Shown piece after piece: positions 1 to 64,000 of a DNA stretch of 64,000 nt (position 1 is the stretch's first letter; every line of letters begins with the position of its first letter). Made by a program: the position numbers and the translations under genes. Under the pieces are notes generated by a model. The model worked only from the letters and a program-made list of their open reading frames with translations, did no database searches and was not told the origin of the DNA. This DNA comes from Pseudomonas laurylsulfatiphila (GTDB lineage Bacteria; Pseudomonadota; Gammaproteobacteria; Pseudomonadales; Pseudomonadaceae), in contig NZ_NIRS01000004.1 of assembly GCF_002934665.1 (NCBI RefSeq), positions 374,501 through 438,500 on the forward strand, written 5' to 3'.

Positions 1-1
1 C

Positions 2-1660
2 GGCTTCCCGTTCGAAGAAACCCCGGACCAGCAAACCACCATCGAGGCGGTGCGCGCAGACATGCTCGCGCCCAAGCCAATGGATCGCCTTGTGTGCGGC
101 GACGTTGGCTTCGGCAAGACCGAAGTGGCGATGCGCGCAGCGTTCATCGCGGTGCACGGAGGTCGCCAGGTGGCGATCCTGGTGCCGACCACCCTGCTCG
201 CCCAGCAGCACTACAACAGCTTCCGCGACCGCTTCGCCGACTGGCCGGTGACCGTGGAAGTGATGAGCCGCTTCAAGTCGGCCAAGGAAGTGAATGCCGC
301 CGTCGCCGATCTGGCCGAAGGCAAGATCGACATCGTCATCGGTACTCACAAACTGCTTCAGGACGACGTGAAGATCAAAAACCTCGGCCTTGTGATCATC
401 GACGAGGAACACCGTTTCGGCGTGCGCCAGAAAGAACAGCTCAAGGCCCTGCGCAGCGAAGTCGACATCCTGACCCTGACCGCCACGCCGATTCCGCGCA
501 CGCTGAACATGGCGGTGTCGGGCATGCGCGACCTGTCGATCATCGCCACCCCGCCGGCCCGCCGCCTGTCGGTGCGCACCTTCGTCATGGAGCAGAACAA
601 GAGCACGGTCAAAGAGGCCTTGCTGCGTGAGTTGCTGCGTGGCGGCCAGGTCTATTACCTGCACAACGATGTGAAGACCATCGAGAAATGCGCCGCCGAC
701 CTCGCCGAGCTGGTACCGGAAGCACGGATCGGCATCGGTCACGGGCAGATGCGCGAACGCGAACTCGAACAGGTGATGAGCGACTTCTACCACAAGCGCT
801 TCAACGTGCTGATCGCCTCGACCATCATCGAGACCGGCATCGACGTACCGAGCGCCAACACCATCATCATCGAGCGTGCCGACAAGTTCGGCCTGGCCCA
901 GTTGCACCAGCTGCGCGGCCGGGTCGGACGCAGTCACCACCAGGCCTACGCCTACCTGCTGACGCCACCGCGCCAGCAAATCACACCGGACGCGGAAAAG
1001 CGCCTGGAAGCGATCGCCAACACCCAGGACCTCGGCGCGGGCTTCGTGCTCGCCACCAACGACCTGGAAATCCGCGGTGCCGGCGAACTGCTCGGTGACG
1101 GGCAGAGCGGGCAGATCCAGGCGGTCGGCTTTACGCTGTACATGGAAATGCTCGAACGCGCGGTGAAGTCGATCCGCAAGGGCGAGCAGCCGAACCTCGA
1201 TCAACCGCTCGGCGGTGGCCCTGAAGTCAACTTGCGGGTACCGGCGCTGATTCCGGAAGACTACCTGCCGGATGTCCACGCCCGCCTGATTCTCTACAAG
1301 CGCATTGCCTCGGCCACCGATGAGGACGGTCTCAAGGACTTGCAGGTAGAGATGATCGATCGTTTCGGCCTGTTGCCGGAACCGACCAAGAACCTGATCC
1401 GCATCACTGCATTGAAGCTGCAGGCCGAGCAACTGGGCATCAAGAAAGTCGATGGTGGTCCGCAAGGCGGTCGCGTCGAGTTCGCTGCGCAGACGCCGGT
1501 CGACCCGCTGACCCTGATCAAGCTGATCCAGAGCCAGCCAAAACGCTACAAATTCGAAGGGGCCACGATGTTCAAGTTCATGGTTCCGATGGAGCGCCCG
1601 GAAGAGCGCTTTAATACTGTAGAGGCGCTGTTCGAGCGCCTCGTTCCGAAAACTGCTTGA
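2..1660 (+). CDS. mfd: Transcription-repair coupling factor Mfd (3' part)
   Basis: The gene enters from the left edge and is open from base 2, so about the last 552 residues are present of a protein that is usually about 1150 residues. Mfd is the ATP-driven translocase that removes stalled RNA polymerase from damaged DNA and recruits UvrA. Visible are the RecG-like motor motifs: FEETPDQ just inside the edge, the Walker A motif GDVGFGKTE, the DEEHRFG box, TATPIPRTLNM, and the Q-rich RGRVGRS motif followed by the TRG region. The C-terminal TRCF domain, which contacts UvrA in other species, is complete to the stop. csiV begins 10 bases downstream. Identity is certain; the missing 5' part is an effect of the window edge. 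Confidence 0.97.
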   Translation, partial: GFPFEETPDQQTTIEAVRADMLAPKPMDRLVCGDVGFGKTEVAMRAAFIAVHGGRQVAILVPTTLLAQQHYNSFRDRFADWPVTVEVMSRFKSAKEVNAAVADLAEGKIDIVIGTHKLLQDDVKIKNLGLVIIDEEHRFGVRQKEQLKALRSEVDILTLTATPIPRTLNMAVSGMRDLSIIATPPARRLSVRTFVMEQNKSTVKEALLRELLRGGQVYYLHNDVKTIEKCAADLAELVPEARIGIGHGQMRERELEQVMSDFYHKRFNVLIASTIIETGIDVPSANTIIIERADKFGLAQLHQLRGRVGRSHHQAYAYLLTPPRQQITPDAEKRLEAIANTQDLGAGFVLATNDLEIRGAGELLGDGQSGQIQAVGFTLYMEMLERAVKSIRKGEQPNLDQPLGGGPEVNLRVPALIPEDYLPDVHARLILYKRIASATDEDGLKDLQVEMIDRFGLLPEPTKNLIRITALKLQAEQLGIKKVDGGPQGGRVEFAAQTPVDPLTLIKLIQSQPKRYKFEGATMFKFMVPMERPEERFNTVEALFERLVPKTA

Positions 1661-1670
1661 AGGACGCCGC

Positions 1671-2249
1671 ATGCGCCTGTTCCGCTCACTGACCCTGCTG
1701 ACCCTTTTGATGCCAGCGCTGGTCGCCCCCACGGCATTTGCCGATGACCTGTATCAGGTCGAAATGATTCTGGTCCGGCAAAATGCCGTGCCGGCGATTG
1801 TCAGCCGCGCCGCGCCGGAAGACTGGGCCGCTGGCGCCCAACCCGTCAGCCCCGACAGCCTGCGTACGCCAAGCCTGAATGGCGAGGTGGAAAAACTCAC
1901 CAGCAGCGCCGACTACACGGTATTGCTGCACAAGGCCTGGCAACAGACGCTCGGCGAAAACGCCAGCAAAGTGGCGATCAGTGATGGCAAGGAACAATAT
2001 GGTCAGTTCCCGATCGAGGGCACGCTGAGCATGAAACTGGGACGCTTTACCGACGTCGACGCCGACTTCTGGGTCAATCAGATCGATGCCAATGGCATGG
2101 TGACTGCCAGCGAGCGCTTGAAACAGGAAAGCCACACCAAGAACGGCCAGTTGAACTTCCTCGACAACGGTCACCTCGGCCTGCTGATCAAGATCACTTC
2201 GCTGACCGCCCCCGCACCCCGAGCAGCTCCCGAAGAAATTCCGGACTGA
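1671..2249 (+). CDS. CsiV family periplasmic protein
   Basis: A 192-residue protein with a clear Sec signal peptide: a basic start (MRLFR), a hydrophobic run of about 15 residues and a likely cut after TAFA near residue 24. An AAGGA ribosome site lies 7 bases before this ATG. The mature part begins with the pattern YQVEMILVRQ, typical of the CsiV (peptidoglycan-binding, cell-shape integrity) family first described in Vibrio, and ends in a proline/alanine-rich tail. The gene always sits after mfd in pseudomonads, which fits a small mfd-csiV transcription unit. The function in Pseudomonas is not established; the family name is the limit of what I can support. Confidence 0.75.
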   Translation: MRLFRSLTLLTLLMPALVAPTAFADDLYQVEMILVRQNAVPAIVSRAAPEDWAAGAQPVSPDSLRTPSLNGEVEKLTSSADYTVLLHKAWQQTLGENASKVAISDGKEQYGQFPIEGTLSMKLGRFTDVDADFWVNQIDANGMVTASERLKQESHTKNGQLNFLDNGHLGLLIKITSLTAPAPRAAPEEIPD

Positions 2250-2255
2250 TTCCCC

Positions 2256-4949
2256 ATGTCCGCGACCCTGAGCAAACCCCTGGCACCATCCTGGGTCAGC
2301 CGATTCAAGGAACAGAGCCTGGAGCGCGGTCGCCGTTACGCGCTGGAGAATCGTGTCAGGATCGTCGAGGCCGGCGACGCAACCATCGTCGCCGCGTGCG
2401 AAGGCTCGGGCGGTAACGTTTACCGTCAGACCATTCGCCTGCGCGAGTCAGCCAAAGGCACGCTGCTGATGGTCGACGCCACCTGCTCCTGCCCGGTCCA
2501 TAGCAACTGCAAACATTGCGCAGCGGTGCTCCTGCAAGTGCAGGAAACCCTCGACTACCCCGCTGCCGCCAAAGACGCCGAACTCCTGGAAAAACTCCAG
2601 GCCGTCCTGGAAAACCGCAGCCCGAAAGCCCCGCCGCAAGTGCTGGTGGACAATGTGCAACCGGTACCGCGCCTGTGGCTGGCCAGCATCGAGTTCAGCG
2701 CCTTCGAACCGCGCAACGGCCGAATGCAGCGTTACATCCAGCATCGTGCGGCGCTGTCCTTCAGCTATCTGGACGAGTACGTTTCCGGACAGAAAAACAC
2801 CGACATCCTGATTCGCCAGGAAACCCAGACGCTGCGGATAAAACGCCACCCGGAAGTGGAACAGTCCTACCGGGAACAGCTGCGAATCCTCGGCTTCAAA
2901 GTCGCTACCCGGCAAAGCAAGGCCTTGCCGGAAAGTGCCGGTGAGCTGTTCGAAATGGTCAATGACAGCGCCTGGCTGACCTTTACCCTCAATGAACTGC
3001 CGAAGTTGCGCACCCAAGGCTGGGAATTGCAGATCGACGAGGACTTCGGTTTCGACCTGACAGCGGTAGACGACTGGTACGCCACGGTCGAACAGGCACC
3101 GGAGCGCGACTGGTTCGACCTAGAACTGGGGATCATCGTCAACGGCGAGCGCCTGAGCCTTCTGCCGATCCTGCTCAACCTGATGCGCTCGCACACCGAA
3201 ATCCTCAACCCGGAACGCCTTGCCCGACGCCGCGACGACGAGTTGATCCTGGTCAACATCCCCCATCGCCCGAACTCCGAGTACGGCCCGCTGCAAGTCG
3301 CCCTGCCCTTCGGCCGCCTGAAGCCGGTACTGGCCACCCTCGGCGAGTTCTACCTGCAGGAACCCGGCGACACCACACTGCGCCTGAGCAAGGCCGATGC
3401 CACGCGCCTGAACCCGCTGGAGGACATGCCACTGCTCTGGGAGGGTGGCGAACAGATCCGCACCTTTGCCCAGCGCCTGCGGGACATCAAGGACCATACG
3501 GCCGCCGCCCCGGAAGGCTTGAATGCGACGCTGCGTCCGTATCAGCTTGAGGGCTTGAGCTGGATGCAATCACTGCGACAGCTGGAAGTGGGTGGCATTC
3601 TCGCGGACGACATGGGCCTGGGCAAAACCCTGCAGACTCTGGCGCACGTGCTGAGCGAGAAAAACGCCGGCCGTCTCGATCGGCCGTGCATGGTCGTGAT
3701 GCCGACCAGCCTGATCCCCAACTGGCTCGACGAAGCCGCGCACTTTACGCCGCAGCTCAAGGTACTGGCGCTGTACGGCGCCAGCCGCAAAAAACACTTC
3801 GACAAGCTGGCTGACTACGACCTGATCCTGACCACCTATGCGCTGCTGCCCAAGGATGTCGAGCGCCTGGCGGCGCAGCCCTTGCACATACTGGTGCTGG
3901 ATGAGGCGCAGTACATCAAGAATCCGACCAGCAAGGCCGCCCAGGCTGCCCGCGAACTCAATGCCCGGCAGCGCCTTTGCCTGAGCGGCACACCGCTGGA
4001 AAACCATCTCGGTGAACTCTGGTCACTGTTTCACTTCCTCTTGCCCGGCTGGCTCGGTGACGTCAAAAGCTTCAACCGCGATTACCGCGTACCGATTGAA
4101 AAACGCACCAGCGAGGTCAGGCTTCAGCACCTCAACGGCCGGATCAAACCCTTCCTGCTGCGCCGCACCAAGGAGCAGGTGGCCACCGAGTTGCCACCAA
4201 AAACCGAGATCATCCACTGGGTCGAACTCAACGAGGCCCAGCGTGACGTTTACGAAACCATGCGCCTGGCCATGGACAAGAAAGTCCGTGACGAGATCAC
4301 CCGCAAAGGCGTAGCCCGCAGCCAGATCATCATTCTCGAAGCGCTGCTGAAACTGCGTCAGGTGTGCTGCGATTTGCGCCTGGTCAACGAGGCGACCCTG
4401 CCAAGCCGCGGCAGCACCTCGGGCAAACTCGACAGCCTGATGGAAATGCTCGAGGAGTTGTTCGAGGAAGGTCGGCGGATCCTGCTGTTCTCGCAGTTCA
4501 CTTCAATGTTGTCGCTGATTGAGGATGAGCTGAACAAGCGTGGAATCGCCTACGCCCTGCTGACCGGCCAGACCCGCGACCGCCGCACACCGGTGAAGGA
4601 ATTCCAGAGCGGCAAGCGTCAGATATTTCTGATCAGCCTGAAGGCCGGCGGCGTTGGCCTGAACCTGACTGAAGCGGACACGGTGATTCACTACGACCCG
4701 TGGTGGAACCCGGCGACGGAAAACCAGGCGACCGACCGGGCGTATCGCATTGGTCAGGAAAAGCCCGTGTTTGTTTACAAACTGATTGCGCGCGGCACGG
4801 TGGAAGAAAAGATCCAGCACCTGCAGAAGGAAAAGTCCGACCTCGCCGCCGGCGTGCTGGATGGGCGCAAGGCCGGGGACTGGAAACTGCAGAACGACGA
4901 TATCGAGGCGCTGTTTGCGCCGTTGCCGGAAAATCCCGGAAAACGTTGA
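2256..4949 (+). CDS. SWIM zinc-finger SNF2-family helicase
   Basis: An 897-residue protein. Near residues 77-87 it has a SWIM zinc finger (C-x-C-x5-C-x-H: Cys77, Cys79, Cys85, His87). A middle region without clear motifs follows, then a Swi2/Snf2 ATPase core: Walker A in DDMGLGKTLQT near 450-460, a DEAQ box near 549-552, LSGTPLENH, and the C-terminal helicase lobe with LFSQFTSML, GGVGLNLTEAD and TDRAYRIGQ. Such proteins move along double-stranded DNA or remodel protein-DNA complexes; the substrate is unknown. It starts 6 bases after csiV and may be cotranscribed with it. No terminator follows, only a REP doublet. Confidence 0.88.
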   Translation: MSATLSKPLAPSWVSRFKEQSLERGRRYALENRVRIVEAGDATIVAACEGSGGNVYRQTIRLRESAKGTLLMVDATCSCPVHSNCKHCAAVLLQVQETLDYPAAAKDAELLEKLQAVLENRSPKAPPQVLVDNVQPVPRLWLASIEFSAFEPRNGRMQRYIQHRAALSFSYLDEYVSGQKNTDILIRQETQTLRIKRHPEVEQSYREQLRILGFKVATRQSKALPESAGELFEMVNDSAWLTFTLNELPKLRTQGWELQIDEDFGFDLTAVDDWYATVEQAPERDWFDLELGIIVNGERLSLLPILLNLMRSHTEILNPERLARRRDDELILVNIPHRPNSEYGPLQVALPFGRLKPVLATLGEFYLQEPGDTTLRLSKADATRLNPLEDMPLLWEGGEQIRTFAQRLRDIKDHTAAAPEGLNATLRPYQLEGLSWMQSLRQLEVGGILADDMGLGKTLQTLAHVLSEKNAGRLDRPCMVVMPTSLIPNWLDEAAHFTPQLKVLALYGASRKKHFDKLADYDLILTTYALLPKDVERLAAQPLHILVLDEAQYIKNPTSKAAQAARELNARQRLCLSGTPLENHLGELWSLFHFLLPGWLGDVKSFNRDYRVPIEKRTSEVRLQHLNGRIKPFLLRRTKEQVATELPPKTEIIHWVELNEAQRDVYETMRLAMDKKVRDEITRKGVARSQIIILEALLKLRQVCCDLRLVNEATLPSRGSTSGKLDSLMEMLEELFEEGRRILLFSQFTSMLSLIEDELNKRGIAYALLTGQTRDRRTPVKEFQSGKRQIFLISLKAGGVGLNLTEADTVIHYDPWWNPATENQATDRAYRIGQEKPVFVYKLIARGTVEEKIQHLQKEKSDLAAGVLDGRKAGDWKLQNDDIEALFAPLPENPGKR

Positions 4950-4973
4950 GATTTGCGGTGCTTTTTAGTCCTC

Positions 4974-5063
4974 CATCGCGAGCAAGCTCGCTCCCACAGT
5001 GGCCGCGTCGAACACAAACTCTACGAACGCCACTAAACCTGTGGGAGCGAGCTTGCTCGCGAT
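4974..5063. repeat. REP doublet (GCGAGCAAGCTCGC type)
   Basis: Two inverted copies of a pseudomonad REP: ATCGCGAGCAAGCTCGCTCC near 4974 and its reverse complement ending at 5063, separated by about 42 bases. It lies between the convergent helicase gene and mtnP. Confidence 0.9.
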
Positions 5064-5089
5064 GAAGTCAACTCGATATCAAGCGGAGC

Positions 5090-5839
<750 letters not shown>

Positions 5840-6850
5840 TTAATCAATCAATTGAGCTTCTTTGAGCGCGCCGACAGCGGCCAGCCAGCGCGGGTCTTGA
5901 CGGTACTCGGTGCTGGCAAACGACTGGCCGCGCATCCGCGCAATGCGCTCGGAAGGCTTGACCTTCAGACGCTGGGCAGCGCTCAAAGCCAGTTCGGCGG
6001 CCGCACGGTCGTTGCACACCAGGCCCATGTCGCAACCGGCCGTCAACGCCGCTTCGATACGGCTGGCAGCATCGCCGACCACGTGGGCGCCAGCCATGGA
6101 CAGGTCGTCACTGAAGATCACGCCATCGAACTGCAACTCGCCGCGCAGGATGTCCTGCAACCAGCGGCGGGAGAAACCTGCGGGCTGGGAATCGACCTGT
6201 GGATAAATAACGTGGGCCGGCATGACCGCGGCCAGTTGCTTGCTCAGCCTGGCAAACGGCACCAGGTCGTTGGCGCGGATCTCGTCGAGGCTGCGTTCGT
6301 CGTTGGGGATCGCGACGTGGGAATCGGCCTCGGCCCAGCCATGGCCAGGGAAATGCTTGCCGGTAGCGGCCATCCCGGCGCTGTTCATGCCACGGATGAA
6401 TGCACCCGCGAGCAAGGCAGCGCGCTCGGGATCACCTTCGAACGAACGGGTGCCGACAACGGCGCTGCGCTGGTAATCGAGGTCGAGCACCGGGGCGAAG
6501 CTCAGGTCCAGGCCAACGGCCAGCACTTCGGTCGCCATGATCCAGCCGCACTGCTCGGCCAGGTATTCGGCGTTCGGGTTGTCGGCAATGGCGCGCATGG
6601 CGGGCAGGCGCACGAAACCCTGGCGCAGGCGCTGCACGCGGCCACCCTCTTGATCCACCGCCAACAGCAAATCGGGACGAATGGCGCGAATCGCTGCACT
6701 CAGCTCACGCACTTGACGCGGATGCTCGATGTTACGGGCAAAGATGATCAAGCCGCCCACTTCGGGCTGGCGCAACAATTGGCGATCTTCAGCCGTCAGC
6801 CAGGTACCGGCGACGTCCACCATCAACGAGCCTTGCAAGCCAGCAGTCAT
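5840..6850 (-). CDS. nagZ: Beta-N-acetylhexosaminidase NagZ
   Basis: A 336-residue cytoplasmic glycoside hydrolase of family 3, taking the ATG at 6850 that gives MTAGLQGSLMVDV. A longer frame to 6889 lacks a ribosome site and is not conserved in form. Diagnostic sites are DQEGGRV (66-72), KHFPGHG (165-171) with the catalytic histidine loop DSHV following, and the nucleophile aspartate in FSDDLSM (about 248). NagZ removes GlcNAc from GlcNAc-anhydroMurNAc peptides in cell-wall recycling, and its product controls AmpC induction in pseudomonads. It lies directly upstream of mtnP on the same strand. Confidence 0.95.
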   Translation of the reverse strand: MTAGLQGSLMVDVAGTWLTAEDRQLLRQPEVGGLIIFARNIEHPRQVRELSAAIRAIRPDLLLAVDQEGGRVQRLRQGFVRLPAMRAIADNPNAEYLAEQCGWIMATEVLAVGLDLSFAPVLDLDYQRSAVVGTRSFEGDPERAALLAGAFIRGMNSAGMAATGKHFPGHGWAEADSHVAIPNDERSLDEIRANDLVPFARLSKQLAAVMPAHVIYPQVDSQPAGFSRRWLQDILRGELQFDGVIFSDDLSMAGAHVVGDAASRIEAALTAGCDMGLVCNDRAAAELALSAAQRLKVKPSERIARMRGQSFASTEYRQDPRWLAAVGALKEAQLID

Positions 6851-7008
6851 AAAAATTCCTTGATAACAGAAAACCCGGCCCACACGCATTCGCCGCCAGG
6901 GGCAAGGCCTGGCAGATTGGCGAGTTCGATGGGAAACGGGTTCAGAACGAGAGTCGGCATGGGCGGCTAGCTTAGCGGATGTCAGCTGCCGCGCCCACCC
7001 GTGCGCGG

Positions 7009-7716
7009 TTAAACCTTGGCGGCAACCGGCGTCGATTTGCTGCGTGGACGCAACTGGGCAGTGGCCATGGCCGTATCGGTCACACCGGATTCGGCACGCA
7101 TGCCGGCGGCCAGGAACGGCACCATCAGGCGCATGACCTGCTCGATCGAGGTGTTCACGCCGAAGTCGGTTTCGGCAATCGCGCGCAAAGCCTTGATACC
7201 AGACATGCTGAACGCCGCGGCACCGAGCATGAAGTGCACGCGCCAGAACAGTTCGATGGGTGGAATACGCGGCGCCGCTTCGTTGACCAGCATCATGTAG
7301 CGGCGAAACACCTTGCCGTACATGTCTTCCAGATAACGCCGCAAGTGCCCCTGGCTCTGACTGAACGCCAGCCCCAGCAAACGCATGAAGATGGACAGGT
7401 CGTTGCCGCTGCGCGGTTGCACCACCAGGGCCTGCTCGACGAGGATTTCCAGCAACTCTTCGAGGGTCGGCTTGTTTTCAGGCTTGGCCTGACGCCGCTC
7501 CAGCTCTTTGTCGAGGCTGATGCAGAACGGCCCGAGGAACCGCGAGAAAACCGCCTGGATCAACGCCTTCTTTGAACCGAAGTGATAGTTCACCGCCGCC
7601 AGGTTGACACCGGCCTTGCTGGTGATCAGGCGCAACGAGGTTTCAGCGAAACCTTTTTCCGCAAACAACTGCTCGGCTGCATCAAGAATGCGTTCAACGG
7701 TTTCCGACTGGGCCAT
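7009..7716 (-). CDS. psrA: TetR-family regulator PsrA
   Basis: A 235-residue TetR-type repressor/activator. The start at 7716 (MAQSETVERI) is chosen over an upstream ATG at 7812, because that extension would run across the operator DNA and because the TetR domain begins right after MAQSET. The helix-turn-helix lies at about 26-50 (TSLRLITSKAGVNLAAVNYHFGSKK, quoted here only as its span). PsrA senses long-chain fatty acyl groups, represses itself and fadBA-type beta-oxidation genes, and activates rpoS in P. aeruginosa. Two overlapping PsrA boxes lie 15-42 bases before this start, and a near-consensus box lies upstream of fadB in the same window. It is divergent from lexA. Confidence 0.93.
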   Translation of the reverse strand: MAQSETVERILDAAEQLFAEKGFAETSLRLITSKAGVNLAAVNYHFGSKKALIQAVFSRFLGPFCISLDKELERRQAKPENKPTLEELLEILVEQALVVQPRSGNDLSIFMRLLGLAFSQSQGHLRRYLEDMYGKVFRRYMMLVNEAAPRIPPIELFWRVHFMLGAAAFSMSGIKALRAIAETDFGVNTSIEQVMRLMVPFLAAGMRAESGVTDTAMATAQLRPRSKSTPVAAKV

Positions 7717-7731
7717 GGCTACTCCGCCTGA

Positions 7732-7745
7732 CAAACACTTGTTTG
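7732..7745. promoter_or_regulatory. PsrA operator, copy 1
   Basis: CAAACACTTGTTTG is a perfect inverted repeat and fits the published PsrA consensus (G/C)AAAC-N2-4-GTTT(G/C). It lies 16 bases upstream of the psrA start codon, where bound protein would block the gene's own expression. Confidence 0.82.
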
Positions 7746-7758
7746 AAACATACGTTTC
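7745..7758. promoter_or_regulatory. PsrA operator, copy 2
   Basis: GAAACATACGTTTC is a second perfect palindromic match to the PsrA consensus. It shares its first base with copy 1, so the two centres are 13 bases apart, a little over one helical turn. Confidence 0.75.
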
Positions 7759-7883
7759 AGCCTGTGCCTTGTCAAGTCTGGCAGTTCGTTTCGGGAATGG
7801 TCGGTCAGACATTTAACCACACAACGGCGAAGCTTCAATCCACTGACTGATTGACCGTCTGGCGGCGGCTGAAAAATGGAGCA

Positions 7884-7911
7884 TTGCCAAGATCGCCTTA
7901 CTGTATATAAT
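7884..7911 (+). promoter_or_regulatory. lexA promoter
   Basis: A sigma-70 promoter with -35 TTGCCA at 7884-7889, a 16-base spacer and a perfect -10 TATAAT at 7906-7911. The expected start of transcription is near 7918, giving a leader of about 28 bases before lexA. SOS box 1 covers the -10 element. Confidence 0.72.
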
Positions 7912-7916
7912 CCCAG
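7901..7916. promoter_or_regulatory. LexA SOS box 1
   Basis: CTGTATATAATCCCAG matches the gamma-proteobacterial SOS box CTG-N10-CAG and overlaps the -10 element of the lexA promoter, as expected for autorepression. Confidence 0.85.
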
Positions 7917-7919
7917 TCA

Positions 7920-7935
7920 CTGTATAAAAAAACAG
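7920..7935. promoter_or_regulatory. LexA SOS box 2
   Basis: CTGTATAAAAAAACAG is a second CTG-N10-CAG box, starting 19 bases after the first, just downstream of the predicted transcription start and 10 bases before the lexA ATG. Paired boxes of this kind are known at lexA in E. coli. Confidence 0.85.
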
Positions 7936-7945
7936 AGCGATCAAT

Positions 7946-8554
7946 ATGCTAAAGCTGACGCCACGACAAGCCGAGATCCTGGCTTTCATCAAACGCTGCC
8001 TGGAAGACAACGGATACCCCCCCACCCGTGCGGAAATCGCTCAGGAACTGGGTTTCAAGTCACCCAATGCGGCGGAAGAGCACCTCAAGGCGCTGGCCCG
8101 CAAGGGTGCCATCGAGATGACGCCTGGCGCCTCCCGTGGCATTCGCATCCCCGGCTTCGAAGCCAAGGCCGACGATTCCACCCTGCCGATCATTGGCCGG
8201 GTCGCAGCCGGCGCCCCGATTCTTGCGCAGCAACACATCGAAGAGTCCTGCAACATCAACCCTGCCTTCTTCCATCCGCGCGCCGACTACCTGCTGCGCG
8301 TCCACGGGATGAGCATGAAGGATGTCGGCATTTTCGACGGCGACCTGCTGGCCGTCCACACCACCCGCGAAGCCCGTAACGGCCAGATCGTGGTTGCACG
8401 AATCGGCGACGAAGTGACCGTCAAGCGCTTCAAGCGTGACGGCAGCAAAGTCTGGCTGATCGCCGAGAACCCCGAGTTCGCCCCTATCGAAGTGAACCTT
8501 CAAGATCAGGAACTGGTGATCGAAGGCTTGAGTGTCGGCGTGATTCGCCGCTAA
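7946..8554 (+). CDS. lexA: SOS repressor LexA
   Basis: A 202-residue LexA. The N-terminal winged helix-turn-helix (about 1-65) includes the recognition part [19 protein letters not shown]. The self-cleavage site is Ala88-Gly89 in GRVAAGAP. The catalytic pair is Ser123 (HGMSMKD) and Lys160 (EVTVKRFK). RecA-stimulated cleavage ends repression of DNA repair genes. It is preceded by two SOS boxes and followed 10 bases later by sulA, forming the lexA-sulA operon usual in pseudomonads. psrA is read in the opposite direction from the same 229-base gap. Confidence 0.98.
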
Positions 8555-8564
8555 AGGAGGCTCC

Positions 8565-9041
8565 ATGCAGTTCCCACAGCCATCACCACAGCAAACCCAA
8601 CTGCCGTTGTTCGAAGCGTTCATGGCACAGCCATTGGCGCCGATCCTGAAAGACGTAGTCGAGTCCCCCTGGAGCGCCGAACCTGACGTTTTCAGCGAGC
8701 TGTCACTGCGTGGTGCAGCCGGGAACTGCCTGAGCCTTCTGGCACCGATCCTCAGGGAATTGAGCCAGGACCAGGACGCACGCTGGCTGACACTGATCGC
8801 GCCGCCCGCCAGCCTGACTCAAGCCTGGCTGCGAGATGCCGGCCTCAACCGCGAGCGCATTCTGTTGCTGCACCCCCGGGGCACCCAAAGTGCTCAGCAA
8901 CTGACCTGCGAAGCCCTGCGTCTTGGGCGCAGCCATACGGTTGTCAGCTGGCTCAACCCGCTGAGCAGCCAATCCCGGCAACAGCTGATCAGCGCCGCCC
9001 GGACCGGGGACGCTCAGAGCCTGAATATTCGTTTGGGATAA
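8565..9041 (+). CDS. sulA: SOS cell-division inhibitor SulA
   Basis: A 158-residue protein preceded by a strong AAAGGAGG ribosome site. It has the SulA pattern: an unconserved N-terminus (about 1-45), then a RecA-like fold with LSLLAPILRELSQDQDARWLT and the stretch WLRDAGLNRERILLLHP. SulA binds FtsZ and stops division during DNA damage. The gene lies 10 bases after lexA with no terminator between, so it should be induced from the SOS-controlled lexA promoter. Confidence 0.9.
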   Translation: MQFPQPSPQQTQLPLFEAFMAQPLAPILKDVVESPWSAEPDVFSELSLRGAAGNCLSLLAPILRELSQDQDARWLTLIAPPASLTQAWLRDAGLNRERILLLHPRGTQSAQQLTCEALRLGRSHTVVSWLNPLSSQSRQQLISAARTGDAQSLNIRLG

Positions 9042-9073
9042 CTGACAGCCGGGGCGTGAGCTTCACCGCGCGA

Positions 9074-9097
9074 GGCTTCTCCTGGGAGAGAGAAGCC
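9074..9097 (+). other. Hairpin downstream of sulA
   Basis: An 8-bp perfect stem (GGCTTCTC paired with GAGAAGCC) with an 8-base loop lies 32 bases after the sulA stop. There is no T-run after it, so it is at best a weak terminator or an RNA-stabilising end for lexA-sulA mRNA. Confidence 0.35.
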
Positions 9098-9134
9098 GAT
9101 GTGTAGCGATATCAAGAAAACTGACGGACGGGGA

Positions 9135-9368
9135 TCAATGAAGAACCCGTGGCCCCTCGTCCTTGTCGAATTCGCCTTCAACCAGGCGACCTGCCATCTG
9201 GACTCCCACGCTCAACATCGCCTTGGCGACTTCCACGTGTTGCCCTTGCAGGAACGCTTTGGCGTCCTCGGAGAAATCCAAAGTAACCAGAGAACCCTCG
9301 TCCTCGGCCCTGCGCAGCTCGATACGGCCGTCTGGTAACTCGACAATTTCTAGAAAGGACGTTGGCAT
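9135..9368 (-). CDS. Small conserved hypothetical protein
   Basis: A 77-residue acidic protein beginning MPTSFLEIVELPDG at the ATG ending at 9368. A longer frame to 9446 has no ribosome site. There is no signal peptide or membrane segment. The pattern (a short beta-rich N-terminus with ELPDGRIELRRAEDEG, then an amphipathic helix HVEVAKAMLSVGVQMAGRL) is seen in pseudomonads next to lexA-sulA, matching the position of PA3008. Function is unknown. It faces sulA and probably shares a transcript with the gene that ends upstream of it at 9463. Confidence 0.72.
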   Translation of the reverse strand: MPTSFLEIVELPDGRIELRRAEDEGSLVTLDFSEDAKAFLQGQHVEVAKAMLSVGVQMAGRLVEGEFDKDEGPRVLH

Positions 9369-9462
9369 AAAGGACTGTTCTCCACGAAAGGCGGGGATTA
9401 TATAGGCATCGGCCAGGCTTCGCTCGGGATCTTGACCAGATGCCATCCCAAAACTGTTTCTG

Positions 9463-9987
9463 TCAGCACTCGTTCAGGCCTTCGCGAAAGCGGATCGCCA
9501 ATCCTTTCAGATTCTGGCGCCAGCTCTCCAGCTCCTCCCGACTCAGTTCCTCTGGCTCATCCACTTCATCCAGATTGACAGCCTGAATCAAAGGCTGGGT
9601 CACGTCCCCTTTTGGCTTGTGGGGCGCGCGCGGCGGCTGAAACAACGCAGCATGGGCAGCCAACAACTTGGCCAACCAGGTCTCCGGATTATTGGCCAGC
9701 TCCACCAGCTCGGCCATTTCCGGAATGGCGATGGTTTCCAGCACTTCGCGAGTCAGCAGCAGCTCCGCACGGGGGGCATTGGCCTGCGGCAGGCGATAGA
9801 AGCCGGCGATTTCATGACACAGGCCCAACAGCGCGCCGTACAGGTGAAACAGCGCAGATTCGCGTCCGGCCTGGATAAGCGCCAGCGAATTCATCGCCCG
9901 ACCCTCTTCAGTGCGCGCCAGTGCTTCCAGCGACAAGCCGGCGAAGTAAATCTTCTGATTGGTGCGGGTATAAAGTTCGTGGGCCAT
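9463..9987 (-). CDS. DUF6586-like conserved protein
   Basis: A 174-residue protein from the ATG at 9987 (MAHELYTRTNQ); a start five codons earlier is possible. The N-terminal 100 residues are alpha-helical with the pattern QKIYFAGLSLEALAR and ALFHLYGALLGLCHEIAGFYRLP. The C-terminal third is acidic (DEVDEPEELSREELESW). It has no signal peptide. It matches the pseudomonad family at the PA3009 position; I believe this is DUF6586 but cannot confirm it here. Function is unknown. It is likely cotranscribed with the small gene that starts 94 bases further on. Confidence 0.7.
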   Translation of the reverse strand: MAHELYTRTNQKIYFAGLSLEALARTEEGRAMNSLALIQAGRESALFHLYGALLGLCHEIAGFYRLPQANAPRAELLLTREVLETIAIPEMAELVELANNPETWLAKLLAAHAALFQPPRAPHKPKGDVTQPLIQAVNLDEVDEPEELSREELESWRQNLKGLAIRFREGLNEC

Positions 9988-10032
9988 GACGGCAGCCTCC
10001 ACAACGAAATAATTGCTTCATGCAGGTCCTGT

Positions 10033-10130
10033 GTAGGAGCGAGCCTGCTCGCGATGGACTTGAGAGCAACGCGGGCATCCTGAAAGCCCGCGTTATCGTT
10101 GACGACCATCGCGAGCAAGCTCGCTCCTAC
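10033..10130. repeat. REP doublet with conserved 52-nt spacer, copy 1
   Basis: Two inverted GAGCAAGCTCG/GAGCCTGCTCG-type REP units (10033-10055 and 10108-10130) enclose a 52-base spacer. The spacer is alignable without gaps to those of the doublets at 17228-17325 and 28258-28355, which have exactly the same 98-base total length. Confidence 0.88.
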
Positions 10131-10176
10131 AAGGGTCTTGCGATTCTACGCCTTCGCAGTTCCCATGCGGCCTTTT

Positions 10177-10288
10177 GTAGGAGCGAGCTTGCTCCGGGCG
10201 GCGTTCCGACGATGGGCCTGAGAGCAACGCGGGCATCCTGAAAGCACGCGTCATCGTTGACGACCATCGCGAGCAAGCTCGCTCCTAC
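10177..10288. repeat. Composite REP doublet, partial duplication of the previous one
   Basis: The left unit (10177-10195) is a variant ending in CTCCGGGCGGCGTTCCG. The right half (10211-10289) repeats 10053-10131 with only a few changes, so the spacer and right REP were duplicated. The region lies between the DUF6586-like gene and topA. Confidence 0.85.
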
Positions 10289-10292
10289 AGTT

Positions 10293-12920
10293 TCAAGCCT
10301 TCGCAGCCGGGCGCTTGTCTTCAACCGTCCACTTGCCGCCGTCGTAGAACGCTTTCCAGCCAGTCGGCTTACCGTCAACTTCGGTCTGCACGTACTGTTC
10401 CTTGGTCTTGCGGCTGTAACGAATCACAGCCGGAAGGCCATCGGGATCTTTCTTAGGCGCTTCGCAGAGGAAGTGATACTTCGGATCGATCTCATCCTTG
10501 TGCGGCACGATCTCGATAACCAGCGGAGCACGAGTCTCACGGTTTTTCGGGAACTGGCTGGCCGCCAGGAACAGGCCGGATGCACCGTCGCGCAGGATAT
10601 AGGTGTCGTTGACCTTTTCGCATTTCAGCTCAGGCATCTTCACCGGGTCCATCTTCGGCGGCGCCGCATCACCGCTCTTCAGCAGTTTGCGGGTGTTCTT
10701 GCAGGTCGCGTTGGTGCAGCCGAAGAACTTGCCGAAACGGCCGGTCTTGAGTTGCATCTCGCTGCCGCACTTGTCGCATTCCAGGCTCGGACCTTCATAG
10801 CCCTTGATGCGATAGGTGCCCTCTTCGATTTCGTAGCCGTCGCAATCCGGGTTGTTACCGCAGATGTGCAACTTGCGCTTCTCGTCCAGCAGGTAGGCGT
10901 CCATCGCCGTGCTGCAGATCGGGCAGCGATGCTTGCCGCGCAATACCAGCGACTCCGACTCACCCTCGTCATCCGCGGCGATTTCGTCGCCCGGCACCAG
11001 GTTGACGGTGGCCTTGCAGCGCTCTTTCGGCGGCAGGCTGTAGCCCGAGCAACCGAGGAACACGCCGGTCGACGCGGTGCGAATCTGCATCGGACGACCG
11101 CAGGTCGTGCACGGAATGTCTGTCATCACCGGCTGGTTGGCACGCATGCCGTTTTCCGGGCTTTCGGCTACTTCGAGCTTCTTCTTGAAGTCGCCGTAGA
11201 ACTCGTCGAGCACGTTTTTCCAGTCGCGTTCGCCCTGGGCCACGTCATCGAGATGCTCTTCCATGCCGGCGGTGAAACCGTAGTCCATCAGGTTCGAGAA
11301 GCTCTCGGCCAGACGCTCGGTGACGATGTCGCCCATCTTTTCCGAGTAGAAGCGACGGTTGTGCAACGCCACGTAACCACGGTCCTGGATGGTCGAAATG
11401 ATCGCCGCGTAGGTCGAAGGACGACCGATGCCGCGTTTTTCCATTTCTTTTACCAGACTGGCTTCCGAGTAACGCGCCGGCGGCTTGGTGAAGTGCTGGG
11501 TCGGATCAAGCTTGATCAGCTTCATCGCGTCGCCCTGGGCCATGTCCGGCAGCACATCGTCGTCGCCTGGCTTGGCGATTTGCGGCATGACGCGGGTGTA
11601 ACCGTCGAACTTCAGGATGCGGCCCTTGGCACGCAGTTCGAAGTCGCCAGCGCCCACAGTGACGGTCGTCGACAGGTATTGCGCCGGCAGCATCTGGCAA
11701 GCCAGGAACTGGCGCCAGATCAGCTCGTAGAGGCGCTCAGCGTCACGCTCCATGCCCGACAGCTTGCTTGGCTCGGTGTTGGCGTCGGAGGGACGAATCG
11801 CTTCGTGAGCCTCTTGAGCGCCTTCCTTGCTGCTGTAGACGTTCGGGGTTTCCGGCAGGTACTTCTTGCCGAACTCGCCTTCAATATAAGTACGCGCCAT
11901 CGCCACGGCATCAACCGAGAGGTTGGTCGAGTCGGTACGCATGTAAGTGATGTAGCCGGCTTCGTACAGACGCTGGGCCATCATCATGGTTTTCTTCACC
12001 CCGAAGCCCAGGCGGTTGCTCGCGGCCTGCTGCAGGGTGGAGGTGATGAACGGCGCCGACGGCTTGCTGCTGGTCGGTTTGTCTTCGCGCTTGACGATGC
12101 TGTAGCTGGAAGCCTTGAGCTTCTCCAGCGCGGCCATGGCCTGGGCTTCGTTGAGCGGCTTGAAGGCTTCGCCTTTCTCGCGGGCCACGTCGAAACGCAC
12201 GGTCGCGCCTTTTGCGGTGCCGAGGTCGGCGTGCACTTCCCAGTACTCTTCCGGGTTGAACGCGCGGATTTCACGTTCGCGCTCAACCACCAGCTTCACG
12301 GCAACCGACTGCACGCGACCGGCGGACAAACCGCGAGCGATCTTGGCCCACAGCAGTGGCGAAACCATGTAGCCCACGACACGGTCGAGGAAGCGACGCG
12401 CCTGCTGGGCGTTGACGCGGTCGATATCCAGCTCGCCCGGCTGGGAGAAGGCTTCCTGGATCGCCTTCTTGGTGATTTCGTTGAACACCACGCGCTTGTA
12501 GCGGCTGTCGTCACCACCGATGGCTTCGCGCAGGTGCCAGGCAATGGCTTCCCCCTCGCGATCCAAGTCGGTTGCGAGATAGATGGTGTCAGCATCCTTG
12601 GCGAGCCGGCGCAGCTCTTCGATGACTTTTTCCTTGCCCGGGAGGATCTCGTACTTGGCTTTCCAGCCATGATCCGGATCGACCCCCATGCGCGCGACCA
12701 GCTGCTTGCGCGCTTTTTCTTTAGGCGACAGTGCCGGCGCTTCACCCGCAGCAGCCTTGCCGCGCTTGGCGGCCGGCTCTTTGCTGGCGCTAGCCGAACC
12801 GCTGGTGGGCAGGTCTCGGATATGGCCGATACTCGACTTCACCACGTATTCGTTGCCCAAATACTTGTTGATGGTCTTGGCCTTAGCCGGGGATTCCACA
12901 ATGACCAGCGATTTGCCCAT
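10293..12920 (-). CDS. topA: DNA topoisomerase I
   Basis: An 875-residue type IA topoisomerase. The Toprim domain begins [11 protein letters not shown] with the metal site [13 protein letters not shown]. The cleavage/religation core contains the active-site tyrosine in [13 protein letters not shown] and the motif [12 protein letters not shown]. After about residue 580 come three C-terminal C4 zinc-binding repeats ([24 protein letters not shown] and their partners). It relaxes negative supercoils. A Lys/Ala-rich insertion (about 45-70) lies in the Toprim region, as in other pseudomonads. A good promoter lies 60-90 bases upstream. The C-terminus abuts the REP doublets. Confidence 0.98.
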
Positions 12921-12980
12921 GGATCAGAAAATTCCTGAATTCGAGAAGTGAAAGGCGATTGGCGCCTGACGCGGCACCGC

Positions 12981-13009
12981 TATATATAGTGGCTACAAGG
13001 TGAGGTCAA
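12981..13009 (-). promoter_or_regulatory. topA promoter
   Basis: On the minus strand, -35 TTGACC (13004-13009) and -10 TATATA (12981-12986) are separated by 17 bases, 61 bases before the topA start. The alternating TA tract at the -10 element is easily melted, which fits a supercoiling-sensitive promoter (inference). Confidence 0.62.
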
Positions 13010-13034
13010 GCGCAGGGTATTGCGCGCACTCAGC

Positions 13035-13271
13035 TTATGGCTTGGTAAAAGGGCACTCTTCGGCTTGCACCAAAGCAAAGCGTGGCACCTGTTCGCCGTC
13101 AACTTCGACCGACTCCAGGAACATGCTCAAGGGACGCACCCAAAAGCCGCAATCGCCATACAGGGCTTGATAGAAGACCACTTCCTCTTCGGTTTCCGAA
13201 TGCCGCGCAACACTGAATACGCGGTACAGCGGACCTTTGTAATGTTGGTAGAGCCCTGGTTGTATCGGCAT
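13035..13271 (-). CDS. DUF1653 domain protein
   Basis: A 78-residue protein starting MPIQPGLYQHYKG at the ATG ending at 13271, with a GAGGG ribosome site 8 bases before. A TTG six codons upstream is less likely because it would contain that site. The sequence Gly-x-Tyr-x-His-Tyr-Lys-Gly, then VVFYQALYG and FWVRPLSMF, is the DUF1653 pattern of small cytoplasmic proteins of unknown role. It lies between the fadBA terminator and topA on the same strand and precedes topA, with a separate topA promoter in between. Confidence 0.85.
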   Translation of the reverse strand: MPIQPGLYQHYKGPLYRVFSVARHSETEEEVVFYQALYGDCGFWVRPLSMFLESVEVDGEQVPRFALVQAEECPFTKP

Positions 13272-13320
13272 GCTTTGGCCCTCACTCAATTTTTTTCAAA
13301 ATAAAAACAAAATAAATCCG

Positions 13321-13352
13321 GAAAAACAAAAAACCGGGGCACTTGGCCCCGG
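13321..13352 (-). terminator. fadBA terminator
   Basis: On the minus strand a 7-bp GC stem (CCGGGGC/GCCCCGG at 13334-13352) with a 5-base loop is followed by a TTTTTTG-rich tail, 19 bases after the fadA stop. A classic Rho-independent terminator. Confidence 0.9.
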
Positions 13353-13370
13353 CTTCCATCAACGAAACGC

Positions 13371-14561
<1,191 letters not shown>

Positions 14562-14575
14562 CTAGTTGGGGGCGC

Positions 14576-16723
14576 TTAACCGAAGAAGCTCTGGCCGTTC
14601 TTGGCCATTTCGCGCAGCTTCGCGGTCGGGTGGTACAGCGCGCCCAAATCAGCGTACTGGTCAGCCAGGGCAACGAACTCTGCCACACCGATCGAATCGA
14701 TGTAACGCAGCGCACCGCCACGGAATGGAGGGAAACCAATGCCGTAGACCAGACCCATGTCGGCTTCGGCAGCGGTTTCGACGATGCCGTCTTCCAGGCA
14801 ACGCACGGTTTCCAGGCACAGCGGGATCATCATCCAGTTGATGATGTCTTCGTCAGTGACTTCGCGCTGTTCAAAGACGATTGGCTTGAGCACTTCCAGT
14901 ACCGACGGGTCGGCGACTTTCTTCTGCTTGCCCTTCTTGTCGGTCTCGTAGGCGTAGAAGCCCTTGCCGTTCTTCTGGCCCAGGCGCTTGGCTTCGTAGA
15001 GCACGTCAACGGCCGAGCGACGGTCGTCCTTCATGCGGTCCGGGAAACCTTCAGCCATCACGTCACGGCCGTGGTGGCCGGTGTCGATGCCGACCACGTC
15101 CATCAGGTAGGCCGGGCCCATAGGCCAGCCGAATTTTTCCATGATCTTGTCGATACGGACGAAGTCCACACCAGCGCTGACCAGCTTGGCGAAACCGCCG
15201 AAGTACGGGAACAGTACGCGGTTGACCAGGAAGCCCGGGCAGTCGTTGACGACGATCGGGTTCTTGCCCATTTTCTTGGCGTAGGCAACGGTGGTGGCAA
15301 CAGCCAGCTCGCTGGACTTCTCGCCACGGATCACTTCCACCAGCGGCATCATGTGCACCGGGTTGAAGAAGTGCATGCCGACGAAGTTTTCCGGACGCTT
15401 GAGGGCCTTGGCCAGCAAGGTGATGGAAATGGTCGAGGTGTTGGACGCGAGGATGGTGTCCTCTTTAACCTGGCCTTCAACTTCAGCCAGTACGGCTTGC
15501 TTGACCTTCGGGTTCTCGACGACCGCTTCCACCACCAGGTCCACGTGACCGAAATCACCGTAGGACAAGGTCGGACGGATGCCGTTGAGCACTTCAGCCA
15601 TTTTCGCGGCGGTCATGCGACCTTTTTCAACGCGGCCAACCAGCAGCTTGGCGGCTTCGGCCAGACCCTGCTCGATGCCATGCTCATTGATGTCCTTCAT
15701 CAGGATCGGCGTGCCTTTGGAAGCCGACTGATAGGCGATACCGCCACCCATGATACCGGCACCCAGTACGGCGGCCTGCTTCACGTCCTTGGCGATTTCG
15801 TCGTAGGCCTTGGCCTTTTTCTTCAGTTCCTGGTCATTCAGGAACAGACCGATCAGGCTCTGCGCGGCAGAGGTCTTGGCCAGCTTGACGAAACCTGCGG
15901 CTTCAATTTCCAGGGCCTTGTCGCGACCGAAGTTCGCGGCTTTCTGGATGGTCTTGATCGCTTCAACCGGCGCCGGGTAGTTCGGGCCAGCTTGACCTGC
16001 CACGAAACCTTTGGCGGTTTCGAAAGCCATCATTTGCTCGATGGCGTTCAGCTTCAGCTTTTCCAGCTTCGGCTGGCGCTTGGCCTTGTAGTCGAACTCG
16101 CCGGAGATGGCGCGCTTGATCAGTTCCAGCGCGGCCTCTTGCAGCTTCTCTGGAGCAACCACGGCGTCGACAGCGCCAACTTTCAGCGCGTCTTCAGGAC
16201 GGTTTTCCTTGCCGGCGGCAATCCACTCGATGGCGTTGTCGGCACCGATCAGACGCGGCAGACGAACGGTACCGCCGAAGCCCGGGTAGATGCCCAGCTT
16301 GACTTCCGGCAGGCCGATCTTGGCCTTGGTGGACATGACGCGGTAGTCCGCCGCCAGGCACATTTCCAGACCGCCACCCAGCGCGATGCCATTGATCGCG
16401 GCAACGGTCGGAACGTTGAGGTCTTCGAAATCGCTGAAAATCTTGTTGGCTTCGAGGTTGCCAGCAACAAGCTCTGCATCCGGCAGCTTGAAGTTGTCGA
16501 CAAATTCGGTGATGTCGGCGCCGACGATGAACACGTCCTTGCCACTGCTGACGATCACGCCCTTGATCGAAGCATCTGCCTTGATGGTGTCTACGGCCTG
16601 ACGCAGTTCGTTCAGGGTTAGACGGTTGAACTTGTTGACGGACTCACCCTTGAGGTCGAACTTCAGTTCGACGATGCCACTTTCAAGAGCCTTAACCGTG
16701 ATGGCTTTACCTTCGTAAATCAT
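14576..16723 (-). CDS. fadB: Fatty-acid oxidation complex alpha subunit FadB
   Basis: A 715-residue multifunctional enzyme. The N-terminal crotonase domain (about 1-190) has the oxyanion-hole GADITEFV and [16 protein letters not shown] linker follows, then the L-3-hydroxyacyl-CoA dehydrogenase domain from about 315 with the NAD-binding site [12 protein letters not shown] and the [15 protein letters not shown] motif with its catalytic histidine. The ATG at 16723 is preferred to an adjacent TTG because a GGAGA site lies 7 bases before it. It forms a complex with FadA. A PsrA-like box lies about 165 bases upstream, which suggests release by long-chain acyl-CoA. Confidence 0.98.
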
Positions 16724-16854
16724 CAACTGATCTCCACGATATGGAAGCTGAACAGTACACGTCGGACGCAGGCGAATGGCTTGGCAGGGACGCTAATCGT
16801 CAATGCTACGCCCATTCCCCCGGCACACCCGCCAACGCGATAGTCGGGATTCTG

Positions 16855-16867
16855 TAGGAGCGGTCTG
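16855..16867. repeat. Decayed single REP fragment
   Basis: GTAGGAGCGGTCT upstream of fadB matches the outer arm of the REP units found elsewhere in the window, but has no partner and no complete palindrome. Confidence 0.4.
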
Positions 16868-16885
16868 AAATACAAACGCTCAATT

Positions 16886-16899
16886 CATACGCCCGTTTG
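16886..16899. promoter_or_regulatory. Candidate PsrA box upstream of fadBA
   Basis: CATACGCCCGTTTG differs from the palindromic PsrA consensus CAAAC-N4-GTTTG by one base. It lies 163 bases upstream of fadB. PsrA control of fadBA is known in P. aeruginosa; its use at this exact site is an inference. A further CAAAC half-site lies at 16873-16877. Confidence 0.5.
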
Positions 16900-17085
16900 A
16901 TTTGGGTACGTCACCTTCACGGAATTTCCGACAATTGTCAATCGCCCGAAACACGGGTTGAAACGCGACTTTCCGGTCATATCCGTACTGCGAAGACCTT
17001 AAACACGCCGAAGCATGCAGGGTCATTCATAGAATCAATTGTTAGAAAATGCGCCCTAATTCGCTGCAGCCCGCGTTTAACAAGC

Positions 17086-17210
17086 TACGCTGGCGGAACC
17101 AAGGGGAAAATTGTGAACGCTTTAGACGAATGCCCAGCGTAAGATCAGCCAACACCGATTTACCGGCCTGCCTGGCCAACCCGCCCGATGATTTTGTCGG
17201 GCTTTTTATT
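17086..17210 (+). ncRNA. Candidate small RNA between fadB and the next gene
   Basis: A plus-strand terminator at 17183-17210 has no gene before it: fadB upstream is on the other strand. Before it lies a perfect 8-bp inverted repeat (TACGCTGG at 17086-17093, CCAGCGTA at 17134-17141) around a purine-rich 40-base loop (AAGGGGAAAA), then a pyrimidine-rich stretch. CTACGCT at 17085-17091 resembles a sigma-S -10 element, which would start the RNA near 17098 and break the stem; a start further upstream would keep it. Short frames across it have no convincing ribosome site and start. Identity to a named Pseudomonas small RNA is not claimed. Confidence 0.45.
17183..17210 (+). terminator. Orphan plus-strand terminator
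   Basis: A 6-bp stem GCCCGA/TCGGGC with an 8-base loop and a CTTTTTATT tail. It cannot serve fadB (opposite strand, reads away), so it marks an unannotated plus-strand transcript. The minus-strand reading lacks a T-run. Confidence 0.8.
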
Positions 17211-17227
17211 GCGTGCGAAAAACATCT

Positions 17228-17325
17228 GTAGGAGCGAGCCTGCTCGCGATGGACGTCAACGATGGCGCGGGAAGCCTGGCACCCCGCGGCGCTATCAGGT
17301 TCATCGCGAGCAGGCTCGCTCCTAC
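17228..17325. repeat. REP doublet with conserved 52-nt spacer, copy 2
   Basis: Inverted REP units at 17228-17250 and 17303-17325 with a 52-base spacer alignable to those at 10056-10107 (reversed) and 28281-28332. It ends 13 bases before the next minus-strand gene's stop. Confidence 0.88.
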
Positions 17326-17338
17326 AAAGGGACGGGGT

Positions 17339-17776
17339 TCAGGCAAGGGCTTTGAGCGTTGCATCGATGTGCTGCAACACCTCGGCCTCGCCCTTCTCGC
17401 CCCAATACAAGGCGATGATTTGCTTGTCGGCCTCAACCTTGTAGACATTACCCGGCAATTTTTCGAAATGATTGAGCAGCGCCTGATCTTCACAGGTTTC
17501 CTGCCATTGATTGACCCAGACACCCGGTGATTTCTGCCAGTAACTCCAGCACGCCGGCTGACTGCCACGCCGCGGACGATGGTACTGGGCGCACGGGCTC
17601 GGCGGCTCCTGGCTCAGCCAGTGTGGCCATTCCTGGGGCGCCAGCTGCATGGCCAACCCAATGCGCCGGGCCTCCATGCGCAGGGCGATGCGCCCACTCT
17701 GGGCACGCGACGGGCGCAACCATGCCAGTGGGCTGAGTACCACCAGCAGGATTGACACCACTATCCACACCGTCAT
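17339..17776 (-). CDS. Conserved membrane-anchored hypothetical protein
   Basis: A 145-residue protein from the ATG ending at 17776 (MTVWIVVSILLVVLSPLAWL). The first 20 residues form one transmembrane helix and the rest is polar and basic, with two cysteines (QPACWSYW and ETCEDQALL). A probable single-pass inner-membrane protein, matching the conserved hypothetical gene next to fadBA (PA3015 position). Function is unknown. It is divergent from the usp gene, and the 104-base gap must hold both promoters. Confidence 0.7.
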   Translation of the reverse strand: MTVWIVVSILLVVLSPLAWLRPSRAQSGRIALRMEARRIGLAMQLAPQEWPHWLSQEPPSPCAQYHRPRRGSQPACWSYWQKSPGVWVNQWQETCEDQALLNHFEKLPGNVYKVEADKQIIALYWGEKGEAEVLQHIDATLKALA

Positions 17777-17880
17777 ATCTGTACTCCCGATTCTTGATGA
17801 GCCCATTGTGTCACTTTGGAACCAATGCGCCTGAAACCAGCCATACTTACCAATATTGCAATCCTCAGGAGGAGCACCTC

Positions 17881-18321
17881 ATGCCCTACAACCATATTCT
17901 GGTCGCTGTAGATCTGACCGAAGAGTGCGACCCTGTGATCCACCGCGCTCGCGAGCTGTCGGTGAGCAACGGCGCGAAATTGTCACTGGTGCACATTGTC
18001 GAGCCGATGGCGATGGCCTTTGGCGGCGACGTGCCGATGGACCTGTCACAACTGCAACAGCAGCAGTTCGATCAGGCCAAGGAGCGCCTTGACCGGTTGA
18101 TCCTCAAATATCCGGAACTCTCCAGGGAATACAGCCACCTCACCTATGGCCAGCCACGCCAGGAAATCCACCACCTGGCCAAGGAGCAAACCTGCGACCT
18201 GATCGTGGTGGGCAGCCATGGCCGGCACGGCCTGGCACTGCTGCTCGGCTCCACCGCCAATGACGTGCTGCATGGCGCGCCTTGCGATGTGCTTGCGGTG
18301 CGCCTGCAAAACAAATCCTGA
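17881..18321 (+). CDS. Universal stress protein, UspA family
   Basis: A 146-residue single-domain Usp. A strong AGGAGG site 8 bases upstream fixes the start at MPYNHILVAVDL. The ATP-binding signature G-x2-G-x9-G-(S/T) is present as VVGSHGRHGLALLLGSTANDVLHGAPCDVLAV near the end (given only as its span), so this is probably an ATP-binding type. These cytoplasmic dimers are induced in stress, stationary phase or low oxygen; the specific role is unknown. It is followed by a REP doublet and a shared bidirectional terminator. Confidence 0.93.
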   Translation: MPYNHILVAVDLTEECDPVIHRARELSVSNGAKLSLVHIVEPMAMAFGGDVPMDLSQLQQQQFDQAKERLDRLILKYPELSREYSHLTYGQPRQEIHHLAKEQTCDLIVVGSHGRHGLALLLGSTANDVLHGAPCDVLAVRLQNKS

Positions 18322-18336
18322 TACACAAACCCCTGT

Positions 18337-18420
18337 GTAGGAGCTGCCGCAGGCTGCGATCTTTTGATCTTGTTCTTAAAAATCAAAGTCAAAAGATCGC
18401 AGCCTGCGGCAGCTCCTACA
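18337..18420. repeat. REP doublet (GCTGCCGCAGGCTGCGATC type)
   Basis: Two inverted copies of GTAGGAGCTGCCGCAGGCTG plus CGATCTTTTG, separated by a short AT-rich spacer. It lies between usp and the terminator shared with uup. It belongs to a second REP class, distinct from the GAGCAAGCTCG class. Confidence 0.9.
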
Positions 18421-18440
18421 AGGGGATTGCGTTTCATATG

Positions 18441-18482
18441 AAAAGCCCGGCGTTCACGTGTGTGAAGCCGGGCTTTTTTATT
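18441..18482. terminator. Bidirectional terminator between usp and uup
   Basis: A 9-bp stem AAGCCCGGC/GCCGGGCTT (18443-18451, 18467-18475) with a further internal TTCAC/GTGAA pairing, a T-run on the plus strand and A-run before it, so it can end both the usp and the uup transcripts. Confidence 0.85.
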
Positions 18483-18492
18483 GCAGGTTCAA

Positions 18493-20412
18493 TCAGGCAT
18501 CCAGTTCGGCCCAGCGCTCGACCATTACGTCGAGTTCAGCCTGCAACTGCGCCAGTTGAGCAATCACTGCAGCCGTCTCGGCAGCCGGGCGCAGGTAGAA
18601 ACCCGCGTCGGCCATCTGCGCTTCAACGGCAGCGATCTGCTGCTCCATGGCTTCGATCTCGCCGGGCAACGCTTCCAGCTCACGCTGCAGCTTATAGCTG
18701 AGCTTCTTCTTCGCCACTGGCGCTTCGACAGCCGCCGCAACCGGTGCTGGCTCGGCCTTCACCACTGCAGAGTTCAGGTCGGCCTTGCCGGACTTGCTCT
18801 CGGTCACGCCCAGCAGGCGCGGCGAGCCGCCCTGACGCAGCCAGTCCTGATAACCGCCCACGTACTCGCGCACCTTGCCTTCACCTTCGAAGACCAGGGT
18901 GCTGGTCACCACGTTGTCGAGGAATGCCCGGTCGTGACTGACCATCAATACGGTGCCGTTGAAGGTCAGCAGGACCTCTTCGAGCAATTCGAGGGTTTCG
19001 ACGTCGAGGTCGTTGGTCGGTTCGTCGAGTACCAGCAGGTTCGCCGGCTTGCTGAACAGCTTGGCCAGCAACAGACGGGCACGTTCACCGCCGGACAGCG
19101 CCTTGACCGGCGTGCGCGCACGCTGCGGGCTGAACAGGAAGTCGCCGAGGTAGCTCAGCACGTGGCGGCTCTGGCCGTCGATATCGATGAAGTCGCGACC
19201 TTCGGCGACGTTGTCGATCACGGTCTTTTCCAGATCCAGCTGATGGCGCAATTGGTCGAAGTAGGCAACATCGATCCGGGTGCCCTCTTCCACCTTGCCG
19301 CTGGTTGGCTGCAAGCCGCTGAGCATCAGCTTCAGCAGCGTGGTCTTGCCGGTACCGTTGGCGCCGAGCAGACCAATACGGTCGCCGCGCTGCAGCACCA
19401 TGGAGAAGTCCTTGATCAGGAACGGACCGTCCGGATGAGCAAAGCTCACGTTATCGAGGACCATGACCTGTTTGCCGGACTTGTCGGCAGTTTCCAGCTG
19501 GATGTTGGCCTTGCCGGTCCGCTCGCGACGTTCACTGCGCTCGACGCGCAAGGCTTTCAGCGCGCGTACGCGGCCTTCGTTACGGGTGCGACGGGCCTTG
19601 ATGCCCTGGCGAATCCACACTTCTTCCTGGGCCAGGCGCTTGTCGAACAGCGCGTTGGCGGTTTCTTCGGCCGCCAGTGCGGCTTCCTTGTGCACGAGGA
19701 AACTGGCGTAGTCGCCGTTCCAGTCGATCAGGCCGCCACGATCCAGTTCGAGGATGCGGGTTGCCAGGTTCTGCAGGAAAGAACGGTCGTGCGTGATGAA
19801 CAGCACGGCGCCCTGGAAATCCTTCAGCGCCTCTTCAAGCCAGGCGATGGCGCCGATATCCAGGTGGTTGGTCGGTTCGTCGAGCAGCAGCAGGTCCGGC
19901 TCGGACACCAGGGCCTGGGCCAGCAGGACGCGACGACGCCAGCCGCCGGACAACTCGGCGAGGGTCTTGTCAGCCGGCAGTTGCAGGCGGCTCAGGGTGC
20001 TGTCGACCAGCGTCTGCAAGCGCCAGCCATCGCGGGCTTCGAGGTCGTGCTGGACGTGCATCAGCTTGTCCAGGTCGGCATCGGTGACGATGTTCTGGCT
20101 CAGGTGGTGATACTCGGCGAGCAGCGCACCAACGCCGTCCAGGCCTTCGGCCACCACGTCGAACACTGTCCGCTCGTCGGCCACCGGCAATTCTTGCGGC
20201 AATTCGCCGATCTTGAGGCCGGGTGCGCGCCAAACGGAGCCGTCATCGGGCTTCTGGTCGCCCTTGACGAGCTTCATCATGCTGGACTTGCCAGTGCCGT
20301 TGCGGCCGATGATGCACACCCGCTCACCACGGGCGATCTGCCAGGACACCTTGTCCAACAACGGCATAGCGCCGAAAGCAAGGGACACATCGCTGAATTT
20401 GAGCAGGGTCAT
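18493..20412 (-). CDS. uup: ABC-F ATPase Uup
   Basis: A 639-residue protein with two ABC ATPase domains and no membrane segments. The start at 20412 (MTLLKFSDVSLAFG) is the usual one. Domain 1: Walker A GRNGTGKSS, signature LSGGWRRR, Walker B LLLLDEPTNHLD. A charged Arg/Lys-rich linker (ARRTRNEGRVRALKALR) follows. Domain 2: GANGTGKTT, LSGGERARL, LLVLDEPTNDLD. The last about 80 residues form the coiled-coil C-terminal domain typical of Uup. ABC-F proteins act on ribosomes or branched DNA; Uup affects precise transposon excision in E. coli. Confidence 0.93.
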   Translation of the reverse strand: MTLLKFSDVSLAFGAMPLLDKVSWQIARGERVCIIGRNGTGKSSMMKLVKGDQKPDDGSVWRAPGLKIGELPQELPVADERTVFDVVAEGLDGVGALLAEYHHLSQNIVTDADLDKLMHVQHDLEARDGWRLQTLVDSTLSRLQLPADKTLAELSGGWRRRVLLAQALVSEPDLLLLDEPTNHLDIGAIAWLEEALKDFQGAVLFITHDRSFLQNLATRILELDRGGLIDWNGDYASFLVHKEAALAAEETANALFDKRLAQEEVWIRQGIKARRTRNEGRVRALKALRVERSERRERTGKANIQLETADKSGKQVMVLDNVSFAHPDGPFLIKDFSMVLQRGDRIGLLGANGTGKTTLLKLMLSGLQPTSGKVEEGTRIDVAYFDQLRHQLDLEKTVIDNVAEGRDFIDIDGQSRHVLSYLGDFLFSPQRARTPVKALSGGERARLLLAKLFSKPANLLVLDEPTNDLDVETLELLEEVLLTFNGTVLMVSHDRAFLDNVVTSTLVFEGEGKVREYVGGYQDWLRQGGSPRLLGVTESKSGKADLNSAVVKAEPAPVAAAVEAPVAKKKLSYKLQRELEALPGEIEAMEQQIAAVEAQMADAGFYLRPAAETAAVIAQLAQLQAELDVMVERWAELDA

Positions 20413-20576
20413 GAGCTTCTCCAAAAACCGGGCGCGCATTCTACCTGACTTGAGGCTTCAGAAGGCCGGCAATTTCACTCTCGTAGCACTCTGAACGACA
20501 AATGTTGCGAACTGATGCGGGAAGACCCGCAAAGCTTTCGCCGGCTGCTGGCAAAAGGCTAAGCTACAGACAATTC

Positions 20577-20597
20577 AGTGCGGGCCTGACCCGCACT
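20577..20597 (+). other. Hairpin in the slt leader
   Basis: A perfect 8-bp stem AGTGCGGG/CCCGCACT with a 5-base loop, 29 bases before the slt start, followed by a weak T-rich run. It could be a leader structure or a weak attenuator. Confidence 0.4.
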
Positions 20598-20625
20598 TGT
20601 CATGTTTTCTCTGCCTGGACGTCTC

Positions 20626-22554
20626 ATGCGCAGTCGCCTTTTCAATCTTTTGTCGTGCTTTTTACTTTCAGCCGCAGCGCTTCAATCCGCCCAGGCGGTG
20701 GACCTGTCCACCCAGCGCCAATATTACGATGAAGCCAAGCGCGCCCTGGCCAAGGGTGATACCGGCCCGTATTTCCGTTACAGCCAGGCCCTCGCCGATT
20801 ATCCGCTGGAACCGTACCTGGCGTATGACGAACTGACCGCGCGCCTGAAAACCGCGAGCAACGCCGAAATCGAGAAATTCCTCGCCGAACACGGCGACCT
20901 GCCCCAGGCCAACTGGATGAAACTGCGCTGGTTGCGCTGGCTGGCGGATCGGGGTGACTGGGCGACTTTCGTCAAGTATTACGACCCGAAAATGAACTTC
21001 ACCGAACTGGACTGCCTGAATGCGCAGTACCAGCTCAGCCACAACCTCAAGGCCGAAGGTAACGCCAACGCGGAAAAACTCTGGCTGACCGGTAAATCCC
21101 AACCCGAAGCCTGCGACACCCTGTTCGGCATATGGGCGGCCGAAGGCCAGTTGACCGAGCAAAAACGCTGGGAGCGAGCCAAACTCGCCGCCCAGGCGCG
21201 CAACTACCCGCTGGCCAACAGCCTGGTCAACGGCTTGACCACCCTCGCCCCGCGCGGTCGCTTGCTGGTGGACGTCGCGCAGAAACCGGAACTGCTCAAC
21301 CAGCCGTCACGCTTCACCCCGGCCGATGAAGCCATGTCCGACGTGGTCAGCCTCGGCCTGCGCCGCCTGGCTCGCCAGGACCCGGACAAAGCCATGGACC
21401 TGCTCGATGGCTACGCCAGCAGCATGCACTTCTCCCGGGATGAAAAAGTGGCGATCGCCCGGGAAATCGGCTTGACCCTCGCCAAACGTTTCGACGGCCG
21501 AGCCCTGGACGTCATGACCAAATACGATCCGGAACTGCGCGACAACACGGTTTCCGAATGGCGCCTGCGCCTGCTCCTGCGCCTGGCGCGCTGGGACGAT
21601 GCCTACCAGTTGACCCGCCGCCTGCCCCAGGACCTGGCCACCACCAACCGCTGGCGCTACTGGCAGGCCCGCAGCCTGGAACTGGCGCAACCACAGAATC
21701 CGGAAGCGCAGACGCTCTACAAGAACCTGGCCCGCGAACGCGACTTCTATGGTTTCCTCGCCGCCGATCGCTCGCAGTCGCCCTACTCGCTGAACAACAA
21801 GCCGCTGGTGATGAGCCAGGCGCTGATCAACAAAGTACGCAACACCCCCGGCATACGTCGCGCCCTGGAGTTCCACGCTCGCGGGCAAATCGTCGACGGT
21901 CGCCGCGAGTGGTACCACGTCAGCCGTCACTTCAGCCGTGACGAGATGGTTGCCCAGGCCAAACTGGCTTACGACCTGAAATGGTACTTCCCGGCCATTC
22001 GCACCATCAGCCAGGCGCAGTATTGGGACGATCTGGATATCCGTTTCCCGATGGCCCACCGCAACACGCTGGTGCGTGAAGCGAAGAGCCGCGGCCTGCA
22101 TCCGAGCTGGGCGTTCGCCATCACCCGCCAGGAAAGTGCATTCATGGACGATGCCCGTTCCGGTGTCGGCGCCTCGGGCCTGATGCAACTGATGCCCGCC
22201 ACCGCCAAGGAAACCGCACGCAAGTTCAGCATTCCCTATAGCTCGCCACAGCAACTGTTCGATCCGGACAAGAACATCCAGCTCGGCGCCGCTTACCTGA
22301 GCCAGGTGCACAGCCAGTTCAACGGCAACCGCGTCCTTGCCTCCGCCGCCTACAACGCCGGCCCGGGTCGCGTCCGCCAATGGCTGCGCGGTGCCGACCA
22401 CCTGAGTTTCGATGTGTGGGTGGAAAGCATCCCGTTCGACGAAACCCGCCAGTACGTGCAAAACGTGTTGTCGTACTCGGTGATCTACGGCCAGAAGCTC
22501 AACTCGCCCCAGCCGATCGTGGATTGGCATGAGCGGTTTTTCGACGATCAATGA
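20626..22554 (+). CDS. slt: Soluble lytic murein transglycosylase Slt
   Basis: A 642-residue periplasmic enzyme. The chosen start (MRSRLFNLLSC) gives a signal peptide with a likely cut after SAQA near residue 25; a start 8 codons earlier is possible but has no better ribosome site. Residues about 25-450 form the helical superhelix of Slt70. The catalytic domain has Glu503 in the ITRQESAF motif, then GASGLMQLMPATAKETA and AAYNAGPGRVRQWL. It cleaves peptidoglycan, leaving 1,6-anhydroMurNAc products, the material that NagZ (in this window) later recycles. Confidence 0.96.
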   Translation: MRSRLFNLLSCFLLSAAALQSAQAVDLSTQRQYYDEAKRALAKGDTGPYFRYSQALADYPLEPYLAYDELTARLKTASNAEIEKFLAEHGDLPQANWMKLRWLRWLADRGDWATFVKYYDPKMNFTELDCLNAQYQLSHNLKAEGNANAEKLWLTGKSQPEACDTLFGIWAAEGQLTEQKRWERAKLAAQARNYPLANSLVNGLTTLAPRGRLLVDVAQKPELLNQPSRFTPADEAMSDVVSLGLRRLARQDPDKAMDLLDGYASSMHFSRDEKVAIAREIGLTLAKRFDGRALDVMTKYDPELRDNTVSEWRLRLLLRLARWDDAYQLTRRLPQDLATTNRWRYWQARSLELAQPQNPEAQTLYKNLARERDFYGFLAADRSQSPYSLNNKPLVMSQALINKVRNTPGIRRALEFHARGQIVDGRREWYHVSRHFSRDEMVAQAKLAYDLKWYFPAIRTISQAQYWDDLDIRFPMAHRNTLVREAKSRGLHPSWAFAITRQESAFMDDARSGVGASGLMQLMPATAKETARKFSIPYSSPQQLFDPDKNIQLGAAYLSQVHSQFNGNRVLASAAYNAGPGRVRQWLRGADHLSFDVWVESIPFDETRQYVQNVLSYSVIYGQKLNSPQPIVDWHERFFDDQ

Positions 22555-22571
22555 CCGGTAATGCCGGTAAT

Positions 22572-22695
22572 GTAGGAGCTGCCGCAGGCTGCGATCTTTT
22601 GAGCCTGCTCTAAAAAATGCCCGCATCAAACGATGCGGGCATTTTTTGTCAGGGGCCTTGAAGATCAAAAGATCGCAGCCTGCGGCAGCTCCTAC
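22572..22695. repeat. REP doublet enclosing a terminator
   Basis: Inverted GTAGGAGCTGCCGCAGGCTG units flank a central hairpin (see the terminator at 22614-22650). The stop codon of the downstream minus-strand ABC gene (22692-22694) lies inside the right REP arm. Confidence 0.9.
22614..22650. terminator. Bidirectional terminator inside the REP doublet
   Basis: AAAAAATGCCCGCATC pairs with its complement GATGCGGGCATTTTTT around a short loop; it can end slt (plus) and the ABC exporter gene (minus). Confidence 0.85.
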
Positions 22696-24491
22696 AGTTC
22701 GGCGGTAGCCTTGCCGTCACTGAACTGTAACGCCGCCAAACGCGCATACAACGCATTGCTGGCAATCAGTTCCTGGTGCGTCCCTACCGCCACCAGTTTC
22801 CCCTGATCCATCACCGCGATCCGGTCGGCGTTTTTAACCGTGGCCAGGCGATGGGCGATCACCAGAGTGGTTCGGTTCTTCATCAGGCTCGGCAGCGCCT
22901 GCTGGATCAGGTGCTCACTCTGGGCATCGAGGGCGCTGGTGGCTTCGTCGAGGAGCAGGATCGGGGCGTCCACCAGCAAGGCGCGGGCGATGGCCAGGCG
23001 TTGGCGCTGGCCGCCGGACAAGCCGAGTCCGCCATCCCCCAGATGAGTCTGGTAACCGTTGGGCATGGCTTCGATAAAGTCATGGGCGTAAGCGATCTTT
23101 GCCGCTTCCTGTACCTCGGCCAGCGTCGCCTGCGGATTGCCGTAGCGAATGTTGTCTACAATGCTGCCGAAAAACAGCGCCGGGGTCTGTGACACCAGGG
23201 CGAAGCAGCGGCGCAGATCCAGCGGATCGAGTTGAGTCAACGGCACGCCATCGAGCAGGATGCGCCCCTCGGCCGGGTCGTAGAAACGCAGCAGCAAGTC
23301 ATACACCGTCGACTTGCCGGCCCCGGAGGGCCCGACTAGCGCCAGCGTCTCACCGGCATTGACCGTCAGGCTCAATCCGTCGACGGCATAACTTTCCGGC
23401 CGCGACGGGTAGGAAAAACGCACATTTTGCAGTTGCAGGCGGCCGTCGACCCGTTCCGGCAGCGTCACCGCCCCTGCGACCGGTGGCAGGATGATGTTTT
23501 CCGAACGCAGCAACTCGGCAATCCGCTCGGCCGCGCCGGCTGCCCGCTGCAACTCCCCGATCACCTCGCTCAAGGTGCCGAACGCACTGCCGACGATCAG
23601 GCTGTAGAACACGAACGCCGCCAGCTCGCCGGCGGAAATTCGCCCGGCGATGACGTCCATCCCGCCAACCCAGAGCATCACCCCGACCGCGCCCAGCACC
23701 AGCACGATCACCAGGGTTATCAGCCACGCCCGCTGGAAGATGCGCTTGCGTGCGGTGTTGAACGCCTCCTCCACGGTCACGGCGAACCGTTGCTCGTCCT
23801 GGACCTGATGGTTGTAGGCCTGCACGGTCTTGATCTGCCCCAGGGTTTCGGAAACATAGCTGCCGATATCGGCAATCCGGTCCTGGCTCAGGCGCGAGAG
23901 GTTACGCACCCGGCGACCGAAGATCAGGATCGGCGCGATCACCAGGGGCAAGGCCACCACCACGATACTGGTGAGCTTGGGGTTGGTGATGAACAACAGG
24001 ACGATCCCGCCGATCACCATCAGCAGGTTGCGCAGGAACAACGACAGCGAAGACCCGATGACCGATTGCAGCAGCGTGGTGTCGGCGGTCAGGCGGGACT
24101 GGATTTCGGAGCTGCGATTGTCTTCGTAAAAACCCGGGTGCAGGTAAATCAGATGATTGAACACGTCACGCCGGATATCGGCGACGCAGCGCTCGCCGAT
24201 CCAAGACACCAGGTAAAACCGCGCAAAGGTTCCGATCGCCAGCCCCACGACCAGCAACATGAACAGGCCGATGGACTGATTGAGCAGGTGTGGCGACTGG
24301 GTCATGAACCCCTTGTCCACCAACAGGCGGATGCCCTGCCCCATGGACAAGGTGATGCCGGCGGTGGCGATCAACGCCAGCAAGGCGCCGAAGGCCTGCC
24401 AGCGATACGGCGCAATGAAACGACTGGCCAGGCGAACAGCACGGCGGTGACGGGCAGAGAGCATCGCAAACATCCGGGACAAAACAATCAT
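22692..24491 (-). CDS. MsbA-like ABC exporter (fused permease/ATPase)
   Basis: A 599-residue half-transporter. The N-terminal membrane domain has about six helices (the first near ALLALIATAGITLSM, and a coupling region near RRDVFNHLIYLHPGFYEDN). The ATPase domain has Walker A GPSGAGKST, signature LSGGQRQRL and Walker B LLLDEATSALD. It forms a homodimer that exports lipids or amphipathic compounds; the substrate is unknown, and MsbA proper usually sits elsewhere in pseudomonads beside lpxK. Starts 6 or 9 codons later are possible, since no strong ribosome site marks the first ATG. Confidence 0.9.
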   Translation of the reverse strand: MIVLSRMFAMLSARHRRAVRLASRFIAPYRWQAFGALLALIATAGITLSMGQGIRLLVDKGFMTQSPHLLNQSIGLFMLLVVGLAIGTFARFYLVSWIGERCVADIRRDVFNHLIYLHPGFYEDNRSSEIQSRLTADTTLLQSVIGSSLSLFLRNLLMVIGGIVLLFITNPKLTSIVVVALPLVIAPILIFGRRVRNLSRLSQDRIADIGSYVSETLGQIKTVQAYNHQVQDEQRFAVTVEEAFNTARKRIFQRAWLITLVIVLVLGAVGVMLWVGGMDVIAGRISAGELAAFVFYSLIVGSAFGTLSEVIGELQRAAGAAERIAELLRSENIILPPVAGAVTLPERVDGRLQLQNVRFSYPSRPESYAVDGLSLTVNAGETLALVGPSGAGKSTVYDLLLRFYDPAEGRILLDGVPLTQLDPLDLRRCFALVSQTPALFFGSIVDNIRYGNPQATLAEVQEAAKIAYAHDFIEAMPNGYQTHLGDGGLGLSGGQRQRLAIARALLVDAPILLLDEATSALDAQSEHLIQQALPSLMKNRTTLVIAHRLATVKNADRIAVMDQGKLVAVGTHQELIASNALYARLAALQFSDGKATAEL

Positions 24492-24724
24492 TAGGGTCAG
24501 CCTACACCGCTCAATGGGGTGGCTCGCTGCAAATCACAATGAGTCAGGTTAATTATGTCCACCAACACTAGAGGCTAGACGCTATTGGTCTAAAGTTCGG
24601 CTAGCCACGAGAAGGCATTTCTGCTGGACTGGGTCTGTCCCCCCGGAAAGATCGCAGGGAGTTGTCATAGCCCGGTCACCTGGCGGTTCTACAGTAAGCA
24701 CACAACCTGATGAGGAGACAGGCC
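24492..24724. other. Intergenic leader region
   Basis: This 233-base gap separates the divergent ABC exporter and the small gene. I see no ORF or repeat in it. Promoters for both genes must lie here but no strong sigma-70 match stands out. Confidence 0.5.
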
Positions 24725-24904
24725 ATGTCCTTGCAACACAGCAGCGATGACAAGATTCAAGTGATCCGCACGCATCCAGACCAGTCTCTGGGCTGCTCGA
24801 TTATCGACGAGCAGGGCCGCGAAGTACCGATCACTGAAGAAATGATCCAGAAAGCTTGCAGCGAACTGGAAAAGCGATTGGTCAAGCCTGCCGAACAAGA
24901 GTGA
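24725..24904 (+). CDS. Small conserved pseudomonad protein (PA1571-like)
   Basis: A 59-residue polar protein. The start at 24725 is set by a GAGGAGAC site 7-8 bases before ATG; an ATG 5 codons earlier lies inside that site. It has no signal or membrane segment. The pattern (IQVIRTHPDQSLGCSIIDEQGREVPITEEMI followed by a Lys/Glu helix, described by span) resembles the PA1571 family of unknown function; this naming is from memory and moderately sure. A strong own terminator follows, so it is probably a single-gene, well-expressed unit. Confidence 0.7.
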   Translation: MSLQHSSDDKIQVIRTHPDQSLGCSIIDEQGREVPITEEMIQKACSELEKRLVKPAEQE

Positions 24905-24923
24905 TATAGCCACCGTCTTCTTG

Positions 24924-24951
24924 ACCCGGCCCATTGTTGGCCGGGTTTTTT
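24924..24951 (+). terminator. Terminator of the small PA1571-like gene
   Basis: An 8-bp stem ACCCGGCC/GGCCGGGT with a 7-base loop and a TTTTTT tail, 20 bases after the stop. Confidence 0.92.
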
Positions 24952-24987
24952 ATGCCTGCTGATCCAATTTAGAACTGTGGCGCGCCC

Positions 24988-25061
24988 ATCGCGAGCAGGC
25001 TCGCTCCTACAGGGGATTTGCGGTGCATGAAGATCCAGTGTGGGAGCGAGCCTGCTCGCGA
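24988..25061. repeat. REP doublet (GAGCAGGCTCG type)
   Basis: ATCGCGAGCAGGCTCGCTCC at 24988 and an inverted partner at 25039-25061 with a 28-base spacer, between the small gene's terminator and the pdxB 3' end. Confidence 0.88.
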
Positions 25062-25079
25062 AGGGGCCGCCGCGGTCTA

Positions 25080-26222
25080 TCAGATTGCCGTGGCCCCCAA
25101 CGCCGCCACAATCCTCTGCAACTCAGGCGCATCCCCCTCGATCCGCACCTGCAACCCGTCGATCTCACGGCGCGAAGGATAATTCTTGCGCAGCACATCG
25201 AATGCCGCGCGCTGCTCGCTGACACTGCCGACAAGGCTGCGACGGAAATCCGCATCGTCACGACGCGGGTCATACACCCCGCGGCACAGCATCGCCAAGG
25301 CCCAGGCCGGGTCGCTTTGCGCATTCAGGGTCACGTGCGACAGCCAGGGTGCCGGCAGCAAATCGCTCAGGCTGACGCGGGTCGGTTGCCCGAGGAAATC
25401 ACAATACGCCTGATAAACCTGCGCGGTGCCGCGCTGCTTGCCGTCGAGGCTGTAACCGGCAATGTGCGGCGTGGCCAGCACGCACAGCTCGGCCAGCGCC
25501 ACGTCGACTTCAGGCTCGCCTTCCCAGACATCGAGCACTGCTTGCAGGTCTTCACGCTCCAGCAGTACATCGCGCAGTGCCGCGTTGTTGACCACCGGTC
25601 CGCGGCTGGCATTGATCAGCCAGGTACCGGACCTGAGCTGGTTAAGGCGTTTTTCATCGAACAGATGCCAGGTCGATTGAGGCCCCTGCTTGGTCAGCGG
25701 CGTGTGCAGGCTGATGACGTCGCACTCGTCGATGATCTGCTCAAGGCTGACGTAGTCACCGCCTTCAGTCGCCTGCCGTGGTGGATCGCACACCAGCACC
25801 TTCCAGCCCAGGCCCTGCAGGACCTTGACCAGTCGGCCACCCACCTCGCCGGCACCGACCACGCCGTAGGTACGCCGGGTCAGGTCGGCCCCTTCGATTT
25901 CGGCCAGGGTCAGCAAGCTACCGAGCACATAGTCGACCACGCCGCGGGCATTGCAGCCCGGTGCGCTGGACCAGGTGATGCCGGCCTGCTGAAAGTAATC
26001 CAGGTCCAGATGATCGGTGCCGATGGTGCACGTACCGACAAAGCGCACCTTGCTGCCTTCGAGCAGCGCGCGATTGACGTTGGTCACCGAACGCACCAAC
26101 AGCACATCGGCCTGCTCGACCGCGGCACGGTCGATGGCGCGACCCGGCACCCGGCGGATTTCACCGAAGCCTCCAAAGAAGGCATCGAGCAGGGGGATAT
26201 TTTCGTCGGCAACAATCAGCAT
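25080..26222 (-). CDS. pdxB: Erythronate-4-phosphate dehydrogenase
   Basis: A 380-residue D-2-hydroxyacid dehydrogenase, second enzyme of the DXP-independent branch of pyridoxal phosphate synthesis. The NAD-binding motif is [14 protein letters not shown]. Family signatures are [41 protein letters not shown] and ATPHIAGYS with the catalytic histidine. The C-terminal extension beyond about residue 290 is the PdxB dimerisation domain, which separates it from other hydroxyacid dehydrogenases. It starts [10 protein letters not shown] with an AGGAG site just upstream. Confidence 0.95.
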
Positions 26223-26289
26223 GGCAGGCTCCTTTGGCGGATCGGCAGTGTAGGCGTATATGCCTCGTTACGCCTAGCATGCATACCGT

Positions 26290-26371
26290 GTAGGAGCTGC
26301 CGCAGGCTGCGATCTTTTGACTTTGTTTTTAAGGGCAAGATCAAAAGATCGCAGCCTGCGGCAGCTCCTAC
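26290..26371. repeat. REP doublet (GCTGCCGCAGGCTGC type)
   Basis: Inverted GTAGGAGCTGCCGCAGGCTG units with a short spacer in the gap between the divergent pdxB and norM genes; it therefore lies in a shared promoter region, which is unusual for these repeats. Confidence 0.9.
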
Positions 26372-26437
26372 AGAGATTACAAATCGGTAACACGAGCTTT
26401 TTCCTGACTGCCGCGTCAACGCGTAGAATGCGCGCCT

Positions 26438-27877
26438 GTGCATCAAAACCTCTTGGACGTTTCGCTATTGAATCCTGTTATTGAAAGTACCGTCGCCACT
26501 GCGCCTGCGCGGACGACACCCGTTCGCCTGGAACTCAAGGGCCTGCTCGGCCTGGCCCTGCCCATCATGATCGCGCAACTGGCCACCACGGCCATGGGCT
26601 TCGTCGATGCGGTGATGGCCGGCCGCGTCAGCCCGCGGGACTTGGCCTCGGTGGCCCTGGGCAACTCGATCTGGATTCCGGTCTACCTGTTGATGTCCGG
26701 TGTTCTGCTGGCAACCACACCCAAGGTCGCACAACGCTTTGGCGCCGCGCAGTTCGACGAGATCGGTCCGCTGGTACGCCAGGCGCTGTGGCTGGCATTG
26801 TGTGTCGGCTTGATCGGCAGTGGCCTGCTGCTCGGCGCCGAGCCGATCCTGCACTGGATGAAAGTCGATCCGCAATTGATCGAGCCGAGCATGGGTTACC
26901 TGCACGGGATCGCTTTCGGGTTTCCCGGCATGGCGTTCTATTACGTATTGCGCTGCTACAGCGATGGCATGGGGCGTACCCGCCCGAGCATGGTCATTGG
27001 CTTGTGCGGCCTGCTGCTGAACATCCCGCTGAACTATGCGTTGATCTACGGCCATTTCGGCGCACCGGCCCTGGGCGGCGTCGGTTGCGGCTGGGCCAGC
27101 GGCATCGTGATGTGGTTCATGGCGTTGAGCATGGCCGGCTGGACCTTCTGGGCCCCCTTCTATGCCCGCACCCGGGTGCTGGTGCGCTTCGACCGCCCGC
27201 AATGGACCGTGATCAAGCGCCTGGTCGGCATTGGCCTGCCGATTGGCATTGCCGTCTTCGCCGAGTCCAGCATCTTCGCGGTCATCGCCCTGTTGATCGG
27301 CAGTCTCGGCTCTACCGTGGTGGCCGGGCATCAGATCGCCCTCAATATCAGCTCGTTGCTGTTCATGATTCCTTATTCGCTGGGCATGGCGGTGACTGTG
27401 CGCGTGGGTCAGGCACTGGGGGCCGGCAATCCCTGGCAGGCGCGTTTCGCGGCGAAGGTCGGGCTCGGCGCGGCACTGGTGTTCGCGGCGTTCTCGGCGA
27501 GCCTGATCCTGCTCCTGCGCGAACCGATTGCCTCGATCTACACGCCTGACAAGGCCGTGATCCAGATTGCGTCGATGTTGATTGTCTATGCCGCCCTGTA
27601 CCAGTTTTCCGATGCCATCCAGGTGATTTGCGCGGGCGCGTTGCGTGGATACCAGGATACCCGGGTGACCATGATCCTGACCTTGTTCGCCTATTGGGGC
27701 ATCGGCTTGCCGGTCGGCTACGTGTTGGGACTGACCGATTGGTTCGGTCCGGCCAGTGGCCCGAGCGGGCTGTGGGAAGGGTTGATTGCCGGCTTGAGCT
27801 GTGCGGCGCTGATGTTGTCGATCCGCCTGACGCTCAGTGCGCGCAAACGGATTCGTAACAGCCGCTCGACCGGCTGA
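26438..27877 (+). CDS. norM: MATE multidrug efflux transporter NorM
   Basis: A 479-residue integral membrane protein with about 12 helices in two homologous halves. The N-terminal MATE pattern is LPIMIAQLATTAMGFVDAVMAG with the cation-site aspartate in FVDAVMAG. The second half has IGIAVFAESSIFAVIALLIG and ALRGYQDTRVTMI. It uses Na+ or H+ gradients to expel cationic drugs. The start shown is a GTG (26438); a TTG at 26468 would also be possible, so the first ten residues are uncertain. It shares a bidirectional terminator with tusA. Confidence 0.92.
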   Translation: MHQNLLDVSLLNPVIESTVATAPARTTPVRLELKGLLGLALPIMIAQLATTAMGFVDAVMAGRVSPRDLASVALGNSIWIPVYLLMSGVLLATTPKVAQRFGAAQFDEIGPLVRQALWLALCVGLIGSGLLLGAEPILHWMKVDPQLIEPSMGYLHGIAFGFPGMAFYYVLRCYSDGMGRTRPSMVIGLCGLLLNIPLNYALIYGHFGAPALGGVGCGWASGIVMWFMALSMAGWTFWAPFYARTRVLVRFDRPQWTVIKRLVGIGLPIGIAVFAESSIFAVIALLIGSLGSTVVAGHQIALNISSLLFMIPYSLGMAVTVRVGQALGAGNPWQARFAAKVGLGAALVFAAFSASLILLLREPIASIYTPDKAVIQIASMLIVYAALYQFSDAIQVICAGALRGYQDTRVTMILTLFAYWGIGLPVGYVLGLTDWFGPASGPSGLWEGLIAGLSCAALMLSIRLTLSARKRIRNSRSTG

Positions 27878-27886
27878 TTGCACAAA

Positions 27887-27918
27887 CAAAAAGACCTGCG
27901 TTTGCAGGTCTTTTTTTT
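27887..27918. terminator. Bidirectional terminator norM/tusA
   Basis: AGACCTGC/GCAGGTCT 8-bp stem with a GTTT loop, T-run on the plus strand and A-run on the left; serves both converging genes. Confidence 0.92.
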
Positions 27919-27928
27919 GGGAGTGCCG

Positions 27929-28180
27929 TCAGCCGGACTTCTTGCGAATCCAGTAGAGGTAGGTGCCCTCCTCCTCGTGCTGCGCCACCAGTTCGTGGTC
28001 GAGAAACACACAGAACTTGGGAATGTCACGACGGGTCGACGGGTCTGTGGCGATGACCTTGAGCAGGCCGCCGGGCACCAGGTCACGGATGTGCTGGTGC
28101 AGCATCATCACCGGCTCGGGGCAGTTGAGACCGGTGGCATCGAGGGTGCCGTCTACCGGCGTATCAAGCATTTCACTCAT
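27929..28180 (-). CDS. tusA: Sulfurtransferase TusA
   Basis: An 83-residue TusA/SirA-family protein. The active cysteine is Cys20 in [11 protein letters not shown]. The C-terminus has the usual [13 protein letters not shown] pattern. It relays persulfide sulfur from IscS to the 2-thiouridine pathway and to molybdenum cofactor. An AGGAG site lies 7 bases before the start at 28180. Confidence 0.93.
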
Positions 28181-28257
28181 GATTCACTCCTGAAACTGAC
28201 CGGCATTGTCGCGCATTGCCGGGTGTAACGTCATCTGTGGCATAACGCCGTACCCTT

Positions 28258-28355
28258 GTAGGAGCGAGCTTGCTCGCGATGATCGTTAACGATAACGCTG
28301 GATGCCTGACACCCCAATGCGCTCTCAGGTCCATCGCGAGCAGGCTCGCTCCTAC
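28258..28355. repeat. REP doublet with conserved 52-nt spacer, copy 3
   Basis: REP units 28258-28280 and 28333-28355 around a 52-base spacer that aligns without gaps to that of the doublet at 17228-17325. It lies between rlmM (3' end) and tusA. Confidence 0.88.
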
Positions 28356-28373
28356 AGGGGGGGGTGCGGTGCT

Positions 28374-29447
28374 TCAGCGGGATTTGGGTTTCTTCACGTC
28401 CAGCCGGCGCAAATGGCAAGTCACTTCCTCGCGGTCGTGGTACAGCTGCTTGCAGCCGATCTCGACCTTGATGCCCCGCGCCTTGAAACCATCGGCGATG
28501 CGCTCGAGCAGACGCTTCACTTCGGCATAGCGCTGTTTCATCGGCAGCTTGAGGTTGACCACTGCCTCGCGGCAATGGCCGTCACCGATCCACTCTTCCA
28601 GCATTGCCGCATTGCGCGCCGGCTTCTCGACGATGTCGCAGACCATCCAGTCCACCGGCTGCTTGGGCTTGAAGGTGAAACCGTCGGCCATCAGGTGTTG
28701 CACCAGACCGGTGTCCATCAGGCTTTCGGCCATCGGGCCGTTGTCGATGGCGGTCACCAGCATGCCGCGGTTGACCAGTTGCCAGGTCCAGCCACCCGGA
28801 GCGGCCCCGAGGTCGACGCCGGTCATGTCGCTGTGCAGGCGCTCGTCCCACTGGTCGCGCGGAATGAAGTGGTGCCAGGCCTCTTCCAGCTTCAGGGTCG
28901 AGCGGCTCGGCGCCTCCCGAGGAAACTTCAAACGGGGAATGCCCATTGGCCACATCGCCGAGTTGTTCGACTCGGCCAGCCCCATGAACACCTCACGGCC
29001 GCTTTTGAAGGTCAGCAACAGCCGCGGCTTGTGCGCGTCTTCCACCAGTTTGCCGGCGGCCATCAGCGCCTTGCGCAGGTGCACTTCGAACTTTTTGCAG
29101 AAGTTCGACAGTTCCTTGCCATCATTGGTGTCGACCATTTCCAGCCACAGGCTGCCGCACAGCGGAAAGTCCGCCATATGGGCGAGGATCACGCTGATGC
29201 GGTCGGTTTCCGGCAGATCGATGAAAATCCCCCGGGCCCACTGGCGCGGGAAGATCAGCTCGGCGAAACGCTGCCCGCGCATCAGGCGCTCGGCGCCGTC
29301 TTCTTCGGTGCAGACGAATTCGGCGCAAGCGGTGGCGGCTTTGGCCTTGGCGTAGCCGGCCACGTTCAAGCGCGCGGCGAGGTCGGAAATCTCGGAACAG
29401 ACTTCGCCTTCGAAGCCCGGCCGGCAATGCATGAATAGGGTGTTCAT
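28374..29447 (-). CDS. rlmM: 23S rRNA 2'-O-ribose C2498 methyltransferase
   Basis: A 357-residue enzyme from the ATG ending at 29447 (MNTLFMHCRPGFEGE). It has an N-terminal THUMP domain (about 1-180) and a C-terminal Rossmann methyltransferase with the SAM site GVDLGAAPGGWTWQL and then the acidic DNGPMAESLM and CDIVEKPA motifs. It modifies C2498 in the peptidyl-transferase region. The 22 codons upstream to 29513 are not conserved in form and have no ribosome site. Its neighbour acnA is divergent, and its 3' end touches a REP doublet. Confidence 0.93.
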   Translation of the reverse strand: MNTLFMHCRPGFEGEVCSEISDLAARLNVAGYAKAKAATACAEFVCTEEDGAERLMRGQRFAELIFPRQWARGIFIDLPETDRISVILAHMADFPLCGSLWLEMVDTNDGKELSNFCKKFEVHLRKALMAAGKLVEDAHKPRLLLTFKSGREVFMGLAESNNSAMWPMGIPRLKFPREAPSRSTLKLEEAWHHFIPRDQWDERLHSDMTGVDLGAAPGGWTWQLVNRGMLVTAIDNGPMAESLMDTGLVQHLMADGFTFKPKQPVDWMVCDIVEKPARNAAMLEEWIGDGHCREAVVNLKLPMKQRYAEVKRLLERIADGFKARGIKVEIGCKQLYHDREEVTCHLRRLDVKKPKSR

Positions 29448-29669
29448 TCTTACTCCTGGGCAATGGCGATGAATTTCGGCCACTGCACGATGCCCAGGCT
29501 TGCCCTGAAGCAAAGCCTGTCACGAAAACCGGCGCATGATAGCCGAGATCGGAACCTGGGGTCTGTCCATAGAGTCCAGTTATTAGCCAGCTACCGAAAA
29601 CAGGGCTAGGTTTAAGGCTCTGTCCGTCCCCTCAGTCCGTAGCCGTGCGGACTTCAAGGAGTGATTGCA

Positions 29670-32411
<2,742 letters not shown>

Positions 32412-32422
32412 CCATGCGCTGA

Positions 32423-32456
32423 TACAAACATCGCCTTCGGGCGGTGTTTTTGTTTG
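32423..32456 (+). terminator. acnA terminator
   Basis: AACATCGCC/GGCGGTGTT stem around a TTCG loop with a T-rich tail, starting 12 bases after the acnA stop. The tetraloop makes it a strong hairpin. Confidence 0.85.
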
Positions 32457-32488
32457 TGCCCCCCCTTATAATCTCGCCCCGCTATTCC

Positions 32489-32592
32489 TGTGGGAGCGAG
32501 CCTGCTCGCGAAGGCGGTGTGTCAGTTGAGTCAACATTGGCCGACTCGACGCCCTCGCCGGAACGCCGCCCGGAGAAAACTCGCTCCTGCAG
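32489..32592. repeat. Composite, decayed REP doublet
   Basis: The left unit (32489-32511) is an intact GAGCCTGCTCGCGA type. The right arm (about 32562-32592) is a variant, read on the minus strand as GGAGCGAGTTTTCTCCGGGC followed by GGCGTTCCG, which closely matches the odd unit at 10177-10205. It lies in the 5' leader of the CPBP protease gene. Confidence 0.65.
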
Positions 32593-32633
32593 GTGACTGG
32601 GCCGTGCTACAGATTTCGACACAAGGACTTCAC

Positions 32634-33425
32634 ATGATTGCCCTGCCATGGACGTTTCTGGCCCTGCTTTCCCTCGGCTACGCTCTGGCGCTGACCTACG
32701 GCCACCTCGGTTGGCTCTCTGCATTTTCGGTGTTCCTGTTACTGGTAGCCGGTGCAGCGGTTCGCCAGCGCGAGATCCCTTTTGTCCGCTACCTGGGCCA
32801 TGGCCTGTTCATCATTCTCGCGCTGGCCCTTGCGACGCATTGGTGGCCCGGCTTCCAAAGCGGTCAAGTCATAGCCCCGCAGCGTTTCACCGACGACGCC
32901 GTGCCGTTTTCCATGTACCTGAACCTTGACAAGCCCCTGATCGGTTTCTGGCTGTTGTTGGTCTGCCCGTGGATTGTCGGCCGGCGATCGCTGCGCCTGT
33001 TCCTGCCTGTCAGCGCCATTGCGCTGACTTTGAGTGCCGTGCTGGCGCTGGGCGGCGCACTGTTGCTGGGTGTCATCGCCTGGGCGCCGAAATGGCCTGA
33101 TCAAGCCTGGTGGTGGCTACTGAACAATCTGCTGCTGGTGACACTGGTCGAGGAAGCACTGTTCCGCGGCTACCTCCAGGGTGGCCTGAGCCGTTGCCTG
33201 AAAAACCTGCGCCATGGCGAAAACCTTGCCCTGCTCCTGGCTTCGTTGATCTTCGGTCTGGCCCATGCCGGTGCAGGCTGGCAATGGGTCCTGTTGGCCA
33301 GCCTGGCCGGGGTCGGCTATGGCCTGGCCTACCGTTTCGGCGGGCTGGCGGCCGCAATCGTCACCCACTTCGGCTTGAACCTGCTGCACTTCGGCCTGTT
33401 CACTTATCCGATGCTCGCCGGCTGA
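32634..33425 (+). CDS. CPBP-family intramembrane protease
   Basis: A 263-residue membrane protein with about 7-8 helices. The start at 32634 has AAGGA 7 bases before it; the frame further upstream only translates the REP. The three conserved CPBP/Abi motifs are present: Glu173-Glu174 and Arg178 in VEEALFRG, His211 in FGLAHAG, and His245/Asn249 in THFGLNLLHF. Family members are metal- or glutamate-dependent intramembrane proteases, some involved in peptide processing or immunity to bacteriocins. No bacteriocin gene is seen nearby. A TATAAT sequence at 32467-32472 may be its -10 element. Confidence 0.85.
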   Translation: MIALPWTFLALLSLGYALALTYGHLGWLSAFSVFLLLVAGAAVRQREIPFVRYLGHGLFIILALALATHWWPGFQSGQVIAPQRFTDDAVPFSMYLNLDKPLIGFWLLLVCPWIVGRRSLRLFLPVSAIALTLSAVLALGGALLLGVIAWAPKWPDQAWWWLLNNLLLVTLVEEALFRGYLQGGLSRCLKNLRHGENLALLLASLIFGLAHAGAGWQWVLLASLAGVGYGLAYRFGGLAAAIVTHFGLNLLHFGLFTYPMLAG

Positions 33426-33530
33426 CGCAAGGGTCATTTTGCGACGCATCACTGATTATCGAAAAATAACCTCAACAATCCGCCGGTCTTGCCGATACAG
33501 CACTTGAAAGCCTTGCGGATTAAAAAAGCC

Positions 33531-35096
33531 ATGCGTAACAACCAGCCAATTACACAACGCGAGCGGACCTTCCCGGCCCAGCAACGGTTGATCTCCACCA
33601 CCGATGCCAAGGGCATGATCACCTACTGCAACGACGCCTTTGTCGAAATCAGCGGGTATTCCCGAGAGGAGCTGATCCGTGCACCGCACAACCTGGTCCG
33701 TCATCCCGACGTCCCGGCCGCGGTGTTCGCACACATGTGGGGCACACTGAAACAAGGCTTGCCATGGATGGGCATTGTGAAGAATCGCTGCAAGAGCGGT
33801 GACCACTACTGGGTGAACGCCTATGTGACACCGGTCTTCGAAGGCAATCAGGTAATCGGTTTCGAGTCGGTGCGGGTCAAACCCACCGCCGAACAGATCC
33901 GCCGTGCCGAGGCGCTCTACCAGCGCATCAACCAGGGCAAGTCGGCCGTTCCCTCCTCGGACAAATGGCTGCCGATCCTGCAGGACTGGCTGCCGTTCAT
34001 CCTGGTCAGCCAGTTGAGCTTCATGATCGGTGCATCGCTGAACTCCCATTGGGGTTTTGCCCTGGCCGCCGGACTCTCGGTGCCGCTGGGCCTGATGGGC
34101 CTCCAGTGGCAACAGCGCGGCCTCAAGCGTTTGCTGCGTCTGGCCGAGCAGACCACCTCCGATCCGCTGATCGCACAGATGTACACCGACAGTCGCGGCG
34201 CCCAGGCGCGGCTGGAGATGTCCATCCTCAGCCAGGAAGCACGCTTGAAAACCTGTCTGACGCGCCTGCAGGATACGGCCGAGCACTTGACCGATCAGGC
34301 CAGGCAGTCCGATGCCCTGGCGCACAACAGCTCCAGCGGCCTGGAACGTCAACGGGTCGAGACCGAGCAGGTGGCCACGGCGGTCAACCAGATGGCCGCG
34401 ACCACCCAGGAAGTCGCCAGCCACGTACAACGCACCGCCGATGCCACCCAGGAAGCCAATCGCCTGACCGGTCGCGGTCGTGACATCGCCGGGGAAACCC
34501 GCGAAGCCATCCAGCGCCTGTCGGTGGTGGTGGGTGAAACCGGCGTAACCGTGACCCAGCTGGCCAAGGACAGCAACGAAATCGGTGGTGTGGTCGACGT
34601 GATCAAAGGCATCGCCGACCAGACCAACCTGCTGGCCCTGAACGCCGCCATCGAAGCGGCCCGTGCCGGTGAGATGGGTCGTGGTTTTGCGGTGGTGGCC
34701 GACGAAGTCCGTCAGCTGGCGCAACGCACCAGCGAGTCCACCGGGCAGATTCATGCGCTGATCGCCAAGCTCCAGCACACCGCCGGCACTGCGGTGCAAA
34801 CCATGGAAGCCGGGCATCGTCAGGCGGAAGAAGGCGTTGCACGAGTGTTGGAAGCGGACAAGGCGCTGGTAGGGATCAGCGAGGCGGTGGCCAACATCAC
34901 CGACATGACCACCCAGATCGCCGCCGCGACCGAAGAGCAAAGTGCCGTGGCCGAAGAAATCAGCCGCAACATCAGCAACATCTCGGCGCTGGCGGACCAG
35001 ACCTCGGAACAGGCGCAGAACTCGGCGTTGTTGAGTGAAGAGCTGACCAAGACGGCCAATACCCAGTATTCGCTGGTGGAGCGGTTCAACCGCTGA
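33531..35096 (+). CDS. aer: Aerotaxis receptor Aer
   Basis: A 521-residue chemoreceptor, the same length as P. aeruginosa Aer. A PAS domain (about 20-115) with the Aer pattern [18 protein letters not shown] should bind FAD and sense redox state. A membrane hairpin follows at about 155-195 ([14 protein letters not shown] and [17 protein letters not shown]), without a periplasmic domain. The MCP signalling hairpin includes the tip [20 protein letters not shown]. The start 33531 is chosen because it matches known Aer length; the ribosome site is weak. Its position beside the cbb3 oxidase genes links oxygen sensing to respiration. Confidence 0.95.
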
Positions 35097-35105
35097 CAGC
35101 AAAGT

Positions 35106-35182
35106 CAAAGGATCGCAGGCTGCGCCAGCTCCTACAGGGACCACATTCCCCTGTAGGAGCTGCCGAAGGCTGCGATCTTTTG
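35106..35182. repeat. REP doublet (GCTGCCGAAGGCTGC type)
   Basis: An imperfect left unit (35106-35135, GATCGCAGGCTGCGCCAGCT) and an inverted right unit GTAGGAGCTGCCGAAGGCTG at 35153-35182, between aer and the converging hydrolase gene. Confidence 0.85.
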
Positions 35183-35192
35183 ATCTTGCTTC

Positions 35193-35867
35193 CTACAAAA
35201 AGCCAGCCACCCTGCCCGCCGCCGCCACCAAATGCTGCTCATGACTAAACCCGGAAGCCTTCAACGGCTTCAAGTCATGATCCCCCGCCGCCAGCCAGAA
35301 CACCTCAATGCTCGGTGACAAGACGTAAGCCTCGACCGCCTCGCGATTGCCCAGCGCATCCCGCTCGCCCTGCACAATCAGGGTTCGGGTTTTCAAAGCA
35401 GCCAAATGCTCGACCCGTGGCTTCTCCGGCTTGCCCACCGCGTAAAACGGATACCCCAGACACACCAACGCATCCGCCCCCAACTCATCGGCGAGCAAAC
35501 TGGCCATGCGCCCGCCCATGGACTTGCCGCCGATGGCCAGCGGCCCAGTGACATGGCGTCGCACCTGGGCATACACCTCACGCCAGCATTCGAGCAATTT
35601 CGGCGCTGGATTCGGTGGGCGCTTGCCGCCGTCGATGCGCCGCTGCGCCATGTACGGAAACTCGAAGCGCAATACGTTGACGCCTTGTGCGGCGAGGCGT
35701 GCAGCCATGTCGCTCATCCAGTCGCTGTCCATCGGTGCGCCGGCGCCGTGGGCGAGGATCAGCGTCGCCGCTGCCTTGCCGGCCGCGGCATTCCACAACC
35801 ATCCATGATCCCGCACGCACTGCGCCCATTGATCCCCGTCAATACCGGCCTTGTGCCCTTTGTCCAT
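35193..35867 (-). CDS. Alpha/beta hydrolase, KANL3/Tex30 type
   Basis: A 224-residue cytoplasmic alpha/beta hydrolase. The start at 35867 has GAGG in front; the frame upstream crosses the ccoN1 promoter region. The nucleophile is Ser116 in GGKSMGGRM. The acid is likely the Asp in VQGERDALG and the histidine is in AGDHDLKPLK. HGAGAPMDSDW forms the oxyanion loop. These features fit the KANL3/Tex30-like esterase family (formerly dienelactone-hydrolase-like). Substrate is unknown. It is divergent from the ccoN1 operon with 95 bases between. Confidence 0.85.
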   Translation of the reverse strand: MDKGHKAGIDGDQWAQCVRDHGWLWNAAAGKAAATLILAHGAGAPMDSDWMSDMAARLAAQGVNVLRFEFPYMAQRRIDGGKRPPNPAPKLLECWREVYAQVRRHVTGPLAIGGKSMGGRMASLLADELGADALVCLGYPFYAVGKPEKPRVEHLAALKTRTLIVQGERDALGNREAVEAYVLSPSIEVFWLAAGDHDLKPLKASGFSHEQHLVAAAGRVAGFL

Positions 35868-35869
35868 GC

Positions 35870-35896
35870 TTGCCTCGCTTTTAGTCTGCCTATAAC
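35870..35896 (+). promoter_or_regulatory. Possible ccoN1 promoter
   Basis: TTGCCT (35870-35875) and TATAAC (35891-35896) with a 15-base spacer lie 67 bases before ccoN1. The spacing is short. No Anr box is visible, which fits the constitutive expression known for the first cbb3 operon in P. aeruginosa. Confidence 0.35.
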
Positions 35897-35962
35897 TCCG
35901 GCCGAAGGGTGCGCTGCCTTGCGCGAGTGCGCTCACTTCGGCTGAACCGTGGATGGGGAACC

Positions 35963-37387
35963 ATGAACACTTCTATCAGTACCGCCTACAACTACAAGGT
36001 GGTCCGCCAATTCGCCATTATGACGGTGGTGTGGGGCATCGTCGGCATGGGGCTCGGGGTTTTTCTCGCTGCCCAGTTGGTCTGGCCCGAACTCAACTTC
36101 AATTTGCCCTGGACCAGCTTCGGCCGCTTGCGCCCACTGCACACCAACGCAGTGATCTTCGCCTTCGGCGGCTGCGCGCTGTTCGCCAGCTCGTTCTATT
36201 CGGTGCAACGCACCTGCCAGACGCAATTGTTTGCGCCAAAAATCGCCGCGTTCTGCTTCTGGGGCTGGCAGCTTGTGATCCTGCTGGCGGCCATCAGCCT
36301 GCCGCTGGGCTACACCAGCTCCAAGGAATACGCCGAGCTGGAATGGCCGATCGACATCCTGATCACCATTGTCTGGGTCGCCTACGCCATCGTGTTCTTC
36401 GGCACGATCATGCAGCGCAAGACCAAACACATCTATGTCGGTAACTGGTTCTTCGGTGCGTTCATCATCACCGTGGCGATCCTGCACATCGTCAACAACA
36501 TGGAACTGCCGGTCAGTTTCACCAAGTCCTACTCGCTGTACTCCGGTGCCACCGACGCGATGGTGCAATGGTGGTACGGCCACAACGCCGTGGGCTTTTT
36601 CCTCACCGCCGGTTTCCTCGGCATGATGTATTACTTCGTGCCGAAACAGGCCGAGCGCCCGGTGTACTCCTATCGTTTGTCGATCGTGCACTTCTGGGCG
36701 CTGATTACCCTGTACATCTGGGCAGGTCCCCACCACTTGCACTACACCGCGCTGCCGGACTGGGCGCAGTCGCTGGGCATGGTGATGTCGCTGATCCTGC
36801 TCGCGCCGAGCTGGGGCGGCATGATCAACGGCATGATGACCCTGTCGGGCGCCTGGCATAAGTTGCGCAGCGACCCGATCCTGCGTTTCCTCGTGGTCTC
36901 CCTGGCGTTCTACGGCATGTCGACCTTCGAAGGGCCGATGATGGCCATCAAGACGGTCAACGCCCTCTCCCACTACACCGACTGGACCATCGGCCACGTA
37001 CACGCCGGCGCCCTCGGCTGGGTAGCGATGATTTCCATCGGTGCGCTGTACCACATGATCCCGAAAGTCTTCGGACGCGAGCAGATGCACAGCATCGGCC
37101 TGATCAACGCGCATTTCTGGCTCGCCACCATCGGCACCGTGCTGTACATCGCCTCGATGTGGGTCAACGGCATCGCCCAGGGCCTGATGTGGCGTGCGGT
37201 GAACGAAGACGGCACGCTGACCTACTCCTTCGTCGAAACCCTGGTGGCCAGCCACCCTGGCTTCGTCGTGCGGCTGGTGGGCGGTGCGATCTTCCTCAGC
37301 GGCATGTTCCTGATGGCCTACAACACCTGGCGCACCGTGCGGGCCTCGCAGCCTGCCGAAGTCGCCGCTGCCGCGCAGATGGCCTGA
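35963..37387 (+). CDS. ccoN1: cbb3 oxidase subunit CcoN, isoform 1
   Basis: A 474-residue catalytic subunit with 12 membrane helices, starting [14 protein letters not shown] after a GGATGGGGAA site. The conserved histidines that bind haem b, haem b3 and CuB are present, for example in [37 protein letters not shown] and [17 protein letters not shown]. It reduces oxygen to water with high affinity and pumps protons. First gene of ccoN1O1Q1P1. Long stretches of its middle and 3' part are nearly identical in DNA to ccoN2, while the first 400 bases differ more. Confidence 0.97.
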
Positions 37388-37397
37388 GGAGTCCGCC

Positions 37398-38006
37398 ATG
37401 AAACACGAAACTATCGAGAAAAACGTCGGCCTGTTGCTGCTGCTGATGATCCTTGCCGTGAGCATCGGTGGCCTGACCCAGATCGTCCCGCTGTTCTTCC
37501 AGGACGTGACCAACAAGCCGGTGGAAGGCATGAAGCCCTACACCGCGCTGCAACTGGAAGGCCGCGACATCTACATCCGCGAAGGCTGTGTCGGCTGTCA
37601 CTCACAGATGATCCGTCCGTTCCGCGCCGAGACCGAACGTTACGGGCACTACTCGGTGGCCGGCGAAAGCGTTTGGGACCACCCGTTCCTCTGGGGTTCG
37701 AAACGTACCGGGCCGGACCTGGCGCGGGTCGGGGCGCGCTACTCGGATGACTGGCACCGCGCGCACTTGTACAACCCGCGCAACGTCGTGCCGGAGTCGA
37801 AGATGCCCGCCTACCCATGGCTGGTGTCCAATCAACTCGACAGCAGCCACACCGAAACCAAGATCAAGGCCATGCGCACCCTGGGCGTGCCGTACACCGA
37901 CGAAGACATCACCGGCGCCGTCGCTTCGCTCAAGGGCAAGAGCGAGATGGATGCACTGGTCGCCTACCTGCAAGTGCTCGGCACTGCGATCAAGAGCAAG
38001 AGGTGA
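37398..38006 (+). CDS. ccoO1: cbb3 oxidase subunit CcoO, isoform 1
   Basis: A 202-residue mono-haem cytochrome c anchored by one N-terminal helix (about 10-32). The haem site is Cys64-Val-Gly-Cys67-His68, and the distal methionine is likely in ESKMPAYPW. It passes electrons to CcoN. It begins 10 bases after ccoN1 with an AGGAG site and is followed 3 bases later by ccoQ1. Confidence 0.97.
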
Positions 38007-38009
38007 GCC

Positions 38010-38207
38010 ATGGTTGTTGAACTGAGTACTGGAATGATCCGCGGCCTGGGCACAGTCGTCGTGTTCGTGGCCTTCGTCGGCCTGACGCTGTGGGTATTCA
38101 ACAGCAAGCGCGGCCCGGCATTCGCCGAAGCGCGCCTGCTGCCGTTCGCCGACGAACCACAACCCGACATCACCGAAGATTCAGCAACAAGGAGTACCCG
38201 GCCATGA
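38010..38207 (+). CDS. ccoQ1: cbb3 oxidase small subunit CcoQ, isoform 1
   Basis: A 65-residue protein with a single membrane helix ([17 protein letters not shown], about 14-30) and a short cytoplasmic tail. It stabilises the cbb3 complex. The tail after LLPFADEP is four residues longer than in CcoQ2 and differs fully in sequence. Its stop overlaps the ccoP1 start in an ATGA, so the two are translationally coupled. Confidence 0.92.
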
Positions 38208-39157
38208 CCACCTTCTGGAGTACGTGGATTTGCGTACTGACCATCGGCAGCCTGATCGGCCTGACCTGGCTGCTGATCGGCACCCGCAAGGGCGAGACCA
38301 AGGGCAGCGTCGACCAGACCATGGGCCACAGCTTCGATGGCATCGAGGAGTACGACAACCCGCTGCCGCAATGGTGGTTCATGCTGTTCGCCGGCACGCT
38401 GGTATTCGCCGTCGGCTACCTGATCCTTTATCCCGGCCTGGGCAACTGGAAAGGCATCCTCCCCGGCTATGAGAACGGCTGGACCGGCGCCCACGAGTGG
38501 GAAAAGGAAATGGCCAGGGCTGACGCGAAGTTCGGACCGATCTTCGCCAAATTCGCGGCCATGCCAGTGGAAGAAGTGGCCAAAGACCCGCAAGCGCTGA
38601 AAATGGGCGGCCGCCTGTTTGCCTCCAACTGCTCGGTGTGCCACGGCTCGGATGCCAAGGGTGCATACGGTTTCCCCAACCTGACCGACAGCGACTGGCG
38701 CTGGGGCGGCCACGCAGAAACCATCAAGACCACCATCATGGGTGGCCGGATGGCGATGATGCCGGCCTGGGGTGAAGTCCTGGGGGAAGAAGGCGTGAAA
38801 AACGTCGCCGCCTTTGTGCGCCATGATCTGGCCGGCCTGCCGCTGCCGGAAGGCAGCAAGGCGGACCTGCAAGCCGGACAACAAGCCTTCAGCACCACCT
38901 GCGTCGCCTGCCATGGAGCAAACGGCCAGGGCACCGAAGCCATGGGCGCACCGAACCTGACGCACCCGGCCGGCTTCATTTACGGCACCAGCCTGACGCA
39001 GCTTGAACAGACGATTCGGCATGGTCGCCAAGGCCATATGCCGGCGCAGAACGAACTGCTCGGCAATGACAAGGTGCAATTGCTGGCCGCGTATGTGTAC
39101 AGCCTGTCCCACGGTTTGAATACCGAGCGCCTGCAGGCTGAAGACAACCGCGAATAA
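38204..39157 (+). CDS. ccoP1: cbb3 oxidase subunit CcoP, isoform 1
   Basis: A 317-residue di-haem cytochrome c with two N-terminal membrane helices (about 5-26 and 57-77). Haem sites are Cys143-Ser-Val-Cys146-His147 and Cys233-Val-Ala-Cys236-His237. It accepts electrons from soluble cytochrome c and passes them to CcoO. It lacks the insertion of about 13 residues found near position 91 of CcoP2. It overlaps ccoQ1 by 4 bases. No terminator is seen after it; a 482-base gap follows before ccoN2. Confidence 0.97.
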
Positions 39158-39639
39158 ATCCCGACCGCTCTGCTGCCGCATTCTCCCGGATGCGGCAGTT
39201 CCCTGCCCCTTTGCGACGCATTGTCGCACCCTCTTTGACTCTTCCTTTCGGTTCCCCGGATTCAGGTCTAAGCTTCCCCCGATGCGGACTGGCCGGTGCC
39301 GGTTCCAGGTCGACCCTGAACGATGTGTTCGACGAATCTGCCCGATGACAGGCCGCAAAGGCTGGTAGATACCGGCTGTCGCGCCAGTTGCCTTCGGTCA
39401 GCCAAACGTTGCGTTTGAACACACCCCGTTACATCCGACCTGACCCCCTCGCCTGATCAGTCCGCCGGGACGTTTTGCCCGCGGGCAATTTTGTCCCTAC
39501 GCGGCGCATGGAAAGGCCGCAGAATCAGCATTTGAAAGCATTGACCCAGGTCATGGCGCGTTGCAATGACCCCCTGCTTTCTCCATACTTGCGGCCGATT
39601 TTTAATCCTAATAAAACACCCAAACCGTGGAACCTTAGA
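39158..39639. other. Gap between the two cco operons
   Basis: This 482-base region has no convincing gene. Open frames reaching back from ccoN2 lack ribosome sites. It must hold the ccoN2 promoter; one weak Anr-like site is listed at 39541-39554. No REP and no clear terminator are seen in it. Confidence 0.6.
39541..39554. promoter_or_regulatory. Weak Anr-like site before ccoN2
   Basis: TTGACCCAGGTCAT has 3 mismatches to the FNR/Anr consensus TTGAT-N4-ATCAA. It lies 86 bases before ccoN2 with CATACT at 39585-39590 as a possible -10, giving a spacing somewhat longer than the ideal -41.5. The second cbb3 operon of P. aeruginosa is Anr-activated, so a site is expected; whether it is this one is uncertain. 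Confidence 0.35.
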
Positions 39640-41082
39640 ATGAGCACAGCAATCAGTCCGACTGCTTATAACTATAAGGTAGTCCGCCAGTTCGCCATCA
39701 TGACGGTGGTCTGGGGGATCCTTGGCATGGGGCTCGGTGTCTTCATCGCCTCGCAACTTGTCTGGCCGGAATTGAATTTCGGTCTGCCATGGACGAGCTT
39801 TGGACGCCTGCGCCCGCTGCACACCAACCTGGTGATTTTCGCCTTCGGTGGATGTGCACTGTTTGCCACTTCTTATTACGTCGTGCAGCGAACCTGCCAA
39901 ACGCGACTGATTTCCGACAGCCTCGCTGCCTTCACCTTCTGGGGATGGCAAGCGGTGATCGTCGGCGCGATCATTACCTTGCCGATGGGTTTCACCACCA
40001 CCAAGGAATACGCGGAACTGGAATGGCCCCTGGCTATTCTGCTGGCCATTGTCTGGGTCACCTACGGCCTGGTGTTCTTCGGCACTATCGTCAAGCGCAA
40101 GACCAAGCACATCTATGTGGGTAACTGGTTCTACGGCGCCTTCATCGTCGTGACCGCTATGTTGCACATCGTCAACCACATGTCGCTGCCGGTCAGCCTG
40201 TTCAAGTCCTACTCGGCCTACTCGGGTGCGACTGACGCGATGATCCAGTGGTGGTACGGCCACAACGCCGTGGGCTTCTTCCTGACCACCGGCTTCCTGG
40301 GCATGATGTACTACTTCGTGCCGAAACAGGCCGAGCGTCCGATCTACTCCTATCGCCTGTCGATCGTGCACTTCTGGGCGCTGATCACCCTGTACATCTG
40401 GGCCGGTCCCCACCACCTGCACTACACCGCACTGCCGGACTGGGCTCAGTCGCTGGGCATGGCGATGTCGATCATCCTGCTGGCACCGAGCTGGGGCGGC
40501 ATGATCAACGGCATGATGACCCTGTCGGGCGCCTGGCATAAGCTGCGCACCGACCCGATCCTGCGTTTCCTCGTGGTGTCCCTGGCGTTCTACGGCATGT
40601 CGACCTTCGAAGGCCCGATGATGGCCATCAAGACCGTCAACTCGCTGTCCCACTACACCGACTGGACCATCGGCCACGTACACGCCGGTGCCCTGGGCTG
40701 GGTAGCGATGATCTCGATCGGCGCCATCTACCACATGATTCCGAAACTGTTCGGTCGTGCACAGATGCACAGCACCGGCCTGATCAACACGCACTTCTGG
40801 CTCGCGACCATCGGTACCGTGCTCTATATCGCTTCGATGTGGGTCAACGGCATCACCCAGGGCCTGATGTGGCGTGCAATCAACGACGACGGCACCCTCA
40901 CCTACTCGTTCGTCGAAGCGCTGCAAGCCAGCCACCCTGGCTTCATCGTTCGCGCCCTGGGCGGTGCGTTCTTCGCCACCGGCATGTTGTTCATGGCCTA
41001 CAACGTCTTCCGTACCGTACGTGCCTCGAACCCGGCTGAAGCCGAAGCCGCCGAACAGATCGTCGTAGTTGGAGCTCACTGA
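39640..41082 (+). CDS. ccoN2: cbb3 oxidase subunit CcoN, isoform 2
   Basis: A 480-residue paralogue of CcoN1 with the same haem and CuB histidine motifs ([34 protein letters not shown]). It starts [15 protein letters not shown]; the frame 55 codons further upstream is not used. The C-terminal tail ([15 protein letters not shown]) differs from that of CcoN1. First gene of the second cbb3 operon, in P. aeruginosa the one raised under low oxygen by Anr. Its stop overlaps the ccoO2 start by one base (TGATG). Confidence 0.97.
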
Positions 41083-41690
41083 TGAAGCATGAAGCAGTCG
41101 AGAAGAACATTGGCCTGCTGGCCTTCTTCATGGTCATCGCCGTCAGCGTCGGCGGCCTGACCCAGATCGTTCCGCTGTTTTTCCAGGACGTCACCAACAA
41201 GCCGGTCGAGGGCATGAAGCCCCGCACCGCCCTTGAACTGGAAGGCCGGGACGTTTATATCGCCAACGGTTGTGTCGGCTGCCACTCGCAGATGATCCGT
41301 CCGTTCCGTGCTGAAACCGAACGCTACGGCCACTACTCGGTCGCCGGTGAAAGCGTCTGGGACCACCCGTTCCTGTGGGGTTCCAAGCGTACCGGTCCGG
41401 ACCTGGCCCGTGTCGGCGGTCGTTACTCCGATGACTGGCAGCGTGCGCACTTGTACAACCCGCGCAACGTCGTGCCCGAGTCGAAAATGCCGGCCTACCC
41501 GTTCCTCGTGGAAAACAAGCTCGACGGCAAAGACACCGCCAAGAAAATGGAAGTGTTGCGCACGCTCGGCGTTCCTTACACCGACGAAGACATCGCCGGC
41601 GCCAGGGATGCCGTGAAGGGCAAAACCGAAATGGACGCGCTGGTGGCCTATCTGCAAGGCCTGGGCACCATCATCAAAAGCAAACGGTGA
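41082..41690 (+). CDS. ccoO2: cbb3 oxidase subunit CcoO, isoform 2
   Basis: A 202-residue membrane-anchored cytochrome c with its haem site at Cys64-Val-Gly-Cys67-His68 and an ESKMPAYPF methionine motif. Differences from CcoO1 cluster in the membrane anchor ([13 protein letters not shown]) and near residues 150-180. It overlaps ccoN2 by one base, so translation is coupled. Confidence 0.97.
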
Positions 41691-41695
41691 ATTAG

Positions 41696-41881
41696 ATGGA
41701 TATCGGGATGATTCGTGGCCTGGGCACCGTTGTCGTGATGGTGGCCTTCATCGGACTGGCACTGTGGGTGTTCAGTCCCAAGCGCAAGTCGGAGTTTGAA
41801 GACGCGACCTTGCTGCCTTTCGCGGATGATCCCGAAGCCATCAAGCACGTCGAGCAAGCTTCTAGGAGTAACAAAGAATGA
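41696..41881 (+). CDS. ccoQ2: cbb3 oxidase small subunit CcoQ, isoform 2
   Basis: A 61-residue single-helix protein ([20 protein letters not shown] at the start). The ribosome site overlaps the end of ccoO2. Its stop overlaps ccoP2 by 4 bases, the same arrangement as ccoQ1-ccoP1. The tail beyond LLPFADDP is isoform-specific. Confidence 0.92.
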
Positions 41882-42861
41882 CTACATTCTGGAGTCTGTA
41901 CGTCACAGTCCTCAGTCTCGGTACGATCTTTTCCCTGACCTGGCTGCTGCTGTCGACCCGCAAGGGCCAGCGCACCGAGCAGACAGACGAGACGGTCGGG
42001 CACTCCTTCGACGGGATCGAGGAGTACGACAACCCGCTGCCGAAATGGTGGTTCATGCTGTTCGTGGGCACCATCATCTTCGCACTGGGCTACCTGGCGC
42101 TGTATCCGGGCCTGGGTAACTGGAAAGGCCTGCTGCCGGGTTATGGCTACCTCGACAACGAGAAGCAGACCCCCTTCGCCAACGGCCAGACCGGCTGGAC
42201 CGGCGTCCACGAGTGGGAAAAGGAAATGGCCAAGTCGGACGCCAAGTTCGGTCCGATCTTCGCCAAGTTCGCGGCCATGCCAATCGAAGAAGTGGCCAAG
42301 GACCCTCAGGCCCTGAAGATGGGTGGCCGCCTGTTCGCCTCCAACTGCTCGGTCTGCCACGGTTCCGACGCCAAGGGCGCCTATGGCTTCCCTAACCTGA
42401 CCGACGCCGACTGGCGCTGGGGGGGCGAACCGGAAACCATCAAGACCACCATCATGGGCGGCCGTCATGCGGTGATGCCGGCGTGGGCTGAAGTGATCGG
42501 CGAGCAAGGCGTGGCCGACGTGGCCGCGTTTGTCCTGACCAACCTCGATGGCCGCAAGCTGCCGGAAGGCGCCAAGGCCGACCCGGCTGCCGGGCAGAAA
42601 CTGTTCGCCGCCAACTGCGTGGCGTGCCACGGTCCGGAAGGCAAAGGCACCCCAGCGATGGGCGCACCCAACCTGACTCACCCGGCAGCGTTCATCTACG
42701 GTTCGAGCTTCGCTCAACTGCAGCAGACCATCCGTTACGGCCGTCAGGGCCAGATGCCTGCGCAAGAGCAACTGCAAGGTAACGACAAGGTTCACCTGCT
42801 GGCCGCTTACGTCTACAGCCTGTCTCACGGTGAAAAAGCTCCGGAAGCCGAGTCTCAGTAA
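41878..42861 (+). CDS. ccoP2: cbb3 oxidase subunit CcoP, isoform 2
   Basis: A 327-residue di-haem cytochrome c with two membrane helices. Haem sites are Cys157-Ser-Val-Cys160-His161 and Cys247-Val-Ala-Cys250-His251. Relative to CcoP1 it has an insertion of about 13-14 residues near 91-104 ([14 protein letters not shown]) just after the second helix. A strong terminator ends the operon 23 bases later. Confidence 0.97.
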
Positions 42862-42883
42862 GACCTGCGCTTTCGGTAACAGG

Positions 42884-42919
42884 AAAGGCCGCGCCAGTCA
42901 TCTGGCGCGGCCTTTTTTA
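42884..42919. terminator. ccoNOQP-2 terminator
   Basis: A 14-bp stem AAAGGCCGCGCCAG with its complement around a TCAT loop, followed by a T-run. The tail overlaps the stop codon (42917-42919) of the converging metallophosphoesterase gene. One of the strongest terminators in the window. Confidence 0.95.
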
Positions 42920-43921
42920 TGGTCGGCCGGCGAAAATCGATTTCACGGGCACCGTCCTGATCAACTGACGCGCCTGCCAATCGTTGTTCTCCACCAGACT
43001 GACATCCAGTTGCTTGCGATCCTCGGAAAAGCTGGCAATCAGATAAGTCTCCTGGGAAGCGCCACCACTGAGAAACATCGGCACTCCATTCAGGCTGGAG
43101 ACCTGTCCTCCGTCCTGATGGTAGTGACCCGCAAAGACGGCCGTGACCTCATACTTGGCGACCATTTCCCGGAAACGCTTTACTTGCTCCCAATCCCCCA
43201 TCATGCCGTCCGGCTTGTGCATGTTGATGATGATCGCGTAGCCCTGAGCCCGGGCAACCTTCAGATCTTTCTCCAGCCAGTCGAGCGAACTGGTGATTTC
43301 GAATGTCGTCGGGTTCAACGGACTAGAGATGCGGACACTGTAGGTCGGCTCATTATTGAGTTGCACCATATGAACCTCGCCTATATTTTTCGAGTAAGCG
43401 AGACTACCCGTATACAACCTGTTTAGAGCCCCACCAATTATATCCAGGTCAAACTCCTCGACCTTACCCTGGTGATGCTCTTTGAAGTCCACGATACTGC
43501 CTGCAGCGCAGCTATTACTAAAACAATCATCCACATTATTTTGATAGTCATGATTGCCCAGACCGTACAGGTAGTCATCACCAAAGTATTTATTCAATAC
43601 CGAATTAATGTAGGAACGCTGCCACCCATGACCGAACGCCGTCATGTCGCCATTGATCATCAGGGGCACCTGCGACGGCGAGCCATGCTTCATGCGGAAG
43701 TCGGCAATGCTCGAGAACTGGCTATCCACCAGCCACTTGGAGCGTTTTTCAAAATCCGCAGCGGACTCAGGCTCGTCACTATCGGATTTTTCCGTCCATG
43801 GATATTGCGGATCAGACGCAAAAACCATATGACGAGGCATCCCTTCGACCGCATGCACAACAGTAGATGCCGAGAACAACAGCAGACAGGCAAAAACCTT
43901 GATACTTTCATGAGAAAACAT
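42917..43921 (-). CDS. Secreted metallophosphoesterase (probable insertion)
   Basis: A 334-residue protein from the ATG at 43921, which has GGAAG upstream and gives a signal peptide (MFSHESIKVFACLLLFSAST, cut near HA-VEG at 24). Calcineurin-like motifs are present: Asp37 in ASDPQ, Gly91-Asp92 in NGDMTAFGHG, GNHD at 122-125, His235 in INMHKP and GHYH at 265-268. There is a Cys-x4-Cys pair near 133-138. It should be a periplasmic or secreted phosphatase/phosphodiesterase; substrate is unknown. Base composition is clearly more AT-rich than its neighbours. It separates ccoP2 from ccoG, which are adjacent in related genomes, so horizontal acquisition is likely. Confidence 0.85.
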   Translation of the reverse strand: MFSHESIKVFACLLLFSASTVVHAVEGMPRHMVFASDPQYPWTEKSDSDEPESAADFEKRSKWLVDSQFSSIADFRMKHGSPSQVPLMINGDMTAFGHGWQRSYINSVLNKYFGDDYLYGLGNHDYQNNVDDCFSNSCAAGSIVDFKEHHQGKVEEFDLDIIGGALNRLYTGSLAYSKNIGEVHMVQLNNEPTYSVRISSPLNPTTFEITSSLDWLEKDLKVARAQGYAIIINMHKPDGMMGDWEQVKRFREMVAKYEVTAVFAGHYHQDGGQVSSLNGVPMFLSGGASQETYLIASFSEDRKQLDVSLVENNDWQARQLIRTVPVKSIFAGRP

Positions 43922-44364
43922 AGTAAAAACTTCCATCCATAGAATGAATAACGCACGAATAAAAAACTTACCCGCACCCACTTCTTAAACTATAAGACAG
44001 AAATAAAAACATCAAACAATCAAAGCAGAACAGTCAAGTTAAGATATTTCCCGCGCATCGACCCACTGATATCCGCGCCCCGCCGATATGGACTGATTGT
44101 TTACACTAACCGCAACAACACAGGCCACGTCATCGTCAACGATTGCGCGCGGCCTTGCTGAAAACCGTCCATACTTCACAAGTCAATTGACTCAGATCAC
44201 GTTTTGTTACATTCGCTACACCATTCATGATTTTTACCCAACGCGACCAAAGGTCGCACCCGCAGGCTAGAGCGACAGGCGTATCATTGCGCCACTGCAA
44301 CACCCCTTTTTGACCGCGGTCGGCACGTACTGACCGAGGCACTTTTCCACTGCCGTGGGATGCA
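43922..44364. other. AT-rich gap before ccoG
   Basis: This 443-base region is AT-rich in its left half (about 43922-44060), matching the inserted metallophosphoesterase gene, then returns to normal composition. It holds a good Anr box at 44187-44200. No further gene is supported. Confidence 0.7.
44187..44200. promoter_or_regulatory. Anr box before ccoG
   Basis: TTGACTCAGATCAC matches the FNR/Anr consensus TTGAT-N4-ATCAA at 8 of 10 positions. CATGAT at 44226-44231 could be the -10, placing the box centre about 43-44 bases before the start of transcription, close to the class II position. Confidence 0.6.
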
Positions 44365-45783
44365 ATGATGAGCAACCAGATTCCGGTACACGACGTCACG
44401 CCACCCACCAAGAACGCGAACAACAGCGTCGACCTCTACGCCTCCAGGGAAAAAATCTACACCCGCGCCTTCACCGGCCTGTTCCGCAACCTGCGGATGA
44501 CCGGCGGTGCCCTGTTGTTCCTGCTGTATTTCGGTACGGTGTGGCTGGACTGGGGCGGTCATCAGGCGGTCTGGTGGAACCTGCCGGAGCGCAAGTTTTT
44601 CATTTTCGGCGCCACCTTCTGGCCCCAGGACTTCATCTTGCTGTCCGGCATGCTGATCATCGCCGCGTTCGGCCTGTTCTTCATCACGGTGTATGCCGGA
44701 CGGGTCTGGTGCGGTTATACCTGCCCGCAAAGCGTGTGGACCTGGATCTTCATGTGGTGCGAAAAAGTCACCGAAGGTGATCGCAACCAGCGCATCAAGC
44801 TCGACAAGGCGCCGATGAGCGCCAACAAGTTCCTGCGCAAGTTCAGCAAGCACAGCCTGTGGCTGTTGATCGGTTTCGTCACCGGCATGACCTTCGTCGG
44901 TTACTTTTCGCCGATCCGCGAACTGGTGTTCGACTTCTTCACCGGTCAGGCGGATGGCTGGTCTTACTTCTGGGTTGGCTTCTTTACCCTCGCCACTTAC
45001 GGCAACGCCGGCTGGTTGCGCGAACAGGTGTGCATCTACATGTGCCCGTACGCGCGCTTCCAGAGCGTGATGTTCGACAAGGACACCCTGATCGTTTCCT
45101 ACGACCCGCGCCGCGGCGAAAGCCGTGGCCCGCGCAAGAAAGGCATCGATTACAAGGCCCAGGGGCTGGGTGACTGCATCGACTGCACCATGTGCGTCCA
45201 GGTCTGCCCGACCGGTATCGACATCCGCGACGGCCTGCAAATCGAATGCATCGGCTGCGCCGCCTGCATCGATGCCTGCGACGCCATCATGGACAAGATG
45301 GAATACCCGCGCGGGCTGATCAGCTACACCACCGAGCACAACCTGTCCGGGCAGAAAACCCATAAACTGCGTCCACGCCTGATCGGCTATGCCGTGGTAC
45401 TGCTGGCGATGATCAGCTTGCTGGTGACAGCGTTTTTCATGCGTGCGCTGGTGGGTTTCGATGTCAGCAAGGACCGCGTGCTGTACCGCGAGAACGCCGA
45501 AGGCCGGATCGAAAACGTCTACAGCCTGAAAATCATGAACAAGGACCAGCGCGACCATACCTACCTGCTCGAAGCCTCCGGCCTGCCGGATCTCAAATTG
45601 CAGGGCCGGCGCGAGATCAAGGTCGCGGCCGGCGAGATCGTCAGCCAGCCTGCCGAGCTGTCCGTCGCACCGGAAAAACTGCCGTCGAGCACCAACGAGG
45701 TGAAATTCATCCTCAAGGATGCCGATGACGACAGCGTCCACATTGAAGCCAAGAGCCGGTTCATCGGCCCACAAAATCGTTGA
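44365..45783 (+). CDS. ccoG: cbb3 oxidase assembly protein CcoG
   Basis: A 472-residue membrane iron-sulfur protein (471 from the second ATG). Helices lie at about 40-60, 82-104, 158-180, 195-212 and 340-362. Two 4Fe-4S clusters are bound by CIDCTMCVQVCP and CIGCAACIDACD. The VWCGYTCPQSVWTW motif is a further conserved Cys site. The C-terminus is an Ig-like FixG domain. CcoG reduces copper for the oxidase in other bacteria. It begins ccoG-ccoH-ccoI-ccoS, with an Anr box upstream. Confidence 0.95.
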   Translation: MMSNQIPVHDVTPPTKNANNSVDLYASREKIYTRAFTGLFRNLRMTGGALLFLLYFGTVWLDWGGHQAVWWNLPERKFFIFGATFWPQDFILLSGMLIIAAFGLFFITVYAGRVWCGYTCPQSVWTWIFMWCEKVTEGDRNQRIKLDKAPMSANKFLRKFSKHSLWLLIGFVTGMTFVGYFSPIRELVFDFFTGQADGWSYFWVGFFTLATYGNAGWLREQVCIYMCPYARFQSVMFDKDTLIVSYDPRRGESRGPRKKGIDYKAQGLGDCIDCTMCVQVCPTGIDIRDGLQIECIGCAACIDACDAIMDKMEYPRGLISYTTEHNLSGQKTHKLRPRLIGYAVVLLAMISLLVTAFFMRALVGFDVSKDRVLYRENAEGRIENVYSLKIMNKDQRDHTYLLEASGLPDLKLQGRREIKVAAGEIVSQPAELSVAPEKLPSSTNEVKFILKDADDDSVHIEAKSRFIGPQNR

Positions 45784-45794
45784 GAGAACAGAAC

Positions 45795-46334
45795 ATGCCC
45801 GCAGCAAATGCCGCAAGCCCCTGGTACAAGCACCTCTGGCCGTGGATCATCATCGGGATCCTGGCCTGCTCGGTGACGCTGACCTTGTCCATGGTGACCA
45901 TCGCGGTGAAGAACCCGGACAACCTGGTCAACGACAACTACTACGAGGCTGGCAAAGGCATCAACCGCTCCCTCGACCGTGAGCTGCTGGCCCAGAACCT
46001 GAAAATGCGCGCCAGTATTCATCTCGATGACGTGACCGGCGAAGTTGACCTGCGCCTGAGCGGCGACAGCCATCCGAAAACCCTGGAGCTGAACCTGATC
46101 TCGCCGACCCAGCCGGAGAAAGATCGCAAGATCACCCTGGCCCGCAGCGAAACCGAACAGGGTCGCTACATCGGCCAATTGAGCGACAAGATCGAAGGCC
46201 GGCGTTTTGTCGAATTGCTCGGCACCCAGGACGAGCACATCTGGCGCATGTTCGAAGAAGAACTGGTCAACCATGACAAGGATCTGCTGCTCGGTGATGA
46301 GCCGTTGCAAGGTGCCGAAGACCTGGAAAAATAA
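45795..46334 (+). CDS. ccoH: cbb3 oxidase assembly protein CcoH (FixH)
   Basis: A 179-residue protein with one membrane helix (about 19-41, WIIIGILACSVTLTLSMVTI) and a periplasmic FixH domain starting VKNPDNLVNDNYYEAGKGIN. The start at 45795 has GAGAG upstream. It is needed for stable assembly of the cbb3 complex. It begins 11 bases after ccoG. A REP doublet separates it from ccoI. Confidence 0.92.
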   Translation: MPAANAASPWYKHLWPWIIIGILACSVTLTLSMVTIAVKNPDNLVNDNYYEAGKGINRSLDRELLAQNLKMRASIHLDDVTGEVDLRLSGDSHPKTLELNLISPTQPEKDRKITLARSETEQGRYIGQLSDKIEGRRFVELLGTQDEHIWRMFEEELVNHDKDLLLGDEPLQGAEDLEK

Positions 46335-46349
46335 AGCAGCGCTTCGCGC

Positions 46350-46441
46350 ATCGCGAGCAAGCTCGCTCCCACAGTTGATCACCGTCGTGCTCAGAACCTG
46401 AGTACACCTATGATCCCTGTGGGAGCGAGCTTGCTCGCGAT
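46350..46441. repeat. REP doublet within the ccoGHIS operon
   Basis: ATCGCGAGCAAGCTCGCTCC at 46350 and an inverted partner ending at 46441, between ccoH and ccoI. A stem-loop here could reduce read-through or protect ccoGH mRNA, lowering ccoI relative to ccoG. Confidence 0.9.
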
Positions 46442-46488
46442 GAGGCCCTATCAGACGCCAGAGATTCAGCAGTACTAGTGAATACTCC

Positions 46489-48942
46489 ATGACCACCACC
46501 CCACTCCCCTGCTACCACTGCGCCCTGCCCGTCCCGGCCGGCAGTCGCTTCACCGCCGTCGTACTCGGGGAGTCCCGCGAGTTCTGCTGCCCGGGTTGCC
46601 AGGCCGTGGCCGAGGCCATCGTCGCCGGCGGCCTGGATAGCTATTACCAGCACCGCAGCGAAGCCTCGGCCAACCCCGAGGCGCTGCCGGTACAACTGGT
46701 CGACGAACTGGCGCTTTACGACCGCGCCGATGTGCAGCAGCCCTTTGTCCGCCACGAAGGCGCAATGGCCGAAACCACGCTGTTGATGGAAGGCATCAGT
46801 TGCGCCGCCTGCGGCTGGTTGATCGAAAAACACCTGCGCACCTTGCCGGCGGTGGCCGAAGCGCGCCTGAACCTGTCCAACCATCGCCTGCACGTGCGCT
46901 GGAGCGACGCGCAATTACCCCTGAGCCGAGTCCTCAGCGAACTGCGCCACATCGGGTATGCCGCACACCCCTATCAGGCCGACCGCGCCAGCGAACAACT
47001 GGCCAGCGAAAACCGCCTGGCTCTGCGCCAGCTTGGTGTGGCCGGATTACTGTGGTTCCAGGCGATGATGGCAACCATGGCCACCTGGCCTGAATTCAAC
47101 ATCGACCTCAGTCCAGAACTGCACACCATCCTGCGCTGGGTCGCGCTGTTCCTCACCACCCCGATCGTGTTCTACAGCTGTGCACCGTTTTTCAAAGGCG
47201 CCATGCGCGATCTGCGCACCCGACACCTGACCATGGACGTTTCCGTGTCGCTGGCCATCGGCAGCGCCTACGTTGCCGGGATCTGGACCTCGATCAGCGG
47301 GGTCGGCGAACTGTATTTCGATGCCGTCGGCATGTTTGCCTTGTTCCTGCTGGCCGGGCGCTATCTGGAGCGGCGCGCCCGCGAGCGCACGGCCGCCGCC
47401 ACCGCGCAGCTGGTGAATCTGCTGCCCGCCTCGTGCCTGCGCTTGACGCCTGAGGGCCAGAGCGAACGCATTCTGCTCAGCGAACTGCGCATCGGTGATC
47501 AGGTACTGGTTCATCCAGGCGCCATTCTCCCGGCCGACGGCAAGATCCTCGACGGCCAGTCGAGTATCGACGAATCGCTGCTGACCGGCGAATACCTGCC
47601 GCACCCTCGCACCCTCGGCGATGCGGTCACCGCCGGCACCCTCAACGTCGAAGGCGCACTGACCGTCGAGGTCCTGGCCCTGGGCCAGGACACGCGCCTC
47701 TCGGCCATCGTTCGCCTGCTCGATCGTGCCCAGGCCGAAAAACCGCGCCTGGCGGAAATCGCCGACCGCGCCGCGCAATGGTTCCTGCTGTTGTCGCTGA
47801 TCGCGGCTGCGGCCATCGGCCTGTTGTGGTGGGAACTGGACTCATCGCGAGCCTTCTGGATCGTGCTGGCGATGCTCGTGGCGACCTGCCCGTGCGCCTT
47901 GTCGCTGGCGACGCCAACCGCCCTCACCGCCGCCACCGGCACCTTGCACAAACTTGGCCTGCTGCTGACCCGCGGTCATGTGCTGGAAGGCCTGAACCAG
48001 ATCGACACGGTGATTTTCGACAAGACCGGCACCCTCACCGAAGGCCGACTGGCGCTGCGCTCGATCCGCCCCCTCGGGGCCCTCGACAGCGACCAATGCC
48101 TGGGCCTCGCCGCCGCCCTGGAAAACCGTTCCGAACACCCCATCGCCCGTGCTTTCGGACGCGCGCCGATGGCGGCCGAAGAAGTCCACAGCACACCGGG
48201 CCTTGGCCTGGAGGGGCTGGTTGAAGGGCGGCGCCTGCGCATCGGTCAACCGGGATTCGTCTGCGAACTCAGTGATGCCAAGGCGCCGCCGATGCCCGAA
48301 GAAGCCGGTCAATGGCTGCTGCTCGGCGACAGCGATGGGCCACTGGCCTGGCTGGTCCTCGATGATCGCGTGCGTGACGATGCGCCGGCCTTGCTGGCCG
48401 CGTGCAAGGCGCGGGGCTGGCGCACGCTGTTGTTGTCCGGAGACAGCTCGCCGATGGTCGCCAGCGTGGCGGCTGAACTGGGTATCGATGAAGCGCGCGG
48501 CGGCTTGCGCCCGGACGACAAACTGCAAGTCCTGCAACAACTGCACAAGGAAGGTCGCAAGGTGTTGATGCTGGGTGACGGCGTCAATGACGTGCCGGTG
48601 CTGGCGGCTGCGGATATCAGCGTCGCCATGGGATCGGCCACTGATTTGGCGAAAACCAGTGCCGATGCGGTGCTGCTGTCCAACCGCCTCGACGCGCTGG
48701 TGCAAGCCTTCAGCCTGGCGCGGCGCACCCGTCGGGTCATTATCGAGAACCTGTTGTGGGCCGGGTTGTACAATGGCCTCATGTTGCCCTTCGCCGCCCT
48801 CGGCTGGATCACTCCGGTCTGGGCGGCGGTAGGCATGTCGATCAGTTCGTTGACCGTGGTGCTAAACGCGCTGCGCCTGACTCGGATGCCGAGCGAGCGC
48901 GCCCTCGACACCCCGCCAGAAACCCGCCCGCTGCCGGCCTGA
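46489..48942 (+). CDS. ccoI: Copper-exporting P1B-type ATPase CcoI (FixI)
   Basis: An 817-residue P-type ATPase. The N-terminus has a Cys-rich part (CYHCALPVP at 8-11; EFCCPGC at 33-37) and one HMA domain with GISCAACGW (Cys105, Cys108). Membrane copper site: CPC at 467-469. Catalytic: Asp511 in DKTGTLTEG; SEHP loop; GDGVNDVPVLAAADISVAMG hinge. It delivers copper through the inner membrane for CuB assembly in CcoN, rather than for copper resistance. It is followed 22 bases later by ccoS. Confidence 0.96.
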   Translation: MTTTPLPCYHCALPVPAGSRFTAVVLGESREFCCPGCQAVAEAIVAGGLDSYYQHRSEASANPEALPVQLVDELALYDRADVQQPFVRHEGAMAETTLLMEGISCAACGWLIEKHLRTLPAVAEARLNLSNHRLHVRWSDAQLPLSRVLSELRHIGYAAHPYQADRASEQLASENRLALRQLGVAGLLWFQAMMATMATWPEFNIDLSPELHTILRWVALFLTTPIVFYSCAPFFKGAMRDLRTRHLTMDVSVSLAIGSAYVAGIWTSISGVGELYFDAVGMFALFLLAGRYLERRARERTAAATAQLVNLLPASCLRLTPEGQSERILLSELRIGDQVLVHPGAILPADGKILDGQSSIDESLLTGEYLPHPRTLGDAVTAGTLNVEGALTVEVLALGQDTRLSAIVRLLDRAQAEKPRLAEIADRAAQWFLLLSLIAAAAIGLLWWELDSSRAFWIVLAMLVATCPCALSLATPTALTAATGTLHKLGLLLTRGHVLEGLNQIDTVIFDKTGTLTEGRLALRSIRPLGALDSDQCLGLAAALENRSEHPIARAFGRAPMAAEEVHSTPGLGLEGLVEGRRLRIGQPGFVCELSDAKAPPMPEEAGQWLLLGDSDGPLAWLVLDDRVRDDAPALLAACKARGWRTLLLSGDSSPMVASVAAELGIDEARGGLRPDDKLQVLQQLHKEGRKVLMLGDGVNDVPVLAAADISVAMGSATDLAKTSADAVLLSNRLDALVQAFSLARRTRRVIIENLLWAGLYNGLMLPFAALGWITPVWAAVGMSISSLTVVLNALRLTRMPSERALDTPPETRPLPA

Positions 48943-48964
48943 GCCGCGCGGGCATGGAGTCCAG

Positions 48965-49183
48965 ATGCCAGCTCTTTACGTGATGATTCCCGCTGCGCTG
49001 CTGATCGTGGCCATCGCCGTCTATATCTTCTTCTGGGCGGTCGACAGCGGACAGTACGACGACCTCGACGGCCCGGCCCACAGCATCCTGTTCGACGACC
49101 AGGACCCGAACCACACCGCCGCCGTAGACGAAGCCAGCGGCCAACCGGCCAAACCGCAAGACAAGGCCCCGCCCCATGCTTGA
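48965..49183 (+). CDS. ccoS: cbb3 oxidase maturation protein CcoS
   Basis: A 72-residue protein with one N-terminal helix (about 4-26, YVMIPAALLIVAIAVYIFFW) and the FixS motif DSGQYDDLDGPAHSILFDD, then a proline/lysine tail. It is needed for cofactor insertion in cbb3 oxidases. It overlaps the next gene by 8 bases. Confidence 0.93.
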   Translation: MPALYVMIPAALLIVAIAVYIFFWAVDSGQYDDLDGPAHSILFDDQDPNHTAAVDEASGQPAKPQDKAPPHA

Positions 49184-49859
49184 ACTGGCGCCACTGCTGG
49201 TATCGGCGGTGATCCTCGGCTTGCTCGGCGGCGGCCATTGCCTGGGCATGTGCGGCGGCTTGATGGGCGCGCTGACCCTGGCGATTCCCAAGGAGCAACG
49301 CAGCCGCCGCTTTCGCCTGCTGCTGGCCTACAACCTGGGGCGGATTCTGAGTTATGCCTGCGCCGGACTGTTGATCGGCCTGGCCGGATGGGCCGTGGCC
49401 AGCAGCCCGGCGGCGATGTTCCTGCGCATCCTCGCCGGCTTGCTGTTGATTGCCATGGGCTTGTACCTGGCCGGCTGGTGGAGCGGCCTGACCCGTATCG
49501 AAAGCCTCGGTCGAGGCTTGTGGCGGCACATCCAGCCAGTCGCCAACCGGTTGCTGCCGGTATCGAGCGTTCCCCGTGCGCTGCTGCTGGGTGCACTCTG
49601 GGGCTGGCTGCCGTGCGGCCTGGTTTACAGCACCCTGCTATGGTCGGCCAGCCAGGGCAACGCGCTGGACAGTGCATTGTTGATGCTTGCGTTCGGGCTT
49701 GGCACCTGGCCGGTACTGCTGGCGACCGGCCTGGCCGCCGAGCGCGTCACCGCGGTGTTGCGCAAGCGCAGTGTGCGGATGGCGGGCGGGATGCTGGTGA
49801 TGCTGTTTGGCATCTGGACCTTGCCGGGGCCGCATCAGCATTGGTTGATGGGGCATTAA
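49176..49859 (+). CDS. TauE/SafE-like (UreH/DsbD-type) membrane protein
   Basis: A 227-residue protein with about 6 membrane helices. It opens with LLGGGHCLGMCGGLMGAL, with a His-Cys-x3-Cys arrangement near the first helix, and has WGWLPCGLVYSTLLW in the second half, features of the UreH/DsbD-2 type of membrane protein linked to metal or thiol transport. Annotated as TauE/SafE-like in pseudomonads. It overlaps ccoS by 8 bases, so it is probably the last gene of the ccoGHIS operon and may help supply copper or reductant; this role is inferred. Confidence 0.85.
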   Translation: MLELAPLLVSAVILGLLGGGHCLGMCGGLMGALTLAIPKEQRSRRFRLLLAYNLGRILSYACAGLLIGLAGWAVASSPAAMFLRILAGLLLIAMGLYLAGWWSGLTRIESLGRGLWRHIQPVANRLLPVSSVPRALLLGALWGWLPCGLVYSTLLWSASQGNALDSALLMLAFGLGTWPVLLATGLAAERVTAVLRKRSVRMAGGMLVMLFGIWTLPGPHQHWLMGH

Positions 49860-49863
49860 AAGC

Positions 49864-49940
49864 AAAAGATCGCAGCCTTCGGCAGCTCCTACATGGATCG
49901 CGTACACCTGTAGGAGCTGCCGAAGGCTGCGATCTTTTGA
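49864..49940. repeat. REP doublet abutting the hemN Anr box
   Basis: GCAGCCTTCGGCAGCTCCTA and its inverted partner with a short spacer. The right unit continues into GATCTTTTGATCTT, and the Anr box starts at once at 49943. Confidence 0.88.
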
Positions 49941-49942
49941 TC

Positions 49943-49956
49943 TTGATGTAAATCAA
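49943..49956. promoter_or_regulatory. Perfect Anr box before hemN
   Basis: TTGATGTAAATCAA is an exact match to the FNR/Anr consensus TTGAT-N4-ATCAA. CATAAA at 49977-49982 fits a -10, placing the box centre about 40 bases before the start of transcription (class II activation). Anr is encoded 1.5 kb downstream. Confidence 0.9.
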
Positions 49957-50019
49957 GATGCCCCACCCCGCCCTCGCATAAAGTGGCCGACACTGCCAGC
50001 CTATCCGGGGAATGCCCGC

Positions 50020-51405
50020 ATGATGCTCGACGCCATTCGTTGGGACACTGATCTGATCCGCCGTTATGACCTGGCGGGACCCCGCTACACCTCGTACCCG
50101 ACCGCCGTGCAATTCAACAGCCAGGTCGGCACCTTCGACCTGTTTCACGCCCTGCGCGACAGCCGCAAGGCCCAACGCCCATTGTCCCTGTACGTGCACG
50201 TGCCGTTCTGCGCGAACATTTGCTACTACTGCGCCTGCAACAAGGTCATCACCAAGGATCGCGGCCGGGCGCAGCCTTATTTGCAGCGCCTGGAACAGGA
50301 AATCCAGCTGATCGCCTGCCACCTCGACCCCACACAGAAAGTCGAGCAACTGCACTTCGGTGGCGGCACGCCGACCTTTCTCAGCCACGACGAACTGCGC
50401 CAGTTGATGGCGCACTTGCGCAAACACTTCAATTTGCTGGACGACGATTCCGGCGACTACGGCATCGAGATCGACCCCCGCGAGGCCGATTGGTCGACCA
50501 TGGGACTGCTCCGCGAACTGGGCTTCAATCGGGTCAGCATCGGCCTGCAAGACCTCGACCCGGCGGTGCAGCGAGCGGTCAATCGCCTGCAAAGCCTGGA
50601 AGAAACCCGCGCCGTGATCGACGCCGCCCGCACCTTGCAGTTTCGCTCGATCAATATCGACCTGATCTACGGCCTGCCGAGACAGACACCGGATAACTTC
50701 GCCCGCACCGTCGAAGAGGTCATCAATCTGCAACCGGACAGGTTATCGGTGTTCAACTACGCCCACCTGCCGGAGCGCTTCATGCCGCAGCGACGCATCA
50801 ACAGCAATGAACTGCCGACACCCGCGCAGAAACTGGAAATGCTGCAGCGCACCATTGAGCAACTGATCAGCGCCGGTTACCGCTACATCGGCATGGACCA
50901 CTTCGCCCTGCCGGACGACGAGCTGGCGATCGCCCAAGAAGAATCGACCCTGCAACGCAATTTCCAGGGCTACACCACCCACGGTCATTGCGATCTGATC
51001 GGCCTCGGCGTCTCGGCAATCAGCCAGATCGGCGACCTCTACTGCCAGAACAGCAGCGACCTGAACCACTATCAGAACACGCTGGCCTCAATGCAACTGG
51101 CCACCAGCCGCGGCCTGCTGTGCAATGCCGATGACCGGCTGCGGCGCGCGGTCATTCAGCAATTGATCTGCAACTTCAGCCTGGAATTCTCCGACATCGA
51201 ACAGGCCTTCAACATCGATTTTCAGGGCTACTTCGGCGAACTCTGGCCCCAACTGCAAGGCATGGCCAAAGACGGGCTGCTCGAACTCGATCGCGACAGG
51301 ATCACTATCCTGCCCGCCGGGCGACTGTTGGTGCGTTCGGTGTGCATGGTGTTCGACGCGTACCTGGAACAACACAGCCGCCAGCGATTTTCGCGGGTGA
51401 TCTAA
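50020..51405 (+). CDS. hemN: Oxygen-independent coproporphyrinogen III oxidase
   Basis: A 461-residue radical SAM enzyme. The cluster motif C-x3-C-x2-C-x-C is Cys64, Cys68, Cys71, Cys73 (FCANICYYCAC). FGGGTPTFL, the SAM site, and the C-terminal HemN domain (about 360-455) follow. It makes protoporphyrinogen precursors without oxygen and so supports haem for cbb3 oxidases and nitrate respiration under low oxygen. Start at the first of two adjacent ATGs. It is preceded by a perfect Anr box. Confidence 0.96.
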   Translation: MMLDAIRWDTDLIRRYDLAGPRYTSYPTAVQFNSQVGTFDLFHALRDSRKAQRPLSLYVHVPFCANICYYCACNKVITKDRGRAQPYLQRLEQEIQLIACHLDPTQKVEQLHFGGGTPTFLSHDELRQLMAHLRKHFNLLDDDSGDYGIEIDPREADWSTMGLLRELGFNRVSIGLQDLDPAVQRAVNRLQSLEETRAVIDAARTLQFRSINIDLIYGLPRQTPDNFARTVEEVINLQPDRLSVFNYAHLPERFMPQRRINSNELPTPAQKLEMLQRTIEQLISAGYRYIGMDHFALPDDELAIAQEESTLQRNFQGYTTHGHCDLIGLGVSAISQIGDLYCQNSSDLNHYQNTLASMQLATSRGLLCNADDRLRRAVIQQLICNFSLEFSDIEQAFNIDFQGYFGELWPQLQGMAKDGLLELDRDRITILPAGRLLVRSVCMVFDAYLEQHSRQRFSRVI

Positions 51406-51495
51406 TTCTGCAAGCTAGCGCCCCAGACTGGCCTCGATCTCCTATGGTGAGTTACCCTTACGTCTTATGTGTGAATTCCCACAAGGATTGAAGAA

Positions 51496-52230
51496 ATGTC
51501 CGAGCCAGTAAAACAGCGCGCTCATAGTCAAGCCCATTGCAAGGATTGCAGTCTGGCCCCTCTTTGCCTGCCACTTTCGCTGAATCTGGAAGACATGGAT
51601 GCGCTGGACGAAATCGTCAAGCGCGGCCGGCCGCTGAAAAAGGGCGAGTTTCTGTTTCGCCAGGGCGATACCTTCGATTCTGTCTACGCAGTCCGTTCCG
51701 GCGCCCTCAAGACCTTCAGCCTGAGCGACAGCGGTGAAGAACAGCTCACCGGCTTCCACCTGCCCAGCGAACTGGTCGGCTTGTCGGGCATGGACACCGA
51801 AAAGCACCCGGTGTCGGCACAAGCCCTGGAAACCACCTCGGTGTGTGAAATTCCTTTCGAACGCCTGGACGAACTGGCCCTGCAATTGCCGCAGTTGCGC
51901 CGTCAGTTGATGCGGGTGATGAGCCGCGAAATCCGTGACGACCAGCAGATGATGCTGCTGTTGTCGAAAAAGACCGCCGACGAACGCATCGCCACCTTCC
52001 TGGTCAACCTGTCGGCACGTTTCCGCGCCCGGGGTTTTTCCGCCAATCAGTTCCGCCTGAGCATGTCGCGCAACGAAATCGGCAACTACCTGGGCCTGGC
52101 GGTGGAAACCGTGTCCCGGGTCTTTACCCGCTTCCAGCAAAACGAGCTGATTGCGGCAGAAGGCAAGGAAATCCGGATTATCGACCCGATCCAGCTGTGC
52201 GCCCTGGCCGGTGGCTCACTGGATGGCTGA
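51496..52230 (+). CDS. anr: Oxygen-sensing transcription regulator Anr (FNR type)
   Basis: A 244-residue CRP/FNR regulator. The 4Fe-4S ligands are Cys15, Cys18 and Cys24 near the N-terminus ([11 protein letters not shown]) and Cys117 in TSVCEIPF, so it is an oxygen sensor. The sensory beta-barrel spans about 40-130, the dimer helix follows, and the DNA-reading helix is in [12 protein letters not shown] (the E-x2-S-R of FNR). An AAGGA site precedes it. It activates low-oxygen genes such as hemN and ccoN2 and ccoG, all in this window. Confidence 0.97.
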
Positions 52231-52310
52231 AACAAAACGTTGCGGCTGAGCGAAACGGTTCAGCCGCCGTTATACTGCGTCGTTTGCAGCCCTGCCAGGA
52301 CACCTAGACG

Positions 52311-52859
52311 ATGGTCTTCGACTCCTTCGACATCAAATCCCTTATCCGCCCTGTCATCGACTTCCCGAAGCCGGGCGTGATCTTTCGCGACATCACCCCG
52401 CTGTTCCAGTCGCCCAAGGCCCTGCGCCTGGTGATGGACAGCTTCGCCCACCGTTACGTCGAGGCTGATTTCACCCACATCGGCGCGATGGACGCCCGTG
52501 GCTTCCTGATCGGTTCGGTACTGGCCTATCAGTTGAACAAGCCGCTGGTGCTGTTCCGCAAGCAAGGCAAACTGCCGGCTGACGTGCTGGCCGAGGGTTA
52601 TGCGACCGAATACGGCGAAGCCTTCCTGGAAGTGCACGCCGACAGCCTGTGCGAAGGGGATTCGGTGGTGATGTTCGATGACCTGATCGCGACCGGCGGC
52701 ACCCTGATTGCCGCCGCCAACCTGATCCGCCGCATGGGCGCGCGGGTGCATGAAGCGGCGGCGATTATCGACCTGCCGGAGCTGGGCGGTTCGCAGCGCC
52801 TGGAAGACATGGGCATTCCGACGTTCTGCCTGACGCAGTTTGCGTTGGCTGACAAGTAA
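52311..52859 (+). CDS. apt: Adenine phosphoribosyltransferase
   Basis: A 182-residue purine salvage enzyme making AMP from adenine and PRPP. The PRPP site is [14 protein letters not shown] and the N-terminal adenine loop is [28 protein letters not shown] is the pyrophosphate loop. It has its own 80-base gap from anr and ends before a REP doublet. Confidence 0.96.
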
Positions 52860-52879
52860 GAGGCGCCTGTCAGACCGCC

Positions 52880-52962
52880 ATCGCGAGCAAGCTCGCTCCC
52901 ACACTGGACTGTATTCTTCCTGAAAGAACACGATCAAATGTGGGAGCGAGCTTGCTCGCGAT
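52880..52962. repeat. REP doublet (GAGCAAGCTCG type)
   Basis: ATCGCGAGCAAGCTCGCTCC at 52880 and an inverted partner ending at 52962, between the converging apt and acyl-CoA dehydrogenase genes. Confidence 0.9.
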
Positions 52963-52988
52963 GGCGTCAGTAGCTTCACTACATCCCC

Positions 52989-54137
52989 TCAAAGCCCCAT
53001 CTGCTTGCTGATGATCTCGTTCATCACTTCCCGCGTCCCGCCGCCAATCGACAGGATCCGGTTGTCGCGGTACAGCCGCTCCACCAGGCTCTCGCGCATG
53101 TATCCCTGCCCACCGAGTATCTGCACCGCATCGGTCACGATCCGGTCTGCGGTATCCGTCGCAAAATTCTTGGCCATGGAAATTTCCTTGATCACGCTCT
53201 GCCCCGCCGCCATCTTTGTCGCTTGGCGGTAAGTGAATTCCCGGGACACCTCCAGCGCGGTCGCCATCTCGGCGAGACGATGCTTGATCACCTGAAACTT
53301 GCCGATCGGTTTGCCAAAGGCTTCGCGCTGGCGCGCCCACTTCAGGCTCTCCTCCAGCGCCAGCTGGGCGGTCATGTTGGCCATCAGTGCCAGGGCCAGG
53401 CGTTCGCTCTGGAAATTGCCCATGATGCAGGCAAAGCCCAGGTTCTCGGCGCCGATCAGATTGCCCGCAGGCACCGGGCAATCATCGAAGAACAGTTCGG
53501 CGGTGTCTGACGCCCACCAGCCCATTTTCTTCAGTTGCCGTCCTACGGTGAAACCGGGCGTGCCCTTTTCGATCAACAACAGGCTGATGCCGGAGAACCC
53601 CGGCTCACCGGTACGCACCGCGACGGTATAAAAGTCCGCACGCACACCACTGGTGATAAAGGTTTTGCTGCCATTGACCCGGTAAAAGTCGCCATCACGC
53701 ACGGCGCGGGTTTGCAGGTTGGCGACGTCGGAGCCGCCGCCGGGCTCGGTGACGGCCAGGGCGCTGATTTTCTCTCCCGACAACACCTGGGGCAGCACAC
53801 GATCCCGCACTTGGGGTCGGGCCCACTTGAGAATCGGCGGCAAGCCGATATCCAGCGAGCCCAGGCCGGCAACCAGCCCGCCTGAGCCGCAGCGCATCAA
53901 CTCCTCACTGGCGGCAACCTTGGCGAACAGATCCCCTTCATGACTGCCTCCGTAAGCTTCCGGGTAGCCGATGCCGAGAATCCCCGCTGCGCCGGCCTTG
54001 AGGTAGAGCTCGCGAGGAAAGCTTTCGGCTTCTTCCCACTGCTCGATATCAGGAAGGATCTCGCGTTCGACGAAACGTCTGACGCTGTCGCGAACCAATT
54101 GGTGGCTGGGGTCGAAGTATTCCTGAAAGGCAGACAT
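52989..54137 (-). CDS. Acyl-CoA dehydrogenase family protein
   Basis: A 382-residue flavoprotein. Typical features: ALAVTEPGGGSDVANLQTRA (FAD/substrate loop), then NGSKTFITSG, RQAFGKPIGKFQ-like segment, and the C-terminal ILGGQGYMRESLVERLYRD ending in GGTREVMNEI with the expected catalytic-base region. It oxidises an acyl-CoA to the enoyl form; chain length cannot be set from sequence. Together with fadBA (40 kb away) it could serve beta-oxidation, but no PsrA box was found upstream. Confidence 0.92.
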   Translation of the reverse strand: MSAFQEYFDPSHQLVRDSVRRFVEREILPDIEQWEEAESFPRELYLKAGAAGILGIGYPEAYGGSHEGDLFAKVAASEELMRCGSGGLVAGLGSLDIGLPPILKWARPQVRDRVLPQVLSGEKISALAVTEPGGGSDVANLQTRAVRDGDFYRVNGSKTFITSGVRADFYTVAVRTGEPGFSGISLLLIEKGTPGFTVGRQLKKMGWWASDTAELFFDDCPVPAGNLIGAENLGFACIMGNFQSERLALALMANMTAQLALEESLKWARQREAFGKPIGKFQVIKHRLAEMATALEVSREFTYRQATKMAAGQSVIKEISMAKNFATDTADRIVTDAVQILGGQGYMRESLVERLYRDNRILSIGGGTREVMNEIISKQMGL

Positions 54138-54213
54138 CGGCGAGCTCCACTGAAGGGGTCAGTGAAGTTAACCGAGCGCTTGCTTGGTTTACAAGGGACA
54201 GATAGAAGTTCAA

Positions 54214-54298
54214 GAGATCGCAGCCTTCGGCAGCTCCTACAGGGGATCGGTGTCTTTCTGTAGGAGCTGCCGCAGGCTGCGATCTTTTCGGCTTGATG
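54214..54298. repeat. REP doublet (GCTGCCGAAGGCTGC type)
   Basis: GCAGCCTTCGGCAGCTCCTA near 54220 and an inverted CTGCCGCAGGCTGCGATC unit ending about 54298. The two arms are slightly different variants (AAGG and CAGG). It lies between recR's end and the acyl-CoA dehydrogenase start. Confidence 0.88.
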
Positions 54299-54301
54299 CG
54301 A

Positions 54302-54904
54302 TTACAACGAAATCGGCTTCCGCCCGGCAAATGAATGCGCCAGCGTCCCGCCATCCACCAGTTCCAGCTCACCACCGAGCGGCACGCCATGGGCGATACG
54401 CGAGGCGATCAGGCCTTTGCTGCTGAGCAACTGGGCGATGTAATGCGCTGTGGCCTCACCTTCCACGGTCGGGTTGGTCGCCAGGATGACTTCGGCGAAC
54501 GTGCCAGCCTCTTCGATCCGCGCCATCAATTGCGGGATGCCGATGGCTTCCGGCCCCAGACCGTCGAGCGGCGACAGATGCCCCTTGAGCACGAAGTAGC
54601 GCCCGCGGAAACCGGTCTGCTCCACCGCATAGACATCCATCGGGCCTTCCACCACGCAGAGCAAGGTGTCGTCGCGACGGGTATCGGCGCATTGCGGGCA
54701 GAGATCATCTTCGGTCAGCGTACGGCACAAGCGGCAGTGACCGACCCCTTCCATGGCCTGGCTCAAGGCCAGCGCCAGGCGCGAGCCGCCGCTGCGATCA
54801 CGCTCGAGCAACTGCAACGCCATGCGCTGGGCGGTTTTCTGACCCACGCCTGGCAAAATTCGCAGGGCGTCGATCAGTTGGCGAATCAAAGGGCTGAAGC
54901 TCAT
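54302..54904 (-). CDS. recR: Recombination mediator RecR
   Basis: A 200-residue protein from the ATG at 54904 ([10 protein letters not shown]). It has the helix-hairpin-helix ([13 protein letters not shown]), the C4 zinc finger [16 protein letters not shown], the Toprim motif [13 protein letters not shown] and the C-terminal Walker-B-like region. With RecO it loads RecA on gapped DNA. In many bacteria it follows ybaB directly; here it is 1.4 kb away with an oxidoreductase in between. Confidence 0.95.
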
Positions 54905-54970
54905 GGTGGAAAAGTCCGACAAAACAACGAGACGCGGTTTATACCCGCGCCTCGGTTGAGCGTCAATTAC

Positions 54971-56005
54971 TCAGTCCGGGGAAACCCGAACCACCAGTTT
55001 GCCGAAGTTGCGCCCCTCCAGCATGCCGATGAACGCGTCGGGAGCCTGCTCCAGGCCATCGACCACGTCTTCGCGAAATTTCACCTTGCCATCACGTACC
55101 CAGGGCGCCATGGCACTGAGAAATTCCGGTTGGCGATCACCATAGTCATCGAACACGATGAAGCCCTGGATGCGCACCCGCTTGGTCAACAAGGTGCGTT
55201 GCAACAGAGGCAGGCGATCCGGCCCGCTCGGCGCTTCATGGGCGTTATAGGAGGCAATCAGGCCACAGAGTGGAATCCGCGCCTTGGGATTGAGCAACGG
55301 CACCACGGCGTCGAAGACCTTGCCGCCGACGTTTTCGTAGTAGATGTCGATGCCCTTGCCGCAGGCCTTGGCCAGTTCATCGGCAAAGTCCAGGCTCTTG
55401 TGGTCGATGCAGGCGTCAAAACCCAACTCGTCGACCACATAACGGCACTTGTCCGCCCCGCCGGCCACGCCGACCACACGCAGCCCCTTGATCTTCGCCA
55501 CCTGGCCGACCACCGAACCCACCGCGCCGGAGGCCGCTGCAACCACCAGGGTTTCGCCGGCCTGGGGCTGGCCGATGTCCATCAGGCCCATGTACGCGGT
55601 CATGCCCGGCATTCCCAGCACCCCAAGGGCCATCGACGCACTGGGCAATCCCGACGGCACCGGGATGATGCTGCGCCCGTCATTGATGCTGTGGCTTTGC
55701 CAACCGGTGGCACCGACCACCAGGTCACCTTCCTGAAACTTCGGATTGAGCGAGCGCTCGACCCGGCTGACCGCGCCCCCGGTCATGACTTCGCCGATTT
55801 CCACCGGTGCGGCGTAGGACGGAGCGTCGCTCATGCGTCCGCGCATGTAGGGATCCAGCGACAGGAAAACGGTCTTGAGCAGCACCTGACCGTCGGCGAG
55901 TTCCGGCAACGCCACCCGCTCCATGCGGAAGTTTTCCGGCGTTGGCGCGCCGACGGGGCGTGAAGCCAGGACAATGCGTTGATTGAGGGTCATGGGGTCG
56001 GACAT
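54971..56005 (-). CDS. NADP-dependent zinc-independent oxidoreductase (CurA/PTGR type)
   Basis: A 344-residue MDR protein. It lacks the catalytic-zinc cysteine/histidine pattern. The nucleotide-binding motif is AAASGAVGSVVGQVAK near 157-172, with ENVGGKVFD and a YNAHEAPSGP loop typical of curcumin/leukotriene-type reductases. It reduces alpha,beta-unsaturated carbonyls with NADPH in known relatives; the substrate here is unknown. The start at 56005 has GGAG upstream. It lies between recR and the ybaB terminator and looks inserted into the usual dnaX-ybaB-recR order. Confidence 0.9.
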   Translation of the reverse strand: MSDPMTLNQRIVLASRPVGAPTPENFRMERVALPELADGQVLLKTVFLSLDPYMRGRMSDAPSYAAPVEIGEVMTGGAVSRVERSLNPKFQEGDLVVGATGWQSHSINDGRSIIPVPSGLPSASMALGVLGMPGMTAYMGLMDIGQPQAGETLVVAAASGAVGSVVGQVAKIKGLRVVGVAGGADKCRYVVDELGFDACIDHKSLDFADELAKACGKGIDIYYENVGGKVFDAVVPLLNPKARIPLCGLIASYNAHEAPSGPDRLPLLQRTLLTKRVRIQGFIVFDDYGDRQPEFLSAMAPWVRDGKVKFREDVVDGLEQAPDAFIGMLEGRNFGKLVVRVSPD

Positions 56006-56106
56006 GGCAGCGTCTCCTGTGATCGATGGGGTTTGGTGATATAGGGAGCAGACCTTTGTGGCGGTATGGCGTTCGATGTGTTTTCAGTTGCACCGGGGTG
56101 AATTCT

Positions 56107-56169
56107 TCGCGAGCAGGCTCGCTCCCACATCTGGAATGCAATCCCCTGTGGGAGCGAGCCTGCTCGCGA
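56107..56169. repeat. REP doublet, short spacer
   Basis: TCGCGAGCAGGCTCGCTCCC at 56107 and an inverted partner ending at 56169 with only about 18 bases between. It lies between ybaB's terminator and the oxidoreductase gene. Confidence 0.88.
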
Positions 56170-56211
56170 AGGCGCCATGACGGACGACACATACCCAACA
56201 GCCAGAAACAA

Positions 56212-56242
56212 AAATGCCAGGCGCAATGCCTGGCATTTTTTG
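56212..56242 (-). terminator. dnaX-ybaB terminator
   Basis: A 10-bp stem AATGCCAGGC/GCCTGGCATT with a 5-base loop and T-runs on both strands, 30 bases after ybaB. It should stop the dnaX-ybaB transcript before the oxidoreductase and recR. Confidence 0.88.
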
Positions 56243-56268
56243 TAGCTCATCTGCCGCCTGAAGGCGAA

Positions 56269-56607
56269 TCAGAATGGCAGTTTCATGCCCGGCGGCAGTT
56301 GCATGCCGGCGGTCATGCTGCCCATTTTTTCCTGGCTGTTGGCTTCGATCTTGCGCACGGCATCGTTGACCGCGGAGGCGATGACCGCTTCCAGCATTTC
56401 CTTGTCGTCTTCGCTCATGCCTTCGACCAGGCTCGGGTCGATGGTCACGCTCTTGACGTCATGACGACCGGTCATCACCACGGTGACCATATCGCCACCG
56501 GCCTTACCGGTGACTTCGGCGTTGGCCAGCTCTTCCTGCATCTTGGCCATTTTTTCCTGCATCTGCTGCGCCTGCTTCATCAGGCCGGCCATGCCACCTT
56601 TCATCAT
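56269..56607 (-). CDS. ybaB: Nucleoid-associated protein YbaB/EbfC
   Basis: A 112-residue small DNA-binding protein starting [19 protein letters not shown], with GAGG 8 bases before ATG 56607 (a GTG three codons earlier overlaps that site). A long coiled helix (about 5-30) is followed by the YbaB core ([10 protein letters not shown] and [12 protein letters not shown]). It forms tweezer-like dimers on DNA. It follows dnaX by 68 bases in the conserved pair. Confidence 0.95.
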
Positions 56608-56675
56608 GGTAATCACCTCAAAAGTACTTGGATCAAAACAGCGCCCGGCGGAATGTAGCCGAGCGCCTTCAGTTA

Positions 56676-58757
56676 TTAGCCCTGAGTGACCAGGGCGTCG
56701 ACAGGTTCAATAGTATCGTTACGGACCACCGCACCGAACTGCTGCATCATTTGCTGGATGAACGGATCGCCGTGGATCGATTCCTCCGCCTCGCGCTGAC
56801 GGTTGGCGCGGCGGCGCGAAGCCGCTTGTGCCGGGGTTTCCTGCTCGGGCTTGATCAGCTCGATGCTCAGGGTCAGCGTGCGCTGGTGATACTGGTTCAG
56901 CGCATCGTTGAGGCGGCGCTGCTGAGTGGCGTTGAACAAGGCACTGTGGGCCGGGTCCAGGTGCATCAGCCAATTGTCGCCATCCACCGCGATCAGCGTG
57001 CAGTTGGCGGCGATGCTGCCGGTCATGCCGGAAATCGGCAATTTCGGGAACAGCTCCAGCCATTGCAGGGCCAGGCCGGTGGCCGGCATTGCCGCGGGCT
57101 CAGGCTCGGGCTCCGGCGCCGGGTCGGCGGCATGCTCGCTGGCCAGTTCGTCGAGGTAACTGTAGGCCGAATCCATGTCCGGCTCGATGTAATCCTCGTC
57201 CAGCGGCGGCTCGTCATCCAGGTCCATGCCCGGCGTTGCGGCATCGACGTCGGCCACCGAAGGCTCCGGGATTGGCGCGGCGGCCCACTCCGGGGCATCC
57301 GGCACCACGCTGTCCGGCGTCGGCAACGGCATCGGCGGTAATTCGGGTTGTTCGCTGGCGGTTTCCAGCACCGGCTCCACCGCCGGTTGCTGAACGGGAG
57401 CAGGCGCGACCGGGTCATTCCACGGCAGGTCGACCACCTCTTCGACCACGGCCGCTTCAACCACAGGCACAGGCGCAGGTTCTGGCACAACGACCGGCGC
57501 CACCGGTTCCGCTGCTGGCGCAGGAGCCGCCACTGGCGCAGCCGCTATCGGTGCAACGGCCGCAGCGGCTACCGGCGCAGCGACCTGCGCGGCAGCCACT
57601 GAGTTTGCGGAATCAACTGTGGCCTGGCTGATCCCCACTGGCTTTAGCGGTTGCCTCGGGGCATCCGCGGTGTCTGCGGGCCGGAACGCCAGCATCCGCA
57701 GCAGCACCATTTCAAAACCGCCCCGGGGATCCGGCGCCAGCGGCAAGTCGCGGCGACCGATCAGGCCCATCTGGTAGTAGAACTGCACGTCTTCGGCCGG
57801 CAAGGCCTGGGCCAGTGCCAGCACGCGATCACGGTCGCCGTGACCGTTATCGACACCTTCCGGCAAGGCCTGGGCAATGGCAACGCGGTGCAGCACATTG
57901 AGAATTTCCGAGAGCACGCCATTCCAGTCCGGGCCTTGTTCGGCCAGGTGGCGGACGGCTTCGAGCAACGCCTTGGCATCGCCTTCGATCAGCGCATGCA
58001 GGACGTCATAGACCTGCCCGTGATCGAGGGTCCCGAGCATCGCCCGGACATCGGCGGCCAGGACCTTGCCTTCACCGAAGGCAATCGCCTGGTCGGTCAG
58101 GCTCATGGCATCACGCATCGAACCGTCGGCAGCACGGCCCAGCAACCACAGTGCATCGTCCTCGAACGGCACGTTCTCGACACCCAGCACGTGGGTCAAG
58201 TGCTCGACAACCCGTTCCGGCGTCATGTTCTTCAGGGAGAACTGCAGGCACCGCGACAGAATCGTTGCCGGAAGTTTCTGAGGATCAGTGGTCGCCAGGA
58301 TGAACTTGACGTAGGGTGGCGGCTCCTCGAGGGTTTTGAGCAGCGCGTTGAAGGAATGGCTGGAGAGCATGTGCACTTCGTCGATCAGGTAGACCTTGAA
58401 GCGCCCACGGCTCGGGGCGTATTGCACGTTGTCGAGCAATTCGCGGGTATCTTCGACCTTGGTGCGGCTCGCGGCGTCGATCTCGATCAGGTCGACAAAG
58501 CGGCCTTCGTCGATTTCGCGACACACCGAACACTCGCCACAGGGGGACGAAGTGATACCTGTCTCACAGTTAAGGCATTTGGCAATGATCCGCGCGATGG
58601 TGGTCTTGCCGACCCCACGGGTACCGGTGAAGAGGTAAGCGTGGTGCAGCCGCTGGCTGTCCAAGGCATTGATCAGAGCCTTGAGCACATGGGTCTGGCC
58701 GACCATTTCGCGGAACGAGCGCGGACGCCATTTACGTGCAAGAACCTGATAACTCAT
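56676..58757 (-). CDS. dnaX: DNA polymerase III subunits tau/gamma
   Basis: A 693-residue clamp-loader ATPase. Walker [10 protein letters not shown] (45-53), zinc module Cys64, Cys73, Cys76, Cys79, Walker [13 protein letters not shown] arginine finger (SRCLQF). Residues about 370-540 are a low-complexity linker rich in Ala, Pro, Val and Glu, and the C-terminal tau domain that contacts polymerase alpha starts near 550. No poly-A slippery site for gamma frameshifting is evident in the linker DNA, so only full tau may be made, or gamma may arise by another route. Confidence 0.96.
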
Positions 58758-58880
58758 CGAAAACCGTCGCAGCGAAGGAAGCAGAAGCGGCTAATGCTAG
58801 CGGAGCAAGGCACAAATTGCATCCGGTGCGCTCGTGTATTGTGGCTAAGCTGCAGATCGGAGGCATTTAACGGAGTGTTT

Positions 58881-59678
58881 ATGCGGCTGGCCTTGGGGAC
58901 ATTGCTGTTGATCAGCCTGGACGGCGTAGCCGCGCCAGCACCGCTGCGCTTCGTGATAACCGACAGCTGGAGCATGCCCATGGTGCAGCTTGAGCGGGGC
59001 AAACCGACCCAGGGCATCCTGTATGACATGATGCTCAGCCTCGCGACCCAGGTCGGCGTACCGGCCGAATTCCACGTATTGCCCCGCAGGCGAATACAAA
59101 GCGCCATGGAGCAAGGCGAGGTCGATGTCCGCTGTTATGCCGCGCAATCGTGGCTGCCCGAGCAACCTGACGAATATCTCTGGAGCATCCCGCTCTTCAC
59201 TCAACCTGACGTGTTGATCACCGGGCATGCACCGCCCGACGCAGTCAAACCCGCCGACTTGCCACAACAGCCCATTGGCACCGTGCTGGGCTACAGCTAC
59301 CCGACCCTGCAGCCGCTGTTCGACAGCGGCCAACTGCAGCGCGACGACGCACGCAATCAGGAACAAGTGCTGGAAAAACTCCTGGCCGGCCGCAATCGCT
59401 ATGCCGTCAGCAATCAATGGAGCCTGGACTGGTTCAATCACCGCCTGTTGCCGGAGCAGCAACTGCAAAGCGTGGCAGTGCTGCAGGAAAACCGTCTCGG
59501 TTGCTACATTCGCAACGACCCACAGGTCCCGGTGCAGAGCATTCTGCGCACCCTGGTGCGGATGAAGATGTCCGGGGAGATCGATGAAATTGTTCGGCTG
59601 TATATCGGTGCCGAGCCTGGGGCTGTGGATAAAGCGCAAACGACGAAAAACCGCCCCGGAGAAGATCCTGGCAGTTAG
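58881..59678 (+). CDS. Periplasmic substrate-binding protein (SBP_bac_3 type)
   Basis: A 265-residue protein with a signal peptide (MRLALGTLLLISLDGVAA, cut near AA-PAPL). CGGAG lies 5 bases before ATG 58881. The mature part looks like amino-acid-type binding proteins: GILYDMMLSLATQVGVPAEF, PRRRIQSAMEQGEVDVRCY and a hinge at about 125-140. No permease or ATPase gene is near, so it may be an orphan sensor-like or scavenging binding protein. It is divergent from dnaX and converges on ffs. Confidence 0.85.
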   Translation: MRLALGTLLLISLDGVAAPAPLRFVITDSWSMPMVQLERGKPTQGILYDMMLSLATQVGVPAEFHVLPRRRIQSAMEQGEVDVRCYAAQSWLPEQPDEYLWSIPLFTQPDVLITGHAPPDAVKPADLPQQPIGTVLGYSYPTLQPLFDSGQLQRDDARNQEQVLEKLLAGRNRYAVSNQWSLDWFNHRLLPEQQLQSVAVLQENRLGCYIRNDPQVPVQSILRTLVRMKMSGEIDEIVRLYIGAEPGAVDKAQTTKNRPGEDPGS

Positions 59679-59693
59679 CGAAAGTCTGTATTC

Positions 59694-59729
59694 AAGAAGA
59701 TAACGCGAGAGAGCACTCGCGTGGCGTTA
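59694..59729 (-). terminator. Terminator of ffs
   Basis: On the minus strand a CGCGAG/CTCGCG stem with flanking AACGC/GCGTT pairing and a TTATCTTCTT tail lies just after the SRP RNA 3' end. Confidence 0.75.
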
Positions 59730-59732
59730 AGG

Positions 59733-59843
59733 TGGTAACCCTACCAGCCACACCCCGGCACACAATGTCACCGCTGCGGCTGCTCCCTTCCAGGCCTGAC
59801 CGGGTTCACGGCTGATCGTTGCGGGGGGACCGATAGGGTCACC
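59733..59843 (-). ncRNA. ffs: Signal recognition particle RNA (4.5S type)
   Basis: On the minus strand the core GGTCAGGCCTGGAAGGGAGC and AGCAGCC is the conserved SRP RNA domain IV (symmetric and asymmetric loops, GGAA tetraloop). The flanking stems pair: GGTGACCCTA at the 5' end with TAGGGTTACC at the 3' end, and GTGTGCCGGGGTGTGGCTGG follows the core as in other bacteria. It binds Ffh to target membrane proteins. TACAAT at 59877-59882 (minus strand) could be its -10. Exact 5' and 3' ends are estimates. Confidence 0.95.
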
Positions 59844-59946
59844 ATAACGATGCTCACCTGTCGGCGAGCCGCGCCATTGTACCTATCTGAGGCGAAGTTA
59901 CAACTGTTGGTTTCGGATTAAAAACATGAGGGGGTTCAAGCACTTG

Positions 59947-61113
59947 CTATTGCGCCTCAAGCACCGCATCCGCCCTGCCGCCCTCCTGCTGAATCACCAG
60001 GTGAATGAAGTGCAGCTTGGCAATGACAGTAGGCGGCAGGACGAAGGGGTAGAAATCCGGCTGCCCCATGCTGCGTGACAGCTCGTTGAGCATGCCGGCC
60101 AGTTCGATCCAGGCGTTGACGAACGACAGGAAAGCCGCGCCGCCGGGATGCTGCGGATCGTAGAGGGTTTGGGGTGGAAACGGCTGATAGTCGAAGTCCA
60201 TTTCCCGGGCGCTCATGCCAAACCCCAGCGCGGTGTCCACGGCGTCCATCATGTGCAGGTAATGCGCCCAGGTTTCCGCCCAGTCTTCCCACGGGTGCAT
60301 GGTCGCGTAGGCGCTGACACAGTGCTGCTGCCAGTCGAGCGGCGCGCCCTGCTGATAATGCCGTTCGAGGGCATCGGCGTAGCTCGCGCGTTCATCGCCA
60401 AACAAATCGCGAAACGACTCAAGCCAATGGCTATGGGCGATCAATCGGTCCCAGTAGTAATGCCCGACTTCGTGACGAAAATGCCCGAGCAAGGTGCGAT
60501 AGGGCTCGTGCATTTGCACCCGTACCTGCTCGCGGTGCGCGTCGTCGGCCTCCTTGATATCGAGGGTGATCAGGCCGTTGGCGTGGCCCGTGGTCGGCGG
60601 CTTGCCTTCAAGGTCGACACCGATGAAATCGAAGGCAAGGCCAGTCTCTTCATCGACTTTCCTGGGAATCACCTGCAACCCCAGACTGACCAGTTGCGCG
60701 ACCAGACGCCGCTTGGCGGTTTCCACCTTGCGCCAGCGCTCGTGGTTTTCCGTGATCGACAGGTCGGGAATCGTGCGATTCAAGCTACAGGCGATGCACA
60801 AGGTTTCGTGGTGATTGGCCGCCAGCAGCCAGTTGCACGCAGCCGGTGAATCGAGGTTGGCGCAGCGGCGGAACGCGCCAGCCTGCGGATCGGCGTCGAG
60901 CCACCAGGTGTCGGGGCGCTCGCCCGGTTGCAGGGAAGATAAACGACTTTGCTCAGGTTGATACCCAAGGGCCGCTGAACACGCCAGGCACTGGCTGTTG
61001 CGGAAAAACAGCGACTGCCCGCAACGACACGGCCAGACCTTGCTGTTGCGCGAACTTTCGGCCACGAACGGTGCGGCGATGCGCGAGCTGAGCTGTTCGA
61101 AGAAAGGGTGCAT
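59947..61113 (-). CDS. Putative zinc-binding metallopeptidase
   Basis: A 388-residue soluble protein. Two Cys clusters at the N-terminus look like zinc ribbons: Cys29, Cys31, Cys42, Cys45 (CRCG and CLAC) and Cys84, Cys93, Cys106, Cys109. The catalytic motif HEVGH is at 214-218, followed by YYWDRLI. The family is annotated as a putative zinc-binding metallopeptidase of unknown substrate. No signal peptide, so it is cytoplasmic. Nothing nearby suggests its target. Confidence 0.82.
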   Translation of the reverse strand: MHPFFEQLSSRIAAPFVAESSRNSKVWPCRCGQSLFFRNSQCLACSAALGYQPEQSRLSSLQPGERPDTWWLDADPQAGAFRRCANLDSPAACNWLLAANHHETLCIACSLNRTIPDLSITENHERWRKVETAKRRLVAQLVSLGLQVIPRKVDEETGLAFDFIGVDLEGKPPTTGHANGLITLDIKEADDAHREQVRVQMHEPYRTLLGHFRHEVGHYYWDRLIAHSHWLESFRDLFGDERASYADALERHYQQGAPLDWQQHCVSAYATMHPWEDWAETWAHYLHMMDAVDTALGFGMSAREMDFDYQPFPPQTLYDPQHPGGAAFLSFVNAWIELAGMLNELSRSMGQPDFYPFVLPPTVIAKLHFIHLVIQQEGGRADAVLEAQ

Positions 61114-61192
61114 GGCGATCTCTCCCTGGGGCTTGCAGAGACTAGATCATTCTTGTGCCTGGATCGTTCCAGTTGAAATTGAGGTGCCTGTA

Positions 61193-61270
61193 AAAAGATC
61201 GCAGCCTTCGGCAGCTCCTACATAGGATGGCGCACACCCTGTAAGAGCTGCCGAAGGCTGCGATCTTTTG
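61193..61270. repeat. REP doublet (GCTGCCGAAGGCTGC type)
   Basis: GCAGCCTTCGGCAGCTCCTA near 61201 and inverted GAGCTGCCGAAGGCTGCGAT, touching the ligA stop codon (61272). Confidence 0.88.
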
Positions 61271-61271
61271 T

Positions 61272-63788
<2,517 letters not shown>

Positions 63789-63791
63789 CCT

Positions 63792-64000
63792 TTATCGCTT
63801 CTGGGTCAGGGCGCGGCGTTCGAATTCGACGATGCGCTGACGGTAGTGCTCGATCGTCTGGGCAGTCAGTACGCTGCGCTGGTCGTCCTTCAGTTCGCCG
63901 TTGAGCTCCTGGGACAATTTACGCGCCGCGGCCACCATCACGTCGAAAGCTTGCTTCGGATGGCGAGGGCCTGGCAGCCCCAGGAAGAAGCTCACCGCCG
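63792..64000 (-). CDS. zipA: Cell division protein ZipA (3' part)
   Basis: The last about 69 codons of a gene that continues beyond the right edge. The visible C-terminus ([20 protein letters not shown] and [16 protein letters not shown]) matches the end of the ZipA FtsZ-binding domain, and its position before ligA fits the conserved zipA-ligA pair. ZipA anchors FtsZ to the membrane at division. The N-terminal anchor is outside the window. Confidence 0.88.

Follow-up and report, generated by a model that had tools for sequence, protein, structure and literature searches.

Organization of the fadB-mp intergenic region

The window analyzed here is a 64,000-nucleotide stretch of the genome of Pseudomonas laurylsulfatiphila which, among the matches listed, was closest to P. 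laurylsulfativorans (94% over 3770 bases). The region of interest is the gap at 16727–17338. On its left is fadB (14576–16726, minus strand), identified by TIGR02437 FadB (1328.5 bits) and by Pfam, and on its right is a gene labeled mp in this report (17339–17806, minus strand), whose 155-aa product has a hydrophobic start, judged by eye only, and matched no known family in Pfam and NCBIfam profile searches. Beyond mp lies a universal stress protein gene (usp) on the plus strand. The gap contains a plus-strand intrinsic terminator at 17183–17210, consisting of a stem-loop at 17183–17202 with eight pairs, followed by the tail TTTTTATT. As the initial annotation had recognized, no family-supported plus-strand gene precedes this terminator, since both fadB, the divergent left neighbor, and mp, the convergent right neighbor, are on the minus strand. 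Just ahead of the terminator is a block that was overlooked at that stage, CCGGCCTGCCTGGCC (17163–17177, plus strand; hereafter the core), which could form a GGCC-TGCCT-GGCC hairpin.

Two further elements were observed in the gap. A 35-nt element upstream of fadB at 16873–16907 (CAAACG...CGTTTGATTTGGGT) was present in all 146 genus genomes examined with at most four substitutions, 111 of them being exact, and is perhaps a putative fadB operator or promoter. Directly past the terminator is an inverted repeat (17228–17325), which we take to be REP/BIME-like; a part of it (17234–17319) scores as mir-6536 in Rfam with 31 bits, under the cut-off of 100.

The initial annotation had suggested an Rfam search of this region, and no family was found above cut-off in the small-RNA region with Rfam 15. 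The sole match above cut-off in the whole window was the bacterial small SRP RNA (59739–59835, minus strand). Two weak matches, the REP-type hairpin as mir-6536 and anti-hemB with 12.5 bits, were both below cut-off and were discarded.

The same annotation had proposed an unannotated plus-strand small RNA of about 100–160 nt, based in part on a perfect 8-bp inverted repeat. Comparison with other genomes supports the RNA through a promoter-like motif, the core, covarying terminators and synteny, and the stem-loop on which the proposal relied appears to be incidental. Both arms, TACGCTGG at 17086–17093 and CCAGCGTA at 17134–17141 (plus strand), are indeed present, but the left arm was found in only 38 and the right arm in only 9 of 114 related loci. 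The left arm also overlaps the proposed -10 element and would thus be untranscribed if that element is used, and the repeat was therefore rejected as an RNA stem. Folding of the region was no better than that of shuffled sequences, either for 17086–17210 (z -0.90) or for 17098–17207 (z -1.24).

Distribution of the conserved core

A DNA similarity search using 17000–17215 matched 24 of 57 genomes, all of them within the 36 same-genus genomes and the window's own included, while the remaining 12 of the 36 gave no match. The gene order fadB-gap-mp-usp, mp included, was retained in all 24 matched loci, and all 24 also carried the exact 14-mer CGGCCTGCCTGGCC. Although the core was part of the query, the search did not demand an exact copy of it, and 24/24 is therefore a fairer figure than the invariance of the core among the 114 stand-alone loci described below, which arises by construction as these were selected on the exact 14-mer.

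FadB was found in all 159 genus genomes, and the gap upstream of fadB was examined in 146 distinct genomes out of the 159. The exact 14-mer occurred near fadB in 124 of these, within 1.1 kb in 114 and farther away, behind another gene, in the other 10, giving core-fadB distances of about 340 nt to 1.3 kb. It was absent near fadB in 22 genomes, which indicates that the core is dispensable; in two of the 22 (L123, L128) a degenerate core was seen in place by eye. In G112 and G163, whose fadB-side core is degenerate, an exact 14-mer was observed in another, shared context (L317, L335, at about position 1500).

Relocation of the core was considered for the 32 genomes without it in the first 1.1 kb. 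These hold the 14-mer at 49 places, of which 30 were examined, and those followed by a terminator, by eye, were the loci behind the other gene (gene X, below); relocation was accordingly discarded. The core was likewise rejected as a repeat element, its 13-mer occurring only three times in its own genome and the exact 15-mer once.

Among named genomes, the exact core-terminator pattern, which misses the putida-like form described below, was found in at least 119 stretches. The named carriers include strains of P. fluorescens, P. protegens and P. jessenii. Of the 80 listed, 79 were from Pseudomonas and one from an unassigned gammaproteobacterial MAG; 74 lay opposite fadB and less than 1.2 kb away from it, and the other six were stretches without fadB but holding mp and usp. 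At the level of the order, 293 genomes were screened with the same pattern; seven carried it, and these belonged to the eight genomes of the window's own genus in the sample. A further set of 194 order genomes included four of the genus, and a covariance model (R1) scored 65–68 bits in three of these and at best 31.7 bits elsewhere; bits were used here as E-values were uninformative, 174 of the 194 genomes reaching E <= 0.01. In the window's own genome R1 scored 65.3 bits, vs. 24.6 bits for the second-best match listed.

Promoter-like element and predicted transcript

The sequence CTACGCT, which had been pointed out as a possible sigma-S -10 element, was confirmed on the plus strand at 17085–17091 and is conserved in kind. 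The motif CTANRNT was found between -130 and -10 of the core in 108 of the 114 stand-alone loci, vs. 8 of 114 on the reverse strand; these loci come from related genomes and the counts are therefore not independent cases. It was found in none of the 10 loci where the core lies in the 3' UTR of gene X. The start of the copy closest to the core varies in distance from 17 to 120 nt across the 114 loci, and the 5' part of the RNA would therefore be free to vary. The seven letters ahead of the core are A/T-rich, with a mean of 74%. A sigma-70 scanner reported no promoter in 16700–17700. Elements of the CTACGCT/CTACACT type presumably resemble the -10 of sigma-S or sigma-70 promoters, and by this likeness sigma-S may control the small RNA. 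With a start about 7 nt after the -10-like element and an end in the T run, the probable small RNA would extend from about 17098 to 17209 on the plus strand, a length of about 110 nt.

Terminator

The initial annotation had described the terminator as strong. It is conserved in kind, the hairpin being followed by a T run, but taken alone it is no better than chance, since a terminator scanner found one, vs. a mean of 1.5 in shuffled sequences. That it represents more than chance follows from its conservation across relatives. Pairing was assessed in 31 terminator sequences picked for diversity: the 57 distinct stand-alone modules supplied 22 of them, and the ten modules behind gene X supplied nine. 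In this set 96.8% of cells in the stems were paired, with 15 two-sided changes, and none of 500 shuffles gave as high a covariation score; the number of pairs with a two-sided change (154/500 shuffles) and of further pair types (104/500) was not unusual.

In a clade which we label putida-like, two hairpins come after the core, first a small one and then a long one. Eight of 18 pairs showed a two-sided change here, a result obtained in none of 500 shuffles. This set comprised 16 of 20 loci (15 distinct), with L097 and L098 (another terminator), L129 (which runs into N) and L108 being left out. Covarying terminators therefore occur in two structurally different forms, and a conserved Rho-independent terminator was found in both, the putida-like one having no long T run. 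In the 91 of 114 loci that could be scored by pattern, the distance between core and terminator stem was 5–9 nt.

Gene X and the origin of the module

In the ten genomes in which the core lies farther from fadB, it occurs 13–36 nt past the stop codon of another plus-strand gene, gene X, and is followed by the terminator; the core is then about 1.3 kb from fadB. In these genomes gene X has fadB on one side and either mp or the stress-protein gene on the other. In locus L340 it spans 505–1347 and encodes a product of about 280 aa with a signal-peptide-like start, by eye; nothing was found above Pfam cut-offs, nor any NCBIfam or PDB match. An intact gene X was absent from every stand-alone locus, from the 80 named stretches listed and from the window's genome. 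The core is thus found in two arrangements, free-standing and behind X; in ten relatives it is flanked by a stop codon on one side and the terminator on the other, but not in the window, where X is absent. The RNA of the window is for this reason better referred to as descended from a 3' UTR RNA than as being one.

A trace of the missing gene was detected in L144/L348, where an X remnant of 57 aa (42% identity, E 3e-4) lies upstream of an exact surviving core; the promoter motif is absent there. Conversely, 4 of the 14 genus genomes with an intact X have no exact core (G001, G012, G096, G168). In G012 the terminator remains, and a weak R1 match of 18.6 bits lies directly after the X stop codon, and in G096 a form of the core with two edits is present.

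Outside the genus, X was found in 22 of 145 order genomes, which marks it as an old gene; two of the 22 belong to the sister genus. In these two (L360, L361), the only ones of that genus inspected, there was no core and X ends within ~24 nt of the end of mp. X adjoins fadB in 8 of the 20 other-family genomes, representing two families (L362, L363, L366, L367, L370, L373–L375); in the remaining ones, fadB was outside the stretch compared. Altogether, X adjoins fadB in ten of the loci examined.

A FadB tree of 66 rows was split by one branch (support 100/96) into an X side of 23 rows, which includes relatives without X or without the core, and the other 43 rows. The groups were chosen after a first FadB tree with a far outgroup, long branches and an unsure root; in that tree three loci with neither X nor core (L405, L407, L408) were on the X side (support 81), and for the 100/96 split they were assigned to the rest. 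The presence of X needs at least five changes on the FadB tree, so that repeated loss of X is indicated and a single event is not supported. The simplest reading of these distributions is that X came first, that the core was a part of its 3' UTR, and that X would afterwards have been lost and a promoter acquired. On this comparative evidence the small RNA is probably of 3' UTR origin.

Search for targets

It had been speculated that the RNA might act on fatty-acid metabolism. This idea found no support, as the fadB of the window was not in the 25 best core duplex sites printed, and the core lies about 1.3 kb from fadB, behind X, in ten genomes. In other genomes (L398) fadB holds a stretch complementary to the core at 12 of 13 positions. 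This stretch is absent from the fadB of the window, and such sites are common because of GC-rich codons; fadB was therefore rejected as a target. Using two 11-nt probes (CCAGGCAGGCC and GGCCAGGCAGG) in three genomes, no start-proximal complement shared between genomes was found in the 60 places examined of the 142 listed, which are partly the same sites. Nine of the 60 were near a mechanical ORF start, and the only one of these shared between genomes was the locus of the small RNA itself. Within long ORFs, a few complementary sites did recur between genomes (L432/L440/L448, L437/L451, L443/L447 and L439/L453). The lack of a shared target in a probe search of this kind is weak evidence that there is none.

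The probe CCAGGCAGGCC, which is the complement of part of the core, occurred 40, 15, and 16 times in G078, G018, and G000, vs. 1, 2, and 6 times for the reversed control. This excess may be explained by codon use.

Interpretation

Taking the comparative evidence together, a real small RNA is very probably encoded at this locus. The stretch 17085–17210 would constitute a plus-strand small-RNA gene made up of the CTACGCT promoter, a variable 5' part, the 14–15-nt core CCGGCCUGCCUGGCC and the intrinsic terminator. The module of core and terminator would predate the stand-alone gene, having originally been the 3' UTR of the secreted-type protein gene X, as it still appears to be in some Pseudomonas. 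X would then have been lost from a large part of the genus, including the lineage of the window, and the module would have persisted under its own promoter. We regard this account as a whole, in which a 3' UTR module outlived gene X and turned into an independent small RNA about 110 nt long, as reasonably likely.

How the RNA acts is less firmly indicated. The core persists without X in 114 genomes, and without mp in L338, L340, L342, and L347, which favors action in trans. Base-pairing by the core is the likeliest form of such action, and the core would in that case pair with one or more mRNAs, perhaps aided by Hfq; that it serves as a base-pairing seed seems to us a little better than an even proposition. 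The involvement of Hfq is a guess, and is weakened by the putida-like terminator, which has no long U tail.

A different function for the same RNA would be protein binding, with the core forming a hairpin (GGCC-UGCCU-GGCC, the loop being fixed) which titrates or recruits an RNA-binding protein and is not a pairing seed. Neither stem nor loop shows a letter change across the 24 loci obtained by similarity, the hairpin is present in the predicted fold, and the probe search yielded no pairing partner, all of which would suit such a role. However, invariant pairs cannot lend the hairpin any support from covariation, and another set of 34 sequences had been selected on the exact core, which makes its invariance uninformative. 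The core also lacks an RsmA-type GGA motif, and no protein with a site like it could be named. We consider this function unlikely.

It is improbable that the region is only a terminator, bidirectional or serving convergent genes, or that it yields only a cis-antisense of the mp 3' end, with no trans-acting RNA involved. Its position between convergent units would fit, the end of mp being ~10–15 nt from the T run in some species (L015), as would the near symmetry of the long putida-like hairpin. Against this, the core stays constant while the letters of the terminator change, the four loci named above keep core and terminator though no mp was seen, and the hairpin has no T run on the minus strand. 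More doubtful again is that the core works as DNA and not as part of an RNA, being bound by a regulator or used in chromosome organization. It is short, GC-rich and conserved, and regulation of fadB is conceivable, but the spacing to the terminator stays within 5–9 nt in the loci scored while the distances to the promoter motif and to fadB vary widely, and just three copies of the 13-mer exist in the window's own genome. A small protein is scarcely credible, as the 60-aa ORF at 17049–17231, open across core and terminator, has no Pfam match and the spacings on either side of the core vary by non-multiples of three, which speaks against a conserved reading frame.

Returning to descent from the 3' UTR of X, a more detailed scenario can be drawn, to which we would give about even chances. 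The module would have been freed by deletion of X, with the RNA and not the protein being kept by selection, and a promoter would have been gained at about the time the genus began its main radiation. Since then most of the species examined would have held the 14 letters constant, with the terminator, the 5' end and the distance to the promoter being remodeled around them.

Studies focused on one model species could overlook a small RNA that is common to most of the Pseudomonas examined but was not seen in the two genomes of the sister genus. As living relatives retain both arrangements, behind X and free-standing, the route from a 3' UTR to an independent small-RNA gene can be tested stepwise, and the conserved core provides an immediate handle for finding its partner.

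Comparison with known small RNAs

No report of this small RNA was found among the open-access papers listed; subscription papers were mostly, and supplements wholly, beyond reach, and it may already be present in some published RNA-seq list. The gap beside PSPTO_3518 is absent from Table 4 of PMC3247240. According to Table 2 of PMC5568370, an RsmA-type small RNA is predicted for P. syringae DC3000 between fadB and PSPTO_3518. It would share the gap beside fadB with the RNA described here, but its arrows are on the fadB strand, whereas our RNA would be read from the other strand and contains no GGA motif in its core. RsmA-titrating RNAs of the RsmY/RsmZ type carry several GGA motifs in loops, whereas no GGA was found in 31 core-terminator modules, and there was no Rfam match.

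RgsA is a stand-alone small RNA of Pseudomonas. The predicted RNA is similar to it in being intergenic, about 110 nt long, and equipped with a -10-like element of the CTACACT type and an intrinsic terminator, but it differs from RgsA in place and sequence, and no Rfam family reaches cut-off. Small RNAs derived from 3' UTRs are represented in enterobacteria and vibrios by CpxQ, MicL, DapZ, and OppZ. As in these, the working part would be conserved and located immediately ahead of an intrinsic terminator, and in ten genomes it lies directly behind a coding gene. Unlike in these, the coding gene is gone in most of the genomes examined, and the conserved part stands alone with a promoter-like motif of its own.
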